This document shows positions 1-64,000 of a stretch of DNA of 64,000 nt, piece by piece. Source of the DNA: Chryseobacterium oryzae (GTDB lineage Bacteria; Bacteroidota; Bacteroidia; Flavobacteriales; Weeksellaceae); NCBI RefSeq assembly GCF_022811665.1, contig NZ_CP094529.1, forward strand, positions 2,108,001 through 2,172,000, read 5' to 3'. The notes under the pieces were generated by a model. It made no database searches. It was not told the DNA's origin and worked only from the letters and a program-made list of their open reading frames with translations. Made by a program: the position numbers and the translations under genes. The stretch's first letter is position 1; the number at the start of each line of letters is the position of its first letter.

Positions 1-1
1 T

Positions 2-1525
2 CTTCACGAAAAACTGATGACCTCAGAAAGTGACTACAAAAAATTGCAGGAAAGCTTCGATAAAGGAGATATTTTGGTTAAAATGCATAATTATCTGAAT
101 ATTTTGTCGGATGAACTTTCTAATATCGGAATTGCACTTCAAAGCAGCAAAAGAGCAAAACCTCTTTATAATATTGAACTCGAATTTCAGGAACTTAATG
201 TAGCATATTTTGAACTGAGAAATCGCCAAATATCTCCGGATACTTTAGAAAACTTCATGATTTTGAGACAAATCATGATGCGTATAAATGAGATTACCAA
301 AGAAATTGAAGAAATCTACAAAGTTTTTTCTCAAAATGTAAAGTTGGCAAAAAGTCTTTCTACTGGATTAGATCTTAAAAAATTCCTTCCCAATCAGGAA
401 AAAATTAACTTTAAAGTTCTCAAAAGTAATATATCTCTTTCATCATCACATTTTAGACATGCTGTTAGGGTTACTATTGCATTACTGATTGGATATTTGG
501 TTTCTTTGCTTCCGTTTTTGGTTATTGGGCATACTTACTGGATTCTTATCACCATTATTGCAATCCTAAAACCAGCCTATTCTATAACAAAACAAAGAAA
601 TCTGCTTAGACTGTATGGCACAGTCGTGGGAGCGGTAATAGCGTATGGAATTTTGTATCTTATAGATATTAATGCCGTTCTACTTGCCATTCTACTAATC
701 AGCATGGTACTTTGCTTTACTTTCCTTAAAACAAAATATTTTTGGGCGGTACTGTTTATGACGATGTATATTTTCTTAAGTTTTAATTTTTTGAAACCAG
801 GAAATGTAAATGTCATATTTAAAGACCGAATTGTAGATACTTTTATTGCAGGTGTTATTGCCTTTGCCGTTTCTTATCTCGTTCTTCCGGTTTGGGAGCA
901 TACACAGAATTTAGATTTAATGAAAAAATCGGCTACTGCCAATCTTACTTATTTTCATAGTGTAATGGCTAAGTTTCTCAATCAAAACTACAATCTCGAA
1001 GAGTACAAAGTAAGAAGAAAAAATGCTATTATCTCTTTGGCAAACCTTTCGGATAATTTTCAGCGAATGATCTCTGATCCAAAAAATCAGCAGAAAAAAC
1101 TGGAAGTAGTTCATCAATTTGTAACCACATCACACTTAATTACGGCTTATACAGCATCTTTATCTCAATACGCAAATGATGAAAGACAGTATAGTGAAAT
1201 AGATTATGAAAGCTGGACAAAGAAAATTGAATCTGAAATGAATCAGGTTTCCGCATTGCTGAGCGACCAAAAGATAAGTGAAACACTCAAAATGGACAGC
1301 CATATTGAACCCGAAGATTCATCTCTTGAAGATTTAATTCTGAAACGAAAAACAGAGATTAAAGAAAATGATTTCTACGACCGCCGTGATCCGGATAAAA
1401 TCTCACGTTTAACGGAACTTAAAAACATTCATGATGTGTTGGAACTTATTTACAGTGTAGCCAAAGAACAGAGAAAAGTTATTGAAAAGTATAGATATGA
1501 GAAATCTACTCTTCTACAATCGTGA
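2..1525 (+). CDS. FUSC/YccS-like inner-membrane transporter, 5'-truncated
   Basis: The reading frame is open to the left edge, so the N-terminal part lies outside the window. Counting from the first internal Met (base 17) there are 502 residues. A mostly helical soluble stretch (about 1-140) is followed by six or so hydrophobic helices (about 147-292) with an RLYGTVVG segment near 199-206, then a hydrophilic C-terminal tail. This is the layout of the C-terminal half of fusaric-acid-resistance-like (FUSC/YccS/YhfK) proteins, which usually exceed 700 residues, so roughly 200-250 residues are missing. The family is thought to move aromatic or acidic compounds across the inner membrane; the substrate here is unknown. 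Its 3' end overlaps the convergent phosphopantetheinyl transferase gene by 20 bases. Confidence 0.8.
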   Translation, partial: LHEKLMTSESDYKKLQESFDKGDILVKMHNYLNILSDELSNIGIALQSSKRAKPLYNIELEFQELNVAYFELRNRQISPDTLENFMILRQIMMRINEITKEIEEIYKVFSQNVKLAKSLSTGLDLKKFLPNQEKINFKVLKSNISLSSSHFRHAVRVTIALLIGYLVSLLPFLVIGHTYWILITIIAILKPAYSITKQRNLLRLYGTVVGAVIAYGILYLIDINAVLLAILLISMVLCFTFLKTKYFWAVLFMTMYIFLSFNFLKPGNVNVIFKDRIVDTFIAGVIAFAVSYLVLPVWEHTQNLDLMKKSATANLTYFHSVMAKFLNQNYNLEEYKVRRKNAIISLANLSDNFQRMISDPKNQQKKLEVVHQFVTTSHLITAYTASLSQYANDERQYSEIDYESWTKKIESEMNQVSALLSDQKISETLKMDSHIEPEDSSLEDLILKRKTEIKENDFYDRRDPDKISRLTELKNIHDVLELIYSVAKEQRKVIEKYRYEKSTLLQS

Positions 1526-2120
1526 AGCAGTAATCATCAAAAAACTCAACTCTTGCCCTCAATTCATCGGATATTTTATCATCATGTACTCTGCATTTAA
1601 TATGATGCAGATGTTTCAGCTCGAAAGGATAAACTTCGTAATGCTTTTTTAGTGACCAATGTTTAGAGTGATGAATTTTGTACATACTTTCCTTTACACT
1701 CCAAATGATCGTATAAAAAGTAACTTCGTTATCCAACGGGATAAATCCTCTTTCTTCCTCGAAAGTAAATTTATCTATAAGCCTTAATATTTTAGGATTG
1801 AATTTTTCTAGATCTATCCCTATTTTATTTTTAGAAATTGCAATAGCAGCAAATGGAAAAGAATGGGTAATTGAAATTTCCGCATCCTTAGGATAAAGAA
1901 ATGGCTCTCGTTCCTGATATAAAATTTTAGACATTGGCTTCAAACTTTTCAAAAGTTTTCTCACCATAAGAACCTCTAGAAGTTTTTTGGGATGATAATC
2001 TTTTACTTTATCTTTATTTTCGGGTTCAAGAAGATAGTTTATATCCAAATCATCACTCTCGTCGTATTTCCAGACCAGAATGGTTGCGTTATTATCCGAA
2101 AAATCACGGTAAAGAGGCAT
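1506..2120 (-). CDS. 4'-phosphopantetheinyl transferase superfamily protein
   Basis: Transfers the phosphopantetheine arm of CoA to a serine of acyl or peptidyl carrier proteins. The 204-residue length and three motifs fit the Sfp/AcpT type: ISITHS (82-87), GIDLE with Asp103 and Glu105 as Mg ligands, and WSVKESMYK (140-148) with the Lys-Glu pair. It could serve the fatty-acid acyl carrier protein or a secondary-metabolite system; no carrier protein or synthase lies nearby, so the target cannot be read from context. The gene is a single transcription unit, converging on and overlapping the 3' end of the FUSC gene. Confidence 0.88.
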   Translation of the reverse strand: MPLYRDFSDNNATILVWKYDESDDLDINYLLEPENKDKVKDYHPKKLLEVLMVRKLLKSLKPMSKILYQEREPFLYPKDAEISITHSFPFAAIAISKNKIGIDLEKFNPKILRLIDKFTFEEERGFIPLDNEVTFYTIIWSVKESMYKIHHSKHWSLKKHYEVYPFELKHLHHIKCRVHDDKISDELRARVEFFDDYCFTIVEE

Positions 2121-2228
2121 CTGTTTTTATTTGAGGTTAAAATTAGAAAAAAAATACAACAATATTCTCTGCTGAAAGTCATATCTCCGAACCTTAAGAC
2201 TCCGTTTTTTTATCTAAAAGATATGTTG

Positions 2229-2236
2229 TAATTTTG
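2229..2236 (+). promoter_or_regulatory. Putative ahcY promoter -7 element
   Basis: TAATTTTG matches the Bacteroidota -7 consensus TAnnTTTG and lies 34 bases before the ahcY start. A convincing upstream TTG element is not obvious. Confidence 0.5.
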
Positions 2237-2270
2237 TCGCTCAATTTTTTAATTTAATTATCAACAAGAT

Positions 2271-3584
2271 ATGAGTACAACAACACAATACGTTCCTTAC
2301 AAAGTGAAGGATATTTCCTTAGCAGAATGGGGAAGAAAAGAAATTACATTAGCAGAAGCAGAAATGCCTGGTTTAATGGCTATTCGTGAAGAATACGGAC
2401 CATCTCAACCGCTAAAAGGTGCAAGAATCGCGGGATGTCTTCACATGACTATTCAGACTGCAGTTCTTATCGAAACTTTGGTGGCTCTTGGTGCTGAAGT
2501 AACTTGGTCTTCTTGTAATATTTTCTCTACTCAGGATCATGCTGCTGCTGCTATTGCTGCTGCAGGAATTCCTGTTTATGCGTGGAAAGGTCTTAATGAA
2601 GAAGATTTTGATTGGTGTATTGAGCAGACCATTTTCTTTGGTGAAGACAGAAAACCATTGAATATGATTTTGGATGACGGTGGAGATTTAACAAACATGG
2701 TTTTTGATAAATATCCTGAATTAACTGCAGAAATTAAAGGTCTTTCTGAAGAAACTACAACCGGAGTTCACAGATTGTACGAAAGAATGAAAAACGGAAC
2801 TTTGGTAGTTCCGGCGATTAACGTAAACGATTCTGTTACCAAATCTAAATTCGACAACAAATACGGATGTAAAGAATCTGCTGTAGATGCAGTAAGAAGA
2901 GCTACAGACGTTATGTTGGCAGGAAAAAGAGTGGTAGTTTGCGGTTATGGAGATGTTGGTAAAGGTACTGCAGCTTCTTTCAGAGGTGCAGGTTCTATCG
3001 TTACTGTTACTGAAATCGACCCAATCTGTGCATTACAAGCTGCAATGGACGGTTACGAAGTTAAAAAACTGGATACTGTTGTAGACAACGCAGATATCGT
3101 AATTACAACGACTGGTAACTTTAATATTGTAAGAAAAGAACATTTCTTAAAATTAAAAGATAAAGCTATCGTATGCAACATCGGTCACTTCGATAACGAA
3201 ATAGATATGGCTTGGTTAAACGAAAACTATGGTCACACTAAAACTGAAGTAAAGCCACAGGTAGACATTTACAATGTAGAAGGTAAAGAAGTAATTATTC
3301 TTGCAGAAGGTAGATTGGTAAATCTAGGATGTGCAACCGGTCACCCATCTTTTGTAATGTCTAACTCTTTCTCTAACCAGACTTTAGCTCAAATTGAACT
3401 TTGGAATAATTCTGAAGCTTATGGAAACGAAGTTTATATGCTTCCAAAACATTTAGATGAGAAAGTTGCTGCTCTTCACCTTAAAAAATTAAGCGTGGAA
3501 CTAGAAACTCTTTCTCCTGAACAAGCTAATTACATCGGTGTAAAAGTGGAAGGTCCTTTCAAACCTGAATATTACAGATATTAA
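2271..3584 (+). CDS. ahcY: Adenosylhomocysteinase
   Basis: Cytoplasmic NAD-dependent enzyme that reversibly splits S-adenosylhomocysteine into adenosine and homocysteine, clearing the product inhibitor of methyltransferases in the methyl cycle. The 437-residue length is normal for the family. The NAD-binding GYGDVGKG loop is near residues 225-232, followed by the conserved VTEIDP segment, and the protein ends in the family's KPEYYRY-type C-terminus. The start follows a promoter-like TAATTTTG at a normal distance, and a strong hairpin terminator follows, so it is probably monocistronic. Confidence 0.97.
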
Positions 3585-3613
3585 TTGTCTTTAATAACTC
3601 AATTATAAACTGC

Positions 3614-3648
3614 AAAACGCTTCAGAAATAGTTTCTGAAGCGTTTTTT
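3614..3648 (+). terminator. Intrinsic terminator after ahcY
   Basis: A 14-bp perfect stem (AAACGCTTCAGAAA with its complement) around a 3-base loop, followed by a T run, 30 bases after the ahcY stop. Confidence 0.9.
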
Positions 3649-3724
3649 ATATTCTGACAAAATAATCACCTATTCAAACAAAAATGATATATTTGAAAAA
3701 GTATAACATAAAAAAGACAATTTA

Positions 3725-4120
3725 ATGAAAAAACAAAATGTATCAGGAGCTTTTATTGCAGCCTCTTGGATTGCTTTAGGAGCCGGAATGGTGGGATTTA
3801 TTGTAGGTCTTACAAGAGCGGAAATGCAGTTGAATGAAAAAGGATATTATTTAGTAACACTTTTATACGGATTATTTGCAGTTATTTCTCTTCAAAAAGC
3901 AGTTAGAGACCGACTTGAGAATATAAAAGTAACTGATATTTACTATGGAATATGCTGGTTTGCAACCATATCATCCATTATTTTACTGGCTGTAGGACTA
4001 TGGAATGCAACTATTCTTCCGAGTGAAAAAGGTTTTTATGCCTTTGCCTTTTTGCTTTCCTTATTTGGTGCAATTGCCGTTCAGAAAAATACACGCGATA
4101 ATATGATGAATCAGGAATAA
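3725..4120 (+). CDS. YiaA/YiaB-family inner-membrane protein
   Basis: A 131-residue protein made of two similar halves, each with two hydrophobic helices (about 9-28, 41-58, 74-94, 101-119) and a repeated 'xEKGYY/FYxxxxLxxLFxxIxxQK' signature. This duplicated two-helix unit is the YiaAB domain of small inner-membrane proteins of unknown function. It is flanked by terminators on both sides and is probably transcribed alone. The name is a family assignment; no function can be inferred from context. Confidence 0.8.
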   Translation: MKKQNVSGAFIAASWIALGAGMVGFIVGLTRAEMQLNEKGYYLVTLLYGLFAVISLQKAVRDRLENIKVTDIYYGICWFATISSIILLAVGLWNATILPSEKGFYAFAFLLSLFGAIAVQKNTRDNMMNQE

Positions 4121-4125
4121 AAATT

Positions 4126-4154
4126 AAAACTCACCAAATTTGGTGAGTTTTTTT
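4126..4154 (+). terminator. Intrinsic terminator after the YiaA-like gene
   Basis: AAACTCACCAAA pairs perfectly with the adjoining TTTGGTGAGTTT and runs into seven or more Ts. Confidence 0.85.
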
Positions 4155-4209
4155 GTTTTGTTTCGTTTATTTCACTTAAATTTGATTAATCACAAAAAAA
4201 ATAAATGGT

Positions 4210-5766
4210 ATGTACAGAAAATTTACAATTTTATTTTTTATCATTTCTTTTGTAGCTCTCCAAGCACAAAATGAATTTATAACAATATGGAAACCTGCTG
4301 AAGGCAATCCTCCTAACATCAACCCCGCACCTCCTGTTTGTGGCGATACCCAAATATGGTTTCCGGGAATTGGTACAAACTATACAATTACCTGGGAAGA
4401 GATAGGATTTCCGCAACATAACGGAACCATGACTAATGTAACGTCTACAGACCGCGTTCTTATTGATTTTGGAGCACCACTCAACCCTAATTCCGGGAAT
4501 GCATTATACAGAGTAAAAGTTTCCAACGGAAATGGAAATTTCAATCAAATAAAATTTGCCAATAATACAATAATTCAAGGCACGTTCTTCGATTTAATAA
4601 GTGTTCAGCTGGTAGGAAGCAGCAACAAAATTATGGCGATTGAACAATGGGGAAATATTTCGTGGACCTCCATGAACAGTGCTTTTACACAATGTCTGAA
4701 TATGCAGCTTACTGCAACCGATACACCCAATCTTCAGAATGTAGAAGATGCGTCTATGATGTTTTATAATAGCTTTAATTTTGAAGGAAATAATTCTATG
4801 GCTCTTTGGAATACCTCAAACATCAAAAATTTCAAAGCCATGTTTGGATACAGAAATGCTAATCCTACAATTAATTTAACAGATAATTTTAACCCTCCGA
4901 TAGGAAGCTGGAATACTTCTAATGTAACAGACATGAGCTATATGTTTATGGAACGAAAATTATTTAACCAAAACATTAATTCTTGGGATGTTTCAAAAGT
5001 AACCGATATGGCATATATGTTTGCACAATGTACCACCTACAATCAACCACTCAATAATTGGAATACATCCAAAGTTCTGAACATGCAATTTATGTTTCAT
5101 TTTATGCCCGACTTTAATCAGCCTTTAGACCAATGGGATACTTCTAAAGTTACAACTATGGCACATATGTTTCATGGGACTAATTCATTTAACCAACCTT
5201 TAGACAGTTGGGATACCAGTAATGTTACAGATACCAATACGATGTTTACGGGGGCATCAAGCTTTGATCAGACACTGGAAAGTTGGGATCTTCCTAGTCT
5301 GGTTATTGCCGACAATATGTTTTTGGGCTCAGGAATAAATTGTGATAATTTCAGTTTCATACTTGCAGGTTGGGCAGACAATCCTGTTACAGCAAACAAT
5401 GTATACTTACAAAGTGTGTATCCTCTAAAGTATTCTAGCAATGCTATTCCGAAGAAAAATATTTTACTTGGAAAAGGATGGTCAATGACTGGTGATAGCG
5501 TTGGCGAATGCCGCAAATTAGGATTAAATGAGTTACATTTAGAAAATAAGTCTTCTATCTACCCAAATCCTGCCGATGATTTCATTTTCCTCAAAAATAT
5601 ATATAACGTTAAAAAATTCATCATTACAGATGCAAGTGGCAGAATAATAACTCAGGAAAATCTGCGTAATGATTTTATTAATATTGATTTTCTTCCAAAA
5701 GGCAGTTATATTCTCCAGCTAATAACTACAGACAAAAGCTACTCTTTAAAATTTATAAAAAAATAA
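4210..5766 (+). CDS. BspA-family repeat surface protein with T9SS sorting domain
   Basis: A 518-residue exported protein. Residues 1-20 form a signal peptide ending in ALQAQ. Residues about 200-390 carry repeats of the DUF285/BspA type, each near 'F(N/D)QPLDxWDTSKVTxMxxMF', about 22-30 residues per unit. Residues about 440-518 start with IYPNP and end in a basic KFIKK tail, the layout of the type A C-terminal sorting domain of the type IX secretion system. The protein should be carried across the outer membrane and attached to the surface or released. BspA-like repeats elsewhere mediate adhesion, but the ligand here is unknown. It stands between two terminators. Confidence 0.87.
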   Translation: MYRKFTILFFIISFVALQAQNEFITIWKPAEGNPPNINPAPPVCGDTQIWFPGIGTNYTITWEEIGFPQHNGTMTNVTSTDRVLIDFGAPLNPNSGNALYRVKVSNGNGNFNQIKFANNTIIQGTFFDLISVQLVGSSNKIMAIEQWGNISWTSMNSAFTQCLNMQLTATDTPNLQNVEDASMMFYNSFNFEGNNSMALWNTSNIKNFKAMFGYRNANPTINLTDNFNPPIGSWNTSNVTDMSYMFMERKLFNQNINSWDVSKVTDMAYMFAQCTTYNQPLNNWNTSKVLNMQFMFHFMPDFNQPLDQWDTSKVTTMAHMFHGTNSFNQPLDSWDTSNVTDTNTMFTGASSFDQTLESWDLPSLVIADNMFLGSGINCDNFSFILAGWADNPVTANNVYLQSVYPLKYSSNAIPKKNILLGKGWSMTGDSVGECRKLGLNELHLENKSSIYPNPADDFIFLKNIYNVKKFIITDASGRIITQENLRNDFINIDFLPKGSYILQLITTDKSYSLKFIKK

Positions 5767-5767
5767 C

Positions 5768-5804
5768 AAAAAAAGCCGTTTCAATTTATTAGAAACGGCT
5801 TTTT
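5768..5804. terminator. Bidirectional terminator between the BspA-like gene and purE
   Basis: AAAAAGCCGTTTC and GAAACGGCTTTTT form a 13-bp stem with a short loop and have A/T runs on both sides, so it can end transcripts of the plus-strand gene and of the convergent purE. Confidence 0.85.
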
Positions 5805-5873
5805 AGAATTTAATGAATAAAATTTTCGTTAAAATATTTAATCATTTTTTATTTGAATTCTAACTATTAAGAC

Positions 5874-6374
5874 TTAATCGAATTGATTAGGATGAATTTT
5901 TTTGATATCATCTACCGTTCCCAAAACTTTATCTTTTAAAGAATCCTGATATCCCTGAAGTTTCTCAGAAACTTCATTATCTGCACTTCCTAATATTTTC
6001 GCAGCTAAAATACCTGCATTAAGAGCACCATTCAGGGCAACTGTAGCAACGGGAATTCCGCCAGGCATTTGAAGAATAGACAGAAGAGAATCCCAACCGT
6101 CTATAGAATTACTAGACAAAATGGGAACACCAATTACCGGTAAAGTGGTACAACTAGCAACCATTCCCGGAAGATGTGCTGCACCTCCCGCACCTGCAAT
6201 AATAACCTTCAATCCCCTATCCTTTGCTGTTTTTGCATAATCGAACATTCTTTCGGGAGTTCTGTGTGCAGAAACTACCGTTAATTCGTAAGGAATTTCT
6301 AAAGTTTTAAGAAAATTTGCTGCCTGTTCCATTATTGGTAAGTCGCTCTGACTTCCCATGATGATTCCTACCAT
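5874..6374 (-). CDS. purE: N5-carboxyaminoimidazole ribonucleotide mutase (PurE class I)
   Basis: Moves the carboxyl group of N5-CAIR to give CAIR in de novo purine synthesis. The 166-residue protein shows GSQSD (7-11), SAHRTP (35-40) with the catalytic His, [12 protein letters not shown], and [10 protein letters not shown], all class I PurE features. Class I enzymes need PurK, which is encoded 3.4 kb away on the same strand; a three-gene plus-strand group lies between them, so the two are not cotranscribed here. It overlaps no neighbour. Confidence 0.96.
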
Positions 6375-6621
6375 TATTTTTCAATTTATTAGATCTTCAA
6401 AGATAATCATTTTAAAGATGAATTCTAATATTCTTATTGGGTGGAAATTACCTTCAATTCTAACATTTCTATAAATTCTGAAAAATGTTTGCATAATTTT
6501 TGAAGACAATGAGTAATATTCAATCAATACTAAATAATCACCAAAACTAAACACCTGAAGTATCGTTAACGATTTCTTTTTTCTGGTTTTTTTTTATATC
6601 TTTTGGTACAATTTAAAAAAT

Positions 6622-7188
6622 ATGATAAAAATATCTCCTTTCATTCTGCTTTTTTCGTTCTTACTTATCATAAGTTGTAATGATAAAGAAAAATCTCAAC
6701 AACTTACCGACAGAGAAAATAAACTTCTGGAAAAAGAAAAAGAATTTGCCAAAAAAGAATCAGAATATCAATCTTTAATCAAGATGCGCGACAGTATTTT
6801 TGCTCAAAAAGATTCCATACAAATTATGAAATGGCCTTCAGAGATTTCCGGTTTATGGAGCGGAAAAGTAATCTGTACCGAATCTAATTGCAGCGACTAC
6901 GTAGTCGGAGATCAAAGAATCGACAACTGGGAATTCGACAGCGATTCTACCCAACTGGTTACAAAAATCATCAATAATAATAATTTGGTAAGGCTTTATA
7001 CTGCCAAACTGGATCAGCAGGAAATTAAACTTAATTACAAGACCGATTCTACTGCCAAAAAAAATGTTGAAATGAATGTTATACTGAACGAAATAACACC
7101 CAACAAAATACGGGGAACCCGAAGCATCACCGTAGATAAAAACTGTCTGGCAAAATTTTCTGTTGAGTTGACCCGTCCTTCTAAATAA
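6622..7188 (+). CDS. Uncharacterised lipoprotein with coiled-coil segment
   Basis: A 188-residue protein with a lipoprotein signal: hydrophobic residues 6-18 and lipobox IIS|C at Cys19. Residues about 27-60 are rich in Glu, Lys and Gln with heptad-like spacing and are probably a coiled coil. The rest (about 68-188) holds a WSGKVICTESNCSDYVVGDQ segment with two further cysteines and looks like a small beta-rich domain. I recognise no family. The stop lies 5 bases before the antiporter start, so the two are probably cotranscribed. Confidence 0.75.
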   Translation: MIKISPFILLFSFLLIISCNDKEKSQQLTDRENKLLEKEKEFAKKESEYQSLIKMRDSIFAQKDSIQIMKWPSEISGLWSGKVICTESNCSDYVVGDQRIDNWEFDSDSTQLVTKIINNNNLVRLYTAKLDQQEIKLNYKTDSTAKKNVEMNVILNEITPNKIRGTRSITVDKNCLAKFSVELTRPSK

Positions 7189-7193
7189 ACACT

Positions 7194-9314
7194 ATGATTC
7201 TTAGTTTACACAACCTTACTCTTCCCATAGAAGATCCGGTACTGAAATTTCTTTTGGTGCTTATCATTATTTTGGCAGCACCATTATTACTCAATAAAAT
7301 AAAAGTTCCGCACCTGCTTGGTTTAATTATAGCGGGAGCTATTATTGGCCCAAACGGATTCAATGTACTATCAAGAGACAGCAGTATTGTGGTAACGGGA
7401 ACTACCGGATTGCTGTATATAATGTTTCTTGCCGGTCTGGAAATAGATATGGGCGACTTCAAAAAAAATAAATGGAAAAGCTTAACCTTTGGGATTTATA
7501 CTTTTCTGGTTCCTTTTGTATTAGGGTATTTGGGCGGATATTACATCCTTCATTTTTCTGTTCTTACTTCGGTACTTTTTGCGAGTCTTTTTTCTTCTCA
7601 CACGCTTATTGCCTACCCATTAGTAAGTAAAATGGGAATTGCCAAAAACCTTTCTGTAAACATAACCGTTGGAGGTACGATGATTACAGATATTCTTGCA
7701 TTACTTGTTTTAGCGGTAGTTGTAGGAATGTCTCAAGGAGATGTGGGAACAGCATTTTGGACGAAGCTTTCTATTTCTGTTATCCTTTTTTCTTTAATTG
7801 TGCTTATCGTATTTCCTATTATAGGACGTTGGTTCTTTAAAAAAGTAGACGATAAAATTTCTCAGTACATTTTTGTTCTGGTAATGATTTATCTCGCTGC
7901 ATTATTAGCAGAATTGGCAGGAGTTGAAGCCATTATCGGAGCTTTTTTTGCAGGATTGGCATTAAACAGATTAATTCCTCACACCTCATCTTTGATGAAT
8001 CGTGTAGAATTTGTTGGAAACGCCATTTTTATCCCGTTTTTTCTAATAAGTGTGGGAATGCTGATAGATTTTAAAGTGTTTTTCAAAAGCTGGGAAACCT
8101 TAGAAGTAGCTGCAATAATGCTTATTGCGTCTATCGGTGGAAAATACATATCGGCAGTAGCCACGCAAAAAACCTTCAGATTATCTAAAGAAGAAGGCAA
8201 GCTTATTTTCGGATTAAGTTCTGCTTCGGCGGCTGCAACACTAGCTTCGGTAATGGTTGGTTATAATATAATTATTTCTGAAAGCGAAACCGGAGAACCT
8301 GTTAGATTACTCAATGAACATGTTTTGAACGGAAGTATCTTGCTGATTTTAATTTCCTGTACAATTTCGTCATTTGTTTCGATGGCAAGTGCCCAAAAAA
8401 TAGCTGAAAGCGATAATGAAGATACTGTTTCCGGAAATAATCACGAAGAAGAAAGCATATTATTGGCTCTCAATTATGAAAAAACAGTAGAAAGAATGGT
8501 GAATCTTGGAATATTGATAAAAGCTCATTCTAATATTCAGGATTTATTTGCTCTCAACATCATTAATGAAGAAAATAATGAATCTTCCCTAAAAAATGCC
8601 GAGAAATTACTTCATACCGCTACAGACGCTGCCGCATCGGCAGATGTAAAAATTAAAACTTTAAAAAGATTCGACAATGATGTTATCAACGGTGTAAACA
8701 ACGTTATTAAAGAACAGAAAATTACAGATTTGATTATCGGAATTGAAGATGAGAAGGGATTTTCTCCATCGTTGGTCTACAATCTTTACAACGGTTACCT
8801 TCAGAATGATGATGTAAATGTTTTGGTGTATCATGCAGCACAGCCTTTATCTACCATTAAAAGATATGCAGTAATGATTCCTGAAAATGCTCATAAAGAA
8901 GCGGGGTTCTTCCATTCTTTGGTAAGAGTATGGAATATTGCGAGAAATTCCGGAGCAACCATCATTTTTTATGCACCCGAAAACATTTTGGATATCCTTC
9001 AGAATATTGTAAAAAAAGCCAATATCGAAGCAGAATTTATCATCATGAATACCTGGAAAGATGGTGAGGAAACCGCAGCACAGCTGAAAGATGATGAGGC
9101 TTTAATTATTTTTATGGCAAAGAGAGGTATGAAATCTTATATTCCGAGAATGCGGCTCATTCCTGATCTTCTGAATAGAAGTCTATCGGACAAAAATTAT
9201 CTTTTAATTTTCCCTTATTCTGAATTTGATAAAAATAATCCAGAAAAAAGAGCCGTAGGAAACCATGATGATTTCATGGAAATAGGAAATGTTATTAAAA
9301 AAATATTTAAGTAA
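7194..9314 (+). CDS. Kef-type cation:proton antiporter (CPA2) with C-terminal USP-like region
   Basis: A 706-residue inner-membrane antiporter. Residues about 1-400 have around 12 hydrophobic segments with glycine-rich CPA2 signatures (LLGLIIAGAIIGPNG near 38-52, GVEAIIGAFFAGLALNR near 242-258). Residues about 420-706 are soluble and resemble tandem universal-stress-protein-like domains, an arrangement common in Bacteroidota homologs and not the TrkA-N/RCK domain of KefB/C. The likely role is Na+/H+ or K+/H+ exchange for pH and ion balance; the ion is not determined by sequence. It follows the lipoprotein gene by 5 bases. Confidence 0.88.
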   Translation: MILSLHNLTLPIEDPVLKFLLVLIIILAAPLLLNKIKVPHLLGLIIAGAIIGPNGFNVLSRDSSIVVTGTTGLLYIMFLAGLEIDMGDFKKNKWKSLTFGIYTFLVPFVLGYLGGYYILHFSVLTSVLFASLFSSHTLIAYPLVSKMGIAKNLSVNITVGGTMITDILALLVLAVVVGMSQGDVGTAFWTKLSISVILFSLIVLIVFPIIGRWFFKKVDDKISQYIFVLVMIYLAALLAELAGVEAIIGAFFAGLALNRLIPHTSSLMNRVEFVGNAIFIPFFLISVGMLIDFKVFFKSWETLEVAAIMLIASIGGKYISAVATQKTFRLSKEEGKLIFGLSSASAAATLASVMVGYNIIISESETGEPVRLLNEHVLNGSILLILISCTISSFVSMASAQKIAESDNEDTVSGNNHEEESILLALNYEKTVERMVNLGILIKAHSNIQDLFALNIINEENNESSLKNAEKLLHTATDAAASADVKIKTLKRFDNDVINGVNNVIKEQKITDLIIGIEDEKGFSPSLVYNLYNGYLQNDDVNVLVYHAAQPLSTIKRYAVMIPENAHKEAGFFHSLVRVWNIARNSGATIIFYAPENILDILQNIVKKANIEAEFIIMNTWKDGEETAAQLKDDEALIIFMAKRGMKSYIPRMRLIPDLLNRSLSDKNYLLIFPYSEFDKNNPEKRAVGNHDDFMEIGNVIKKIFK

Positions 9315-9372
9315 TTTAAAAACTTTAGCTTAGTTTTGAACTGCTTTATTATTTAACATTTTAAAAAATTGA

Positions 9373-9735
9373 ATGAAGAAGAAAGCCCTTATTATAGCCT
9401 TATCAACAATAGCCATCATTGTTTTATCATTTATCGTGTATTGGAATCTTCCGATTGAAATTACCTACCACTCCGAAATCAAAAAAGGAAATACAATTGT
9501 GGAGAATATCGAAGATTATAAAAAGAATAGTTATAAACTTCCCGAAAATGATGATTGGCAAACTTTGGAGCAACTCGGTTTGGAAAAAGATCAGGCAGAT
9601 AAACCTATTTATCAAAAATATGATACCGAAAATTATGAACTATATTACCCCGATCAACTTGGAGGGCCTTATTTAATTTATATTTCAAAAGAGAAAAAAT
9701 GGTCTATTGATTATCCTAAAATCGCTACCAAATAA
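9373..9735 (+). CDS. Uncharacterised single-pass or secreted small protein
   Basis: A 120-residue protein with a basic start (MKKK) and one hydrophobic helix (about 5-24), then a polar domain rich in Tyr, Asp and Lys. There is no lipobox Cys, so it is either membrane-anchored with a periplasmic domain or secreted. I recognise no family. It lies 58 bases after the antiporter and just before a strong terminator, so it may be the last gene of that transcript. Confidence 0.65.
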   Translation: MKKKALIIALSTIAIIVLSFIVYWNLPIEITYHSEIKKGNTIVENIEDYKKNSYKLPENDDWQTLEQLGLEKDQADKPIYQKYDTENYELYYPDQLGGPYLIYISKEKKWSIDYPKIATK

Positions 9736-9763
9736 AAAAAGACTGCTTTTTGGCAGTCTTTTT
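9736..9763. terminator. Bidirectional terminator between the small ORF and purK
   Basis: AAAAAGACTGC pairs with GCAGTCTTTTT around a short T-rich loop, with A and T runs on both sides, between convergent genes. Confidence 0.85.
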
Positions 9764-9778
9764 AGTTTTCAAACAATC

Positions 9779-10888
9779 TTAAGCAATGACTCTTACCATA
9801 GATTTTACTTTTATCAGTTTTTCCATGAGTTCTTCGCGCGAATCTGCTAAAACATTAATGTGTCCCATTTTTCTTCCGGGTTTAGTTTCGGTTTTCCCAT
9901 ATAAATGTACATACGTTTTGGGAAGCTTTAAAACATCATCCATTCCTTCATAAATAACTTTTCCCGAAAAACCTTCTGCTCCTACCAAATTGAGCATTCC
10001 ACTGAATGTGAAAGTATCGGTATCTGCCAAAGGAAGATTTTTTACCACACGATACATCTGCTCAAACTGAGAATTGGCATTGCCTTCCTGGCTTTGGTGT
10101 CCCGAATTGTGAAGTCTTGGAGCTGTTTCGTTTACCCACACTTTTCCTTCTTTATCTAAAAATAATTCAATAGCAAAAAGACCAGGAGAATGTACTGCAT
10201 TGAGGAATTTCTCGGTAATAGATTTAATCTGACTGTCGATATCTTCACTCAAAAAAACCGGACAAACATTAAAATCCAGAAGATTAAGCTTAGGATCTGC
10301 CACCATTTCTGTTACCGGAAAAGTTTTTGTTTCTCCATTTTCGTTTTTTGCAACAATAACAGAAAGCTCTTTATCAATATCTACAAGTTTTTCGATGACA
10401 GAATCCTGCACCCAAAGGTTTTTCATATCCTCGTTATTTCGAATCACCTGTACCCCTTTTCCATCATAACCTCCGGTATTCATTTTTTGCACGAAAGGAA
10501 GAGGCATTTTTATTTCGTCTGAACTTCCGTCCATAATTTCAAACTCCGGACTCGGAATATTATTTTCTTCATAAAACTTTTTCTGAAGAATTTTTTGCTG
10601 AATTGTTTTTATAATTCTTGAATTTGGAACCACTTTAATACCCTGATTTTCCAGTTCTGCCAATGCATCTGCATTTACATGTTCTATTTCTATGGTTACT
10701 ACATCCTTATCTTTACCAAATTCTAAAACGGTTTCATAATCATTAAAATTTCCTTGCGTAAAATAAGAAATATGATGACATGGTGCATCTGAAGCCGGAT
10801 CTAAAGTATAAAATTCATCATCATATTTTAAAGCTTCCTGAATGAGCATTCTTCCCAACTGTCCGCCACCTAAAATTCCTATTTTCAT
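9779..10888 (-). CDS. purK: 5-(carboxyamino)imidazole ribonucleotide synthase
   Basis: ATP-grasp enzyme that carboxylates AIR with bicarbonate and ATP to give N5-CAIR, the substrate of PurE. The 369-residue length is normal. It begins with GILGGGQLGRM (3-13), then the ATP-grasp lysine segment PFVQKMNTGGYDGKGV (about 131-146) and the metal-binding WVNETAPRLHNSGH segment near 251-264. Its partner purE lies downstream on the same strand but is separated by plus-strand genes. The DUF1543 gene lies 76 bases upstream on the same strand. Confidence 0.96.
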   Translation of the reverse strand: MKIGILGGGQLGRMLIQEALKYDDEFYTLDPASDAPCHHISYFTQGNFNDYETVLEFGKDKDVVTIEIEHVNADALAELENQGIKVVPNSRIIKTIQQKILQKKFYEENNIPSPEFEIMDGSSDEIKMPLPFVQKMNTGGYDGKGVQVIRNNEDMKNLWVQDSVIEKLVDIDKELSVIVAKNENGETKTFPVTEMVADPKLNLLDFNVCPVFLSEDIDSQIKSITEKFLNAVHSPGLFAIELFLDKEGKVWVNETAPRLHNSGHQSQEGNANSQFEQMYRVVKNLPLADTDTFTFSGMLNLVGAEGFSGKVIYEGMDDVLKLPKTYVHLYGKTETKPGRKMGHINVLADSREELMEKLIKVKSMVRVIA

Positions 10889-10964
10889 TTTTAAATTTTA
10901 TTTTTTGTTAGATTTATTTCGTTAATAAAGAGATTATCCTGTAAATTCCGAATAAAAAATGATT

Positions 10965-11525
10965 TTATATTTTATCAATTTTCAAATACCCGGTTTCTGT
11001 AGGATTTAACTGATTATTGCTTGTAGATTTTTTTAACACAATCGAATATTTTTCTTTCATTTTTTGAGGAAGTATATCATGAACATTAAAAATATCATCA
11101 ATATCCACTCCATGTTTATCGTCTATATGACTTACTGCACCTTCAAACCCCATCGTTTTGTAAAAATGGGTACTTTTTGCCTTTTTAACAATTTCTGCCA
11201 TAGAATTTCCAACCATTAAATGTTGCTCGTGAAATTCTTCAAAAAAACCCTTTTTATATCCTCCTAAATTAATGAAGTACAGTTTATTTTCTGAAACCTG
11301 TTCCGTTCTTTCTACAATTTCAACTTCAAAACCATCTGCAAAAAGAGCTTCCTGATAACAGTCGATATGGATTTTACCATCGGCTTCTTTCCAAAATTCT
11401 TTCATATCCGGAACCAGTTCTTTCAGGCTTTGGGCAATGCCGAAAAAAACATCGTGCTGCTCAATATTTCTACCTTTAGGAGTCGCTCCCAAAATGACAT
11501 AAAAAAGTTTTAACCCTGTCTTCAT
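10965..11525 (-). CDS. DUF1543 domain protein
   Basis: About 186 residues beginning MKTGLKLFYVILGATPKGRN. The 'LGATPxGRxxEQHDVFFGI' opening and the repeated '(I/V)xxYxxALFADGFEVEIV' pattern are typical of DUF1543 proteins, which have no established function. An open frame continues 66 bases upstream, but the start at 11525 is preferred because a TATTTTTG promoter element sits only 4 bases before it; the upstream start would lie inside or before the promoter. This implies a leaderless or nearly leaderless mRNA. Confidence 0.78.
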   Translation of the reverse strand: MKTGLKLFYVILGATPKGRNIEQHDVFFGIAQSLKELVPDMKEFWKEADGKIHIDCYQEALFADGFEVEIVERTEQVSENKLYFINLGGYKKGFFEEFHEQHLMVGNSMAEIVKKAKSTHFYKTMGFEGAVSHIDDKHGVDIDDIFNVHDILPQKMKEKYSIVLKKSTSNNQLNPTETGYLKIDKI

Positions 11526-11529
11526 GGTA

Positions 11530-11537
11530 CAAAAATA
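11530..11537 (-). promoter_or_regulatory. Putative promoter -7 element of the DUF1543 gene
   Basis: On the minus strand TATTTTTG (consensus TAnnTTTG) ends 4 bases before the ATG. A second TAAATTTG lies about 7 bases further upstream. Confidence 0.45.
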
Positions 11538-11727
11538 CATCAAATTTATTTTTTCCATGAGTTTAGGAGCAGCTTTTAAATTACATCTCAAAATCTGTAG
11601 TGAATATTAAATTTTGTTTTTCAGAAATAATTGAAATAACTTTTTTAACCTTTATTTTAGTATTTTTTTAATCCTTAAAGAAATACAACCTTTGAAAGAA
11701 AGTTGTTTGAATTTTAAATACTAAGTT

Positions 11728-11980
11728 AACGTGAGTTCGGGATAAGAAATATTTTAAATAGTTCTGATATTCAGATATTAATTATTTTATCGCAAAGAGA
11801 AATTTATTTTTTGAAATGCTTTTAAGCTATACAAAGGCACTTTGTTTAGCAAAATAACACAATGTTTTGTGTTACTTTGCTAAGTTATACGCCTTGGTTT
11901 ATCTTAAACATATGTAAATCAAAAATTTTAATCTTTTGTTTAGCTTTGCGTTTTATAAATCCTTATCCCGAACTCAGGTT
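11728..11980. mobile_element. MITE-like element with terminal inverted repeats and 5-bp target duplication
   Basis: The left end AACGTGAGTTCGGGATAAG (11728-11746) and right end CTTATCCCGAACTCAGGTT (11962-11980) are inverted repeats matching at 18 of 19 bases. Each is flanked by a direct repeat AAGTT (11723-11727 and 11981-11985), as expected from a transposition event. The 253-bp interior has no ORF of useful size. It contains a central hairpin with 17-base arms (11846-11862 and 11867-11883, 16 of 17 paired) around a 4-base loop. This is the build of a non-autonomous miniature transposable element. It occupies the intergenic region between the divergent DUF1543 and TauE genes; apart from it and the two promoters I see nothing else there. 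Confidence 0.72.
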
Positions 11981-12079
11981 AAGTTGATGCATACATTTAG
12001 ATTCTATTTTAGTTATTTAAAAAAAAATTAAAAATGATGTTTCTGTTATGTTTTGTTTGTCGGAAAACCTCAAGAGTTT

Positions 12080-12087
12080 TATATTTG
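12080..12087 (+). promoter_or_regulatory. Putative promoter -7 element of the TauE/SafE-DUF1634 pair
   Basis: TATATTTG (consensus TAnnTTTG) ends 4 bases before the ATG at 12092, predicting a leaderless or nearly leaderless transcript, the mirror image of the DUF1543 promoter. Confidence 0.45.
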
Positions 12088-12091
12088 TAAC

Positions 12092-12922
12092 ATGTCGGAG
12101 ATCATCATACTTTTTCTGGGCGCTATTTCAGCAGGTCTTTTAGGTTCGCTCACCGGTTTAGGAGGTGGGGTTATTATTATTCCATTATTAACGCTTGGTT
12201 TTGGCGTTCCTATGCATTATGCCATTGGCGCATCCCTTATTTCGGTTATCGGAACTTCTTCGGGAGCTGCCGTTGCATTTGTAAAAGAAGGTTTTACCAA
12301 TATGCGGATAGGAATGTTTTTGGAAATCGCTACTACTGCAGGAGCCATTGCAGGAGCTTTGGTTTCCGGAATGCTGAATCCTAATACCATTGGAATTATT
12401 TTCGCCAGTATTCTTCTGTTAACGGTAATCTTAAATTTAAAAGGAAAACCCGATCATCAGGAACCTCTTATTAAAGGGAGCCTTGAAGATAAGCTGAAAC
12501 TGTACGGCACTTTCCCAGACAAAGGCGTAATTAAAAGTTATGCAGCAAGAAATACCATCCCTGGATTTTTTATGATGATGTTTGCAGGAGCCATGTCCGG
12601 ACTTTTAGGAATAGGTTCCGGAGCTTTGAAGGTTTTGGCAATGGATAATATGATGAGACTTCCTTTTAAAGTTTCTACTACCACAAGTAATTTTATGATT
12701 GGTGTAACAGCAGTTGCAAGTTCGCTTATTTACTTCCAGAGAGGCGAAATTATTCCGGTAATTGTTGCTCCTGTTTTGGTTGGTGTTGTAGTAGGAAGTT
12801 TTATAGGATCTAAAACCTTAATGGTATCTAAAACCAAAAAACTGAAAACCTTTTTTGCAATAGTAATCACTATTCTTTCAATTTACATGATGTATAACGG
12901 TATAAGAAGCAATTTCTCATGA
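12092..12922 (+). CDS. TauE/SafE-family sulfite exporter (first copy)
   Basis: A 276-residue inner-membrane protein with about eight hydrophobic helices and two repeated glycine-rich signatures, GSLTGLGGGVIIIPLL near the N-terminus and GLLGIGSGALKVLAM in the second half, characteristic of TauE/SafE (DUF81). Members export sulfite, sulfoacetate or similar organic acids. The ATG at 12092 is chosen over the longer TTG-initiated frame (12053) because it immediately follows a promoter element. Its last four bases (ATGA) overlap the DUF1634 start, showing translational coupling. Confidence 0.88.
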   Translation: MSEIIILFLGAISAGLLGSLTGLGGGVIIIPLLTLGFGVPMHYAIGASLISVIGTSSGAAVAFVKEGFTNMRIGMFLEIATTAGAIAGALVSGMLNPNTIGIIFASILLLTVILNLKGKPDHQEPLIKGSLEDKLKLYGTFPDKGVIKSYAARNTIPGFFMMMFAGAMSGLLGIGSGALKVLAMDNMMRLPFKVSTTTSNFMIGVTAVASSLIYFQRGEIIPVIVAPVLVGVVVGSFIGSKTLMVSKTKKLKTFFAIVITILSIYMMYNGIRSNFS

Positions 12923-13302
12923 GAAAAGATTTTACAGACCTAGACCTCAACCGTTCTGTCGGAAATCTTCTTCGTTTAGGAGTTATTCTTTCGGTAAGTA
13001 CTTCCATCATTGGCTTTATAAAGCTTTTTACTGAAGGTTTTAAAATGCCAAGAAAATATACCTTGCTGGAAATGGGAAATTCTTCGGAAAAAGTATGGAG
13101 CCATTTTTGGGAAACACTCATGAAAGGTGATGGTATGGCAATTATTCAGTTGGGAATTCTGATGCTTATTTTCACCCCTTTAATGAGAATTATTTTCGCA
13201 TTAATCGGCTACATGAAAGAAAAAGACTACGTATATGTAGTGATATCTACAATTGTTTTGGCAATTATGGCGATTAGTTTCTTTACGGGTTATGCCCATT
13301 AA
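12919..13302 (+). CDS. DUF1634 membrane protein, TauE partner
   Basis: A 127-residue protein with three predicted helices (about 16-36, 73-97, 105-124). The 'NLLRxGVxxSxxxxxxG' opening and the later 'LMKGDGMAIIQLGILxLIxTPxxR' segment fit DUF1634. Such genes often sit directly after TauE/SafE genes, suggesting that the two membrane proteins act together; the mechanism is unknown. The start overlaps the upstream stop by 4 bases. Confidence 0.82.
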   Translation: MRKDFTDLDLNRSVGNLLRLGVILSVSTSIIGFIKLFTEGFKMPRKYTLLEMGNSSEKVWSHFWETLMKGDGMAIIQLGILMLIFTPLMRIIFALIGYMKEKDYVYVVISTIVLAIMAISFFTGYAH

Positions 13303-13311
13303 TAATAATTA

Positions 13312-13341
13312 ATGATTGATGATCGATGATTGATGATTGAT
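13312..13341. repeat. Short heptamer tandem repeat
   Basis: Four consecutive ATGATTG units (the second reads ATGATCG) plus AT, in the 52-base gap between convergent genes. Confidence 0.7.
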
Positions 13342-13354
13342 AACGGTAACTGAT

Positions 13355-13732
13355 TTAATTCTCATAAAATTCAAGCGGTAAATAATCCGGATCTTGGGTA
13401 AAGAAAAATTCTTTTCCGGTAAACTCATCGATGCGGATTTCTTCACAGCGTAATCCTTTTCGAATTAATTCTTCGCGTTTTTCATTAACATTTTCCACAG
13501 AAAACGCCAAATGCCTTAAGCCACATACTTCTGGTTTTGATGAACGTTTTGGAGGGTTGGGAAAAGAAAAAAGTTCAATAACATAGTCCTCTCCTATTCC
13601 AAGATCTAATTTATATGACTGTCTTTCTTGGCGATACACTTCACGGAGGATTTTCAAGCCCAAAACTTCTGTATAAAATCTTTTAGATATTTCGTAATCT
13701 GAGCATATAATTGCAATATGATGAATTTTCAT
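13355..13732 (-). CDS. VOC (glyoxalase I-like) metalloprotein, YaeR type
   Basis: About 125 residues starting MKIHHIAIICSDYEISKRFY, the typical first beta-alpha-beta unit of vicinal-oxygen-chelate proteins. His4 or His5, a central HLAFSVEN segment with His, and Glu in the last strand (PLEFYEN) are plausible metal ligands. The sequence resembles YaeR/GloA2-like proteins, whose substrate is not settled. The internal ATG at 13732 is preferred over the one at 13765 because a TAGTTTTG promoter element lies between them. It is a single gene convergent with the DUF1634 gene. Confidence 0.82.
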   Translation of the reverse strand: MKIHHIAIICSDYEISKRFYTEVLGLKILREVYRQERQSYKLDLGIGEDYVIELFSFPNPPKRSSKPEVCGLRHLAFSVENVNEKREELIRKGLRCEEIRIDEFTGKEFFFTQDPDYLPLEFYEN

Positions 13733-13752
13733 TTCTATTTTTATAGGTTTTT

Positions 13753-13760
13753 CAAAACTA
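13753..13760 (-). promoter_or_regulatory. Putative promoter -7 element of the VOC gene
   Basis: Minus-strand TAGTTTTG (TAnnTTTG), 20 bases before the chosen start, with a TTTTG run further upstream as a possible -33 region. Confidence 0.4.
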
Positions 13761-13906
13761 TACATTAATCTTCAAAAAGACAAAATTCCGGTTTATAATT
13801 ACTTGATTTAAATGAAACTTAAAATGTAAAAAAGTTTTCAAAATTTTAAATCTCACCAACACAATATTGCGGAGAAAAACCTATTTTTATCGCTTTATAA
13901 AAAAAT

Positions 13907-14992
13907 ATGCAGACTGCTTATTATATACTTGTACTTTTATTGTTTTTATTTTCTGTACTTCCAAAAATCCCAAGTCAGCATTGGATTTTCAGGGTGCCAG
14001 ATTTCGGAAAAATTCAGGTAACCATTATTGCTGCATTTGTTTTTTTTTCGGCATTCCTTATTCAAGATAAAATTCCTCATTTTTGGTATTATCAGGCATT
14101 TTTACTGTTTTTATTAATTTATCACTCTCTAATTCTTATTAAATATACACCGCTGTATAAGATTAATAAGCATAAACCCGGTAAAAATTCTTCAGAAAAA
14201 ATTCATTTTATATCTGCTAACGTTTATCAGTTCAACAAAGATTATCAACGTTTTATCCACTTAATTAACGATTGTAAACCAGAAATGTTTCTCACGATGG
14301 AAAGCAATGGGAGTTGGGAAAATGCCTTAACGGTATTAGAAAAAGATTATCCTTTTCACCATAAAGTAACGCTGGAAAACACGTATGGAATGCACTTTTA
14401 TTCTAAAATAAAAATTGAACAATCTACAACTCATTTTTTCGTTGCCGATGATATCCCAACCATTGAAGCCCATTTGAAAACTGATGACGGGTACAAATTT
14501 GTATTTTTTGGAGTTCATCCGCCGCCGCCAAGTCCTACTGAAGAAGAAACTTCTAAGGAAAGAGACGGCGATTTGTTATCCACTGCAAAAAGGGTGCGCC
14601 AAATAGAAAAACCCGTGATTGTAGTGGGAGATTTCAACAATGTAGCATGGTCTAAATCTTCTATATTATTCAGAAAAACAAGTGAGCTGATTGATCCCAG
14701 AATTGGTCGTGCTTTGGTTTCTACATTTCATGCCAAATATAGACTGTTCAGATTTCCTATAGATTTAATGTTTCACAGTGAAGAAATTTTTATCGAAGAC
14801 CTGAAAACATTAGACAATTTTGGTTCTGATCACCTCCCTGTTTTTTGTGAATTTTTTATCGATCATAAAAATGATGAACAGGAATCTCAAATTGAAACTG
14901 CAGATTTTCAAGAAAAAGCAGAAGCTGAAGAAATGATTCTGGAAGGAAAAAAAGAAAGCAGCGAACGTGAAAAAATTGCTACCGAAGACTAA
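13907..14992 (+). CDS. Membrane-anchored endonuclease/exonuclease/phosphatase-family protein
   Basis: A 361-residue protein with three hydrophobic helices at the N-terminus (about 3-21, 35-49, 58-77), then an EEP domain. The catalytic signatures are visible: SANVYQFN (Asn), FLTMESNG (Glu), VGDFNNVAWS (Asp/Asn) and FGSDHLPV (Asp-His). The last 35 or so residues form an acidic Glu-rich tail. Members cut DNA, phosphoinositides or sphingolipids; membrane anchoring with an external catalytic domain suggests an extracytoplasmic phosphoester, but the substrate is unknown. A shared bidirectional terminator follows. Confidence 0.84.
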   Translation: MQTAYYILVLLLFLFSVLPKIPSQHWIFRVPDFGKIQVTIIAAFVFFSAFLIQDKIPHFWYYQAFLLFLLIYHSLILIKYTPLYKINKHKPGKNSSEKIHFISANVYQFNKDYQRFIHLINDCKPEMFLTMESNGSWENALTVLEKDYPFHHKVTLENTYGMHFYSKIKIEQSTTHFFVADDIPTIEAHLKTDDGYKFVFFGVHPPPPSPTEEETSKERDGDLLSTAKRVRQIEKPVIVVGDFNNVAWSKSSILFRKTSELIDPRIGRALVSTFHAKYRLFRFPIDLMFHSEEIFIEDLKTLDNFGSDHLPVFCEFFIDHKNDEQESQIETADFQEKAEAEEMILEGKKESSEREKIATED

Positions 14993-15026
14993 TTTTGGTA
15001 ATATTTTCTACTAAAATACAATCCAA

Positions 15027-15060
15027 AAAAAACAGAAAATCTAATGATTCTCTGTTTTCT
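15027..15060. terminator. Bidirectional terminator between the EEP gene and the TlpA-like gene
   Basis: AAAACAGAAAATC pairs with GATTCTCTGTTTT at 12 of 13 positions around a 4-base loop, with A and T runs on both sides, between convergent genes. Confidence 0.75.
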
Positions 15061-15077
15061 GGAAATTTATATTGAAA

Positions 15078-15674
15078 TTACTCATTCAAAAGACGATTAA
15101 TTTCTTCATAAAATGAATTTTTACTGTAATCTGCCATTCCATTATGCTGCATTCTGATTTTTCCTGATTTATCTAAGATTACAGTAGTTGGAAGAGATCC
15201 ATTGAAATATTTTTCTGAAATAGAACCACTCGGAGTTAAAAACGGGATGCTGAAATTTTCTTTTCTAAGATACATTTTCCCGGCACTCGGATCATCATCC
15301 AAATTTACCGTTAGGAAAACCAGATATTTATGGTTCTTATACTCATTGTAAAACTTTTGAACTGAAGGAAATTCGGCACGACACGGAGGACACCACGATG
15401 CCCAGAAATTGATGAAAACTACCTTTCCTTTAAGATCAGAAGTCTGAATAATTTCATCATTTTCATATTTAACGATTAAATTTTCTGATTTTTCTTCTAT
15501 CTTTTCAGTACTCGTTTCGTTTTGTTCTTCAATTTTCGGATTGAATATTCCGGTTGAAACAATTTGTCGCATCGTCCATGCTTTTGCATCTTTATTCACC
15601 AGTAATACTACAAATAATGAAAAAAGAAATACTGTACTCCAATTTTTTTTAAGCCAAAGTTTAAACTTTTCCAA
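15078..15674 (-). CDS. TlpA/ResA-like membrane-anchored thioredoxin
   Basis: A 198-residue protein with one N-terminal hydrophobic helix (about 14-27) and a thioredoxin-fold domain from about 68. The active site is WASWCPPCRAEFPS with Cys95 and Cys98, the CPPC type of TlpA/ResA proteins, followed by the cis-proline PTTVILDKSGK segment. It should act in the periplasm, reducing disulfides, for example in apocytochromes or copper-site cysteines. It is the last gene of a three-gene thioredoxin-fold operon, 4 bases after the rhodanese-thioredoxin fusion. Confidence 0.87.
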   Translation of the reverse strand: MEKFKLWLKKNWSTVFLFSLFVVLLVNKDAKAWTMRQIVSTGIFNPKIEEQNETSTEKIEEKSENLIVKYENDEIIQTSDLKGKVVFINFWASWCPPCRAEFPSVQKFYNEYKNHKYLVFLTVNLDDDPSAGKMYLRKENFSIPFLTPSGSISEKYFNGSLPTTVILDKSGKIRMQHNGMADYSKNSFYEEINRLLNE

Positions 15675-15678
15675 AATT

Positions 15679-16392
15679 TTAACGTTTGATTTCTGAGATT
15701 TGCTTTTTCACCTGTTCTTCTGTCACAAAACCAAGATTATCCCAAACCAACTGATTGTTTTTATATAATTTAAGAACCGGAAGTGCAGAAACACCCAATT
15801 CTTTGCATATCTCGGTATTTTCGTCTGCATTAATTCTTACAATTTTTACTTTATCCGGCATTTCAGCAGACATTTTATTTAAATAAGGTTCCATTTTTTT
15901 GCACGGAGCACACCATTCTGCATAGAAATCTACCAAAACAGGAAGATCATTTTTAATCATTTCATTAAATTGAACTAAACTTATTCCTTTGGAAGTAGAC
16001 TTTTTAATTTCAGAAAGATTGGCACTCCTCCATTTCATCATTCCACCTTGCAAATCATAAACATTTTTAAAACCCATTTCTTTCAATTTGGCAGCTGCAG
16101 CGGTACTTCTTGGACCGCTCATGCAATAAACAAAAACAGGTTTTTCTTTATTAAGAGTTTTTACTTTATCCGTAAAATCATCTGCATTCCAGTCGATATT
16201 CATTGCATTTTTCAGATGCCCGTTCTGGAATTCTCCGGGCGTTCTCACATCTACTAACTGTGCATCTTTGGTCTGTTCCAGCTTTTTAGAAAAAACAGCA
16301 ACGGAAAGACTGTTTTCATTGGTATTTTGTGCATTTCCGACCCCAAAAAATGCAATAACAAACAGAATTGTGATTATATTTTTTCTCGACAT
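15679..16392 (-). CDS. Periplasmic rhodanese-thioredoxin fusion protein
   Basis: A 237-residue protein with a signal peptide (1-21, ending GNAQ) and two domains. Residues about 30-125 form a rhodanese with its active-site loop CMSGPRS (Cys90). Residues about 135-237 form a thioredoxin with WCAPC (Cys161, Cys164) and cis-proline ALPVLKLY. Covalent linkage suggests that a persulfide formed on Cys90 is reduced or passed on by the thioredoxin dithiol. It lies 2 bases after trxA and 4 bases before the TlpA-like gene, next to a persulfide dioxygenase cluster, which supports a role in sulfane-sulfur handling. Confidence 0.88.
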   Translation of the reverse strand: MSRKNIITILFVIAFFGVGNAQNTNENSLSVAVFSKKLEQTKDAQLVDVRTPGEFQNGHLKNAMNIDWNADDFTDKVKTLNKEKPVFVYCMSGPRSTAAAAKLKEMGFKNVYDLQGGMMKWRSANLSEIKKSTSKGISLVQFNEMIKNDLPVLVDFYAEWCAPCKKMEPYLNKMSAEMPDKVKIVRINADENTEICKELGVSALPVLKLYKNNQLVWDNLGFVTEEQVKKQISEIKR

Positions 16393-16394
16393 TT

Positions 16395-16691
16395 TTAGCT
16401 GTTTTGTTTAATGAGTTTTTCCAGTTCTTCTGCTTGAAAAACACCGGACTGCTTCCATTTTACTTCTCCGTTTTTAAAAATCATCAAAGTAGGAACACTT
16501 CGAATTCCGAATTGTGCAGCAACTGCCTGATTTTTATCAACATCAATCTTCACAATACTTGCATCATCACCAATTTTCTTTTTCAAATCCTGAAGAATAG
16601 GAGCCTGCATTTTGCATGGACCGCACCATTCTGCAAAAAAATCTACCAAAACAGGTTTATCCTGATTAATAAGTTCCTGAAATTTATTCAT
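16395..16691 (-). CDS. trxA: Thioredoxin
   Basis: A 98-residue cytoplasmic thioredoxin with the classical WCGPC site (Cys23, Cys26), cis-proline SVPTLMIF near 72-79 and no signal peptide. It is the first gene of the operon with the rhodanese-thioredoxin fusion and the TlpA-like protein. It may be one of several thioredoxins of the cell, with the symbol assigned by family. The 220-base upstream region has a GAAATTTG element (16847-16854, minus strand), which would give a long leader; this is only a weak promoter candidate. Confidence 0.9.
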   Translation of the reverse strand: MNKFQELINQDKPVLVDFFAEWCGPCKMQAPILQDLKKKIGDDASIVKIDVDKNQAVAAQFGIRSVPTLMIFKNGEVKWKQSGVFQAEELEKLIKQNS

Positions 16692-16911
16692 TGTATTATT
16701 TTTTAATTTATTTTCCGTTTCGAGTGTAAATTGAAATTTTAACTTTATAAAATGTTCATTTATTGCATTCTATGAATCAAAAATTTCTCCAAAAAGAATG
16801 AATATAGAGTTTTTATTATATCTTTTCTAAAATATGAACTAAAATACAAATTTCAGTTTTTAAAGTTGACTCTGCATTCTTTTTTTCGATTAAATTTACT
16901 TTATCTACACA

Positions 16912-17394
16912 TCAATGCGGTAATTTTTCCCGGAAATATCCATAAACCCATGTTCCGAAAACAGCACTTATTAAGGTAACCGTTATAACCAAAGCTCCTG
17001 TTCCTATTTGTGCAAAAAGTGGCCCCGGACAAGCTCCGGTAATTGCCCAGCCAAATCCAAAAATAAGTCCGCCGTAAATTTGACCTTTGTTAAACGTTTT
17101 CGGAGCTATAGAGATTTTCTCTCCGTAGATAGTTTTGATATTGAATTTTTTGATGATGAAAACCGATAGCATTCCCGTAACAACAGCACTTCCAATAACA
17201 CCGTACATGTGAAAAGACTGCAAGCGGAACATTTCCTGAATCCTGAACCAACTGATAACTTCTGCTTTTACAAATACAATCCCGAATAAAATGCCCAATA
17301 AAAGATATTTCAGATTGTGATACCATTGGTGCTTCAGATGGCTTTCGTTGGTACAAACACTGTCCTGATGACGGATATCTTTTTCTTTTTCCAT
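16912..17394 (-). CDS. YeeE/YedE transporter, C-terminal half protein (DUF6691 type)
   Basis: About 160 residues with four hydrophobic helices and the signature FGFGWAITGACPGPLFAQIG, the cysteine-containing motif of the second half of YeeE/YedE (TsuA-like thiosulfate) transporters. The ATG at 17394 is chosen because the longer frame overlaps the upstream gene. It follows the first-half protein by 11 bases. The split pair probably assembles into one transporter for thiosulfate or another sulfur species. It is the last gene of the operon that starts with the CstB-like enzyme. Confidence 0.85.
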   Translation of the reverse strand: MEKEKDIRHQDSVCTNESHLKHQWYHNLKYLLLGILFGIVFVKAEVISWFRIQEMFRLQSFHMYGVIGSAVVTGMLSVFIIKKFNIKTIYGEKISIAPKTFNKGQIYGGLIFGFGWAITGACPGPLFAQIGTGALVITVTLISAVFGTWVYGYFREKLPH

Positions 17395-17405
17395 AGATTT
17401 TAAAA

Positions 17406-17969
17406 TTAAAGTGAAAGAATAATGGGCAGAATTACATTCGCCATGAAAAAGCCACCTACCATAAAACAAACTGTTGCCACCAAAGACGGCCACTGCAGAT
17501 TAGACAACCCCATAATAGCATGTCCGCTGGTACACCCGCCCGCATAACGGGTTCCGAAACCAACTAAAAATCCACCGACCACCATCATTATGAAACCTCT
17601 TAATGTTAATAGACTTGCAAAATTCATTAATTGAACAGGAACAAGATTGCTGTAATCTGTAATTCCGTAAGTTGCAAGTTCTGTTTTAAGTGCAGAATTT
17701 ACGGACATTTCTCCGGGATTTATTAAGAAATGGGAAGAAATAATTCCGCCTAAAAAAATTCCGAAAACAAAAAAAAGATTCCAAAGTTCCTTTTTCCAGT
17801 CGTATTTGAAAAAGCCAATATTGGCAGGGACACACGCTGCACAAATATGCCTGAGCGATGAGCTAATCCCAAATGATTTGTTACCCAAAATAAGCAAAGC
17901 AGGCACAGTAAGACCAATTAAAGGGCCTGCAACATACCACGGCCAGGGTTCTTTTATAATTTCTAACAT
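17406..17969 (-). CDS. YeeE/YedE transporter, N-terminal half protein
   Basis: A 187-residue membrane protein with about five helices and the cysteine motif GFGTRYAGGCTSGHAIMGLS, typical of the first half of YeeE/YedE sulfur transporters, in which conserved Cys residues relay thiosulfate through the membrane. Single-chain homologs join both halves; here they are separate adjacent genes. It begins 10 bases after the CstB-like gene stop, supporting cotranscription and a shared role in sulfur import or export. Confidence 0.87.
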   Translation of the reverse strand: MLEIIKEPWPWYVAGPLIGLTVPALLILGNKSFGISSSLRHICAACVPANIGFFKYDWKKELWNLFFVFGIFLGGIISSHFLINPGEMSVNSALKTELATYGITDYSNLVPVQLMNFASLLTLRGFIMMVVGGFLVGFGTRYAGGCTSGHAIMGLSNLQWPSLVATVCFMVGGFFMANVILPIILSL

Positions 17970-17979
17970 TGATGTTTTA

Positions 17980-19395
17980 TTAAATATTTAAAATTTTGGT
18001 TTGACAAACAAAATCACTTTTAGGAATATCAGTTTCTGCAATGGCATTGAAACCGCCCTCAATTTCGGAAAAATTTCTGTAACCTCTTGCCTGAAGAATG
18101 CTTGCAGCCATCATACTCCTGTAACCTCCCGCACAGTGAAGGTAAAAATGCTCAGCAGGATTTATCGTATTTATCCAATCATTAATATAAGCCAAAGGTC
18201 TGTTGAAAGCCTCCTGAACATGTTCTGCATTATATTCGGATTCTTTTCGCACATCCAGAATTGTTGCTTCCTTTCCTTTTATTTCTTCTTCAAATTGCTT
18301 CGCAGAAATTCTGTTGACTAAGTCTATTTCTTTTCCACTATTTTTCCAGGCCTCAAAACCACCTTGCAGAAATCCGAGAACATTATCGAAACCAACTCTG
18401 CTCAGTCTCGTTACCGTTTCTTCCTCTTCATTTCTGTTGGTAATGAGAAGAATTGGTTGTTTTACATCTACCATCAACGCGCCTACCCAAGGTGCAAAAT
18501 CACCATTCAGCCCAATATTGATGGATTGTGGCACAAAGCCTTTTGCGAAATCCCCATTTTCCCTCACATCCAATAACAGAGCTCCGGAATGTTCTGCCAA
18601 TTCTTCGAACCCATCAGGAGAAAGTGCCTGTAAACCTTTAGATAAAACCTCATCGAAGCTATCGTATCCTTTTTTGTTCATTGCAACATTCATCCCGAAA
18701 TAAGCAGGTGGCGGTAAAAGGCCATCCGTAACTGCTTTGATAAAACTTTCCTTATCTTTCTGATTCAGTGCATAATTGGTCTTTTTCTGATTTCCCAAAG
18801 AGTCCACCGTTTCTTTCTGCATATTTTTACCACATGCAGAACCGGATCCATGCGCTGGATATACGGTAATATCATCATCCAGAGGGAGAATTTTATTATA
18901 TAAACTCTCGTAAAGCAACCCTGCTAATTCCTCCTGAGTCATGTTTGCCGCTTTTTGTGCCAAATCCGGACGACCCACATCGCCCAAAAACAATGTATCT
19001 CCGCTAAATAGGGCTTTTTCTTCACCATTTTCATCTATTAGGAGAAAAGAAGAACTTTCCATAGTGTGACCAGGCGTGTGCAGAACTTTTATTTTGATAT
19101 CACCTACCGAAAAAGCCTGATGGTCTTCTGCAATAATAGCTTCGAATTCTGGTTGTGCAGTGGGACCGTAAACTATGGGTGCATTGGTTTTGATACTTAA
19201 ATCCAAATGTCCGCTTACAAAATCGGCGTGAAAATGCGTTTCAAAGATATATTTGAGCTTTACATTGTCTTTTTGCAATCTTTCGAGATAAGGTTGCGTT
19301 TCTCTTAAAGGGTCAATAATTGCGGCCTCACCATTAGAAACGATATAATATGCGCCCTGTGCAAGACATCCTGTATAAATCTGTTCTATTTTCAT
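17980..19395 (-). CDS. CstB-like persulfide dioxygenase with pseudo-rhodanese and rhodanese domains
   Basis: A 471-residue multidomain enzyme. Residues about 1-235 form a metallo-beta-lactamase fold of the ETHE1 type: THFHAD (His54, His56, Asp58), His110, Asp133 and His182, with Cys188 in the GSGSACGKN segment. Residues about 262-355 form a rhodanese fold whose catalytic cysteine position is replaced (LLITNRN, Asn320). Residues about 365-460 form an intact rhodanese with CAGGYRS (Cys421). This order matches CstB of Staphylococcus, which oxidises low-molecular-weight persulfides to thiosulfate. It heads the operon with the YeeE/YedE halves and has a putative Crp/Fnr operator upstream. Confidence 0.88.
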   Translation of the reverse strand: MKIEQIYTGCLAQGAYYIVSNGEAAIIDPLRETQPYLERLQKDNVKLKYIFETHFHADFVSGHLDLSIKTNAPIVYGPTAQPEFEAIIAEDHQAFSVGDIKIKVLHTPGHTMESSSFLLIDENGEEKALFSGDTLFLGDVGRPDLAQKAANMTQEELAGLLYESLYNKILPLDDDITVYPAHGSGSACGKNMQKETVDSLGNQKKTNYALNQKDKESFIKAVTDGLLPPPAYFGMNVAMNKKGYDSFDEVLSKGLQALSPDGFEELAEHSGALLLDVRENGDFAKGFVPQSINIGLNGDFAPWVGALMVDVKQPILLITNRNEEEETVTRLSRVGFDNVLGFLQGGFEAWKNSGKEIDLVNRISAKQFEEEIKGKEATILDVRKESEYNAEHVQEAFNRPLAYINDWINTINPAEHFYLHCAGGYRSMMAASILQARGYRNFSEIEGGFNAIAETDIPKSDFVCQTKILNI

Positions 19396-19435
19396 TTTTT
19401 TATGATTTAAATTTTATAATTGATTTTATCTGATA

Positions 19436-19443
19436 CAAATTTC
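19436..19443 (-). promoter_or_regulatory. Putative promoter -7 element of the CstB-like operon
   Basis: Minus-strand GAAATTTG (7 of 8 to TAnnTTTG). Its TTTG core begins exactly 40 bases after the start of the upstream GTAAC dyad. Confidence 0.55.
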
Positions 19444-19465
19444 CGGGTTTATGATTTTCTGTACA

Positions 19466-19484
19466 GTCACTTTTGTTACATAAG
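19466..19484. promoter_or_regulatory. Putative Crp/Fnr operator 1 (upstream of the CstB-like operon)
   Basis: Minus strand CTTATGTAACAAAAGTGAC. The dyad GTAAC-N4-GTGAC (GTnAC-N4-GTnAC) would be centred about 41 bases before the likely transcription start, the class II activator position. CTTATGTAACAAAAGT is identical in the second site at 20379-20397. Confidence 0.6.
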
Positions 19485-19536
19485 AAACTCATTTCTAAAA
19501 CAGAGAATTTCTCGTGGCTCGGTGAAGCCAAAACAT

Positions 19537-20331
19537 TTATAAGAAGATTTCCTTTATAATGATATAAATTCCCATCACCAAAATAAACCAACCGAATGCA
19601 GGTTTCAACTTTTTACCATCAATTTTTTTTGATAATTGTGACCCGATAATAATCCCAACAATAGCAATGGATGAGATTGTTAAAAGTAATTTCCAGTCGA
19701 TTGCCAAGTTGTTGGCTGATGCAAAAAATCCGATGAGCGAATTGAGTGAAATAATGACGAGAGAAGTTCCAATGGCAATCTTCATAGGTGTTTTGAGTAG
19801 ATTAACCAATGCCGGAATAATCATAAAGCCACCTCCTGCACCTACCAAGCCTGTCAGAATACCGACAACGGAGCCTTCGCCCACCGCCAAAAGGGTATTA
19901 TCTTTCTGAAATTCAGGGTTATTAGCCATGTTTTCAGAATTTTTGCCAATCATTTTATAGGAAGCCAAAATCATCAGAACAGCAAAAACCAGTAATAGCA
20001 AAATATTTTTGGTCAGAACGAAACTATTAATGGTAAAAACATTATTCGGAATCATCGGTAAAATATAATTCCGGGTAAGAAAAATAGAAATGATGGAAGG
20101 AATCCCAAAAACCAAAGCTGTTTTAAGATTAACCAAACCGTTTTTAAAGTAAGATACAGAACCTACTAAACTGCTTATTCCTACAATGAAAAGTGAGTAT
20201 TCTGTTGCCAAAAAAGCATCCAACCCAAAAAGATACACCAAAACGGGAACGGTAAGAATACTTCCGCCGCCGCCGATTAATCCCAATGAAATTCCTATAA
20301 AAACTGAAGCAATATATCCGAAAATTTCCAT
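19537..20331 (-). CDS. TauE/SafE-family sulfite/sulfur exporter (second copy)
   Basis: A 264-residue membrane protein with about eight helices and the duplicated glycine-rich motifs GLIGGGGSILTVPVL and GLVGAGGGFMIIPAL of TauE/SafE. It lies between the Crp/Fnr regulator and the CstB-like operon and has its own operator and promoter, so it is likely to export sulfite or thiosulfate produced by persulfide oxidation. The pairing of TauE with CstB is known from the staphylococcal cst locus. It is distinct from the other TauE gene in the window, which has a DUF1634 partner. Confidence 0.88.
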   Translation of the reverse strand: MEIFGYIASVFIGISLGLIGGGGSILTVPVLVYLFGLDAFLATEYSLFIVGISSLVGSVSYFKNGLVNLKTALVFGIPSIISIFLTRNYILPMIPNNVFTINSFVLTKNILLLLVFAVLMILASYKMIGKNSENMANNPEFQKDNTLLAVGEGSVVGILTGLVGAGGGFMIIPALVNLLKTPMKIAIGTSLVIISLNSLIGFFASANNLAIDWKLLLTISSIAIVGIIIGSQLSKKIDGKKLKPAFGWFILVMGIYIIIKEIFL

Positions 20332-20348
20332 TTCTCAACTTTATGCTG

Positions 20349-20356
20349 CAAAGATG
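20349..20356 (-). promoter_or_regulatory. Putative promoter -7 element of the second TauE gene
   Basis: Minus-strand CATCTTTG followed by C (7 of 8 to TAnnTTTG). The TTTG core again begins exactly 40 bases after the start of the GTAAC dyad. Confidence 0.55.
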
Positions 20357-20378
20357 AAAATCCTGGAAAAGGTGTACC

Positions 20379-20397
20379 GCTACTTTTGTTACATAAG
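20379..20397. promoter_or_regulatory. Putative Crp/Fnr operator 2 (upstream of the second TauE gene)
   Basis: Minus strand CTTATGTAACAAAAGTAGC, sharing the first 16 bases with operator 1. It sits just past the 3' end of the Crp/Fnr gene itself, within 2 bases of its stop. Confidence 0.6.
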
Positions 20398-20398
20398 C

Positions 20399-21031
20399 CT
20401 AAATTGTACTTAAAAGTTCAATTTTGTTTCTTCCCAATTTCAGCTTTCCCGAGTATTCCAATTGTTTTAACAATCTCGAAATGACTACTCTTGCAGTTCC
20501 AAGTTCGTTGGCGAGTTGCTCATGCGTTACGGAAATCGTTGTAGAATGAAGGATTTCGGATTTTTTATGGAGAAGATTCAGTAATCTTTCGTCCACTTTT
20601 TTAAATGCAATAGCATTGATAATATCCAGCAATTCTTCAAAACGCTTGTGATAAAGCCTGAAGATATAATCCAGCCATTCCGGATATTCTTTGATGAAAA
20701 GAGAAACTTTGTCCACGGGGAGAAAAAGAATTTCGGTATCTTCCTCAACTTCAGCTTTTACAATGCTTTTTTCGTTGTGCATTCCGCCGAGAAAAGACAT
20801 AATGCAACTTTCACCCGCTTTAATGTAATACAACAGAATTTCTCTGCCGTCTTCTTCGGTACGGATGACTTTCAGCATTCCGTTCATCACAATCGGAATA
20901 GAACGGATGGACGCATTTTCATCTAAAATAATATCACCTTCACGATACGTTTTTGCAACACCGTTTTTGTAAAGTTTCTCTACCAGTTCCGGCGAAGAAG
21001 TAAATTCTGAATTAAGAATAGATGACTGCAT
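20399..21031 (-). CDS. Crp/Fnr-family transcriptional regulator
   Basis: A 210-residue protein with an N-terminal cyclic-nucleotide-binding-like beta-roll (about 20-110), a dimerisation helix (about 115-145) and a C-terminal winged helix: ISVTHEQLANELGTARVVISR (about 166-186). It lacks the four-cysteine cluster of Fnr and the heme-ligand features of known NO sensors that can be recognised by eye. A single Cys76 (GESCIMSF) sits in the beta-roll and could be a thiol sensor. It is next to the sulfur cluster, whose two promoters carry matching Crp-like dyads, so a role as persulfide- or redox-responsive activator is inferred. Confidence 0.9.
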   Translation of the reverse strand: MQSSILNSEFTSSPELVEKLYKNGVAKTYREGDIILDENASIRSIPIVMNGMLKVIRTEEDGREILLYYIKAGESCIMSFLGGMHNEKSIVKAEVEEDTEILFLPVDKVSLFIKEYPEWLDYIFRLYHKRFEELLDIINAIAFKKVDERLLNLLHKKSEILHSTTISVTHEQLANELGTARVVISRLLKQLEYSGKLKLGRNKIELLSTI

Positions 21032-21159
21032 ATAACGAATTTAGCATTATGAACCTGCAAAGTTCACTAAATTTTATGTTTAATACAATTCCATCATGAT
21101 TTTTCCCATAAAACTCTGTTTCTTTTTTTAAATAAGATATTTTTATCCGATTAAAGAAG

Positions 21160-21167
21160 TAACTTTG
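21160..21167 (+). promoter_or_regulatory. Putative promoter -7 element of the cytochrome c'-like gene
   Basis: TAACTTTG followed by C, an exact TAnnTTTG match, 44 bases before the start. The same octamer precedes both Rrf2 genes. Confidence 0.55.
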
Positions 21168-21211
21168 CTACGATAAAAAAATATTCATTTTCAATTTCAA
21201 ATACAGTCAAA

Positions 21212-21676
21212 ATGTATAAAAAAATCACCATTGTAGCTTTAATTATTTCCCTTGTTTCAAACGCAGTCCTCATTTACAAATTCTTTTATCAGGGCGAAAA
21301 AGTTGAACTTGCAAAAGATGGAAGAACAGAAATAAAAATGCCTAAAGAAAACCGCGAGTTTATAATGAAAGAAATGCGAGGTTTTTTGGAAAGTGTACAG
21401 CAAATTAATGAAGGTATTGCTAAAAATGATCCTCAAATTATTGCTAAAGTGGAAAAACAATCCGGAACCTGCAAAATAAATGAAGTTCCACAAGGGATGA
21501 TACGTTCCCTGCCTCTCGGGTTTAAAGAAATGGGCTTCAATACTCACGAACTTTTTGATGCTATGGCAAAAATGGCTCAAAAAAATTATGACCGACAACA
21601 GATTCAGGAAAAAATGAACCAACTCCTCAACAACTGCGTTTCCTGCCATAAAACCTACAAAATAACTGCTGAGTAA
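21212..21676 (+). CDS. Cytochrome c'-like (single C-terminal heme) protein
   Basis: A 154-residue protein with an N-terminal hydrophobic helix (about 5-24) that anchors or exports it, a helical body, and one heme c motif CVSCH (142-146) close to the C-terminus. Heme attachment near the C-terminus of a helical protein is the layout of cytochromes c' and c556; cytochromes c' bind NO. Full family membership is not proven. It lies between the sulfur block and the NO island and 42 bases before an Rrf2 gene, consistent with an electron-carrying or NO-binding role. Confidence 0.72.
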   Translation: MYKKITIVALIISLVSNAVLIYKFFYQGEKVELAKDGRTEIKMPKENREFIMKEMRGFLESVQQINEGIAKNDPQIIAKVEKQSGTCKINEVPQGMIRSLPLGFKEMGFNTHELFDAMAKMAQKNYDRQQIQEKMNQLLNNCVSCHKTYKITAE

Positions 21677-21692
21677 TTTAACCACAAATACT

Positions 21693-21700
21693 TAACTTTG
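21693..21700 (+). promoter_or_regulatory. Putative promoter -7 element of the first Rrf2 gene
   Basis: TAACTTTG, an exact TAnnTTTG match, 18 bases before the Rrf2 start and inside the short gap after the cytochrome gene. Confidence 0.5.
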
Positions 21701-21718
21701 TTATACTAGAAAATGTAA

Positions 21719-22132
21719 ATGCTGATTTTTTCCAACACCTGTCAATACGCAATTAAAGCCTGCATTGTTCTCGCCAACGAGAATGAGAAAACCGGAATAA
21801 AAGCTATTTCTGAAAAAATTGGTACACCTGCAGCGTTTACTTCCAAAATTTTGCAGCAACTTACAAAAAAAGGACTTATCTCTTCCGGAAAAGGAAAAGG
21901 AGGCGGCTTTTTTATGACCGAAGAACAAGTTGAGAAGTTGACGATACAGGATATTTATGAAAATTTTGAAGGAAAAGAAGTTCTCACTTCATGTCTTTTA
22001 GGGCTGAAAACGTGCAATTCGCAAAACCCTTGTCCCATACATCATTTAGCGGCTGAAATAAGACAGAAAATCATCATGATGTTTCAGTACAAAATTAAAG
22101 AACTGAAGGACTTCGGAACTCTTATGATTTAA
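21719..22132 (+). CDS. Rrf2-family Fe-S regulator, left boundary of NO island
   Basis: A 137-residue winged-helix repressor. The N-terminal helix CQYAIKACIVLA and the wing GKGKGGGFFM fit the Rrf2 family. Cys92, Cys99 and Cys105 (C-X6-C-X5-C) are candidate iron-sulfur ligands, as in NsrR and IscR. NsrR senses NO through such a cluster; location beside NO-handling genes makes an NO-responsive role likely but unproven. The second Rrf2 protein in the window has the same cysteine positions. Its 3' end overlaps the convergent oxidase-like gene by 11 bases. Confidence 0.9.
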   Translation: MLIFSNTCQYAIKACIVLANENEKTGIKAISEKIGTPAAFTSKILQQLTKKGLISSGKGKGGGFFMTEEQVEKLTIQDIYENFEGKEVLTSCLLGLKTCNSQNPCPIHHLAAEIRQKIIMMFQYKIKELKDFGTLMI

Positions 22133-23327
22133 ATTTCAATGTTTTGAACAAAGTAACAATGGAAATCATCATCACCAACGAAGCAAATAACAGCCAAAAT
22201 TTCGCACTTAAAAAAGGAATATAAAAGACAGAAAATATCCCTGAAAGTCCTAAAATTAGTTCATTCAAAACAATTCCGAACACCAGCATTAGAATACTTA
22301 TTTTAAGTATTTTATCGATTTTAATATTGGATACCATTACGATTTTCCAAATCAGGAAAATGCTAATTCCCATCAGCAAAACCAAATGAAGATAGGCAAT
22401 AATCAGATTTATATTATTGAAGAAAAACACACCCAAAGCTGGTATTACCGACAAACTCTGAAGAACGGATTTCCCCAAAAAAGCCAATCCAACCACAGAC
22501 AAAAGTAATTTACCCATAAAATTCTGATTCTGAAACCAATCGATTTTTCTTATCCACCTTAAAAATAAAACCGCTCCAACTAACTGAACAATGGCAATCA
22601 AACCGAAGAAAAAGAGCCAATAAGCACTCATTGTTATCCATAAAATGGAAAGTCCATATCCGAAGAAACAGCCTATTGACAGGAGATAAAAAATCGTTTT
22701 ATTCCATTTTTCCGAAATGTTGATTTGGTGTTTTTTTAATGTTATCAAAAACAAACCAATGCACGAAAACAAGAAGAATCCGTTGTACTGGTAATGCAGG
22801 TAAAAATAAGTAGAAGCTCGGAAAAGCACTTCAAACTCCTCTTTCCTCGATGAAAAATAAGCCAATCCAAAAATTCCTACCGCAGAAAATGTGGCAAAAA
22901 AAGCACCGGCTTTCAGCCAGATCATTTCGGGATTTTTATTGTTTTTGGTATCGAAAAGTAAAAATCCAAAATAAGCGAAACCTGTAAACAATGCCACAGA
23001 AGAAAAAACGATGGAAAGCCAAAAATAACCGCCATACAAAAAACTGAACAGCATCCCATAAGAACCTATCTGATTGAAAATCATCATCCATTGGTATTTT
23101 TGGAGATTGATTTCTTTTTTATTTTCACTGAGATATTTCGTCACAAAAAGATAAATCGTAGCACTTACCCAACCGTAAAATGCAAAATGGGAATGCGATT
23201 CCTGCATAAACTGATGAGAAAACCAAGGAAGGGAAAACGCCATTTCGTACCGCATCATTACGCCCACAATAGACACAATAAAGAAATTGAAAAGGCAGAG
23301 TTTCACCCAAAATCCAAAGTTTTTCAT
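22122..23327 (-). CDS. Uncharacterised 10-12 helix membrane protein, divergent heme-copper-oxidase-like
   Basis: About 401 residues, almost entirely hydrophobic helices. Scattered histidines sit in contexts reminiscent of subunit I of heme-copper oxidases and NO reductases: ESHSHFAFYGW (His45, His47), YFYLHYQYNGFF (His178) and AYLHLVLLMG (His314). It lacks the full set of six metal-ligand histidines and the catalytic HHLYF-type pair, so it is not a normal oxidase. It ends the operon downstream of norB, hemerythrin, DUF488 and the 71-residue ORF. The ATG at 23327 is preferred over 23360 because it follows the upstream stop by 2 bases. The function is unknown; it could be an accessory factor or NO/heme-binding protein. 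Confidence 0.7.
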   Translation of the reverse strand: MKNFGFWVKLCLFNFFIVSIVGVMMRYEMAFSLPWFSHQFMQESHSHFAFYGWVSATIYLFVTKYLSENKKEINLQKYQWMMIFNQIGSYGMLFSFLYGGYFWLSIVFSSVALFTGFAYFGFLLFDTKNNKNPEMIWLKAGAFFATFSAVGIFGLAYFSSRKEEFEVLFRASTYFYLHYQYNGFFLFSCIGLFLITLKKHQINISEKWNKTIFYLLSIGCFFGYGLSILWITMSAYWLFFFGLIAIVQLVGAVLFLRWIRKIDWFQNQNFMGKLLLSVVGLAFLGKSVLQSLSVIPALGVFFFNNINLIIAYLHLVLLMGISIFLIWKIVMVSNIKIDKILKISILMLVFGIVLNELILGLSGIFSVFYIPFLSAKFWLLFASLVMMISIVTLFKTLKFKS

Positions 23328-23329
23328 AG

Positions 23330-23545
23330 TTAATCTGCGATTCTTTCCATTGTGCGGCATTTGGTTTTATCACCAGTTTTCACCACTGAAACGTCCAAAT
23401 ATTTTACAGTTCCGGAACTGGCTTTTTCAAACTGTTTTGCTTTTTTGTCGGCATATTCGTAGGTATATCCAATTCCCATTACCACTTTGTGCCCGTTGCA
23501 CTCTCCCATTGCCAGGTAAAGATATTCTCCTAAAGTATGATTCAT
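23330..23545 (-). CDS. Uncharacterised 71-residue protein of the nor operon
   Basis: A small soluble protein starting MNHTLGEYLYLAMGECNGHKV, with two cysteines (in GECNGH and TKCRTM) and no signal or membrane segment. I recognise no family. It is likely real because it fills the space between the DUF488 gene (31 bases upstream) and the oxidase-like gene (2 bases downstream) on the same strand, leaving little room for an alternative. A metal- or cofactor-binding role is possible from the Cys/His content but unsupported. Confidence 0.55.
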   Translation of the reverse strand: MNHTLGEYLYLAMGECNGHKVVMGIGYTYEYADKKAKQFEKASSGTVKYLDVSVVKTGDKTKCRTMERIAD

Positions 23546-23576
23546 TTCAGTTAAAGTTTTTAATGTAATTTTAAAG

Positions 23577-23945
23577 TTATTTTTTTGATTTGTTGTTGAG
23601 CAATTGTTCCAGATAATCCCTTAAAACCAAAGGATGACAATGTTTTTCATCTTTTGCCGCATAAACCAGCGTTATTTTTTCCTGTTGCCCATTTTTTTCT
23701 AAAAAAGGCTTTCCGGGATTTCGCTCCAAAAGCTCTTCTTTATATTTCCGGGAAAACTCGTCCCAAAGTAAAGGATCGTGATGAAACCATTCCCGAAGCT
23801 CTGTTGATGGTGCAAGGTCTTTGCCCCATTCATCCAAAGCGGCTTTTTCTTTTGAGATTCCTCTTGGCCAAATCCGGTCTACCAAAACACGGTAACCATC
23901 TTCGGGAGAAGCATCTTCGTACACTCTTTTTAATATGATTTCCAT
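23577..23945 (-). CDS. DUF488 (YeaO-like) protein
   Basis: A 122-residue protein with the strongly conserved DUF488/YeaO signature: VLVDRIWPRGISKEKAALDEW near 21-41 and LVYAAKDEKHCHPLVLRDYL near 92-111. The family is widespread, sometimes linked to stress or metal genes, and has no assigned reaction. It lies 24 bases after the hemerythrin gene on the same strand, in the operon that handles NO, which suggests a stress-related role in this organism. Confidence 0.88.
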   Translation of the reverse strand: MEIILKRVYEDASPEDGYRVLVDRIWPRGISKEKAALDEWGKDLAPSTELREWFHHDPLLWDEFSRKYKEELLERNPGKPFLEKNGQQEKITLVYAAKDEKHCHPLVLRDYLEQLLNNKSKK

Positions 23946-23969
23946 TGATTTATTTTTTTAAATTGATGA

Positions 23970-24422
23970 TCATTTCCAAAACTCATCCACATAGTCATCT
24001 TCTTCTTTGTGATGATGATTGCTTAATTCTACACCTATTGTATCCATCTGTTCATCGGAAAGATGTTCTTCAAGATAAGGAAAAACACTTCTTTCCTCAA
24101 AACGGATATGTTTGTATAAAGCATCAGCAAAATCTGATAGCAACTGCTGGTTATCTGATTGATTGATACTTCCAATTAAACGGCTAATTTCGCGATGTTC
24201 TTTCTCAATTTGGTTCTGTAAACCCTCGTTCGACAATTCCGGAAGCACATCATCTTCAGTCTTGAAATGGTTATGAAGATTGTTTTCCCAATAATAATTA
24301 ATGTAATTTTTGATTCGTTCGTAAGAAACCTCTTTTTTGATGCCCTGACGGATTTTCCAGCAACAAAGCAAACCAAAATGATGGTCTCGGGACAAGGGTA
24401 CGAGATTTTCGTTTCTTTTCAT
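23970..24422 (-). CDS. Hemerythrin-domain protein
   Basis: A 150-residue four-helix protein with His and Glu residues spaced as in hemerythrin-like domains: RDHHFGLL near 12-19, LHNHFKTEDDVLPEL near 49-63, EKEHREISRL, and YKHIRFEERSVFPYLEEHL. These can hold a di-iron centre that binds O2 or NO. Lying after the quinol NO reductase and close to the hemerythrin-type repair protein Ric, it probably scavenges NO or O2 or stores iron under nitrosative stress. A hairpin between norB and this gene may lower its expression. Confidence 0.85.
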   Translation of the reverse strand: MKRNENLVPLSRDHHFGLLCCWKIRQGIKKEVSYERIKNYINYYWENNLHNHFKTEDDVLPELSNEGLQNQIEKEHREISRLIGSINQSDNQQLLSDFADALYKHIRFEERSVFPYLEEHLSDEQMDTIGVELSNHHHKEEDDYVDEFWK

Positions 24423-24459
24423 AGATTGAATTTTAATGATTTTTTATTTTTAAAATTAA

Positions 24460-24493
24460 TGAAAAAGAACCGCCAAAATAAGATGACGGCTCC
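24460..24493 (-). terminator. Possible terminator or attenuator after norB
   Basis: On the minus strand GAGCCGTCA pairs imperfectly (7 of 9) with TGGCGGTTC, followed by TTTTT. It lies in the 87-base gap between norB and the hemerythrin gene. Confidence 0.45.
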
Positions 24494-24509
24494 TGCTTTT
24501 AATCATATT

Positions 24510-26759
24510 TTATCTTTTCTCTTTTAGCGACCAACCGGTTTTCAGTCCTATAATGAAAATAACTAATAAAAATTCGCCTACCGCAAGCATAATATCCCCC
24601 GGAACACGTAGCCATCTCAAGGTTTTCATCATATCCGTCTGCATAAATTCGGCAGAACGGGCGTACCAATAGCCTTCTTTTATGGAAGCTACCGACTGCA
24701 TAATGCCGATTGGCAATAAACTGATTGTTACCATTACCAAAAGTCCGATGTTGGTGAGCCAGAATGCCCAACCGATCAGTTTGTCATTCCATTCTCTGTC
24801 GGGATAAAGTCCTCTCAGCATAAACATCATCAATCCGATTCCCAAAATCCCGTACACTCCGAAAAGTGCTGCGTGACCGTGAACAGCGGTGGTATTCAAC
24901 CCTTGAATGTAGTATAATGCAATCGGCGGATTAATGGCGAATCCGAAAATCCCTGCTCCTAAAAAGTTCCAGAAACACATCGCAACGAAACAGTAGATCG
25001 GCCATTTGTAGGCTTTGATCCATTTGGTTGATTTACTTATTTGATAATTCTGCCAGGCTTCAAAACCGATCAGTACCAACGGAACAATTTCCAAGGCGCT
25101 GAATGTCGCACCCAATGCCAGAACAGCCGTTGGCGTCGCACTGAAGTACAAGTGATGGAACGTTCCCAAAATGCCACCTGCAAGGAAAATAATTGTAGAA
25201 AATAATACTGCATGCGTGGCAGATTTAAGTCTTAATAATCCTAATCTTGTAAAGAGGAAAGCGGCAACCACGGTGGCAAAAACCTCGAAAAAACCTTCAA
25301 CCCAAAGATGCACTACCCACCATCTCCAGTATTCGGCAATTGCCATGTGGGTTTGTCTGCCATACATCAATCCTGCACCGTAAAACATCGCAATTGCAAC
25401 CGCAGAAAGAGTGAAAAGTAAAAGCAAATGCCGGTCGGCATCTTTTTTCTTGAGTGCCGGAAGAAGTGCGCGAACCATCAAGACTAACCAAAGAATCAAT
25501 CCAACTAATAAAAGGATTTGCCAGATTCTGCCCAGCTCTACATATTCGTAGCCGGAATGTCCCCAAAGGAAATTATCTACATAACCTAATTTCTGCATTA
25601 CACCAAGCCATTGTCCAGCCAAAGAACCGAAAACCACAATCAGCAACGCTCCGAACAATACATTGACGCCTAAAACCTGATATTTCGGTTCGTAACCTGA
25701 AACGGCTGGTGCAATATATAAACCTGTGGCAAGCCAGGAAGTTGCAATCCAGAAAATCGCCAACTGCACGTGCCAGCTTCTGGAAATGGATTGCGGAAGA
25801 ACCTCATCCAACGGAATGCCGTAAAAAGCACTGCCTTCTACCCCATAATGGGCGGTAATAACGCCGGCAAGCATCTGAACCAAAATCAGCAATGCCACTA
25901 CCCAAATATATTTCAGAGTCGCTCTCATAGAAGGTGTTGGTTTCATATTTCTGAGCGGATCTTCCAATGGCAGCATCTCGCTTGAATTGATTTCCTCTTC
26001 CTTGTTTCGGGCGTGGTAAAATACCAGCAGACCAACACATCCCAGCAACATCAGCACGCTGAAACCAGACCAAAGGTGAAGCGATGGCGGTGGTACGTTG
26101 CCAATCAGCTCATCGTGTGGCCAGTTGTTGGTGTACGTTACATCGTCACCGGGACGATCCGTAATGCAAACCCAGGCTGCCCAGGAGAAAAAGGCATTCA
26201 TTTTTGCCATTCTTTCCGGAGTTTTTACTGTATTTTTCGGGATGGCGTACTGGTCTCTTAGTTTTGCCATTTCCGGAGCGTTCATAAATATTTTAGCATA
26301 GTAATCTGCCAATTCTGCCTGTACTTTTGCTCTTTCGGGAGAAATCACAATTGTATTTTTGGCTTCGTCCAACGTATTTTTACGAAGTTCCTTTTTCAGT
26401 AATACCTGATATTTTGCCTGCTCGTCATCGGGTAAATCTTTATAGACTTTCCCATCTTTTTTAGCTAGTTCTTCCAGAAGAAGCAAAGATTCACGATGGA
26501 GATAATCCGCACTCCAGTCCGGTGCAATGTAGGCACCGTGTCCCCAGATGCTTCCAACGGTTTGTCCTCCGATAGATTGCCAGACATTCTGTCCGTCTTT
26601 GATGTCTTGTCCGGTAGCCACCACTTTGCCATCGGTGGTTACCACTTTATCCGGAACGGGCGGAATTTTCCTGTAAATCTCCACGCCGAAGAAAATAAGG
26701 ACAGCAAAGGAACCAATAATAACGGCTGCAAGCCACGTCCATAACTTTTTAGGTGTCAT
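24510..26759 (-). CDS. norB: Quinol-dependent nitric oxide reductase (qNOR)
   Basis: A 749-residue inner-membrane enzyme that reduces two NO to N2O with quinol electrons. The long N-terminal extracytoplasmic domain after helix 1 (about 30-230), lacking any CxxCH heme c motif, marks the single-subunit quinol type. The catalytic core has VVHLWVEGFFEVFA (FeB His and the essential Glu), HHLYFS and VHGHAALFGVYG with heme-ligand histidines. It follows ric by 18 bases and is probably cotranscribed with it. By eye some parts look richer in G+C than the surroundings. Confidence 0.95.
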   Translation of the reverse strand: MTPKKLWTWLAAVIIGSFAVLIFFGVEIYRKIPPVPDKVVTTDGKVVATGQDIKDGQNVWQSIGGQTVGSIWGHGAYIAPDWSADYLHRESLLLLEELAKKDGKVYKDLPDDEQAKYQVLLKKELRKNTLDEAKNTIVISPERAKVQAELADYYAKIFMNAPEMAKLRDQYAIPKNTVKTPERMAKMNAFFSWAAWVCITDRPGDDVTYTNNWPHDELIGNVPPPSLHLWSGFSVLMLLGCVGLLVFYHARNKEEEINSSEMLPLEDPLRNMKPTPSMRATLKYIWVVALLILVQMLAGVITAHYGVEGSAFYGIPLDEVLPQSISRSWHVQLAIFWIATSWLATGLYIAPAVSGYEPKYQVLGVNVLFGALLIVVFGSLAGQWLGVMQKLGYVDNFLWGHSGYEYVELGRIWQILLLVGLILWLVLMVRALLPALKKKDADRHLLLLFTLSAVAIAMFYGAGLMYGRQTHMAIAEYWRWWVVHLWVEGFFEVFATVVAAFLFTRLGLLRLKSATHAVLFSTIIFLAGGILGTFHHLYFSATPTAVLALGATFSALEIVPLVLIGFEAWQNYQISKSTKWIKAYKWPIYCFVAMCFWNFLGAGIFGFAINPPIALYYIQGLNTTAVHGHAALFGVYGILGIGLMMFMLRGLYPDREWNDKLIGWAFWLTNIGLLVMVTISLLPIGIMQSVASIKEGYWYARSAEFMQTDMMKTLRWLRVPGDIMLAVGEFLLVIFIIGLKTGWSLKEKR

Positions 26760-26777
26760 ATATTTTTGTTTTGATGC

Positions 26778-27503
26778 TTAATGTTCCACTGAAAACTCTT
26801 TCTCCAACTCGATAGATTTTGGGAAAAGGATATTATTTTCAAGATGGATGTGTTTGTGTAAATCGTTCTCGAAATCCTGAAGCATTGCAAATGTCACTTT
26901 GTAGGTGTTGCAGGCATCGGCTGGCGGCGTATATTCGTTGGTGAGTTCTGCAATTTGTCGCAGGCGTTCCCCTTCCACGGTATGTTCGTGCTTCATCATA
27001 TTTACCGGATTTTCCACAGTTCCGAAAGGCGGCTGCGGAATAGCACTGCCATCAATCTTAGCTTTCACCATATTTTTGATGAATGGGAAAAGCATCAGTT
27101 CCTCTTTTTTCAAATGTGCGCCCAAATCCTGTGCAGAAGCATCAAACAATTCTTTAATTTCGAATAATTCTGGATGACGACCGCCGTGCACTTTACAAAG
27201 TTTGTCTAAGAAAGCCTGTAAAACGGGCGTTTTTTCATACACGTAGCGGTGATGGGTTTTCTCTACATAATCTGTCAGCAAATCCAACGGCCAGCTTTTA
27301 AAATCTATGGAGCCGCCATTATCCTGAGGAAGATTTTCGATTTCTGCATAAATTGAGTTGGCATCCAGCATTTTGTTTTCGCAGGCATCCTCTATCGTTC
27401 TTCCGCCTTTGCAGCAGAAATCGATACCATTTTTTTTGAAAATAGCTGCCGTTCTGAAATCTTCAGCCACAATCTCTCCTATAAAATCTGTCTTGATATT
27501 CAT
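26778..27503 (-). CDS. ric: Iron-sulfur cluster repair di-iron protein (Ric/ScdA/YtfE)
   Basis: A 241-residue protein. The N-terminal ScdA domain (about 1-60) has the FCCKGG motif (Cys30, Cys31). The hemerythrin-like di-iron domain (about 80-235) has histidines in KTHHRYVYE, LGAHLKKEELMLFPFI, MKHEHTVEGE and LHKHIHLENNILFPKS. Ric repairs Fe-S clusters damaged by NO or oxidants and can release or reduce NO. It heads the operon with norB. A sequence resembling the putative Rrf2 motif upstream of nirK lies at 27512-27529, just before its start. Confidence 0.93.
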   Translation of the reverse strand: MNIKTDFIGEIVAEDFRTAAIFKKNGIDFCCKGGRTIEDACENKMLDANSIYAEIENLPQDNGGSIDFKSWPLDLLTDYVEKTHHRYVYEKTPVLQAFLDKLCKVHGGRHPELFEIKELFDASAQDLGAHLKKEELMLFPFIKNMVKAKIDGSAIPQPPFGTVENPVNMMKHEHTVEGERLRQIAELTNEYTPPADACNTYKVTFAMLQDFENDLHKHIHLENNILFPKSIELEKEFSVEH

Positions 27504-27649
27504 AATTAAATACTTTTTTATCTTTTATTATTTTAAATTTTTTTTATGTTGATTTTCTGGTCTTTAGTTTTTGAATTGGATATAGTTCATTAGCAATAAA
27601 TCTTCTATTCAACTGTAAACAACCCTATTTTTAGCTTTTTTCAAGCCTA

Positions 27650-27735
27650 TTATTTGTCATTCCGAAGGAATCCATTTAGAATAAGTCCTTAATTCATCAT
27701 CAGCAAATTGAGATTCCTACGGAATGACAAAATAA
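27650..27735. repeat. REP-like inverted repeat between the nirK and ric operons
   Basis: GTCATTCCGAAGGAATC (27656-27672) and GATTCCTACGGAATGAC (27712-27728) are inverted copies matching at 16 of 17 bases, extended by TTATTT/AAATAA-type flanks, with a 39-base spacer. It is non-coding and placed after the last gene of the nirK operon, where it may also end or stabilise transcripts. The GTCATTCCG...GGAATC core resembles dispersed repeats of flavobacterial genomes (from memory, not checked). Confidence 0.7.
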
Positions 27736-27754
27736 TATTGATTATGTTGTTAAT

Positions 27755-28180
27755 CTATTTTTTAAGTGAAAGGATATATTTTACCATTTTCTGAGCGTTC
27801 TCTTTGCTGAGTCCGGCGTGCGGCGTCATCGGGATATCGCCCCAAACACCTTTTCCTCCTTCTATTATTTTAGTTGCAAGGTGGTCAATATCGGCGTCGG
27901 TATATTTTTTAGCTACATCCTGATAAGCCGGTCCCACCAATTTAGAATCTACCTTGTGACAAGACAGGCAGTCTGCGCCTTCTACAAGAGCTTTGCCTTC
28001 GTCTTCGGGCTTTGCTGCGGCTGTTGTTGAAGCAGTATCAGCAGATGCTGCAGGTTTTGGTTCCTCCATCATTGTATTGGATTCTGTTGTGGGCTGTTGT
28101 TCTGCCACCTGTTCTTTTTTTTCTGAGCAAGAAGTGATGGTAAGAGAGAGCAAAATTGCTGTAAAAAATAAGTTTTTCAT
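27755..28180 (-). CDS. Class I cytochrome c lipoprotein of the nirK operon
   Basis: A 141-residue lipoprotein: signal peptide with lipobox Cys18, a Pro/Ala/Thr/Glu-rich linker (about 25-62) and a c551/c8-type heme domain. The heme motif is CLSCH (71-75) and the axial Met is in DIPMTP (Met118). Anchored at the outer leaflet of the inner membrane or at the outer membrane, it is a plausible electron donor to NirK. It is the last gene of the operon nirK - NirV-like - SCO - cytochrome c, 19 bases after the SCO gene. Confidence 0.9.
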   Translation of the reverse strand: MKNLFFTAILLSLTITSCSEKKEQVAEQQPTTESNTMMEEPKPAASADTASTTAAAKPEDEGKALVEGADCLSCHKVDSKLVGPAYQDVAKKYTDADIDHLATKIIEGGKGVWGDIPMTPHAGLSKENAQKMVKYILSLKK

Positions 28181-28199
28181 TACTAAAGATTTTTATGGA

Positions 28200-28763
28200 T
28201 TATAATTCTATTTGTTTTTTAATTTCTTTTACGAGGTCATCATCGCCGGAGTCCAGACCTTCTTTTTGATAAGCTAAAGTTCCTTTTTTGGAATAGACAC
28301 TAATGATATTGGAGTGGGAAAACTCTATCGGCGAGATTTCTTTGTATTTAACAGCCATTACGTTGGCGAGTTCCCGCGTATCATCCTCGTTGCTGCGGAT
28401 AAATGTCCATTGTTTTTCATCGAATTTATTGGTATCCAGATAAGCTTTCATTACCTGCGGCGTATCGTTTTTCGGATCAATGGAAATCAAAACATACTGG
28501 ATGTCTTCCGGATTGGTTTTTCCTACTTTTTGGGAGATGGTTCTCATCTCGGCAGTGAGTCTCGGGCAAGCGGTTTTACACGATGTAAAAATCATTGCAG
28601 TAACCAGAACTTTCCCTTTCATATCAGAAAAAGTAATGGTTTTACCGTCCTGTTTCTCCCATTTGGAACTGACATTATAAATGGAATCCGGACTTATTTC
28701 TTCGTTTTTTTTGCTGCAGGATAAAGTTGCCATTGCCAACAAAATATAAAGTAAGTTTTTCAT
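28200..28763 (-). CDS. SCO/SenC-family copper chaperone lipoprotein
   Basis: A 187-residue thioredoxin-fold lipoprotein (lipobox Cys16). The copper-binding motif CKTAC (Cys62, Cys66) and the distal His150 (SPIEFSHSN) complete the SCO copper site. SCO proteins normally load the CuA site of cytochrome oxidase; here no oxidase gene is nearby, and the gene sits 5 bases after the NirV-like gene in the nirK operon, so delivery or redox maintenance of copper for NirK is the likely role. Confidence 0.9.
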   Translation of the reverse strand: MKNLLYILLAMATLSCSKKNEEISPDSIYNVSSKWEKQDGKTITFSDMKGKVLVTAMIFTSCKTACPRLTAEMRTISQKVGKTNPEDIQYVLISIDPKNDTPQVMKAYLDTNKFDEKQWTFIRSNEDDTRELANVMAVKYKEISPIEFSHSNIISVYSKKGTLAYQKEGLDSGDDDLVKEIKKQIEL

Positions 28764-28768
28764 TATGA

Positions 28769-29605
28769 TTAATTTTTAAAATCTCTCGCACATCGGAAAC
28801 CGAGATTGTTGAGACAATTGTTAGCTTTGATACTTCCGCGAAGTGCATATCGCACAAAGGCAGCATAATTTCTAAGATCCGAAGCGGTAATGGCGCCACC
28901 GGCACAAAACAAAGACTCGTTGGTGGTATTGTCTTTTCTGGATTCTCCGCTCATCATCACCGAATTGAAATCGTACGTCCATTCCCAAACCATTCCGTAC
29001 ATATCGTAAACACCGTAAAAGTTAGGTTCACTTTGTCTCACCACTTTATTCATATTGCTTTTCCGCTGCTGGTATTCTCTAAGTATAAAATCTGTAAAAT
29101 CAGGTTTATTAGAAGCATTTTTAGAAGTGCGGTCTGCAAGTCCTACATATTCCCATTCTTCTATTGTTGGAAGCCTTTTGCCCACACTTTTGGCATACGC
29201 TTCTGCGGAAAACCAGGAAACATTGGTTACGGGAGCGTCGGGATTTATTTTTTCCGGAAGCTGATAATCGCCTTTCCAATGTTTGAGGTAAGTGCTGTCT
29301 GCGTATAACCGAAGCACTTTGCTTCTGGTCCATTGAGGATTAGCTTTCAGAAATGTGAGATATTCTGCATTGGTCACCGGGCTGTCATCAATATAAAAAG
29401 ATTTTACTTTAATTATATTGTTAGAATCTTTTCCGATAAAAGCTCTGTACGATCCGCTGTCTATTTTCATCATTTTTTTTGAACTGGAAATGAATTCTAA
29501 CTGATGATCTGCTACAGACGTACTCTGATGACTTTTGGGAGATTCTGAACAGGAAGCTAAACCCAAATTAAGGATGACTGCACAAATGATAACAAAAACT
29601 CTCAT
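28769..29605 (-). CDS. SUMF1/formylglycine-generating-enzyme-like lipoprotein (NirV-like)
   Basis: A 278-residue lipoprotein (lipobox LAS|C at Cys19) with the FGE-sulfatase fold: 'VKSFYIDDSPVTNAEYLTFL' opening, 'PVTNVSWFSAEAYAKSVGKRLPTIEEWEY' centre and 'NLGFRCARDF' ending. NirV proteins encoded next to nirK in denitrifiers belong to this superfamily; their role in NirK maturation is unclear. Position directly after nirK supports the same assignment. The ATG at 29605 is preferred over the TTG at 29629 because it starts the lipoprotein signal. It ends 5 bases before the SCO gene. Confidence 0.83.
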   Translation of the reverse strand: MRVFVIICAVILNLGLASCSESPKSHQSTSVADHQLEFISSSKKMMKIDSGSYRAFIGKDSNNIIKVKSFYIDDSPVTNAEYLTFLKANPQWTRSKVLRLYADSTYLKHWKGDYQLPEKINPDAPVTNVSWFSAEAYAKSVGKRLPTIEEWEYVGLADRTSKNASNKPDFTDFILREYQQRKSNMNKVVRQSEPNFYGVYDMYGMVWEWTYDFNSVMMSGESRKDNTTNESLFCAGGAITASDLRNYAAFVRYALRGSIKANNCLNNLGFRCARDFKN

Positions 29606-29645
29606 TGCTTTGTATTTGCTAAACCTCAATGAAACAAGAAAAAAA

Positions 29646-30683
29646 TTATGGATTCTTTTTATAAACTGCAGGATTATCCGGTCCTGTAACTTTAATTTTA
29701 CCTAAAGCTCCTTTATTGAAAGCTCTGAAAATTGCATGGTCAACAATCACATATTCACCCGGAACTGTAGCTTTGAACTCTACGATAGACGCTCCACCAG
29801 GAGGAATAACCGTGGTCTGTACATTTTCATTGATTTTACTGCCGCCTTCCATATACACTCTGTCGAAGATTTCCCCGATAACGTGGAAAGAAGACGTAAG
29901 GTTCGGACCACCGTTTCCTACGAAGAAACGCACCGTTTCACCTACTTTTGCCTGCAACTCGCCATCGCCCAAAAGAGCTCCGGTTTTTCCGTTAAATACT
30001 ACATATTCCGGATGTTCTGCAATGGCTTTATCCATATCGAATTCCTGAAGACCTTTGTCACCAAATTTCCCTTTGGTATAGAAATCGCCCTGCATAATGT
30101 AGTATTCTTTGTCCACTTTTGGCAGTCCGCCTTCCGGCTCTATGAGGATAAGACCGTACATTCCGTTGGCAATGTGCATTCCTACAGGAGCTGTGGCACA
30201 GTGGTAAACGTAAAGTCCAGGATTCAATGCTTTAAAATTGAAAACTTTTTCCGTTCCCGGCGCTACAAAAGTGGCTTCTGCACCACCACCGGGACCATTA
30301 ACAGCGTGGAGGTCGATGTTGTGAGGGAATGTATTGTTTTCATTATTTTTTAAGTGAAGTTCTATTTCATCGCCTACCCTTGCACGGATAAAACTTCCCG
30401 GAACCGTTCCGTTAAAAGTCCAGAAATTATATTGCGTACCGTCTGCCAATTCGCCGGTCTTCTCGATGGTTTCGAGACGAACGATAACCTTCTTTGCTGC
30501 ACGATCTCCAACAGGAGCCGGCACATTGGGCGGTGCTACAGATTTTTGTTCTTCTACGGAGCCGTCCGTTTTAATTTTCTCTGTATCTGAATTATTTTCA
30601 GAGCTTGTAAAATTGTTTTGTTTGCAGGAATTCAGACTGATGAAAGCTGATAAAACTGTTGCGATGATGAATGTCTTTTTCAT
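29646..30683 (-). CDS. nirK: Copper-containing nitrite reductase lipoprotein
   Basis: A 345-residue enzyme that reduces nitrite to NO. The lipobox SLNS|C (Cys20) and a polar linker (about 21-60) anchor the two-cupredoxin body. Copper ligands are visible: His121, Asp124 and His126 (HNIDLH), His161 and Cys162 ([11 protein letters not shown]), His170, Met175, His267 (SSFHVIG) and His316 (VDHAIFRAF), so both type 1 and type 2 sites and the catalytic Asp/His are intact. It heads the operon with a NirV-like protein, SCO and cytochrome c, 92 bases after the rrf2 stop. Confidence 0.96.
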
Positions 30684-30743
30684 AACTGAAATATTTGAGT
30701 AACACCTGATACTAATACATTAAAATTTTAAAAAGATAAAAAC

Positions 30744-30761
30744 ACCTTTTAGTATTTTATT
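30744..30761. promoter_or_regulatory. Candidate Rrf2-linked motif upstream of nirK
   Basis: Plus strand ACCTTTTAGTATTTTATT, matching 16 of 18 bases of a sequence upstream of the adjacent rrf2 gene (31248-31265, opposite orientation). A weaker match (14 of 18) lies at 27512-27529 before ric. The A+T-rich background makes chance similarity possible. Confidence 0.35.
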
Positions 30762-30775
30762 GTAGTAATTTTTTT

Positions 30776-31207
30776 TTATTTTTTTAAGAATGTCAGTTTT
30801 AAATCCAGATCTTCTACAAAAAGTTGAATTCTAGATTCTTCCAACATTGTTTTTATTGCCTGACGAATATGCTTAAATTCATTATGGATTGGACAAGGAT
30901 GGCTTTCAGAACACTCTTTTAAGCCTAATCCGCAACCTGAAAAAAGTTTATCTCCATCTATTTCTCTTACAATATCTGCGATGGATAATTTAAGATTACT
31001 GCCGTCCATAAAAAAACCGCCTGTTGGACCTTTCGCTGATTGTACAAATCCTTTTCTGCTTAATTCCTGCAAAATTTTAGCAATGAAATATTCTGGAGAA
31101 TCGATACCTAATGCAATCTCCTTAATCCCTATCCTACTTCCGTCTTTCGACTTCTGTGCGATATATATAAGGGCACGAATGGCATATTCACAGGTTTTGG
31201 AAAACAT
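30776..31207 (-). CDS. Rrf2-family Fe-S regulator, right boundary of NO island
   Basis: A 143-residue winged-helix regulator with the Rrf2 start MFSKTCEYAIRALIYIAQ, the wing AKGPTGGFFM and candidate cluster ligands Cys92, Cys99 and Cys105 in GCGLGLKECSESHPCPIH. Cysteine positions and spacing equal those of the other Rrf2 protein in the window. It lies directly upstream of nirK on the same strand and is the natural candidate for an NsrR-like, NO-sensing repressor of nirK and norB. Whether it autoregulates is suggested only by a shared A+T-rich motif. Confidence 0.9.
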   Translation of the reverse strand: MFSKTCEYAIRALIYIAQKSKDGSRIGIKEIALGIDSPEYFIAKILQELSRKGFVQSAKGPTGGFFMDGSNLKLSIADIVREIDGDKLFSGCGLGLKECSESHPCPIHNEFKHIRQAIKTMLEESRIQLFVEDLDLKLTFLKK

Positions 31208-31226
31208 TATCTCTTATTTTATGTGA

Positions 31227-31234
31227 CAAAGTTA
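31227..31234 (-). promoter_or_regulatory. Putative promoter -7 element of the second Rrf2 gene
   Basis: Minus-strand TAACTTTG, an exact TAnnTTTG match, 19 bases before the start. Confidence 0.55.
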
Positions 31235-31247
31235 GAAATAAATTTTA

Positions 31248-31265
31248 AATAAAAGAGTAAAAGGT
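31248..31265. promoter_or_regulatory. Candidate Rrf2 autoregulatory motif
   Basis: Minus strand ACCTTTTACTCTTTTATT, 16 of 18 identical to the motif before nirK. It starts about 14 bases upstream of the promoter element, inside a wider AAATAAAA...TTTTATTT inverted repeat (31247-31274). Confidence 0.35.
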
Positions 31266-31427
31266 ATTTTATTTATTATGATTAATATCAATTGTTTTGA
31301 AAAGAAACTTCTTTAGCAAATAAATAATATCAAACTCATTAAAAAATCATTAGAGAAATTCTTCAGATTAAAACCTATGAAGAAGAAAAAATTAAAATGA
31401 GGAATTAAAATTTTAGAAAATATTAAA

Positions 31428-31454
31428 AATAAAAACTCCGGAAGAAATCCGGAG
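31428..31454 (-). terminator. Intrinsic terminator after the glucokinase-like gene
   Basis: On the minus strand CTCCGGA pairs with TCCGGAG around a short loop and is followed by TTTTTATTTTT, directly after the stop. Confidence 0.85.
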
Positions 31455-31462
31455 CTGAAATT

Positions 31463-32512
31463 TTATTCTGTAAAGTAAGCGGTGTAAAGTGCAGCACCAT
31501 TAATACTTATGCTATCTGTATTTACAATATAAATCGGGATATTCTTCAACATATCCTCCATCTTATCACTGATTTTGAACTTCTCATAAAACTTATCTCT
31601 GTCTATGTAATTTCTTATAATCTGAGGAATATCTCCTGCAATAAGCAAACCTCCGGTTGCTTTCAGTTTAAGAGTAAGATTGTTGGCTTCTCTTGCTAAA
31701 AATTCAAGGAAAGTATCTAACGCGATTTTACAAATCATAACGTCTTCTTCCATTGCGGCTCTATACAATTCTTCAGTAAAATTACCGTTGGCAAGACGTT
31801 CTGCTAACCACTCAGGTTCTGGGTGTCTCTTTACATCTCGTAAAAATCTGTAGATATTAAACAATCCTGTTTTGGAAAGCACAGATTCCCAACTTACAAT
31901 TCCGTAGATGTTATTAAGAAACTGATAAAACTCTACTTCTACATTTGTTCTTGGTGAAAATTCTGAGTGTCCTCCTTCTGTAGCAAATGGTCTTAAATAT
32001 TTACCATCGAAGAAATATCCTGCTTCTCCCAAACCATTACCCGGAGCAAGAATAGCAACATTTCCTTTTTCAAGATGTCCGCTGGTATAAATGGCATCCA
32101 ATTCAGAGTCGTCTAAAAGACCAATTCCGTAAGCAGCAGCTTCCTGGTCATTCAGCATATTTACTTTCTCAAATCCGAATTTTTCCTGATATTCTGAAAT
32201 ATCTAAATTCCAGTTTAATCTTGCAGGATGGCTTTTTCCATCGATTACAGGCCCCGGAACAGATATCCCTAATCTTTTCACATTCTCCAGCTGAGATTCC
32301 TGAATAAACTGGGCAAGAACATCCGAAAACGAAGCGTATTCTTTAGTAATATATGTTTTTTTTAACTGAAGCTCTATACCTGCATTTCCAGAAATATAAT
32401 ACCCTATCGTAGTGGTATCTTCTCTTAGATTTGCTCCGATGATAGAGACATTGTCATTGGTATTATTTTTTACCCCCGGTAAATAAAGAGGAAATTTTGG
32501 ATTTAAGTTCAT
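31463..32512 (-). CDS. Glucokinase (Glk)-family protein
   Basis: About 349 residues with the Glk-family body: GISVPGPVIDGKSHPARLNWNLD, LNDQEAAAYGIG with the presumed catalytic Asp, APGNGLGEAGYFFDGKYLRPFATEGGHSEF, and TGGLLIAGDIP near the end. It would phosphorylate glucose with ATP in the cytoplasm. Odd point: the usual N-terminal phosphate motif DxGGTxxR is not recognisable; the corresponding region reads IIGANLREDTTTIGYY, so activity should not be taken for granted. The ATG at 32512 is chosen because the longer frame begins with TTG and its N-terminus has no family match. Confidence 0.75.
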   Translation of the reverse strand: MNLNPKFPLYLPGVKNNTNDNVSIIGANLREDTTTIGYYISGNAGIELQLKKTYITKEYASFSDVLAQFIQESQLENVKRLGISVPGPVIDGKSHPARLNWNLDISEYQEKFGFEKVNMLNDQEAAAYGIGLLDDSELDAIYTSGHLEKGNVAILAPGNGLGEAGYFFDGKYLRPFATEGGHSEFSPRTNVEVEFYQFLNNIYGIVSWESVLSKTGLFNIYRFLRDVKRHPEPEWLAERLANGNFTEELYRAAMEEDVMICKIALDTFLEFLAREANNLTLKLKATGGLLIAGDIPQIIRNYIDRDKFYEKFKISDKMEDMLKNIPIYIVNTDSISINGAALYTAYFTE

Positions 32513-32565
32513 AATCTCAAATTTTATCAAATATAACAATAGTTTTGATATTTTCTGTATCCTAA

Positions 32566-32595
32566 CAAAAAACCTTTTCAAAAAAACGAAAAGGC
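32566..32595 (-). terminator. Intrinsic terminator after the outer-membrane protein gene
   Basis: On the minus strand CCTTTTC pairs with GAAAAGG around a T-rich loop, followed by TTTTTTG. Confidence 0.7.
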
Positions 32596-32625
32596 TTGGT
32601 TAATAATTGTTTATATATCGGTTAA

Positions 32626-33198
32626 TTATTTTCCTAAAGGAATATTATAAGAAAATCCTGCTCCAATGCTTCCCACATTGTAGTCTTGTGAAGCTGGAGA
32701 AACAATATCTCCATTGCTTCCTGCAAAAACCTTTTGGTACTGAAGGAAGAAATTCCAGTCTCTATTGTGATATCCTACCTCTGGTTTAAGGTAAAAACCT
32801 CCGTTGGGTCTGCTAACATCAGAATTACTTGCCACCTTATCATCTCCCAACAAAAATCCGTAACCTAAATCTGCACCGAAGTAAAATCCTGTCTTTTTAG
32901 GATAAACTCTAAAAAGTGCAGCTACCGGAACCACTCCTACATCGTTGTTTTTATATCCGTTGTTATCTTTACCAAAATAATGTGTATATCCTGTTGCAAT
33001 ACCCAATCCGAAACCTGGAGTAATTAGATTCTGATAAGCTACATCTACTCCAATTGCAGCCGAAAGATTATCTGCCGGAACTGCCAAACCTGCAGTAGCC
33101 CCTACTTTAATCATGTTATTCATACTTACATCCTGTGCACTTAATAATTCTGCAGTTAAAATCCCCGCTGCTAAAATGCTTTGTTTAATCATTTTCAT
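32626..33198 (-). CDS. Outer-membrane beta-barrel protein
   Basis: A 190-residue protein with a signal peptide (1-21, ending LLSAQ) and alternating hydrophobic/polar segments rich in Gly, Tyr and Phe, such as 'GFGLGIATGYTHYFG' and 'FYFGADLGYGFLLGD', ending in a barrel-like strand FSYNIPLGK. This is the small 8-stranded OmpA/OmpW/OMP_b-brl type. The function is not predictable. It has its own terminator and a long upstream region with TTAAG dyads that may control it. Confidence 0.75.
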   Translation of the reverse strand: MKMIKQSILAAGILTAELLSAQDVSMNNMIKVGATAGLAVPADNLSAAIGVDVAYQNLITPGFGLGIATGYTHYFGKDNNGYKNNDVGVVPVAALFRVYPKKTGFYFGADLGYGFLLGDDKVASNSDVSRPNGGFYLKPEVGYHNRDWNFFLQYQKVFAGSNGDIVSPASQDYNVGSIGAGFSYNIPLGK

Positions 33199-33738
33199 AA
33201 CTCTGATTTTTAAATTTTACCTTTTGCTGGATGTAAAAATCATGCCAATAAAAAAATTAAGACTCAACAAGACTTAAATAAAAATATATAATTAATTCCA
33301 AATCAAAACATTATACGCAAATGATTTTTTTTTGATTTTAGGCTTTGTTTAAATCTTGATTGTTTATTCTTTTTAAAAATTAAGATTTTTAGATTATTAA
33401 GATAAAATGATTAATAAATCAATTTGTTGATTTCTTTTAAGTAATTTAAGTATTTAAGATAATCTTAATTTCTTACTGTAAAATAAGTTTGAAATTTAAA
33501 CTATTAAAAAAATATAATGGATGTCCGTTTTAAATCATAATTCTCAAAAATCAACAGCCATTATCATTCTGAAAAAACACAGACATACTGAAATACAATA
33601 TTTTAGATTCTTAAAAAATGATAAAAGTAATGCTGAAAACTAAATTATCGCTCATTGCGCAAAAGCAGTAAATATATTAAAGTCTGTTAATATAATTTAA
33701 CTCGAACGTACAAAATAGCTCTAAAAAGAAAAACAGCA
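33199..33738. other. 540-bp intergenic region with TTAAGA palindromes
   Basis: It holds no credible gene. It carries TTAAGACT-CAACA-AGACTTAA (33257-33277), single TTAAGAT copies at 33380 and 33397, and a perfect 15-base palindrome TTAAGATAATCTTAA (33454-33468). It must contain divergent promoters for the outer-membrane protein and the DUF1800 gene, but no clear TAnnTTTG element stands out. Confidence 0.5.
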
Positions 33739-35109
33739 ATGAGTTCAGTACTAAACAATAAACATCTTATTTCCAGAGCAGGTTTTGGAGTAAGCATTAA
33801 TCAAATTAACAATATGGAAGACTGGACTCCTCAAAAGTTGAGTGATGTACTATTCCGCAATTATAATTTTACTGAAATTACTTACCAAACTCCAGATTTT
33901 GTAAAAACAGAGACAGATGATCCTAAGCTGATTGCCAACCAAAAAAGACAGCAACTGAAAACATTTCAAAAGCAAAATGAAGAACTTAACCTGAATTTTC
34001 TAATGAATATGGTTCATAATGAAGACCAGCTTTTGGAAAAAATGGCTTTTTTTTGGCATGGTCATTTTGCAACGAGAATCAATAATTCTCAATTTAACCA
34101 GCAGCTTCTCAATTTTATTCGAAAAAATGCATTGGGAAATTTTAAAGATTTGCTTATTGGAGTAAGTAAATCTCCGGCAATGCTTAATTTTTTAAATAAT
34201 CAGCAGAATAAAAAAGATCATCCCAACGAAAATTTTGCACGAGAGGTAATGGAGCTTTTTACACTTGGAAGAGGCAATTATACAGAAACCGATATTAAAG
34301 AACTTGCCAGAGCTTTTACGGGATGGTCTTATGATAAAGATGGTAATTTTCAGGAAAGAAAAAACCAACACGACAATCGGGATAAAACATTTCTCGGCAA
34401 GAGAGGCAACTTCAATGGAGATGAGGCTTTAAAAATAATTTTAGAACAGAAAACAACGGCAAAATTCATCACAGAAAAAATTTATCGCTTTTTTGTGAAT
34501 GAAATTCCGGACAAGTCTATTATTGATAAGTTAAGCACAGATTTTTACGCTTCAGATTATGATATTAAAGGTTTAATGAAAAACATATTTACCAGTAAAT
34601 GGTTTTATGATGAAAAAAATATAGGAAACAGAATAAAATCTCCTACGGAACTTATAGTCGGGATGATGCGAATATTACCCATGGAAATTAAAAATTCTGA
34701 AAATATTGTTGTCTATCAAAAACTTTTGGGACAGATGCTTTTGTATCCGCCCAATGTTTCGGGATGGCCTAACGGAAAATCTTGGATAGACAGTTCTTCT
34801 CTTATGTTGAGAATGCAGATTCCGCAGATTTGGTCGGGAATACGCCCAATGGAATATTCTGCCAAAGAAGATGATGATATGGATATGGGAATGAAGTCGA
34901 GAGAAGCACTGAATAAATCTTTCAAAAATCCAAATATTATAATTGACTGGAAAAAAGTTGAAAATACTTTTAAAGACAAAAAACCCGAAAATTATATCAT
35001 CATCAATTCCGGAAATATTAATATGGAAAGTGTTAAACAGTTTTCAGATTCAGATAAAATTAAGGCAATCATCAATATGATGTCTACTCCAGAATACCAG
35101 TTGATGTAG
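33739..35109 (+). CDS. DUF1800 domain protein
   Basis: A 456-residue protein with the DUF1800 hallmarks: 'HLISRAGFG' start, 'MAFFWHGHFATR' with paired His, 'NENFAREVMELFTLGRGNYTETDIKELARAFTGW' and 'YPPNVSGWPNGKSWIDS'. The family has no known function and is very often encoded just before a DUF1501 protein, as here (57 bases). No clear signal peptide is present in the chosen frame. The pair is likely to form one export or surface-related system. Confidence 0.87.
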   Translation: MSSVLNNKHLISRAGFGVSINQINNMEDWTPQKLSDVLFRNYNFTEITYQTPDFVKTETDDPKLIANQKRQQLKTFQKQNEELNLNFLMNMVHNEDQLLEKMAFFWHGHFATRINNSQFNQQLLNFIRKNALGNFKDLLIGVSKSPAMLNFLNNQQNKKDHPNENFAREVMELFTLGRGNYTETDIKELARAFTGWSYDKDGNFQERKNQHDNRDKTFLGKRGNFNGDEALKIILEQKTTAKFITEKIYRFFVNEIPDKSIIDKLSTDFYASDYDIKGLMKNIFTSKWFYDEKNIGNRIKSPTELIVGMMRILPMEIKNSENIVVYQKLLGQMLLYPPNVSGWPNGKSWIDSSSLMLRMQIPQIWSGIRPMEYSAKEDDDMDMGMKSREALNKSFKNPNIIIDWKKVENTFKDKKPENYIIINSGNINMESVKQFSDSDKIKAIINMMSTPEYQLM

Positions 35110-35166
35110 ATTACAGCACAAAGATTTTGGCAAACAATTATTTATTTTTCACTAAAAACTTATGTT

Positions 35167-36357
35167 ATGCTCATTAAAAGAAGAGATTTTTTAAAGATAA
35201 GTTCCCTTGCAAGTGCATCTTTACTATTACCTGGTTTTCTAAAGTCTATGACTTTTGAAGGAGCTCTAAACCCTACGCAGAAAAAACTGATTGTTCTTCA
35301 GTTTACCGGAGGAAATGATGGCTTGAACACCATTATACCTATAAAAAATGATATTTATTTTAGAGAACGAAACAAAATCGCAATTCAGGATTCTCTCAAA
35401 TTAAATGATGAAACAGGAATAAATCCTGCTCTCAGTTATTTCAAAAACCTTTATGATAGCGGAGAATTATCTGTAATGAATAATGTTGGGTATCCCAATC
35501 CGGACAAATCTCATTTCAGAAGTATGGATATTTGGCAATCTGCAAGCCGAAGTGATGAATATCTGGATACCGGTTGGATAGGAAGATTTCTGGATGAAGA
35601 ATGTTACCGATGCCAACATCCGACCCAAGCTTTGGAAGTAGACGATATGCTAAGCCTTGCTCTAAAAGGAGAAAACAATAAAGCTTTTGCTTTTAAAGAT
35701 CCTAAGAAATTGTACCAAACCAGTCAGGAAAAATATTTCAAGTCGATTTACGATCATCATCACAGCCATGATGACGAAACGGTTTCTTATCTATATCAGA
35801 CATTGGGTTCAACCATCAATAATGCAGATTATATTTTCGATAAAAGTAAATCGGTAAAAACAGCAGAAGATTATCCAAACACCAAATTGGGTAAAGACTT
35901 CAAAACCGTTGCATCTTTAATAAAGTCTGATATTAATACTCAGGTATATTACCTATCGATCGGCAGTTTCGATACTCATGTGAACCAAAATGAAAGACAG
36001 CAAAAGTTATTTGAAGAAATAAACGGAGCCGTAGAGTCTTTTGTAGCAGACATGAAAAAGAACGGACTTTTTGATGATATTCTACTGATGACTTTTTCTG
36101 AATTTGGAAGAAGAGTCGCCCAAAATGCCAGCAACGGAACCGATCACGGCACAGCCAACCAAATGTTTTTTATAAGTGGCGGATTAAAAAAGAAAGGATT
36201 ATTAAATGACTTACCCAATCTTGAAAAACTGAATGACGGCGATCTGATTTACACAGAAGATTTCCGAAAAGTGTATGCTACAGTTCTTAAAAAATGGCTT
36301 AATGCAGATTCTTCCAAAATTTTGGGATGGAAGAACGGAATGTACGATTTTATATGA
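35167..36357 (+). CDS. DUF1501 protein with twin-arginine signal
   Basis: A 396-residue protein starting with KRRDFLKISSLASASLLLPG, a twin-arginine (Tat) signal of the RRxFLK type, so it is exported folded. The body shows DUF1501/sulfatase-like fold motifs: 'VLQFTGGNDGLNTIIP', 'YPNPDKSHFRSMDIWQSA', 'LLMTFSEFGRRVAQNASNGTDHGTANQMFFI'. These Asp/His clusters resemble alkaline-phosphatase-superfamily metal sites. The substrate is unknown. It is cotranscribed with the DUF1800 gene and followed by a terminator. Confidence 0.87.
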   Translation: MLIKRRDFLKISSLASASLLLPGFLKSMTFEGALNPTQKKLIVLQFTGGNDGLNTIIPIKNDIYFRERNKIAIQDSLKLNDETGINPALSYFKNLYDSGELSVMNNVGYPNPDKSHFRSMDIWQSASRSDEYLDTGWIGRFLDEECYRCQHPTQALEVDDMLSLALKGENNKAFAFKDPKKLYQTSQEKYFKSIYDHHHSHDDETVSYLYQTLGSTINNADYIFDKSKSVKTAEDYPNTKLGKDFKTVASLIKSDINTQVYYLSIGSFDTHVNQNERQQKLFEEINGAVESFVADMKKNGLFDDILLMTFSEFGRRVAQNASNGTDHGTANQMFFISGGLKKKGLLNDLPNLEKLNDGDLIYTEDFRKVYATVLKKWLNADSSKILGWKNGMYDFI

Positions 36358-36385
36358 AAAAACCTTACAAAAGTAAGGCTTTTTT
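36357..36385 (+). terminator. Intrinsic terminator after the DUF1501 gene
   Basis: CCTTAC and GTAAGG form a 6-bp stem with A-rich and T-rich flanks; it sits at the DUF1501 stop and just after the end of the convergent 42-residue ORF. Confidence 0.7.
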
Positions 36386-36388
36386 CAT

Positions 36389-36517
36389 TTAGCGGGGAGA
36401 AGGAATTTGCTTATCAGTGGTTTTCACTTCCTTCTTTCCTGTTACTTTTTTTATTACATAATCTATCACAATAGGTGCGAGAAGAGTAAGAATTGTTCTT
36501 AAAATTCTTGATTTCAT
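36389..36517 (-). CDS. Uncharacterised 42-residue peptide
   Basis: A short ORF encoding MKSRILRTILTLLAPIVIDY then a Lys-rich tail (VIKKVTGKKEVKTTDKQIPSPR). A hydrophobic, possibly membrane-bound helix (about 5-22) is followed by a basic C-terminus. Its stop abuts a terminator that can also serve the minus strand, which supports expression. No family is recognised; it may be a small membrane-associated protein. Confidence 0.5.
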   Translation of the reverse strand: MKSRILRTILTLLAPIVIDYVIKKVTGKKEVKTTDKQIPSPR

Positions 36518-36621
36518 ATTTGAATTGTTATTTTGAATTAATATACAATTTGAATTGCTTTTTTTTAAATTACAAAAACAGTTACAAGAAATAAGCCAAT
36601 TGCAATTCTATTATCTAAAAG

Positions 36622-36954
36622 TTATTTCAGTTGTAAAGCTTCTCCTTCAAAAGAAATTCCGTTCCAGCCAGACTCAATAAAATTTCTGATGTTCTGATGA
36701 TCTGTACCTTTTGGATTTTGCAAAACATCTATTCTGTAAAAATCTCCAAACAACGCTAAAGTTTCTTCTTTTGATAAGTTATTCAGTTGAGCAAAACTGA
36801 AAATTTTACAAGAACCATTGTTCTGATTGGCTTCGTTTACTGTATTTCCGTTAGTGAATTTTGTGGGCGTAAAATCATATTTCTCATCAATGAAAGCAAT
36901 GACATCTTTAAAATCGATACTTTCAGATGAATTTTTAAGTTGTTCTAATATCAT
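36622..36954 (-). CDS. HopJ-family protein
   Basis: A 110-residue protein of the HopJ family: 'FxDVIAFIDEKYDFTPTKFTNG...NEANQNNGSCKIFSFAQLNNLSKEETLALFGDFYR' and 'DHQNIRNFIESGWNGISFEGEAL'. The family was named after a Pseudomonas type III effector, but it is common in free-living bacteria without type III secretion and no such system is seen here, so an effector role is unlikely. The function is unknown. Confidence 0.85.
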   Translation of the reverse strand: MILEQLKNSSESIDFKDVIAFIDEKYDFTPTKFTNGNTVNEANQNNGSCKIFSFAQLNNLSKEETLALFGDFYRIDVLQNPKGTDHQNIRNFIESGWNGISFEGEALQLK

Positions 36955-37030
36955 TTTAATAAATTTATTTTTATTTAACAGTAAAATACAATTGTTTAAT
37001 TATCAAATATTTAAAAACGATGTTAATATT

Positions 37031-37471
37031 TTATTCAACAGTTAAGATGGTATGATTAATTCCATTCAAAACAAAACTTTCATTTGCCGATTTTCCCTGC
37101 ATGGCTTTTGCTAAAGGAGATTCTAATGAAATTGACATTATTTTTTGGGTATCCAACATAATTTCTCCCAAGGAAACCGAAATAAAAAACAATCCTTTTT
37201 CCGTACTCACCAAAGCTCCTTTTTCAACTTTTTGAAGCGGATTTAAAGAGATTCCTTTAAGATATTCGCGTTGTTGGAAAACCGCATTAAGCTGAACCTG
37301 AAGATTATTGATTTGTTGTTGCAACATTTCTCTTCCGGTTTCATACTTATCGCCCATAGAACTTTTTGTATCATTATTGGATGCTCTGGTTTCTGCGATA
37401 AGATTTTCCAGATTTTTGATTTTTTCTTCTATTTTTTGATGCAGAACATCAATTAGATTTTGTTTATTCAT
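37031..37471 (-). CDS. GreA/GreB-like protein
   Basis: About 146 residues starting MNKQNLIDVLHQKIEEK. The N-terminal half (about 1-75) is a coiled coil rich in Glu, Gln and Asn; the C-terminal half (about 80-146) has the 'KGALVSTEKGLFFISVSLGEIML' and 'SPLAKAMQGKSANESFVLNG' pattern of the Gre FKBP-like domain. Gre factors rescue stalled RNA polymerase by stimulating transcript cleavage; divergence means this may instead be a Gre-like modulator. The ATG at 37471 is preferred over the TTG at 37483. It lies 16 bases after the amylase gene. Confidence 0.72.
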   Translation of the reverse strand: MNKQNLIDVLHQKIEEKIKNLENLIAETRASNNDTKSSMGDKYETGREMLQQQINNLQVQLNAVFQQREYLKGISLNPLQKVEKGALVSTEKGLFFISVSLGEIMLDTQKIMSISLESPLAKAMQGKSANESFVLNGINHTILTVE

Positions 37472-37487
37472 TCCTAAAATCAATCAT

Positions 37488-38762
37488 TTACCTTTCAAAA
37501 ACAGCATAATCGGACACTTTGAAACTAAAATTTCTACCTTCATTAAAATTTCTTTTCATCCCGTCAAAAACATTTTTAAATATTCCCGAGACACGATCAT
37601 CATCAATATTAAAATCTACTGGTTGTTTCGAAAAATTAAGAACAGTAAGAACTTCATTTTCTCCATTTTTACGGAGATAGGCTAAAATTTTATCGTTTGC
37701 CGTAGTGTTTAGAAGATAAGTAGTAACGTTTGGATCGCCGCCTCTTAATGCAGGATGAGAAGATTTCAGTTCGAGCAATACTCTGTAAAAGTCTGCCATT
37801 TCGTAATTGTTGGTCCAGGATATGGTATCTTTTTCAAAAAACTCAAGCCTTTTAAGATTGGGAAGCTCCTGACCGGAATACAACAGAGGAATTCCGTTCC
37901 ATGTGATCGAAAAAACAGCCATAGGCAAAGCAATATCGCCATATTTTTCGTATTCTGTTCCGTTCCAGGAGTTTTCATCATGATTGCTGGTAAACCAAGC
38001 CCTTATAGAAGAATCGCCTATCTGAGAATATTGTTTGAGTAAGTCTGTCAATTCATGCAAAGGCTGATTATATTTATAAAAATCTGCAGATTTGTGCATC
38101 CATTTCCAAGAATAGCTTGCGTCGAACACTTTTCCATATTCTGGATTTTCGAGTTCGTCGAATTCTCCAATCCAAAAAAGAGGTTTCAGTTTTTCTACTT
38201 CTGGTCTGGCTTCTTTCCAAAAATCTACTGTAACCCAAGATGCCAAATCGCAACGAAAACCATCAATATCTGTTTCTGAAATCCAGAATTTCATAGCTTC
38301 AATCATTTCTTTTCGAACCTGAGGATTTTCATAATCCAATTCAATAATATCATCCATCCCGGAAGCTTTTTTGAAATCTCCGTGGTCGTCTTTCTGATAA
38401 AATTCAGGATGGGTTTTTGTCCAAACATGATCCCAACCTGTATGATTGGCAACCCAGTCTATAATTACCTTCAACCCTAATCGGTGAGCTTTTTTCACCA
38501 ATCTCTTAAAATCTTCCAAAGATCCGAATTCGGGATTAACAGAAAAGTAATCCGCAGCCGCATAAGGACTTCCTAAGCTTCCCTTTTTATTTTTCTGTGC
38601 AATAGGAGTAATGGGCATGAACCACAGTGTTTGAATCCCCATATTTTTAAGGCGCGGCATTTCTTTTTCGAAAGCCTGAAAAGTACCTTCTGGTGTATAT
38701 TGCCTTACATTAACTTCGTATATATTGGTAGTATGCTTCCATTCTTGTGATAAATTCATCAT
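37488..38762 (-). CDS. Alpha-amylase family (GH13) glycoside hydrolase
   Basis: About 424 residues without a signal peptide. The conserved GH13 regions are present: VIIDWVANHTGWDH (region I), DIDGFRCDLASW with the nucleophile Asp (region II), PLFWIGEFD with the acid/base Glu (region III) and FTSNHDENSW (region IV). It probably cleaves alpha-1,4-glucans or maltooligosaccharides in the cytoplasm. The ATG at 38762 (or the adjacent one at 38759) is chosen over an upstream TTG. Confidence 0.9.
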   Translation of the reverse strand: MMNLSQEWKHTTNIYEVNVRQYTPEGTFQAFEKEMPRLKNMGIQTLWFMPITPIAQKNKKGSLGSPYAAADYFSVNPEFGSLEDFKRLVKKAHRLGLKVIIDWVANHTGWDHVWTKTHPEFYQKDDHGDFKKASGMDDIIELDYENPQVRKEMIEAMKFWISETDIDGFRCDLASWVTVDFWKEARPEVEKLKPLFWIGEFDELENPEYGKVFDASYSWKWMHKSADFYKYNQPLHELTDLLKQYSQIGDSSIRAWFTSNHDENSWNGTEYEKYGDIALPMAVFSITWNGIPLLYSGQELPNLKRLEFFEKDTISWTNNYEMADFYRVLLELKSSHPALRGGDPNVTTYLLNTTANDKILAYLRKNGENEVLTVLNFSKQPVDFNIDDDRVSGIFKNVFDGMKRNFNEGRNFSFKVSDYAVFER

Positions 38763-39071
38763 TTTTTCTTGATTTTTATTTTTTTGCAATATAAAATTGA
38801 TTACAAAAATTATTATCTTCTTGTATTAACTTATCATAAATAACATAATTTATTTAAAATTAAAAATTTAAAATAATGTTCTTAATACTATAAAATCAGA
38901 TGTAGAAATAAAAGTTTACAACTTCTGAAACCAAGCTAATAAACTTGGCAAAATTAAATTACAGAAATAATTGTAGCAGCAGCAATCGTAACAGCAAATA
39001 AATTTTTATGATTTTGTGAATTCTTAACCTATTATAGAAAAGAACCTTTTTAAAATTCGAAAATATTGTAA
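38763..39071. other. 309-bp intergenic region, nothing recognised
   Basis: A+T-rich non-coding stretch between two minus-strand genes. It holds a small CCAAG/CTTGG hairpin near 38931-38949 and short open stretches without start codons; no promoter stands out. Confidence 0.4.
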
Positions 39072-40322
39072 TTACATATCTCCCCCGTGACTTTCCAACT
39101 GACCTTCCCATTTTGAGACAGCAGAAGTTGCCAATGCATTCCCTAAAACGTTTGTCATACTTCTTCCCATATCACAGAAATGATCGATAGGCAATATTAG
39201 TGCAATTCCTTCCGGAGGAATCCCAAACATAGAACAAGTTGCCACAATAATTACCAAACTTGCTCTTGGAACACCAGCAATTCCTTTGGATGTAAGCATT
39301 AAAACTAAAAGCATGGTAATCTGTTGACCAATCGTCATTTCTACTCCGTAAATCTGAGCAATAAAAATAGAAGCGAAAGTCATGTACATCATGCTTCCAT
39401 CAAGATTAAAAGAATATCCTAATGGTAAAATAAAAGATACTACTCTATTATTGCAGCCAAATCTTTCTAGTTCTTCCACCAATTTTGGGAAAACTGCTTC
39501 TGAACTTGTTGTGGAAAATGCAATTAGTAAAGGTGATTTTATTCTTTTCAAAAGATCAAAAAGACGGTTTCCTAAGATCATGTAGCCTACCAAAAGCAAA
39601 ACCAGCCACAAAATTCCTAATGCAAAGAAAAAATCTCTGAGGTAAATTGCATATACTTTAAAAATTTCAAATCCGTTGGTCGCAACTACTGCTGCAATGG
39701 CTCCTAATACGCCTAAAGGGGCAAACCACATGATGTAGCCTACCATTTTTAAAATTCCGTGTGCTACAACATCAAAAAGTTTTATTACTGGCTGTGCATA
39801 ATCATCACCCAAATTTGCCAACGCAACCCCGAACATAATAGAAAACACAACAATCTGCAAAACTTCATTTGTAGCAAAAGCTTCAAACAAACTCTTTGGG
39901 ATAACGTGTTTTACAAAATCTTCCAAAGAAAATCCTTTGCTGGATTTCAACAGTTCATCAGCAGAAGTTACATCCTGAATCGGCAGTTTGGTAACGTGTC
40001 CCGGTTCCAGCCAGTTTACCAAAACCAAGCCTATGAAAAGAGAAACCAGAGAAGCAGAGATAAACCAAAGCATTGCTTTTGTTCCTACTCTGCCAATCAT
40101 TTTAATATCACTCATTTTGGCAATTCCTACAACAAGTGTTGTAAATACCAACGGAGCGATAATCATTTGCACCAAACGTATAAAAATAGTACCCAAAAGT
40201 TTGATGTTTTTAGAAAACGGCTCTGCACTTTCAGGATACTGTATATGAACCAGTCCTCCAATTCCTACTCCTATTATGAGTGCTGCAATAATTGCAATAA
40301 ATAATTTGTTTTGTCCTTTCAT
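39072..40322 (-). CDS. Dicarboxylate/amino acid:cation symporter (DAACS family)
   Basis: A 416-residue inner-membrane symporter, normal length for GltP/DctA-type transporters. Family signatures are clear: the serine-rich AFSTTSSEAVFPKLVEEL loop, SFNLDGSMMYMTFASIFIAQ and LTSKGIAGVPRASLVIIVATC, with the substrate-binding ILPIDHFCDMGRSMTNVLGN near the C-terminus. It imports glutamate, aspartate or C4-dicarboxylates with H+ or Na+. It is transcribed alone. Confidence 0.93.
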   Translation of the reverse strand: MKGQNKLFIAIIAALIIGVGIGGLVHIQYPESAEPFSKNIKLLGTIFIRLVQMIIAPLVFTTLVVGIAKMSDIKMIGRVGTKAMLWFISASLVSLFIGLVLVNWLEPGHVTKLPIQDVTSADELLKSSKGFSLEDFVKHVIPKSLFEAFATNEVLQIVVFSIMFGVALANLGDDYAQPVIKLFDVVAHGILKMVGYIMWFAPLGVLGAIAAVVATNGFEIFKVYAIYLRDFFFALGILWLVLLLVGYMILGNRLFDLLKRIKSPLLIAFSTTSSEAVFPKLVEELERFGCNNRVVSFILPLGYSFNLDGSMMYMTFASIFIAQIYGVEMTIGQQITMLLVLMLTSKGIAGVPRASLVIIVATCSMFGIPPEGIALILPIDHFCDMGRSMTNVLGNALATSAVSKWEGQLESHGGDM

Positions 40323-40494
40323 AAAAATAATTCAAGAAACACAAATATAATGCTTTAATTATTTAAGCTTAAGATTTTATTTGAAAATAGAAAAACGCTA
40401 TACATATAAAATTAAGATTCAGAAAATGAAAACCTTAACAATTTCCCTTTGGATATTTATTGAATTTTTAATCTGTTGGTATAATTTTTATTAT

Positions 40495-40502
40495 TACATT
40501 TG
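40495..40502 (+). promoter_or_regulatory. Putative promoter of the BON lipoprotein pair
   Basis: TACATTTG (exact TAnnTTTG) with an upstream TTG (40476-40478) at 16 bases spacing, close to the flavobacterial TTG-N17-23-TAnnTTTG promoter, 30 bases before the start. Confidence 0.6.
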
Positions 40503-40532
40503 GTTGTAATTAAAACATTAAAACAATCAATT

Positions 40533-41015
40533 ATGAAAAAAACAATCGCTATTTCTGCTCTAGCTTTGGCAGTATCGTTTGGATCTATTTCGTGTAAAAA
40601 GAAAGTTTCTGATGCCGATCTTCAGACTCAGGCAACAACAGTAGTAACTTCTAATCCGGGAGCAACTGTTGAAGTAAAAGAAGGTGTTGCACATCTTGGC
40701 GGAACATTCGCTTCTCAGGAAGAGAAAGATGCTGCCATTAAAGCATTAAAAGAAATTAAAGGCGTAAAAGATGTTCATGATATGGCTAAAGTAGAGGCTG
40801 CAACAGCACCAGTACAGACTACTTCTGCTGTTGATCCTGCTATTCAGCAAAAAGTACAGGATGCTGTAAAAGATTTCCCATCTGTAAAAGTGGAAGTTGT
40901 GAACGGAGAATTAACTTTAACAGGAAATGTTTCTTCTGTACAGGCAAGAAAAATCAAAGAATCTGTGGATGCTTTAAAAATCGGAAAGTATAACAATAAT
41001 TTAGTTGTAAAATAA
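40533..41015 (+). CDS. BON-domain lipoprotein
   Basis: About 160 residues with a lipoprotein signal (lipobox SIS|C at Cys21) and two BON-like repeats (about 28-80 and 102-160), each with the 'VEVxxGxxxLxGxVxSxxxxxxxxxxxxxxxGVxxVxxxL' pattern. BON domains bind phospholipids or potassium and occur in envelope-stabilising proteins such as OsmY. The ATG at 40533 is used because the longer frame starts with TTG and lies upstream of the signal peptide. It precedes the SH3 gene by 6 bases. Confidence 0.85.
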   Translation: MKKTIAISALALAVSFGSISCKKKVSDADLQTQATTVVTSNPGATVEVKEGVAHLGGTFASQEEKDAAIKALKEIKGVKDVHDMAKVEAATAPVQTTSAVDPAIQQKVQDAVKDFPSVKVEVVNGELTLTGNVSSVQARKIKESVDALKIGKYNNNLVVK

Positions 41016-41021
41016 GGAGTT

Positions 41022-41441
41022 ATGAGTACATTACAAGATAAATATTCAAGCGTAGTTTCTGCGGCTCAGTCTGCAGGTGTTACCAATCTTCAGGTTCAGG
41101 AACAAGACGGAATTCTTTATATCTCCGGAGGTGCAGCCAATACAGCTACTAAAGATGCGGTATGGAATGCTTTAGGAGCTATTGATTCTACTTATTCTGC
41201 TACAGACATCAATATCGATGTACAAGTTACAGGTTTGCCTGCAGGAGCTAGCTTAACTGTTGCTACTGAAGAATCTAATCTGAACATCAGACAAGAGCCT
41301 TCTACAGATGCTGCTGTTGTTGGAAAAGCAGCTAAAGGAGAAACTGTTACTTTGGTAGAGCAAACTTCTGATGACTGGTGGAAAATTAAAACTGCCGATG
41401 GAGAAGAAGGTTATGCTTATTCAAGATATTTGAGAGCTTAA
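41022..41441 (+). CDS. BON-like / bacterial SH3 domain protein
   Basis: A 139-residue protein without a signal peptide. Residues about 5-70 resemble a BON-like domain (VTNLQVQEQDGILYISGGA), and residues about 76-139 form a bacterial SH3 (SH3b) domain: ESNLNIRQEPSTDAAVVG, VTLVEQTSDDWWKIK and GYAYSRYLRA. SH3b domains usually bind cell-wall peptides outside the cytoplasm, so the lack of an export signal is odd. It is coupled to the BON lipoprotein gene (6 bases, good AGGAG before the ATG) and followed by a terminator. Confidence 0.82.
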   Translation: MSTLQDKYSSVVSAAQSAGVTNLQVQEQDGILYISGGAANTATKDAVWNALGAIDSTYSATDINIDVQVTGLPAGASLTVATEESNLNIRQEPSTDAAVVGKAAKGETVTLVEQTSDDWWKIKTADGEEGYAYSRYLRA

Positions 41442-41467
41442 TTGCAAAACAAAATTTCAGAACACAG

Positions 41468-41497
41468 AGCATCCTTTTTATGAAGGGTGCTTTTTTT
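41468..41497 (+). terminator. Intrinsic terminator after the SH3 gene
   Basis: AGCATCCTT pairs with AAGGGTGCT and is followed by seven Ts. Confidence 0.85.
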
Positions 41498-41553
41498 GTG
41501 ACTGCGTTTCAGAATGCCATATTTTATCAATAAATTAGCAGCAAATTTTTCCC

Positions 41554-43413
41554 ATGAAAATATACTTTTCTTTGCTATTTACTTTGTTTTTCCTTTTTGG
41601 AAAATCGCAGTCGGACAATTCAAAGGACAGCTTCGTAAAAGATAACTTTACAAAGAAAGAATTTTATATCACAATGCGGGACGGAATAAAATTGTTTACG
41701 GCAGTTTACATCCCAAAAGATATTTCAAGAAAAAATAAATATCCTTTTTTAATGCAGAGAACCTGCTACAGTATTGCTCCTTATGGTGAAAATGAATACC
41801 GAAAAAGTATTGGTCCCAATAAATACCTTATGAATGACAAATATATTTTTGTTTTTCAGGATGTAAGAGGAAGGTATATGAGTGAGGGAACTTTTACCAA
41901 TATGACTCCTCAGGTAAATCATAAAACAAAAAAAGATGTAGACGAAAGTACAGACACTTATGATACTATAGAATATCTTTTAAAGAACATTAAAGACAAC
42001 AATGGTAAAGTTGGGCAATATGGCACTTCTTACCCGGGTTTTTATACTGCTGTAGGAACTCTTTCTCAGCATCCGGCATTGGTAGCTTCTTCTCCACAGG
42101 CTCCTATTTCAGATTTCTGGAATGATGATTTTCTTCATAATGGAAAATTTATGCTCGGATACTTCAAAACATTTCCTGTATTCGGTGTTCAGAAAACAAA
42201 GCCAGAAACTAAAGCATGGTATACCGATTCTATGATTAAAACAACTTCTGAAGACGGATTGAAATTCTACAGAGAAATGGGTACTCTAAAAGATGGTTAT
42301 GAAAAATATTATAAAAACAACTTTTTCATGACCGAAATAATGAACCATCCCAATTATGATGAATATTGGCAAAAAAGAAGTCTTTTACCTCATTTTAAAG
42401 ACATTAAGCATGCCGTAATGACTGTTGGAGGCTGGTTTGATGCAGAGGATCTTTCCGGACCTTTAAACATTTATAAAACCATAGAAAAGACGAGTCCAAA
42501 GGCAAAAAACACAATCGTAATGGGGCCTTTCTCTCACGGAGGCTGGTCTAGAGAAGAAGGAAAGCATTTTCACAATCAGATATACTTCGGAGATAGCATT
42601 GCAACGTATTATCAAAAAAATATTGAGAGAAAATTCTTCAACCATTATCTTAAAGGCAACAGCACGAAAGATGCCGGTTTACCTGAAGCTTTAATGTATG
42701 ATACAGGTTCTAAAGAATGGCGTGAATTTTCGGTTTATCCTCCAAAAGAATCCCAAAAAATCAGATTTTATTTATCTGAAAAAACATTAAAAAACACTCC
42801 CGAAAATGGCTTTTCAGAATATTACAGCGATCCGGAAAACCCAGTTTTAAGTTCGGAAAACTTAAAAGATTTCAATGGATTTACCCCAAGAAATTATATG
42901 TCAGAAGATCAGCGGTTTGCAGTTGGAAGACCGGATGTTCTTACTTTTACGACAGATATTCTTAATGATGATCTTACTTTTGCCGGAGAAATTTTGGCGA
43001 AGCTGAATATTGCGTCTACATCAACAGATGCAGATTTTGCGGTTAAAATAATTGATGTTTATCCTGAAGATTTTAAGCCTACAGAAAAAAAAGAAGGCGT
43101 TATTTACGGAAATTACCATCAGATGGTAAGAAGTGAGATTATGCCCGCAAGATTCAGAAATTCCCGTGAAAAAGCTGAAGCTTTAGTTCCCAACCAAAAA
43201 ACAGCAGTCGATTTTAGGTTGCAGGATGTGGTTCATACTTTTAAGAAAGGGCACAAAATACAGATTCAGATAAGTTCAACATGGTTTCCTCTTTTCAGTG
43301 TCAATCCGCAAAAGTTTTTAGACAACCCAAACTCTGCCACAAAAGAAGATTACACCAAAGCTTTTATAAAAATTTTTGAAGACAGTGCCATTGAAGCAGA
43401 TGTTTTAAAATAA
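41554..43413 (+). CDS. CocE/NonD-family serine hydrolase (X-Pro peptidase-like)
   Basis: A 619-residue secreted or periplasmic hydrolase with a signal peptide (1-19). The catalytic serine lies in VGQYGTSYPGFY, the Asp in GGWFDAEDL and the His in MGPFSHGGW. The C-terminal jelly-roll (about 400-619) completes the S15/CocE layout. Members cleave X-Pro dipeptides, acyl esters or beta-lactams; a glutaryl-7-ACA-acylase or dipeptidyl-peptidase annotation is typical, but the substrate is undetermined. It stands alone between two terminators. Confidence 0.88.
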   Translation: MKIYFSLLFTLFFLFGKSQSDNSKDSFVKDNFTKKEFYITMRDGIKLFTAVYIPKDISRKNKYPFLMQRTCYSIAPYGENEYRKSIGPNKYLMNDKYIFVFQDVRGRYMSEGTFTNMTPQVNHKTKKDVDESTDTYDTIEYLLKNIKDNNGKVGQYGTSYPGFYTAVGTLSQHPALVASSPQAPISDFWNDDFLHNGKFMLGYFKTFPVFGVQKTKPETKAWYTDSMIKTTSEDGLKFYREMGTLKDGYEKYYKNNFFMTEIMNHPNYDEYWQKRSLLPHFKDIKHAVMTVGGWFDAEDLSGPLNIYKTIEKTSPKAKNTIVMGPFSHGGWSREEGKHFHNQIYFGDSIATYYQKNIERKFFNHYLKGNSTKDAGLPEALMYDTGSKEWREFSVYPPKESQKIRFYLSEKTLKNTPENGFSEYYSDPENPVLSSENLKDFNGFTPRNYMSEDQRFAVGRPDVLTFTTDILNDDLTFAGEILAKLNIASTSTDADFAVKIIDVYPEDFKPTEKKEGVIYGNYHQMVRSEIMPARFRNSREKAEALVPNQKTAVDFRLQDVVHTFKKGHKIQIQISSTWFPLFSVNPQKFLDNPNSATKEDYTKAFIKIFEDSAIEADVLK

Positions 43414-43416
43414 TTT

Positions 43417-43452
43417 AAAGAGAGAGTTGTAAATTTTGTTTCTCTCTTTTTT
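43417..43452 (+). terminator. Intrinsic terminator after the CocE-like gene
   Basis: AAAGAGAGA pairs with TCTCTCTTT, followed by a T run, at the end of the plus-strand gene and near the convergent sterol-desaturase gene. Confidence 0.75.
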
Positions 43453-43469
43453 AAACCAAGAAAAAATCA

Positions 43470-44381
43470 CTATTTAGTATTTCTTCTACTCAGATATTCT
43501 TTTTGATATTGTTTCACTGTTTTCCCGGTTCCATCATGCTTCCAACCGGGAGAATTGAAAATATAATTTATTCTGTCTGAAATTTTTAATCCGGGCTGCT
43601 TAATATCTTTCCATATTTTACGCCATTCATATAAGAGAACTGTATCCGGATTATTGTTGGGCATTTTAGGATAAATCCCAAATTTTACTGGCACATTAGA
43701 ATCTTCTTTTTCGAATGTTCCGAATATTTTATCCCAAATAATAAGGCACATCCCCATATTTTTGTCGAGATACTTCACATTACAGGCATGATGTACTCTG
43801 TGATGAGAAGGTGTTACCAAGATGTATTCTAACACTCCCAGACTTTTTACAGCCTGAGTATGAATCCAAGTTCCGTAAACCTGCCCTATTGCATATACCA
43901 CCATAATATGCCAAGGATTGAAACCTAAAAAAGCCAGCGGAGAAAAATACAGATATCGGTACAATGGCTGCAGAACGGGACTTCTGAAACCCGTCGTAAG
44001 ATTAAAATATTCTGAATTGTGATGTGTAATATGAACTGCCCAAAAAGCTCTTGAATGATGATCTACATAATGTAAAACATAATATGCAAAATCTGTAGCA
44101 ATAAAACAGAAAACCCAATACCAAACAGTAAATTTCCACGTAAAAAGACTATGATTGTAAAAAAAGAACATTACTCCCATCGCAAAAACCTTCATTATCA
44201 AGTCTAAACCGAAATTCATCAGTGCAAGATAAATACTGGTTGCAACATCTTTTCCGTTGTATAATTTAGCTTCAGAGATATGGCTGTAAATCATCTCAGC
44301 AAGAATTACAGCAGCAAGAATAGGAATAGACCACGCATAAACACTTTCGAGACCATCTTCTCCCACAAAGAAATCCATCAT
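43470..44381 (-). CDS. Sterol desaturase / fatty acid hydroxylase family protein
   Basis: About 303 residues with several membrane helices and the His boxes of the di-iron FA_hydroxylase family: HYVDHHSRAFWAVHITHH (HxxxH...HxxHH) and SHHRVHHACN. These hold a non-haem di-iron centre used to hydroxylate or desaturate lipids. A hydroxylated fatty acid or carotenoid-type substrate is plausible; flavobacteria lack sterols. The start at 44381 (tandem ATGs, the next at 44378) follows the TAAATTTG promoter by 18 bases; the longer TTG frame overlaps the promoter. Confidence 0.85.
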   Translation of the reverse strand: MMDFFVGEDGLESVYAWSIPILAAVILAEMIYSHISEAKLYNGKDVATSIYLALMNFGLDLIMKVFAMGVMFFFYNHSLFTWKFTVWYWVFCFIATDFAYYVLHYVDHHSRAFWAVHITHHNSEYFNLTTGFRSPVLQPLYRYLYFSPLAFLGFNPWHIMVVYAIGQVYGTWIHTQAVKSLGVLEYILVTPSHHRVHHACNVKYLDKNMGMCLIIWDKIFGTFEKEDSNVPVKFGIYPKMPNNNPDTVLLYEWRKIWKDIKQPGLKISDRINYIFNSPGWKHDGTGKTVKQYQKEYLSRRNTK

Positions 44382-44399
44382 TACCAGTTTATTTTGGTA

Positions 44400-44407
44400 C
44401 AAATTTA
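44400..44407 (-). promoter_or_regulatory. Putative promoter -7 element of the sterol-desaturase-family gene
   Basis: Minus-strand TAAATTTG, an exact TAnnTTTG match, 18 bases before the chosen start. Confidence 0.55.
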
Positions 44408-44459
44408 GGATTTTAGAAAAGTTCTGTAAAAGATTTTTTCTTTTTTAATTGAAATTTAA

Positions 44460-45494
44460 TTAATCGGCAGATTTATTTGCCAATTGTCCGCAAGCAGCAT
44501 CTATATCTCCACCGCGGCTTTTTCTTACCACGCAAACAATACCGGCATTTTCCAATTGTCGGATATAGTTTTCTTCTGCCTGTTTATTACACTGATCGTA
44601 TTTTCCGTCTCCTATAGGATTATACTGAATTAAATTAACCTTAGAAGGAACCTGTCTGCAATATTTAATGAGTGCTTTAATATCTTCATCCGTATCGTTA
44701 ATTCCTTTCCAGACACAATATTCAAAGGTAATAACAGAACCAGTTTTAGAATACCAATATTGCAAAGCCTCCATAATCTCAGTCAGCGGAAATTTATCCG
44801 AGAAAGGCATTATTTCATTCCGTTTGGTTTCTATTGCCGAATGGAGAGAAAGTGCCAATTTTACTTTCAATCCTTCATCCGCCAACATTTTAATCATTTT
44901 AGGAATTCCGGACGTAGAAACGGTAATTCTTCTTGCCGACATTCCCAATCCTTCCGGCTGGGTAATTTTCCTAATAGCTTCAACAACATTTTTGTAGTTC
45001 ATCATCGGTTCTCCCATCCCCATAAAAACAATATTGGAGAGAGGTCTATCGAAATACATTTTACTCTGACTGTCGATTAAAGCAACCTGATCTACAATTT
45101 CTGCTACTTCAAGATTTCGCATTCTCTTCAGCCTTGCAGTAGCACAGAATTCGCAGTTTAGAGAGCATCCAACCTGAGAAGACACGCACGCCGTAGTTCT
45201 TGTTTCGGTAGGAATTAAAACAGATTCTACCAATAATCCGTCATGAAGTTTTACTCCATTTTTAATGGTTCCATCTCTACTTTTCTGCAACAAATCTACA
45301 GAAACAGGATTAATGATATATTCTTCGGCTATTTTGTCCCGAAGCTGTTTAGAAAGATTGGTCATTTCATCAATCGAATGGAGATTTTTACTCCACAACC
45401 AATCGTAAACCTGTTTCGCACGAAAAGGTTTTTCTCCCAAAGAAACAAAGTAATCTTTGAGTTGGTCGAGTGATAAAGTTCGGATATCTTTCAT
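44460..45494 (-). CDS. rlmN: 23S rRNA (adenine-2503-C2)-methyltransferase, radical SAM
   Basis: A 344-residue cytoplasmic enzyme that methylates A2503 of 23S rRNA, and in some species A37 of tRNA, using two SAM molecules. The [4Fe-4S] motif GCSLNCEFCATA (C-x3-C-x2-C), the SAM segment FMGMGEPMMNY and the catalytic cysteine near the C-terminus (GDIDAACGQL) are present. No link to neighbours beyond same-strand placement upstream of queA by coordinates (88-base gap). Confidence 0.95.
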   Translation of the reverse strand: MKDIRTLSLDQLKDYFVSLGEKPFRAKQVYDWLWSKNLHSIDEMTNLSKQLRDKIAEEYIINPVSVDLLQKSRDGTIKNGVKLHDGLLVESVLIPTETRTTACVSSQVGCSLNCEFCATARLKRMRNLEVAEIVDQVALIDSQSKMYFDRPLSNIVFMGMGEPMMNYKNVVEAIRKITQPEGLGMSARRITVSTSGIPKMIKMLADEGLKVKLALSLHSAIETKRNEIMPFSDKFPLTEIMEALQYWYSKTGSVITFEYCVWKGINDTDEDIKALIKYCRQVPSKVNLIQYNPIGDGKYDQCNKQAEENYIRQLENAGIVCVVRKSRGGDIDAACGQLANKSAD

Positions 45495-45582
45495 TATGTT
45501 GTTGGGTATGGGATGTCAGAAAATGGAAGAAAATTGAGTGCCGAATTATAAACTTCCAGCACCCAATTTTCAGCTTCCTGCT

Positions 45583-46632
45583 TTATAAAATTAACATGGC
45601 ATCGCCATAAGAGTAAAATTTATATTTTTCTTTAACTGCCTCTTCATACGCATGCATAATAAAATCTTTACCTGCAAACGCTGCAATCATCATAATTAAA
45701 GTAGATTTTGGCGTGTGGAAATTGGTAATCATAGAATTTGCAATTCCGAAATCGTGGGGCGGATAGATAAATTTGTTTGTCCAACCCTGAAAAGCAGATA
45801 TTTTCTTATTAGAAGAAACTGAAGTTTCTATTGCTCTCATTGTAGTTGTTCCTACTGCACAAACTCTTCTGTTTTCCTGTACTGCTCTATTGATGATTTC
45901 TGCATTTTTTTCATCAATAATAACCTCTTCAGACTCCATTTTATGCTTAGAAAGATCTTCTACCTCAATTGGGTTGAAAGTTCCCAATCCTACGTGAAGC
46001 GTAATTTCTGCAAAATCTACCCCTTTAATTTCCAATCTTTTCATAAGATGTTTAGAGAAATGCAGACCTGCAGTAGGTGCCGCAACAGCTCCTTCTATTT
46101 TAGCATAAATTGTCTGGTATCTTTCTGCATCTTCAGGTTCAACCTCTCTTTTGATATATTTCGGAAGTGGAGTTTCTCCCAACTCCTTCAACTTCGCTCT
46201 GAATTCTTCATAAGAACCATCAAATAAAAATCTTAAAGTTCTTCCTCTTGAAGTGGTATTATCGATAACCTCAGCAACCAAAGATTCATCTTCTGTAAAG
46301 AATAACTTGTTCCCAATTCTTATTTTTCTTGCAGGATCTACCAAAACATCCCAAACACGAGTTTCTTTGTCTAGTTCTCTTAATAAGAAAACTTCAATTT
46401 TGGCACCTGTTTTTTCTTTATTTCCGTAAAGACGTGCAGGGAAAACTTTGGTATTATTGAAAATAAACAAATCTTTTTCGTCGAAATAATCTACTACATC
46501 TTTAAAAAGTTTATGCTCAATGGTTTCAGTTTTTCTGTTAAGAACCATGAGTCTTGCTTCATCTCTGTGCTCTGAAGGGTGTTCTGCCAGCAATTCGGCA
46601 GGAAGGTCGAAATTAAAATCGGATGTCTTCAT
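45583..46632 (-). CDS. queA: S-adenosylmethionine:tRNA ribosyltransferase-isomerase
   Basis: A 349-residue enzyme that transfers the ribosyl group of SAM to preQ1-modified tRNA to give epoxyqueuosine. Family motifs are [11 protein letters not shown] near 56-66, GAKIEVFLL, '[18 protein letters not shown]' and '[10 protein letters not shown]', with [18 protein letters not shown] near the C-terminus. The length is normal. It is transcribed towards rlmN, with an A+T-rich palindrome over its putative promoter. Confidence 0.95.
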
Positions 46633-46660
46633 TTTTTAAATTACGGTTTAAAAATTATAC

Positions 46661-46681
46661 AAAATTACAGACTGTAATTTT
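46661..46681. promoter_or_regulatory. Perfect palindrome overlapping the putative queA promoter
   Basis: AAAATTACAG-A-CTGTAATTTT has 10-base arms with a single central base. The minus-strand arm contains TAATTTTG (46660-46667), a TAnnTTTG element, 28 bases before the queA start. Operator, protein site or transcript hairpin cannot be separated by eye. Confidence 0.45.
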
Positions 46682-46831
46682 GAGAGGTGCAAATATACAA
46701 CATTCTACACCCCTTTGTCAAGCATTAATTTCACATCCTTTTATTCATAAGGGATACAAGAGGGTAATTTGTTATTGAACTCCTTTTTTTGAGAAAAATT
46801 TTCGCTATTTTAGCATCCAAAAATAGAAACG

Positions 46832-47524
46832 ATGAGCAAATATTCAATTGAATCTTTTGTACAGGAAACAAAAGAGAACCCTTTAGAAAGAGATTATTTC
46901 GAACTGGAAAAACCAGCACTTTTAGAAATTAATTTGAACAATCAATCAGTTTGGACAAAAGCAGGAAGTATGGTGGGCTATGTTGGAAATATTAATTTTG
47001 AAAGACAGGGTATGCTTTCCGGCGGACTGGGGAATTTATTAAAAAAAGCAATCAGCGGTGAAGGTTCTAAGCTGATGAAAGCGGAAGGAACAGGTAAATT
47101 ATATGTCGCCGATGATGGAAAGAAAGTAAGAATATTACATCTGAATAATGAGACTGTTTGTGTAAACGGAAATGATGTTTTGGCACACGAACAAAGTATA
47201 AAAAGTGATATTACAATGCTGAAAAGTATCGCTGGGGTTATGTCGGGCGGATTATTTCAGGTAAAACTTTCAGGAACGGGACATATTGCTATTACAACTC
47301 ATGGAGAACCGTTAACATTATTGGTAACTCCAGACTCACCCGTTTTTACAGATCCAAATGCAACCGTTGCATGGTCTGGAAATTTAAGTCCGGAACTAAA
47401 AACAAGTGTTTCTTTAAAAAGTTTGATTGGAAGAGGAAGCGGAGAAGAGTTTCAGATGAAATTTTCGGGTAATGGTTGGGTATTGATACAACCGTATGAA
47501 GAAGTTTATAGGATTGAGAAGTAG
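46832..47524 (+). CDS. AIM24-family protein
   Basis: A 230-residue protein of the AIM24 (DUF124/TrpRNA-binding-attenuation-like fold) family, made of a repeated beta-roll: 'LLEINLNNQSVWTKAGSMVGYVGNINFERQGM', 'GTGKLYVADDGKKVRILHL', 'FQVKLSGTGHIAITTHGEPL' and 'EFQMKFSGNGWVLIQPYEE'. In bacteria the function is unknown; some relatives are secreted or membrane-associated. No signal peptide is seen. Confidence 0.87.
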   Translation: MSKYSIESFVQETKENPLERDYFELEKPALLEINLNNQSVWTKAGSMVGYVGNINFERQGMLSGGLGNLLKKAISGEGSKLMKAEGTGKLYVADDGKKVRILHLNNETVCVNGNDVLAHEQSIKSDITMLKSIAGVMSGGLFQVKLSGTGHIAITTHGEPLTLLVTPDSPVFTDPNATVAWSGNLSPELKTSVSLKSLIGRGSGEEFQMKFSGNGWVLIQPYEEVYRIEK

Positions 47525-47577
47525 TAGCCATTTTAATCTATGAAAGTAAAAGCAAGGAAAATTCCGTGCTTTTTAAT

Positions 47578-48246
47578 TTAATCTTTAAAATCAGACCAAT
47601 GCTCAGGTTCTTTTAAAATTTTAGGTAATTCTATTGTTAAATCAACTTTTTGAATTCCTTCCAAAATATTAAATTTACTAACATTAGAATTATATTTATA
47701 CTCAACAGATTTAACCATAAACTTTTTATTTGGGTCTAGCATACCTCTCAATTGTTTTTCAGCATCCCTCGTAATTATATGATCTATTCCAAAATTAATA
47801 TAGTCAAAATCTCCAATTTCCAGATTTACTGTTGCATCAATAATCTTTTTTTTTCGGCTTGCATCCTTATAGACTATGAACTCATATTTCAAAGAATCTA
47901 GTTTTTTAATTTGAAAAACCTCATTCCTTTTGTAAGAATTTTCAGGATTATACCCTTTATTAATTTTTCTTGAATACTTATAAATGAAACTAATATTGGA
48001 CTGTAATTTATTTACTTTAAAAACATGTTTAACTTTAAGATCTTTGGAATAAATTATCCCGATAATTTTATTGTTTTCATTTTCCAAAAACATTTCATCC
48101 TCATTTTTCGAACTATAAAACCATTGTTTGGTGAAAGTATCTTTATTGGTTTTATAACTTTCTTTCAAAAAGTAATCAAAATGATATTCCTGAGATAGTA
48201 AAACTGTTGATATAAAACAAAAAAATATTAAAAGAAAGTTTCTCAT
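47578..48246 (-). CDS. Uncharacterised secreted protein
   Basis: About 222 residues with a signal peptide (1-19, 'FLLIFFCFISTVLLSQ') and a Lys- and Tyr-rich body with repeated beta-strand-like stretches. No family recognised. The ATG at 48246 is preferred because a TAAATTTTTG promoter-like element precedes it and the longer frame starts within that region. Surface or periplasmic location is inferred from the signal; no lipobox or T9SS sorting domain is seen. Confidence 0.7.
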   Translation of the reverse strand: MRNFLLIFFCFISTVLLSQEYHFDYFLKESYKTNKDTFTKQWFYSSKNEDEMFLENENNKIIGIIYSKDLKVKHVFKVNKLQSNISFIYKYSRKINKGYNPENSYKRNEVFQIKKLDSLKYEFIVYKDASRKKKIIDATVNLEIGDFDYINFGIDHIITRDAEKQLRGMLDPNKKFMVKSVEYKYNSNVSKFNILEGIQKVDLTIELPKILKEPEHWSDFKD

Positions 48247-48386
48247 TGCAAAAAATTTTAGCACAAAAATTTAATTAAAGATATCTTTAGATTATCTGCT
48301 TGTTATAGACTAAAGAGATTTTATTTTTAGTTTATTAATTATTTGTGAACAACAAATATATCTTTTTTATTGGAAATATTTTACAC

Positions 48387-48875
48387 TTATAAATGATCCA
48401 ATATTTTCTTCCAATCCTCAAATTTTCTTTTAAAAGAAATGGTGTGAAGCGGACTTGTCGATGGCAATAAGTAAATCGGAATTCTAAAGTTTTTACCTAA
48501 TAATTTCTGTAAACTTTTGTAAGATTTGCCGCCATTGCAAAATATTGCTGTAATGTTGGGATAATTTTCTAAAAGTTCTTCAACTTGATTGGCTTCTTCA
48601 TTTTTTATTTCTGAATCTAGGCTTCCTTTTCTTTCACAAGAATCGATAACATCCCAAAGTGCAATTCTATGCTTTTTTAAAACGGCTACTCTTTCTTCAT
48701 AATCTTCTGTAAATCCTTCATTAAAAAGCTGAAAGATAATCCTCCAGAATTTATTTTGAGGATGACCGTAATATTGCTGTTTTTCCAAAGATTTCACTCC
48801 AGGAATAGAACCTAATATTAAAATTTTAGAATTACGATTAATAATAGGTGAAAATGAAGATATTCTGTTTTGCAT
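48387..48875 (-). CDS. DNA-deoxyinosine glycosylase (uracil-DNA glycosylase superfamily)
   Basis: A 162-residue protein of the MUG/TDG-like branch: 'LILGSIPGVKSLEKQQYYGHPQNKFWRIIF' near 19-48 and the C-terminal 'LLPSTSPLHT' loop. Such enzymes excise deaminated bases such as hypoxanthine or uracil from DNA for base-excision repair. Substrate preference is a family-level inference. It is a standalone gene. Confidence 0.87.
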   Translation of the reverse strand: MQNRISSFSPIINRNSKILILGSIPGVKSLEKQQYYGHPQNKFWRIIFQLFNEGFTEDYEERVAVLKKHRIALWDVIDSCERKGSLDSEIKNEEANQVEELLENYPNITAIFCNGGKSYKSLQKLLGKNFRIPIYLLPSTSPLHTISFKRKFEDWKKILDHL

Positions 48876-48954
48876 CGCAAGAAATTTTTCTAAAGCTAAT
48901 CAACAAAAAACGGACAAATGAATGTCCGTTTTTACTATATTTTTTCAATTATGT

Positions 48955-50949
48955 TTACAAAGTTTCTTTCAGCCAATCGAAAAACTCTCTTTGCCAAACC
49001 AAACCATTTTGCGGATGAAGCACCCAGTGATTTTCGTTCGGGAAATACAGAAATTTAGACTTTAATCCTCTTAACTTAGCTGCCTGAAACGCTTCCTGAC
49101 CTTGTTCGTAAGGAACTCTGTAATCAATTCCGCCCTGTATAATCATAATCGGTTTATTCCATTTTTCTACAAAATTACTTGGGTTAAATTCTGTATATGC
49201 TTTAGGAAGTGGTTTTTCCCATGGTGAACCAAGATCCCAATTGGCAAACCATAATTCTTCAGTTGTTAAATACCAGGATTTCATATCAAACAATCCGTCG
49301 TGGGCAATAAATGTCTTGAATCTGTTATTGTGAATTCCCGCCAACATAAAAACACTATATCCACCATAACTTGCACCAACAGCCGCCACTCTATCGCCAT
49401 CTACATAAGGTAAAGTTTTAGCAAAATCTGTCGCTGCCAAATAATCCCTCATTGGTTGTCCGCCCCAATCTTTGGAGATTTCTTCGTTCCATTTTGTTCC
49501 CCAACCCGGCATTCCTCTTCTGTTTGGAGCTACTACAATATATCCATTCGCAGCCATTAAAGAAAAATTCCATCGTGTGCTGAAAAATTGTGTCAACGCA
49601 GATTGAGGACCACCTTGGCAATACACTAAAGTAGGATATTTTTTATTCGGGTCAAAATTTGGTGGATAATGAAACCACACTCCCATTTCTTTTCCGTCTG
49701 AAGTTTTCACCATTTTCAGTTCAGACTTTCCTTGAGCTAATTTTGCATAAACATCTTTATTGGCATCGGTTATCTGCTTTAATGCTCCGTTTTTAAGATT
49801 AACGGCATAGATTTCAGAGGCATGGTTTATGTCTGTTTTGGAAACTAAAAGTGAAGTTTTCTGATCTGCAAAAATCTCATTAATATCAAAATCACCTTTT
49901 GTAATCTGCTGAATTTTAGAATCTTTAGGATTTAAAGAAAACAATTGTTTGGTTCCTCTATAAGCTGCTGTAAAATAAATAGATTTAGAATCTCCGCTCC
50001 AAAAAACATCTCCGGAAACAGATTCGTCCCAAGATTTTGTAAGATTTGAAGTTTTCCCGGACTTCCAGTCCATTAATTTAATATCATTTTTATCTGCTTC
50101 ATAACCATCTCTTTCCATACTTTGCCAAACAAGAGATTTACCATCCGGACTGAATTTAGGGTTCAAATCATACCCTTTATTCGACTCTGTTAAATTTTTT
50201 GTTGTTCCGGAAGCTAAATCGTAAGCAAAAATGTCGGTATTGGTACTTGTAGAATAATCTTTTCCGCTTTTCGGCTTCGTAACATATAAAAGCTGAGTAG
50301 AATCTGGACTGAAAATAAAATCTTCGGCACCTCCAAAAGGTCTCTGCGGCGAATCCCACATTTTGCCTTCCAGTAAATCCTTTGCAGAATCTATGTTTGC
50401 CGCAGCATCTACTACAAAAACATGATTGTATTTGCCTTCATTAAAATAATCCCAATGTCTGTGATTGAGATCGGTATAAACCTGAGCTGTAGTTTTGGGC
50501 GTATCCGTAAATTTATCTTTACCCATCACTTTTTCAACCAAAACCTGCTTGCTGAAAGCTATTTTCTTCCCATCTGGAGAAATAACGATATTATCTGCTT
50601 CGTCGATGGTATAAAATTCTGTCCAAGTTTTACCGCTGTCTTTAGAAAGGTAAATTTTATCGCCTTCCTGTGCATATAATCCGTTTTTATCCCACTGAAT
50701 TAATGCTTTTTTACCTAAATCTATTTTTGCAGACTGATTATTTATTACATTCAGCAGATAATTCTCATTTTTCGTTTTTTCTGTTTTAAGATCAACCTGT
50801 CCTATTTTGTAAATTAGCGACGACTGATCCGGAGAAACTGCCTGAACTCCGACTTTCTTTAATGTCCAAAGAATTTCCGGCGTCATTACTTGTTGTGCAT
50901 TCATGAGAAGAGGAGCTGCTAAAGCCAGCAGACTGTGTTTCAATTTCAT
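48955..50949 (-). CDS. S9-family (prolyl oligopeptidase-type) serine peptidase
   Basis: About 664 residues with a signal peptide (1-18, ending NAQQ), a beta-propeller-like middle (about 30-400) with repeated 'FSPDGKSLVW'-type blades, and a C-terminal alpha/beta hydrolase. The triad is GASYGGYS (Ser), GGIDYRVP (Asp) and NENHWVLH (His). It probably acts in the periplasm on oligopeptides, in the manner of dipeptidyl-peptidases. The ATG at 50949 is used because the longer frame starts with TTG and lacks a signal at its N-terminus. Confidence 0.9.
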   Translation of the reverse strand: MKLKHSLLALAAPLLMNAQQVMTPEILWTLKKVGVQAVSPDQSSLIYKIGQVDLKTEKTKNENYLLNVINNQSAKIDLGKKALIQWDKNGLYAQEGDKIYLSKDSGKTWTEFYTIDEADNIVISPDGKKIAFSKQVLVEKVMGKDKFTDTPKTTAQVYTDLNHRHWDYFNEGKYNHVFVVDAAANIDSAKDLLEGKMWDSPQRPFGGAEDFIFSPDSTQLLYVTKPKSGKDYSTSTNTDIFAYDLASGTTKNLTESNKGYDLNPKFSPDGKSLVWQSMERDGYEADKNDIKLMDWKSGKTSNLTKSWDESVSGDVFWSGDSKSIYFTAAYRGTKQLFSLNPKDSKIQQITKGDFDINEIFADQKTSLLVSKTDINHASEIYAVNLKNGALKQITDANKDVYAKLAQGKSELKMVKTSDGKEMGVWFHYPPNFDPNKKYPTLVYCQGGPQSALTQFFSTRWNFSLMAANGYIVVAPNRRGMPGWGTKWNEEISKDWGGQPMRDYLAATDFAKTLPYVDGDRVAAVGASYGGYSVFMLAGIHNNRFKTFIAHDGLFDMKSWYLTTEELWFANWDLGSPWEKPLPKAYTEFNPSNFVEKWNKPIMIIQGGIDYRVPYEQGQEAFQAAKLRGLKSKFLYFPNENHWVLHPQNGLVWQREFFDWLKETL

Positions 50950-51111
50950 ATTACATTCATTTTTAAAAGAATTTTCTGTACAAAAATTCAAAGATTGCCA
51001 AAGTTAATATTTAATACAAAATTAACCGAACGAAATTGAAATGAATTTAAAAAACAGTCTTCAAAATTAAATTAATTTGTTTCCTGAACTAAAGAAAATC
51101 AGTCTTATAAT

Positions 51112-51140
51112 AATAAAAAATCCCGCTCACATTGGCGGGA
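51112..51140 (-). terminator. Intrinsic terminator after the acidic-protein gene
   Basis: On the minus strand TCCCGC pairs with GCGGGA around an 8-base loop and is followed by TTTTTT. Confidence 0.85.
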
Positions 51141-51145
51141 TGATA

Positions 51146-51439
51146 TTAAGAAATGAGATCTTCATTGGTTTCTTCGTGGTCATCTTCATTGTCACTTGTA
51201 CTATAAAAACTGTTCTCTTCATCAGGAAGCTGGTTGGTAATCTGTTCAAAATTATCATCATCTTCCGCACCGGGAACATCCAACCCAAAAGGCATTTCAT
51301 TGTTTACTTCATTGGGATTGGTAATGGGATTTCCGTCTCCATCTAAGGCAATATGCTCTTCTCTGTTGAATATATCTTCACCTGCATTATAATCCATTTC
51401 CTTTAGCTTTCTGTTTTGTTCATTAAGGTTATCTTCCAT
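51146..51439 (-). CDS. Uncharacterised highly acidic 97-residue protein
   Basis: A soluble protein in which Asp, Glu and Asn dominate, with very few basic residues, no signal peptide and no hydrophobic core. It is likely to be intrinsically disordered and strongly negative. No family recognised. Its own terminator supports expression. Similar acidic proteins can bind metals or basic partners, but nothing here shows that. Confidence 0.65.
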   Translation of the reverse strand: MEDNLNEQNRKLKEMDYNAGEDIFNREEHIALDGDGNPITNPNEVNNEMPFGLDVPGAEDDDNFEQITNQLPDEENSFYSTSDNEDDHEETNEDLIS

Positions 51440-51522
51440 GATACTAATATTTTTTTGATATGATGAAACAAGACAAAAATAGTTCCAATTGTTTATTGAA
51501 CTTTTACTTTTTTTAAAAGTTT

Positions 51523-52173
51523 TTACTGATTGGTATTATTCAGCATCGGTACAAATTTGTAAGCTCCGAATTCTTCTTTCTGAATTTCGGTAGGCGAAAT
51601 TTTGGTAAATCTGTATAATACCTGTTCGTCTGTAGGACCGAGTGGAATTACCATTTTCCCTCCTACTTTCAGTTGTTTTAATAATTCTGTAGGCAACACA
51701 GATGCACCACATGTAACTATAATTTTATCGAATGGGGCAAAAGTAGGCAACCCCGCAAAACCGTCTCCAAAACTTTGAAATTTCGGATAAAAATTCATCT
51801 CACGAAGTTTTATTTTAGAAAAATCGAATAAATCTTTCTGCCTTTCTACCGTGTAAACCAAAGCTTCCATTGCAATTAATACAGCAGTTTGGTAACCACA
51901 GCCGGTACCAATTTCCAAAACTTTTTCGCCAGATTTTATCTGCAAAAGTTCAGACTGCTCTGCAACTGTTGAAGGATGAGATATGGTTTGATGTGCCAAT
52001 ATGGGAAAAGCCCGGTCTTCATAGGCAAAATCTTCAAATATACTTTCAATAAAAAGATGTCTGGGAACGGTATTCATCGCTGCAAGAACACGTTCATCCG
52101 AAATCCCAATTTTCTGTCTGAGATATTCTACCAAATTCTTCCTTTTTCCCTTATGTACAAACGAATCTACCAT
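51523..52173 (-). CDS. pcm: Protein-L-isoaspartate (D-aspartate) O-methyltransferase
   Basis: A 216-residue SAM-dependent methyltransferase that repairs isoaspartyl residues in damaged proteins. The motifs are GISDERVLAAMNTVPRHLFI near 23-42, ISHPSTVAEQSELLQ and the SAM site VLEIGTGCGYQTAVL near 85-99. No membrane or signal segments. Monocistronic. Confidence 0.94.
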   Translation of the reverse strand: MVDSFVHKGKRKNLVEYLRQKIGISDERVLAAMNTVPRHLFIESIFEDFAYEDRAFPILAHQTISHPSTVAEQSELLQIKSGEKVLEIGTGCGYQTAVLIAMEALVYTVERQKDLFDFSKIKLREMNFYPKFQSFGDGFAGLPTFAPFDKIIVTCGASVLPTELLKQLKVGGKMVIPLGPTDEQVLYRFTKISPTEIQKEEFGAYKFVPMLNNTNQ

Positions 52174-52306
52174 GTCACAAAAATAATGAAATGATTTGAA
52201 ATTTCAAATCTGAGAGGTAAGTTTGGAGGTTAAAAATTGATTCTATTATAATTTGAAATTCCACATATCAAATTAAACTTTTATCTTTACAAAAATTTGA
52301 AAAGCT

Positions 52307-53269
52307 ATGTTAAAAGCAGGTTTGGTAGGTGCCGGACATTTGGGTAAAATACATTTAAAACTTTTAAACGAGTCTTCAGAATATCAACTGGTTGGGTTTC
52401 ATGATAAAGATGCAGAAAACGGAAAAAAACTGGAAGCTGAACTTGGATATACTTATTTTGAAAATTTTGATGATCTTCTGAATGAAATCGAAATGCTGGA
52501 TATCGTTACACCGACAATCTACCATTATGATTATGCTCTTAAAGCGATTGAAAAAGGTCTTCATTTCTTTATTGAAAAACCGGTTACACATACTCTTGAA
52601 CAGGCAGAAGAAATTGTTGCATTGTGTAAAAAAAACGGTATAAAAGCTCAGGTTGGGCACGTAGAAAGGTACAATCCGGCATTTATTGGAGCTAAAGCTT
52701 ACATTCAAAATCCTATGTTTATTGAAATTCACCGTTTGGCGGAATTCAATCCTCGCGGAACAGATGTTTCCGTAGTTTTAGACCTGATGATCCACGATCT
52801 GGATATTTTACTGAGTGTGGTAAAATCACCGGTAAAAAACATCCACGCAAGTGGTGTTTGTGTAGTAAGCAAAACTCCCGATATAGCCAATGCCAGAATT
52901 GAGTTTGAAAACGGATGTGTTGCCAATCTTACGACTTCCAGAATTTCTATGAAAGCCATGAGAAAAAGCCGTTTTTTCCAAAAAGACGCTTATATTTCTG
53001 TTGATTTTTTAGAGAAAAAATCTGAAGTTATCCGAATGAAAGAAGCACCTGAGAATCCTACTCCGTTCGATATGATTATTGAAAATTCTGAAGGTGAAAA
53101 AAATCAGATTTTATTTGAATATCCTAATATTCAGCCCAATAATGCGATTCTGGATGAGCTTAATTCTTTTGCCAAAGCGATTACCGAAAACAAAAATGTA
53201 GAAGTTTCTTTGGAAGACGGTACAGAAGCTCTTAAAGTTGCCCTAGAAATTATGAAACTGATTAGCTAA
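52307..53269 (+). CDS. Gfo/Idh/MocA-family oxidoreductase
   Basis: A 320-residue NAD(P)-dependent oxidoreductase with the Rossmann motif GLVGAGHLGKIHL (5-17) and the family's EKPVTHTLEQAEE segment (about 93-105). The C-terminal half is the substrate-binding alpha/beta domain with 'HVERYNPAFIGA' and 'DLMIHDLDILLSVV'. The substrate, usually a sugar or its derivative, cannot be told. It may be cotranscribed with no other gene; a long hairpin follows. Confidence 0.9.
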   Translation: MLKAGLVGAGHLGKIHLKLLNESSEYQLVGFHDKDAENGKKLEAELGYTYFENFDDLLNEIEMLDIVTPTIYHYDYALKAIEKGLHFFIEKPVTHTLEQAEEIVALCKKNGIKAQVGHVERYNPAFIGAKAYIQNPMFIEIHRLAEFNPRGTDVSVVLDLMIHDLDILLSVVKSPVKNIHASGVCVVSKTPDIANARIEFENGCVANLTTSRISMKAMRKSRFFQKDAYISVDFLEKKSEVIRMKEAPENPTPFDMIIENSEGEKNQILFEYPNIQPNNAILDELNSFAKAITENKNVEVSLEDGTEALKVALEIMKLIS

Positions 53270-53310
53270 ACATATTTTTCTCAAAATAAACGAGAAATTT
53301 TCGGCAGAAG

Positions 53311-53375
53311 AAATTACATCAAACAGAAGAATTCAAAATAAATTTTCATCTTTTGTCTGATGTAATTTTATTTTT
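53311..53375. terminator. Terminator hairpin between the Gfo/Idh gene and tpiA
   Basis: AAATTACATCA pairs with TGATGTAATTT and the stem extends imperfectly inside (AACAGAAGA/TCTTTTGT), ending in TTTATTTTT on the plus side. It serves the plus-strand gene and possibly the convergent tpiA. Confidence 0.6.
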
Positions 53376-53380
53376 AAGGA

Positions 53381-54139
53381 TTAATTAAAAGCTTCTATAA
53401 TCTTAGAAAAATCTTCTAATTTTAAAGCAGCACCTCCAATAAGACCTCCGTCTATATCCGGCTGAGAAAAAATTTCTTTTGCATTATCTGGTTTTACAGA
53501 ACCTCCATACAAAATAGAAATTTCTTCAGCTACTTCTTTACCATATTTTTCGGCAATTGTATTTCTGATGTGTGCATGGATTTCCTGTGCCTGTTCTGGT
53601 GTCGCCGTTTCTCCGGTTCCGATTGCCCAAACCGGTTCGTAAGCAATAACTACTTTTTTAATTTCTTCAGCCGAAAGCGTAAAAAGAGCAGTTTCTGTCT
53701 GGTTTTTTACCACATCCAAATGTTGCTCTGCTTTTCTTTGGTCTAAAGTTTCTCCGTTACAGTAAACAGGAATTAAACCTTTATCTAAAGCTAATTTTAC
53801 TTTTTTATTGCAGCTTTCGTCTGTTTCGCCATGATATTGTCTTCTTTCAGAATGCCCGATTAAAGATCCGCTTACATCAATAGACTCCAACATATTCGCA
53901 GAAATTTCTCCTGTATATGCACCACTTTCGTATTCGCTCATATCCTGAGAAAAAACTCCGATTTCGTCTTTTTCAAAAATATCTTTTGCCATCATAAGAT
54001 ATAATGAAGGCGGTGCGATCCATACTTCACAGTTGGTTTTGTTTTCGTTTTTGTAACCAAGCAGCTGTATCATCAACTGTTGAGCTTCAATTACGTTTTT
54101 ATTCATTTTCCAGTTTCCTGCAACTATTTTTCTTCTCAT
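53381..54139 (-). CDS. tpiA: Triosephosphate isomerase
   Basis: A 252-residue glycolytic enzyme interconverting dihydroxyacetone phosphate and glyceraldehyde 3-phosphate. Catalytic motifs are GNWKMN (6-11, with the catalytic Lys), GHSERR (His electrophile), AYEPVWAIGTG (catalytic Glu) and the phosphate loop YGGSVKPDN. The TerB-like gene lies 39 bases upstream on the same strand, and the tpiA-TerB-DoxX-DUF1599 order is characteristic of flavobacteria. Confidence 0.97.
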   Translation of the reverse strand: MRRKIVAGNWKMNKNVIEAQQLMIQLLGYKNENKTNCEVWIAPPSLYLMMAKDIFEKDEIGVFSQDMSEYESGAYTGEISANMLESIDVSGSLIGHSERRQYHGETDESCNKKVKLALDKGLIPVYCNGETLDQRKAEQHLDVVKNQTETALFTLSAEEIKKVVIAYEPVWAIGTGETATPEQAQEIHAHIRNTIAEKYGKEVAEEISILYGGSVKPDNAKEIFSQPDIDGGLIGGAALKLEDFSKIIEAFN

Positions 54140-54178
54140 AGTTTTTGTATTGTAGTTAAAATGATTTTAATCTTTTGT

Positions 54179-54529
54179 TTAGTTCAGTTTCCAAAGATTT
54201 TTCAGCAATTTGTAAAAAGTATGTTCTTCATCTGTTACCACCTCATCTGCTTTTATTAAAGACTTTGCAAATTCTGCAAATTTTATACGTTCTTTTTCGG
54301 TAGAATCTTCTAAAAAACAACGTGCATGAAATTCAAAATGATCTTTCCATTCTTCTGGCTGTAGCAAAGCAATGGTTTCTAACTCGTTATCTAAATTCAT
54401 TTTGAACGGAAATTCGTCTGCAAGATACTGCTGAATGAGCATTCCTTCTTCCGGAGCAAATTCTCCGTCTATCGATGAAAGAATCATCAGCAAATGATAT
54501 CCCGCAATAGGTTTATTAGATTTATGCAT
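54179..54529 (-). CDS. TerB-like tellurite resistance-fold protein
   Basis: A 116-residue all-helical protein similar to the TerB/DUF533 fold: 'LLMILSSIDGEFAPEEGMLIQQYL' near 14-37 with an acidic DGEFxPEE loop, and 'AFAKSLIKADEVVTDEEHTFYKLLKNLW' near the end. TerB proteins bind metal and take part in stress responses. It lies between tpiA and the DoxX-like gene on the same strand. The family match is good but distant, and the function is unknown. Confidence 0.75.
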   Translation of the reverse strand: MHKSNKPIAGYHLLMILSSIDGEFAPEEGMLIQQYLADEFPFKMNLDNELETIALLQPEEWKDHFEFHARCFLEDSTEKERIKFAEFAKSLIKADEVVTDEEHTFYKLLKNLWKLN

Positions 54530-54592
54530 ATTTTTTTATTAATATTTATACTTTAATTTTATAGATAAACTTTGAGATAAATAAAGTTATTT

Positions 54593-55708
54593 TTATTCTT
54601 CAACAAAATTTTTAGCCGTCTGTTTATCTGTAATTTTACCATTTTCGATAATCAAAACAAAGGGATTACTTCTCGCAATGGTTTTAATAGCTGTACCGTC
54701 CATCATTGCATTCTTAATTGTTTTAAATGTATTAGGCATTGTAGAAACGCCATAAATAACAGTAGCATTTTGTGTTTTTACCTTATTTTCTATTTTAGCT
54801 AAAAGCTCTTTAGAAACTTCTTTTGGATGATAAGAAAATACCAGAACCGCTTTGGGAGCATTAATAACTTCTGCTGTTACGTCCTGACCGGTTGGATCTT
54901 CAATTTTAAATTTAGAAATTTCAGATTTATAGCCTTCTTTTACGAGTACAGATTCATTTTTACCTTCTTCTGTTTTCCACGGGGTTCCTTCTTCCCAATA
55001 TTTAGATTCCTTCACATAATCGTCCTGATTAATACGGATTACCTCGCCCGTTTTTGTGTTTTTTAAAGAATAAAAAGTTTTGTATTCTGACGGATTCTTG
55101 TTTATCTTTTCTTTTTCTGCCTTCAAATCTGTTCCGATTTTATAATCTCTGAAATCAATAATCGGTTCATTGATAATACCTTGAGCCATTACAAAAATCA
55201 TCAATCCAACAAAAACTCCGAAAAATGCAGACTTCAATTTGTTGCTTTTAGGTTTCTCACTGTAGATGTAAGGATCGTCTTTACTGCAAAATTCTTTTTT
55301 GTAGAGAACGAATAAAATAATAAGCCCTGCTAAAAGAACAATATCTTTAATAAAGCTTTGCCAAGGTGTAAATTTTATAGCATCACCAAAACATCCGCAA
55401 TCTGTAACAACGTTATAATAAGCCGAATAAAACGTAAGGAATCCGAAGAAAATACACAATGCAATGAGTGCAGAAATTGTGAACTTCAGCTTGAATTTTA
55501 AAAGCAGCATTACACCTAAAAGAAGTTCTAAAACCACTACAATTACAGAAAATATTAAAGCAAATTTTTCCAAAAACGGCATATTGAAAACGCTCGGAGA
55601 AAAATACTCTTCCATTTTGAAAGAAAACCCTACCAAATCGACCGCTTTTACGAAGCCGGAAAGGATAAAGATAACTGCAATAACGAATCGTAGTAAACTT
55701 TTAATCAT
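54593..55708 (-). CDS. DoxX-like membrane protein (BT_3928-type)
   Basis: A 371-residue protein. The N-terminal part has about four helices (about 4-24, 45-67, 75-92, 115-135) with the DoxX-like 'FSGFVKAVDLVGFSFKMEEYF' and 'DCGCFGDAIKFTPW' (two Cys) segments, then a single helix (about 160-180) and a soluble extracytoplasmic domain (about 190-371). The Cys pair and thiol-active-like tail suggest a redox role akin to MauE/DoxX. The gene starts 13 bases after the DUF1599 stop, so they are cotranscribed. Confidence 0.8.
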   Translation of the reverse strand: MIKSLLRFVIAVIFILSGFVKAVDLVGFSFKMEEYFSPSVFNMPFLEKFALIFSVIVVVLELLLGVMLLLKFKLKFTISALIALCIFFGFLTFYSAYYNVVTDCGCFGDAIKFTPWQSFIKDIVLLAGLIILFVLYKKEFCSKDDPYIYSEKPKSNKLKSAFFGVFVGLMIFVMAQGIINEPIIDFRDYKIGTDLKAEKEKINKNPSEYKTFYSLKNTKTGEVIRINQDDYVKESKYWEEGTPWKTEEGKNESVLVKEGYKSEISKFKIEDPTGQDVTAEVINAPKAVLVFSYHPKEVSKELLAKIENKVKTQNATVIYGVSTMPNTFKTIKNAMMDGTAIKTIARSNPFVLIIENGKITDKQTAKNFVEE

Positions 55709-55721
55709 TTTTTTTAATCTT

Positions 55722-56279
55722 TTAAAGTTGTTTTTGATGATTTTGCTCGGAAAATTTAATTAAACAGAACACGGCATAATTCAGCATATCAAAATAATTG
55801 GCATCCAAACCTTCCGAAACGAGTGTTTTACCTTGGTTATCTTCTATCTGTTTGGTTCTTAAAACTTTTTGATAAATTAAATCGGTAATAGAAGAAATTC
55901 TCATATCTCTCCAGGCTTCACCATAATCGTGGTTTTTCTTTTCCATTAAAGCGTGTGCTTTAGAAGCATAATCGTCGTAAAGCTTTAAGATTTCTTCTTT
56001 ATTTTCATTAAAATCATCGGAAAGACCTTTTTCTAACTGAATTAAACCAATAATTGAATAATTAACGATAGCCACAAATTCTCCTTCTTCGCTTTCGTCG
56101 ATCATTTTAACATCCGTCATCTGTAAAGTACGGATTCTGTTAACTTTAATATAAATCTGATCGGTAATTGAACTTGGACGTAAAACCCGCCACGCAGCAC
56201 CATAATCCTGCAGTTTTTTACTGAATAAATCCCTACATTCTGAGATGACATTACCAAACTGCTCTGAAGTTTTGTTCAT
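55722..56279 (-). CDS. DUF1599 domain protein
   Basis: A 185-residue protein with two similar halves, each carrying 'C(R/Y)DLFSKKLQDYGAAWRVLRPSSITDQIYIKVNRIRTLQ' or 'HALMEKKNHDYGEAWRDMRISSITDLIYQKVLRTKQIE'. This is the duplicated DUF1599 domain, whose function is unknown. The fold resembles nucleotide pyrophosphohydrolase-like helical bundles, inference only. It is divergent from folP across a 268-base gap with promoters at both ends. Confidence 0.88.
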   Translation of the reverse strand: MNKTSEQFGNVISECRDLFSKKLQDYGAAWRVLRPSSITDQIYIKVNRIRTLQMTDVKMIDESEEGEFVAIVNYSIIGLIQLEKGLSDDFNENKEEILKLYDDYASKAHALMEKKNHDYGEAWRDMRISSITDLIYQKVLRTKQIEDNQGKTLVSEGLDANYFDMLNYAVFCLIKFSEQNHQKQL

Positions 56280-56296
56280 AAATTTCCTTAATCTTT

Positions 56297-56304
56297 CAAA
56301 GATA
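56297..56304 (-). promoter_or_regulatory. Putative promoter -7 element of the DUF1599 operon
   Basis: Minus-strand TATCTTTG, an exact TAnnTTTG match, 17 bases before the start. Confidence 0.55.
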
Positions 56305-56512
56305 CAAATTTTTGTTTTTCGAGATTGTTTATCAGCTCTAGAGTTTCGATTGCAGAATAATTTTGAAGCGTTTTATATAAAGTTTTACAAGCTAAAATTT
56401 TAATTTAAAACTGATACTTTGCTTTTCATTCGTCGTTAAATTGTTTTTTTAATCTTTCAGTTATGGTTTATTTCAAAATATGCAATGGATGATCTTTTAT
56501 CAACTTTTAGTT

Positions 56513-56520
56513 TAATTTTG
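56513..56520 (+). promoter_or_regulatory. Putative promoter -7 element of folP
   Basis: TAATTTTG, an exact TAnnTTTG match, 27 bases before the folP start. Confidence 0.55.
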
Positions 56521-56547
56521 TATCATTCATAAAAATCATCAGAACTG

Positions 56548-57414
56548 ATGCTTCACAACAAATCATCTTTTTTCTCTCCCGATTCTCCTGTACACTCTAT
56601 AAACTGCAACGGAAGACTTATCGAACTGGATACGCCGAAGATTATGGGAATCCTCAACATTACGCCGGATTCTTTTTCAGACGGCGGCAAATTTAACAAC
56701 GAAAAATCTGCTCTTCTGCATACCGAGAAATTATTGAATGAAGGTGCCGAAATTATTGATATTGGAGCACAGTCTACAAGACCTCATGCAGAATTTCTTT
56801 CGGATAAAGAAGAAATGAGAAGAATTGGCAAAATAATTTCAGAAATAAAAAGAAATTTCCCTGAAACGCTGCTTTCTTTAGACACATTTTATGCTGAAAC
56901 CGTACAGTTTGGCTATGATGAGGGGATCGACATTATTAATGATATTTCTGGCGGACAATATGATGAAAACATGCTGAATGCGGTAGCAGAAACTCGACTT
57001 CCCTATATTTTGATGCACATTAATTCTACTTATGAATCTATGCACGAAAAAATTAATTTTACCGATATTACATTATCAATCAACCAATATTTCAGCAAAA
57101 AAATACAGGAACTAAGAAAAAAAGGCATTAAAGATATTATTCTGGATCCTGGTTTTGGATTTGGAAAAACCGTGGAAGACCAAATGAAAATGATTGATGA
57201 AATCCGATTTCTAGGATTTGGACAATATCCTTTACTGATAGGAATTTCCAGAAAATCTTTCATTTATAAACCTCTTGGAAAATCGCCTTTAGACATTAAT
57301 CCGGAAACCCAAAAACTGCATTTAAAAGTATTGCAGCAAGGTGCAAAAATATTAAGAGTTCACGATGTTGCAGAAGCAAAGAAAACTGTTGATGAGTTTT
57401 TAATAAACCGCTAA
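56548..57414 (+). CDS. folP: Dihydropteroate synthase
   Basis: A 288-residue TIM-barrel enzyme joining p-aminobenzoate to hydroxymethyl-dihydropterin diphosphate in folate synthesis; the target of sulfonamides. Motifs: MGILNITPDSFSDGGKF near 33-49, EGAEIIDIGAQSTRP near 66-80, 'ILDPGFGFGKTVEDQ' near 199-213, and the C-terminal RVHDVAE. Divergent from the DUF1599 gene. Confidence 0.96.
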   Translation: MLHNKSSFFSPDSPVHSINCNGRLIELDTPKIMGILNITPDSFSDGGKFNNEKSALLHTEKLLNEGAEIIDIGAQSTRPHAEFLSDKEEMRRIGKIISEIKRNFPETLLSLDTFYAETVQFGYDEGIDIINDISGGQYDENMLNAVAETRLPYILMHINSTYESMHEKINFTDITLSINQYFSKKIQELRKKGIKDIILDPGFGFGKTVEDQMKMIDEIRFLGFGQYPLLIGISRKSFIYKPLGKSPLDINPETQKLHLKVLQQGAKILRVHDVAEAKKTVDEFLINR

Positions 57415-57445
57415 AAAAAACCTCCTAATTTCATCAATCAGGAGG
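57413..57445 (-). terminator. Intrinsic terminator after the first DUF5686 gene
   Basis: On the minus strand CCTCCT pairs with AGGAGG around a 13-base loop and is followed by eight Ts; it overlaps the end of folP. Confidence 0.7.
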
Positions 57446-57456
57446 CAAATTTATTT

Positions 57457-59910
57457 TTAAAAACCAAGTAATTTCAGCTTAAACTGAATGGCAAAATTAT
57501 CTTTGAATTTGGTCGTATTATAATAACCAACTCTATAAAAGAATCCCAAATTGAACTGTGTGGAAAGGAAATTATTCCACTCTAAGCCTACTTCATTATA
57601 AAGATGGTTTAATTTTTTGAAATCGAACTGATGAAATTCAGGATTCTTCATATTACCAATCGTTCCTCGGTAAATAACATCAAAACTCGATACATTTTTA
57701 CCAAAACTTTTAAAGTACCAAGGAAGTCTGTGCGTAAGATAAGCTCCCACAAATTTATCGTTATAATATTTTCCGCCTTCCATTGTAGCGAAGCCTAAAT
57801 ACGAAGTGAGGTTAAAATTAAGCCCTCCGTTTCCTTTACCCAAACCATTCATGGTAAAATTCTTCCAAATGGGTGCATCTCCAAAAACAATTCCTCCGTA
57901 AGCACGCAAACCGGTAACACCTAATTTAGTTTTAAAATTGTGCACCAACAAAGCGTCTAGCCTACTGAAATTAAAATCACCATCTAAAGATTTGAAACCC
58001 TGCTCATAATTGAAATAAAATTCGGGGAAATTTTGTTCGTAGGTAAACTTCCCATTTTCAGTCATGATATTTTTCGAATTTGGAGAGTATTTTAGGGTAA
58101 TTGTAGACGAAGTGACATCAAATGTATTTCCTAAGCCTTTGTAGCTGTAATCGAATTTAGCATCTTCTTCGGATTTTCTTGCAGATACATTTACGGTTAA
58201 TCCGTTTGTAATATCATTTTCATAACTCACTGCAAAACCTTTGTATCCGTAAAAAACACCATTATTTAACGAAACTCCGGAATTCATAATCATCATTCTG
58301 AAATTCCAGAGATTTTCTGAAAATCTTCCTGCTGCGTTTACATCATCAAAATACTCTACTCTGAAGAAAGAATTTTTCTTTGTAGTGGTACGAATGTCTA
58401 CACCCGCTCCAAATTTGAATTGTTTATCGTAAATTCCATAGGCAAAATAAGCATCCGGAGAAATATATCTGCTGAATTTTTCATTGAGTTTGGCTCCTAA
58501 ACCTAATCTGAAATGTTCGTATTTATTATAACCCACAATTTTTGAAAGATCGAAATCTACCATTCCGAGTCTGAGTTTTCCTTTTAATAAACCAGCCAAA
58601 GCTTTCACTTTATTATCAAGATTATATTTGTTGCTCAAACTGTCTATTTTCAAATAGGTAGTTTGTTCTCTTCCTGTTAAACTGTCTGTTCTGTACTTGT
58701 CTATTAGACTTCCGTCAGAATTATTCACCTCCATGCTGTAACCTCTGAAATTCTGACGTTTTTCTTCAATTGGAGTTTTAAAATCGAAATAATCTGCAGT
58801 AACAAAAGCGTAGGTTCCGAATTTGCTTCTGGTCTTTTTATCTTCTTCTTTCTGTTCTTTAGTTTTATTTTTATCTGAATCGCTGGTATTGGAAAACGTT
58901 GTGGAAGCCAATTTTATCTTGTAATTCTCCTTAACCAAAAACCATTTATTATCGAATGGTTTCCAAATACTGGTTATACTGCCTTCGCTTTTAATTTTGC
59001 TGTTGCTTACAATCTTTTTCAGAGCATAAGTATCTTTATCTACATAAATATATCCATTGAATTTTGTCTTATTAGCCGATTGTTTATAACCAACCTCCCG
59101 AAATCGGATTACATAATTTTCTCTCCCATCTATTTCTATAGAATCTGTTAAAAAATAACGGTAAAGATTTCTGTTTTCTTCTTTTATTTCTTTGGGAATC
59201 TGAGTTCTGTTGGAACGAAATGCCATCAACTCGTAAATCGGTTCTTTAAGACCAGCAATTTTATTATCTAAAACAATGGTTTTTTCGCCATATTTTTTAG
59301 AATACAAATTTTCCAGAGCCCTTTCCCATAAAAACATTTTGCTGCTTCCCATAAGCTTCATCAATCCGACCGATTGCAGAGAATCTTTCATTTCCTGCTT
59401 TTTCATGGGTTGTTGAGGAAGTTTTTTAAGAGAATCGATTCGGTTGCCGATGTAATTGTTGTACGCTTTTATGCTATCCTCATCAAAATCTAAAGAAATT
59501 TTTTCATACGATTTGTATGAATAAGAATCTAAACTCTTTGGTGAATTTTCTTGATAATTTTCATTGATTTTTCTGAGAATTTCTAAAGCTTTCGGATCGC
59601 TTTTATCCTGTAAAACAACACTTTGAATTTCTCGCGTTTTTACATCGGTTTTGGTAAGAAAAACCTCCATCAGTTTATCGGTTACTACATCTTCTTCGTA
59701 AAATCCTTTTGCAGAAACTTCTACTTTGCTACATTTTGTATTGAAAATAAGAGTTCCGGAGTGATCCGTTCTTCCTAATACCTGATTTTTGCAGGAAATT
59801 TCTGCTCCATGAATGGCAGTATCATCTGCCGCATTTTTCACAATAATTTTAGATTGCGAAAAAGCAAAACAGAAAGAAAAAGAGAAAACAATAATAAAAA
59901 TATTCTTCAT
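57457..59910 (-). CDS. DUF5686 outer-membrane protein with carboxypeptidase-regulatory-like domain (copy A)
   Basis: An 817-residue protein with a signal peptide (1-18, ending AFSQ), an N-terminal carboxypeptidase-regulatory-like domain (about 19-95, 'IIVKNAADDTAIHGAEISCKNQVLGRTD') and a long DUF5686 body ending in a barrel-like tail with a terminal Phe (KLKLLGF). This is typical of Bacteroidota outer-membrane proteins of unknown role. It is strongly similar to the other copy at 60268-62673, for example over 'SPKSLDSYSYKSYEKISLD', so a duplication is evident. A 78-residue ORF separates the two. Confidence 0.85.
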   Translation of the reverse strand: MKNIFIIVFSFSFCFAFSQSKIIVKNAADDTAIHGAEISCKNQVLGRTDHSGTLIFNTKCSKVEVSAKGFYEEDVVTDKLMEVFLTKTDVKTREIQSVVLQDKSDPKALEILRKINENYQENSPKSLDSYSYKSYEKISLDFDEDSIKAYNNYIGNRIDSLKKLPQQPMKKQEMKDSLQSVGLMKLMGSSKMFLWERALENLYSKKYGEKTIVLDNKIAGLKEPIYELMAFRSNRTQIPKEIKEENRNLYRYFLTDSIEIDGRENYVIRFREVGYKQSANKTKFNGYIYVDKDTYALKKIVSNSKIKSEGSITSIWKPFDNKWFLVKENYKIKLASTTFSNTSDSDKNKTKEQKEEDKKTRSKFGTYAFVTADYFDFKTPIEEKRQNFRGYSMEVNNSDGSLIDKYRTDSLTGREQTTYLKIDSLSNKYNLDNKVKALAGLLKGKLRLGMVDFDLSKIVGYNKYEHFRLGLGAKLNEKFSRYISPDAYFAYGIYDKQFKFGAGVDIRTTTKKNSFFRVEYFDDVNAAGRFSENLWNFRMMIMNSGVSLNNGVFYGYKGFAVSYENDITNGLTVNVSARKSEEDAKFDYSYKGLGNTFDVTSSTITLKYSPNSKNIMTENGKFTYEQNFPEFYFNYEQGFKSLDGDFNFSRLDALLVHNFKTKLGVTGLRAYGGIVFGDAPIWKNFTMNGLGKGNGGLNFNLTSYLGFATMEGGKYYNDKFVGAYLTHRLPWYFKSFGKNVSSFDVIYRGTIGNMKNPEFHQFDFKKLNHLYNEVGLEWNNFLSTQFNLGFFYRVGYYNTTKFKDNFAIQFKLKLLGF

Positions 59911-60012
59911 AAATGTAACATGGTTTTAGATCGGGAAAATTTGCTTGTCTAAAAGTTTCCTCAGACAAAAAAAGTGCCGTAAATTATCCCATATTACAAT
60001 ATTACATTATTT

Positions 60013-60249
60013 TTAATTCTGGCTTGCCATTTTATCTGCAAACTCTATTGAAAATTGTTTTCTATCTTCCTCTAGTTTTTCAGCATTTACCGGAAGAATA
60101 TAATTGAAGAGAATTTTTTCTTCGTTATCCAAAAAAATAATTTCTTTTTCTTCTCCGTCGATCATCTGAGCAAATACAGACCACATAGAAGTATCTTTAA
60201 GCTTTAATAATTCAAAAAACTGTTCGGCTTTTATTTCAATTGTTTTCAT
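60013..60249 (-). CDS. Uncharacterised 78-residue protein between the DUF5686 paralogs
   Basis: A small soluble protein starting MKTIEIKAEQFFELLKLKD, rich in Glu, Lys and Phe, with alternating hydrophobic residues and no signal peptide. No family recognised. It lies 18 bases after the upstream DUF5686 gene on the same strand and is probably cotranscribed with it. A gap of 102 bases separates it from the downstream paralog. Confidence 0.6.
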   Translation of the reverse strand: MKTIEIKAEQFFELLKLKDTSMWSVFAQMIDGEEKEIIFLDNEEKILFNYILPVNAEKLEEDRKQFSIEFADKMASQN

Positions 60250-60267
60250 TTTTCAATATTTATTTTT

Positions 60268-62673
60268 TTAAAATTCCAGAAGTTTAAGCTTAAACTGTAC
60301 CGCAAAGTTTTGTTTAAAATTGTGAGTGGTATAATATCCCACACGGTAGAAAAAACCGAGATTGAAATAAGATGATAAAAAATTATTCCACTCCAATCCT
60401 ACTTCCTGATAGAGATGATCGAGTTTCTTAAATCTGAAATCGTGGTAATGCGGGTGTTTCATGTCTCCGATGGTTCCACGAAGAACAAAATCAAAACTGG
60501 AAACATTCTGACCAATACTTTTGAAGTACCACGGTATTTTATGGGTTAAATAATACGCTATAAAACGGTCGTTATAAAATTTTCCGCCTTCTAAAGTTGC
60601 AAAACCGAGATATGAAGTAAGATTGAAATTAATATCTCGGCTTGGAGAAGCAAGACCATTCATGGTAAAATGTTTCCAAATGGGAGCTTCGCCCAAAACC
60701 AAACCACCATATAAACGGACACCCGTTTTTCCTAATATATTCTGAAAATTATGCGCAAACAAAGCATCAAAACGGATATAATTAAAATCGCCTCCAAAAA
60801 CTTTCATACTTTTCTCGTAGTTGAAATACAGTTCCGGATATTTCTGGTCGATTTGAGATTTCCCCTGCGGCGTCATGATATTGGTAGAATTTGGAGAATA
60901 TTTCAGAGTAATTAACGTATTGAAATTTTCGAAAGCATCTCCTTTTCCTCGAAAATTATAATCGAATTGTGCTGTTTCTACATTTCTTCTGACTGCAAAA
61001 GCTAAGGTTAACGCATTGCTGATATCATTAAGATAAGATAATGAAACTCCTTTGTAGCGGTAAAATTTATCGTTATTAATGTTGTTTCCATAATTCATCA
61101 TCTTCATTCTGAACGTCCAGAGTCTGCGGTAGAATTCGCCAGAAGCACTTACATCATCATAATATTCTATTCTGAAAAAGTTATTTTTTTCCAGAGAAAC
61201 TTTCATATCCACTCCGATTCCGTATTTCCAACGCTGGTCTTTTAAACCATACGCAAAATAATAATCGGGAGAAAAATAGGGTTCGAAAGTTTCATTAAGT
61301 TTGTCTTTTAAACCCAAACGGAACCCTTCGGATAAGTTATAATTAACAATTTCGCCAATATCAAAATCGAAACTTCCCATTCTGACCTGACCGTTGATTA
61401 ACCCTGTAAGAATTCTGGCTTTTCGGTCTACATTATACAATTTCCCGATGCTGTCTATGGTAGAATAAGTCTGAATTTCCCTTAACGAAAGAGGTTCATC
61501 CCGATAAAGATTCAAAGTATTTCCTGAGGTATTTTTTACTGAAAAGGTATACCCGTTAAAATCTCCTTTGTTTTCTTCTATGGGCGATTCATAATTAAAA
61601 TATTTCGAATTGAGAAACACATACGTTCCGAAATTTCTTTTTTCTTCACGATTTTCTTCGCGGTCTGTAAATTCTTCACCTAATTTCAGTCTGCTGAGTC
61701 TTAATTTAAGATTTTCTTCTGCCAGAAACCATTTTCCTGCATAAAAATTCCATGTACTGATGATATGACCTTCGTCTTTTTCTTTGCTGATGCTCTCAAT
61801 TTTTTTTATTCCGAATGTTTCTGCATCAATATAAATAGCACCGCTGAATTTTCTTCTTTTCATCGGTTTTTTGTAATTCGCTTCCCTAAAACGAATGACA
61901 TAGGTATCTCTATGATCTATCTGAATGCTGTCTGTAAGGAAAAAGCGATATAAACCACGGTTTTCCTGCTTAATTTGATCCGGAATTTTGTTTCTGTTGC
62001 TCTGTAAAGCAATCAGTTCGTATATAGGCTGCTTTAATCCGGATATTTTATTATCCAGAATTGTAATTTTCTCACCATATTTTTGGGAAAATAAAAATCT
62101 CTGAGCTCTCTCCCAAAGAAAAAGTTTACTTTTTTCAAGAATTCGGCGCGACGAGAGATTATTAATACTGTCTCCTTTATTTTTTTTCTTTAAAAACCCA
62201 AAATTCCCGTTAAAAAGGTCTCGATATGCAGAAATACTGTCCTGATCGATATCTACCGATAATTTTTCGTAAGATTTATAGCTGTAAGAATCTAAACTTT
62301 CCGGGGAATTGCTTTTGAACAACCTCTCAACTTTTCTTAAAATTTCCAGCGCTTTGGGATCGCTTTTATCGTTAAGAATAACCGCTTCGATATCGTTAAT
62401 TTTATATGAAGCTTTAATTAAGGAAACTTTTATAAATTTTTCTACTACTGCGTTTTCCGTATAAAATCCATCCGCTCTTATTTCTATATTTTTGCATGAG
62501 GATTTAAATTCTAAAAATCCATAATGATCTGTTTTGCCTAAAACAACATTATTACAAAGAATTTCTGCATCTGGAATAGGAGTATGATTTGCTTCATTAA
62601 ATATCATAATCTTTGATTGCGAAAAACCAAAAACATACAGCAAAAACAAAACAAAACTCAGAATTTTTTTCAT
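60268..62673 (-). CDS. DUF5686 outer-membrane protein with carboxypeptidase-regulatory-like domain (copy B)
   Basis: An 801-residue paralog of the neighbouring gene with the same order: signal peptide (1-19, ending GFSQ), regulatory-like domain (about 20-90), DUF5686 body and barrel-type C-terminus (KLKLLEF). Shared stretches include 'LRKVERLFKSNSPESLDSYSYKSY' in register with copy A, and 'TPQGKSQIDQKYPELYFNYEKS' against the corresponding region of copy A. The function is unknown. The two copies may bind related ligands. Confidence 0.85.
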   Translation of the reverse strand: MKKILSFVLFLLYVFGFSQSKIMIFNEANHTPIPDAEILCNNVVLGKTDHYGFLEFKSSCKNIEIRADGFYTENAVVEKFIKVSLIKASYKINDIEAVILNDKSDPKALEILRKVERLFKSNSPESLDSYSYKSYEKLSVDIDQDSISAYRDLFNGNFGFLKKKNKGDSINNLSSRRILEKSKLFLWERAQRFLFSQKYGEKITILDNKISGLKQPIYELIALQSNRNKIPDQIKQENRGLYRFFLTDSIQIDHRDTYVIRFREANYKKPMKRRKFSGAIYIDAETFGIKKIESISKEKDEGHIISTWNFYAGKWFLAEENLKLRLSRLKLGEEFTDREENREEKRNFGTYVFLNSKYFNYESPIEENKGDFNGYTFSVKNTSGNTLNLYRDEPLSLREIQTYSTIDSIGKLYNVDRKARILTGLINGQVRMGSFDFDIGEIVNYNLSEGFRLGLKDKLNETFEPYFSPDYYFAYGLKDQRWKYGIGVDMKVSLEKNNFFRIEYYDDVSASGEFYRRLWTFRMKMMNYGNNINNDKFYRYKGVSLSYLNDISNALTLAFAVRRNVETAQFDYNFRGKGDAFENFNTLITLKYSPNSTNIMTPQGKSQIDQKYPELYFNYEKSMKVFGGDFNYIRFDALFAHNFQNILGKTGVRLYGGLVLGEAPIWKHFTMNGLASPSRDINFNLTSYLGFATLEGGKFYNDRFIAYYLTHKIPWYFKSIGQNVSSFDFVLRGTIGDMKHPHYHDFRFKKLDHLYQEVGLEWNNFLSSYFNLGFFYRVGYYTTHNFKQNFAVQFKLKLLEF

Positions 62674-62753
62674 AGGAAAAACCTGCCCAAAATTACAGAT
62701 AATTTTCTGTTTCAGAAAGCTGAATTCTATGTCTTTACCGATATCAATAGTTG

Positions 62754-64000
62754 CTACTTTTTATCATCAAGCGCCTTCAAAAATTCAATTACATCATCCA
62801 TTTCCGTGTCGGTAAGATGAAGTGGAGTATCCGAAAGCGTTTGATTTTCAATTTTAAATCCAAAACCAACACCTCCTCCTTTATTATAAAATTCCATTAC
62901 CTGCTTTAAAGTTTTATATCCTCCGTTATGCATGTAGGGAGCTGTTTTATTGATGTTTCTGAGTGTTGGTGTCTTGAATGAATTTTGTAAAAATGCTACC
63001 GTTTCATGGAATTTCCCCCTTCCCGGATCGCGGTCTAATTTTTCATTACTGAAATTTTCTGCAACACCCAAAACTTCCTGTTCTGTTTTTTTGTAATCCG
63101 GAGGAACGGTTCCATTGAAAAGCGGAAGAAAATGACAAATTGCACATTGTGCTTTTCCCATAAATAAGTTGAATCCTTTTTTCTGTCTTTCAGACATCGC
63201 ATTATTATTCCCTCTCATATACTCATCAAAATCTGAACTGAACGTGGCAAGTGATCTTATATATGTTGCCAAAACATTCTGAAGCTGCCAAACCTGAGCC
63301 TTCTGAGAACCAAAAATCCTCTTAAAATCTGAATTGTATTTTTTATTGTTATTTATTTTGGCAATAATTACATTTAGGTCGCCGTGCATTTCTTCTTTAT
63401 TGGTAATTACATCGGAACTCTGCCCTTCGAGATCGTCTTTTCTCATATCCCAAAACTGACCGTGCTGAAATGCTGAATAATTAAGCGAAGGTGTATTTCT
63501 TACCAATGCGACATTCTGTAAAGACATCGATTTTTCTTTTCCGTCTGTAAACGCTTTTTCGGCAACATGACAGGTAGAACAGCTTCTTGTACTGTTGTTG
63601 GATAAAATAGGGTCATAAAAAAGTTCTTTTCCCAATTCTGTTTTTTGCGGAGTCATTGTATACTCTTTTCCCGCTGTAAATGCATTGGCATCGAAAGCAT
63701 TTTTCGAATAAAAAGTAGCAGCATTTTTGCGGAGTACCGTGGTAACTTCCACTTCAGGAATACGCTCTTCTTTTCGGAACTGAAGAAGAGTTTCAGAAAT
63801 TTTATTTAAGTAAGAAGGAATAAACACTGCATAATTGAATGTTATTTTATCGGAATTCTGCTTCAGTACATTAATTGCCGCGTCGATTTGTGTACTTAGT
63901 GTTGTATAAGAATTGTGTTTAGATTTTTCTGTTGAAATTTGGCTTAAAACTTTTTTTACAGACTCCATCGCATAAGGCATTTCCTGTAGAAAAGCTCCGG
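62754..64000 (-). CDS. Di-heme cytochrome c peroxidase family protein, 5'-truncated
   Basis: The frame is open to the right edge, so the N-terminus lies outside. The visible part (about 414 codons including residues upstream of the first Met) has two heme c motifs, CSTCH (134-138 from the Met at base 63980) and CAICH, in the MauG/cytochrome c peroxidase layout: 'LGKELFYDPILSNNSTRSCSTCH' and 'GKAQCAICHFLPLFNGT', plus the C-terminal 'TPTLRNINKTAPYMHNG' segment. Such enzymes reduce H2O2 in the periplasm with electrons from cytochrome c. Long N-terminal extensions occur in flavobacterial homologs. It is not in an operon with the DUF5686 genes as far as visible. Confidence 0.88.
   Translation of the reverse strand, partial: GAFLQEMPYAMESVKKVLSQISTEKSKHNSYTTLSTQIDAAINVLKQNSDKITFNYAVFIPSYLNKISETLLQFRKEERIPEVEVTTVLRKNAATFYSKNAFDANAFTAGKEYTMTPQKTELGKELFYDPILSNNSTRSCSTCHVAEKAFTDGKEKSMSLQNVALVRNTPSLNYSAFQHGQFWDMRKDDLEGQSSDVITNKEEMHGDLNVIIAKINNNKKYNSDFKRIFGSQKAQVWQLQNVLATYIRSLATFSSDFDEYMRGNNNAMSERQKKGFNLFMGKAQCAICHFLPLFNGTVPPDYKKTEQEVLGVAENFSNEKLDRDPGRGKFHETVAFLQNSFKTPTLRNINKTAPYMHNGGYKTLKQVMEFYNKGGGVGFGFKIENQTLSDTPLHLTDTEMDDVIEFLKALDDKK

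Follow-up and report, generated by a model that had tools for sequence, protein, structure and literature searches.

The locus described here raises the question of which protein controls its predicted sulfane-sulfur genes, and in response to which signal. In the window, by which we mean the whole 64-kb stretch of Chryseobacterium oryzae DNA that was analysed, the gene of a Crp/Fnr-family regulator (20399..21031, minus strand; 210 aa; Pfam cNMP_binding and HTH_Crp_2, and alignments) encodes a single cysteine, C76, and the recognition helix GTARVVISRLL. It is followed on the same strand by genes for a TauE/SafE-family permease (19537..20331; Pfam TauE), a CstB-like MBL - pseudo-rhodanese - rhodanese protein (17980..19395; Pfam, and near full-length alignment to 3tp9 and 3r2u) and two Sulf_transp half-proteins of the YeeE/YedE type (17406..17969, Pfam Sulf_transp; 16912..17394, Pfam Sulf_transp and DUF6691). 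Genes for a thioredoxin (16395..16691, minus; Pfam Thioredoxin) and a rhodanese-thioredoxin protein (15679..16392, minus; Pfam Rhodanese and Thioredoxin) are possibly co-transcribed, judging by strand and order. In the alignment to 3tp9 and 3r2u, the CstB-like protein has no cysteine in its first rhodanese loop and one in the second (HCAGGYRS); with an MBL dioxygenase domain, a pseudo-rhodanese and a rhodanese with a cysteine loop it has the domains of a CstB, and it is predicted to be a persulfide dioxygenase. On its other side, crp adjoins an NO-related cluster (21212-27503) with genes for cytochrome c', Rrf2, NnrS-like, hemerythrin-like, qNOR-like and RIC/ScdA-like proteins, named partly by eye. 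At 12053-13302 lies a second TauE gene, followed on the opposite strand by a gene for a small membrane protein; no Crp site is present there.

The sequence-only reading of this DNA had described a shared sequence with a dyad in the cstB and tauE promoters, and the 16-mer CTTATGTAACAAAAGT indeed occurs exactly twice in the window, at 20382-20397 and 19469-19484, both on the minus strand. One copy falls in the 67 nt that separate crp from tauE, the other upstream of the CstB-like gene. The dyads read TGTAAC-AAAA-GTAGC before tauE and TGTAAC-AAAA-GTGAC before cstB, and the degenerate downstream half-site makes them lopsided. That the two intergenic regions share no other evident similarity was not quite right, as the common block spans about 25 bases and extends as NNCNGTACA. 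The resulting operator blocks, CTTATGTAACAAAAGTAGCGGTACA upstream of tauE (20373..20397, minus; 16-nt dyad core 20378-20393) and CTTATGTAACAAAAGTGACTGTACA upstream of cstB (19460..19484, minus; core 19465-19480), are both kept in relatives. Each is followed by a putative -7 element, CATCTTTG in the tauE promoter (20349..20356, minus; TTTG at 20349-20352) and GAAATTTG in the cstB promoter (19436..19443, minus; TTTG at 19436-19439), and in both the TTTG lies exactly 40 nt past the dyad G. We take this TTTG to be part of the -7 element, presuming the consensus and position of flavobacterial -7 elements.

The spacing claimed by the sequence-only reading was confirmed by a genome pattern search, in which TGTAACNNNNGTNNC-N26-TTTG had two exact matches in the whole genome, both at the tauE and cstB promoters; the window thus holds two, versus none in 200 first-order Markov resamplings. 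With one mismatch the pattern had 12 further matches in the genome, and the backwards control one per strand. The 25-mer CTTATGTAACAAAAGTAGCTGTACA, with up to three mismatches, likewise matched the 3.24-Mb genome only at the tauE and cstB sites, and its backwards control nowhere. Looser patterns carried no information: GTNACN4GTNAC with one mismatch gave 508 matches per strand versus 994 in the backwards control, and TTNTGTAACNAAAGTNNCTGTA with two mismatches was found in 105 of 148 family genomes, yet its backwards control also matched in many and the count is not evidence. An NtcA-type reading of the site (GTA-N8-TAC) was rejected, as the window has a right half other than TAC. The predicted regulon in the C. 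oryzae genome is small, with two promoters. Class II activators occupy a site whose centre is near -41.5 and whose distance to the core promoter is fixed; the constant distance to TTTG would give both sites this position, and from this geometry we infer activation.

Conservation of the dyad in orthologous promoters had been set beforehand as the test on which the idea could fail, and it held over many genera. We examined 193 loci with a Crp relative (46-100% identity by tblastn), composed of 30 from a family search, 40 stretches, 25 from a phylum search, 18 more stretches and 80 named contigs, the last being the best 80 of 533 relatives and all Chryseobacterium or Epilithonimonas records. Some genomes are represented twice, and the 193 loci comprise 176 different crp gene sequences. 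The strict site TGTnA[CT]N4[AG]TnnC, sought downstream of crp over at most 1.7 kb, occurred 297 times, in 178 of the loci. Its TTTG stood at exactly +40 in 251 cases and at +42 in one, and at none of 39-42 in 45; in the controls, TTTG was at +40 in 0/16 sites on the opposite strand, 0/11 in reversed sequence and 1/22 upstream of crp. After removal of identical contexts, 208 of 251 sites had TTTG at 39-42. In Val-type loci, as defined below by the recognition helix, the site profiles show CTTATGTAACAAAAGTAGCtGTA in both the first and the second promoters (56 and 37 sites), continuing as CA.tTTTGCa in the first and gGAAaTTTGtA in the second.

In two of the 15 loci that lack a site, the sequence stops within 110 nt of crp, and one more (L115) has a site about 3.6 kb from the crp start; the other 12 showed no site in 1.4-3.5 kb of sequence downstream of crp. 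In one of these 12, L142, a TGTGATAATTATCAC palindrome lies 1.35 kb before the start of crp; it has a TGTGA half despite the Val-type Crp of that locus. A set of distant loci from the phylum search, mostly of one family (L155-L160, L163, L165, L167, L171-L174, L176-L178), has the dyad at the crp end with TTTG not at +40, as if another promoter type were used. As a control set we took 13 promoters of second cstB paralogs, 12 of which lacked any dyad up to 200 nt from the start. In the remaining one (L304) a dyad with an ATCAC half lies at -84, TTTG following at +40, and the Crp of that genome (L123) has a Glu helix; farther matches with TTTG at +40 lie at -232 (L301), -1313 (L303) and -1361 (L304). 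The second CstB-like paralog of C. oryzae itself (L180; C1:3018300-3021300) is 72% identical and has no Crp dyad. About 97 nt before its start stands a TAGACCAGGTCTA palindrome, which we take to resemble a NemR box and which is perhaps a TetR-type operator; with the pattern used, no such palindrome was present in the 12 other second-paralog promoters.

The genes behind the sites are largely of sulfur metabolism. Clustering of the first genes after sites in 104 deduplicated loci (n=158) gave 59 MBL/rhodanese, 55 TauE, 18 thioredoxin-type and 9 Sulf_transp proteins, with 7 outer-membrane efflux proteins, 3 YgaP-like proteins and a few others as minor groups. In the 75 full named loci, tauE lies downstream of crp on its strand in 68, cstB in 67 and the two Sulf_transp genes in 74 and 70. 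In other genomes, a site with TTTG at +40 also precedes a second, 463-aa MBL-rhodanese gene (L181, L286, L287, L289), a lone rhodanese gene (L288) or, directly, Sulf_transp (L287, L289). Several Glu-helix Crp relatives (L119, L120, L124, L126-L130) have a second site farther on, with a TolC-like outer-membrane efflux protein as the next gene in seven, hinting at a linked export function. Matches to cytochrome c', Rrf2, NnrS-like and qNOR genes were absent within 4 kb of crp in all 75 full named loci, a distance at which qNOR is only just reachable. Regulation by NO, as read from the neighbouring genes of the window, was rejected on this lack of conserved adjacency.

The protein that reads the sites can be sought in the recognition helix. 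V182 of the regulator occupies, by alignment, the place of E181, the Glu in the CRP helix RETVGR. Older work on CRP E181 mutants reportedly exists. According to passages of Rodionov et al. (2005, PMC1274295), CRP/FNR positions 180 and 181 correlate with operator bases, and the HcpR2 motif GTAACnnnnGTTAC accompanies the loss of Glu181. In our loci a Val helix generally goes with TGTAA, and Glu, Ala or Ser mostly with TGTGA. In Val-type loci, 240 of 246 sites have G at position 7 in neither half, while Glu-type loci have G at this position in at least one half in 34 of 36 sites and Ala, Ser or Thr loci in 12 of 15; with identical contexts removed, the rule is followed by 198/201, 34/36 and 11/14 sites, respectively. 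Five of the six Val-type exceptions are the cstB sites of one genus (L102-L106) and the sixth is a poor match in L093. That genus, the main exception to the rule, combines its Val helix with a perfect palindrome, TGCAACTTAAGTTGCA, in the tauE promoter and with TGTGATTTTTGTTACA in the cstB promoter.

For 102 of the 104 deduplicated loci, the base class is the one expected from the residue class. On a tree on which 103 of these could be placed, with the helix columns left out and L102-L106 dropped by deduplication, the residue class requires 6 changes and the base class 8. On well-supported branches, three independent pairs were available, in which the base changed in the same direction in 2.9 of 3 on average (sign test p 0.25), a comparison that cannot reach significance because there are only three pairs. 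The genome of C. oryzae holds 22 Crp-type HTH matches at E up to 1, 8 of them above the Pfam cut-off, and among the ten best Val occurs only in the adjacent Crp; the other nine, by eye, have Glu. A Crp of only 34% identity (L291) shares the Val (NTSRVVISRLL), and before cstB and tauE its locus carries TGTAAC dyads that have TTTG at +40.

Site and regulator also occur together. Among 60 congeneric genomes, the architecture with the AAAA core (up to one mismatch) was present in 42, and exactly these 42 hold a Crp ortholog (E below 1e-100); the other 18 lack both, two of them holding only a 49-51% relative. The Fisher value of 1e-15 is no clean probability, given that the genomes share ancestry and that the island travels as one unit, and the co-occurrence is partly co-inheritance because site and crp share one island. 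Outside the 60, one congeneric genome (G098) carries a perfect site in front of an MBL-rhodanese gene, with a best Crp match of only E 8.8e-32. The adjacent Crp, already named as the prime candidate regulator from the sequence, is thus supported as the reader of the sites by helix-operator covariation, co-occurrence and its sole Val helix among the ten best HTHs.

What this regulator might sense was approached through the protein itself. It scores above the cut-offs of PF00027 and PF13545, which places it in the CRP/FNR superfamily, and no NCBIfam equivalog matched it above its cut-off. Residues of the phosphate-binding cassette of CRP contact cAMP; here the cassette Glu has no counterpart in the loop GESCIMSF, and Met, Val, Ser or Leu stands at the aligned place in 192 rows, so the protein is predicted not to be a cAMP-CRP. 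The 4Fe-4S cluster of FNR takes four cysteines. Exactly one cysteine is present in 173 of 193 homologs, two in 17, three in 2 and none in 1, which is truncated, and an FNR-type oxygen sensor is accordingly not what the alignment predicts. C76 is present in 192 of the 193 (the truncated row being the remainder) and lies, by alignment, in a stretch inserted into the loop from which CRP builds its cAMP pocket; this conservation suggests persulfide sensing. The closest solved sequence, the Crp/Fnr-family regulator 3dv8 of Eubacterium rectale, likewise has a cysteine at the C76 position, but differs in Glu at the 181 position, another cysteine nearby and an identity of about 26% in the structural alignment. 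Because this distant protein shares the cysteine, C76 is perhaps older than a sulfur role, or not a sulfur feature. In a structure search with the regulator model CRP folds ranked top, but with poor superposition (rmsd about 15), and the AlphaFold model (mean pLDDT 72.9, below 50 in residues 78-85) is too weak to position C76.

In the mechanism that we propose, a Crp dimer would bind TGTAAC-N4-GTnnC in the promoters of tauE and of the cstB-yeeE operon, with its centre near -42. Bound there, it would switch on both promoters, as a class II activator because the dyad centre keeps a constant distance to TTTG. The signal would be a build-up of sulfane sulfur as persulfide, polysulfide or a thiosulfate-derived form, and sensing would proceed through the single cysteine C76. 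We consider it probable that the adjacent Crp acts in this way, as a local sulfur-pathway class II activator of tauE and the cstB-yeeE operon that responds to sulfane sulfur. What the sequence shows are the sites, their exact spacing, their conservation, their covariation with Crp and the sulfur nature of the targets; activation is read from the geometry, and sulfane sulfur as the signal is the least certain part. The wider proposal is more tentative, possible rather than probable, namely that a one-cysteine Crp/Fnr subfamily across Bacteroidota is a sulfane-sulfur sensor whose persulfidated C76 turns on tauE and CstB-type genes.

That the block could be a mere core-promoter element without any regulator is scarcely credible. 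Its fixed spacing to TTTG would fit, but there are two copies per genome rather than hundreds, genomes without this Crp lack the block, its bases covary with the Crp helix, and 45 sites keep the dyad although TTTG is at none of 39-42. That some other CRP/FNR protein binds the sites is very improbable: the other Crp-type HTHs of the genome supply candidates, and G098 keeps a site without a close ortholog, but among the ten best HTHs all except that of the adjacent Crp show Glu at the 181 position, the operator base tracks the helix of the adjacent Crp, and site and ortholog are jointly absent in 18 congeneric genomes.

If the adjacent Crp binds, its signal and its sign might still differ from our proposal. 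It could control the sulfur genes and yet respond to NO, to redox state or to some other small molecule, in the way of HcpR and HcpR2; the HcpR2 motif class is the same in the passages seen of PMC1274295, and NO-related genes adjoin crp in the window. We regard this as rather unlikely, since these neighbours are not kept beside crp in the 75 full named loci, qNOR being barely reachable there, and the targets are still sulfur genes where the operon is rearranged. It is unlikely, too, that the same Crp represses from the same sites and is released by the sulfur signal, in the manner of CstR, SqrR and BigR. Repression would suit the conserved TGTA, which lies about where a -33 element would presumably sit, but 251 of the 297 sites keep TTTG at exactly 40 nt and would be centred near -42, as class II activator sites are. 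The precedent for repression is that the persulfide regulators CstR, SqrR and BigR are all repressors in the review passages (PMC9774590, PMC8148161).

Should the proposed sensing through C76 prove true, a one-cysteine persulfide sensor would be present in a protein family that is not known for such a role. An operator that has co-evolved several times with helix position 181 would then amount to a natural mutational series, and the orthologs illustrate clearly how a transcription factor evolves in concert with its operator. Direct tests are within reach: the locus comes down to a single gene and two exact operators, with one predicted contact between residue and base and a single candidate residue for sensing.

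The regulator belongs to the CRP/FNR superfamily, and its motif class and helix rule were already known from HcpR2, while the sulfur role appears to be new. The passages of two reviews name CstR, SqrR/BigR and FisR as regulators of persulfide oxidation (PMC9774590, PMC8148161). Neither a CRP/FNR regulator of a persulfide dioxygenase operon nor Bacteroidota control of persulfide detoxification was found in the literature searched, a scope that most subscription journals lie outside. HcpR2, in the parts of PMC1274295 seen, resembles the present regulator in the motif class GTAACnnnnGTTAC, in a loss of Glu181 tied to an operator change and in being a local regulator beside its target. It differs in having Pro, Ser or Gln at 181 and in controlling hcp in nitrosative stress, whereas here the residue is Val and the targets are sulfane-sulfur genes. 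The homologs have Val, Glu, Ala, Ser or Thr at this position and do not classify as HcpR2, and hcp is absent among the first-target clusters listed (MBL/rhodanese, TauE, thioredoxin, Sulf_transp, OEP, YgaP-like). A parallel for the C76 proposal is the Crp-like A1S_1182 of Acinetobacter baumannii, a CRP-family protein whose cysteine is persulfidated after sulfide, with an effect on function stated in the passage to be unknown (PMC7315123); that protein, however, is of CRP/Vfr type (50-54% identical to CRP/Vfr) and linked there to biofilm, not to a persulfide dioxygenase operon. SqrR and BigR (ArsR repressors) and FisR (a sigma-54 activator) are, as far as the passages go, likewise local regulators of sulfide/persulfide oxidation genes, but belong to other protein families and have two or three cysteines, where the regulator here has one. 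Closest in gene content is the cst operon of Staphylococcus aureus, in which a CstB-type persulfide dioxygenase is under local control with sulfur transport genes nearby; its CstR, in the same review passages (PMC9774590, PMC8148161), is a CsoR-family repressor with a dithiol site. The expectation that control here is unlike that of the staphylococcal locus agrees with the genome of C. oryzae, which has no CsoR/CstR match (PF02583) at E up to 0.01, the control being positive in 6 of 14 genomes. If our proposal is true, CRP/FNR would join these families in running persulfide-oxidising operons.
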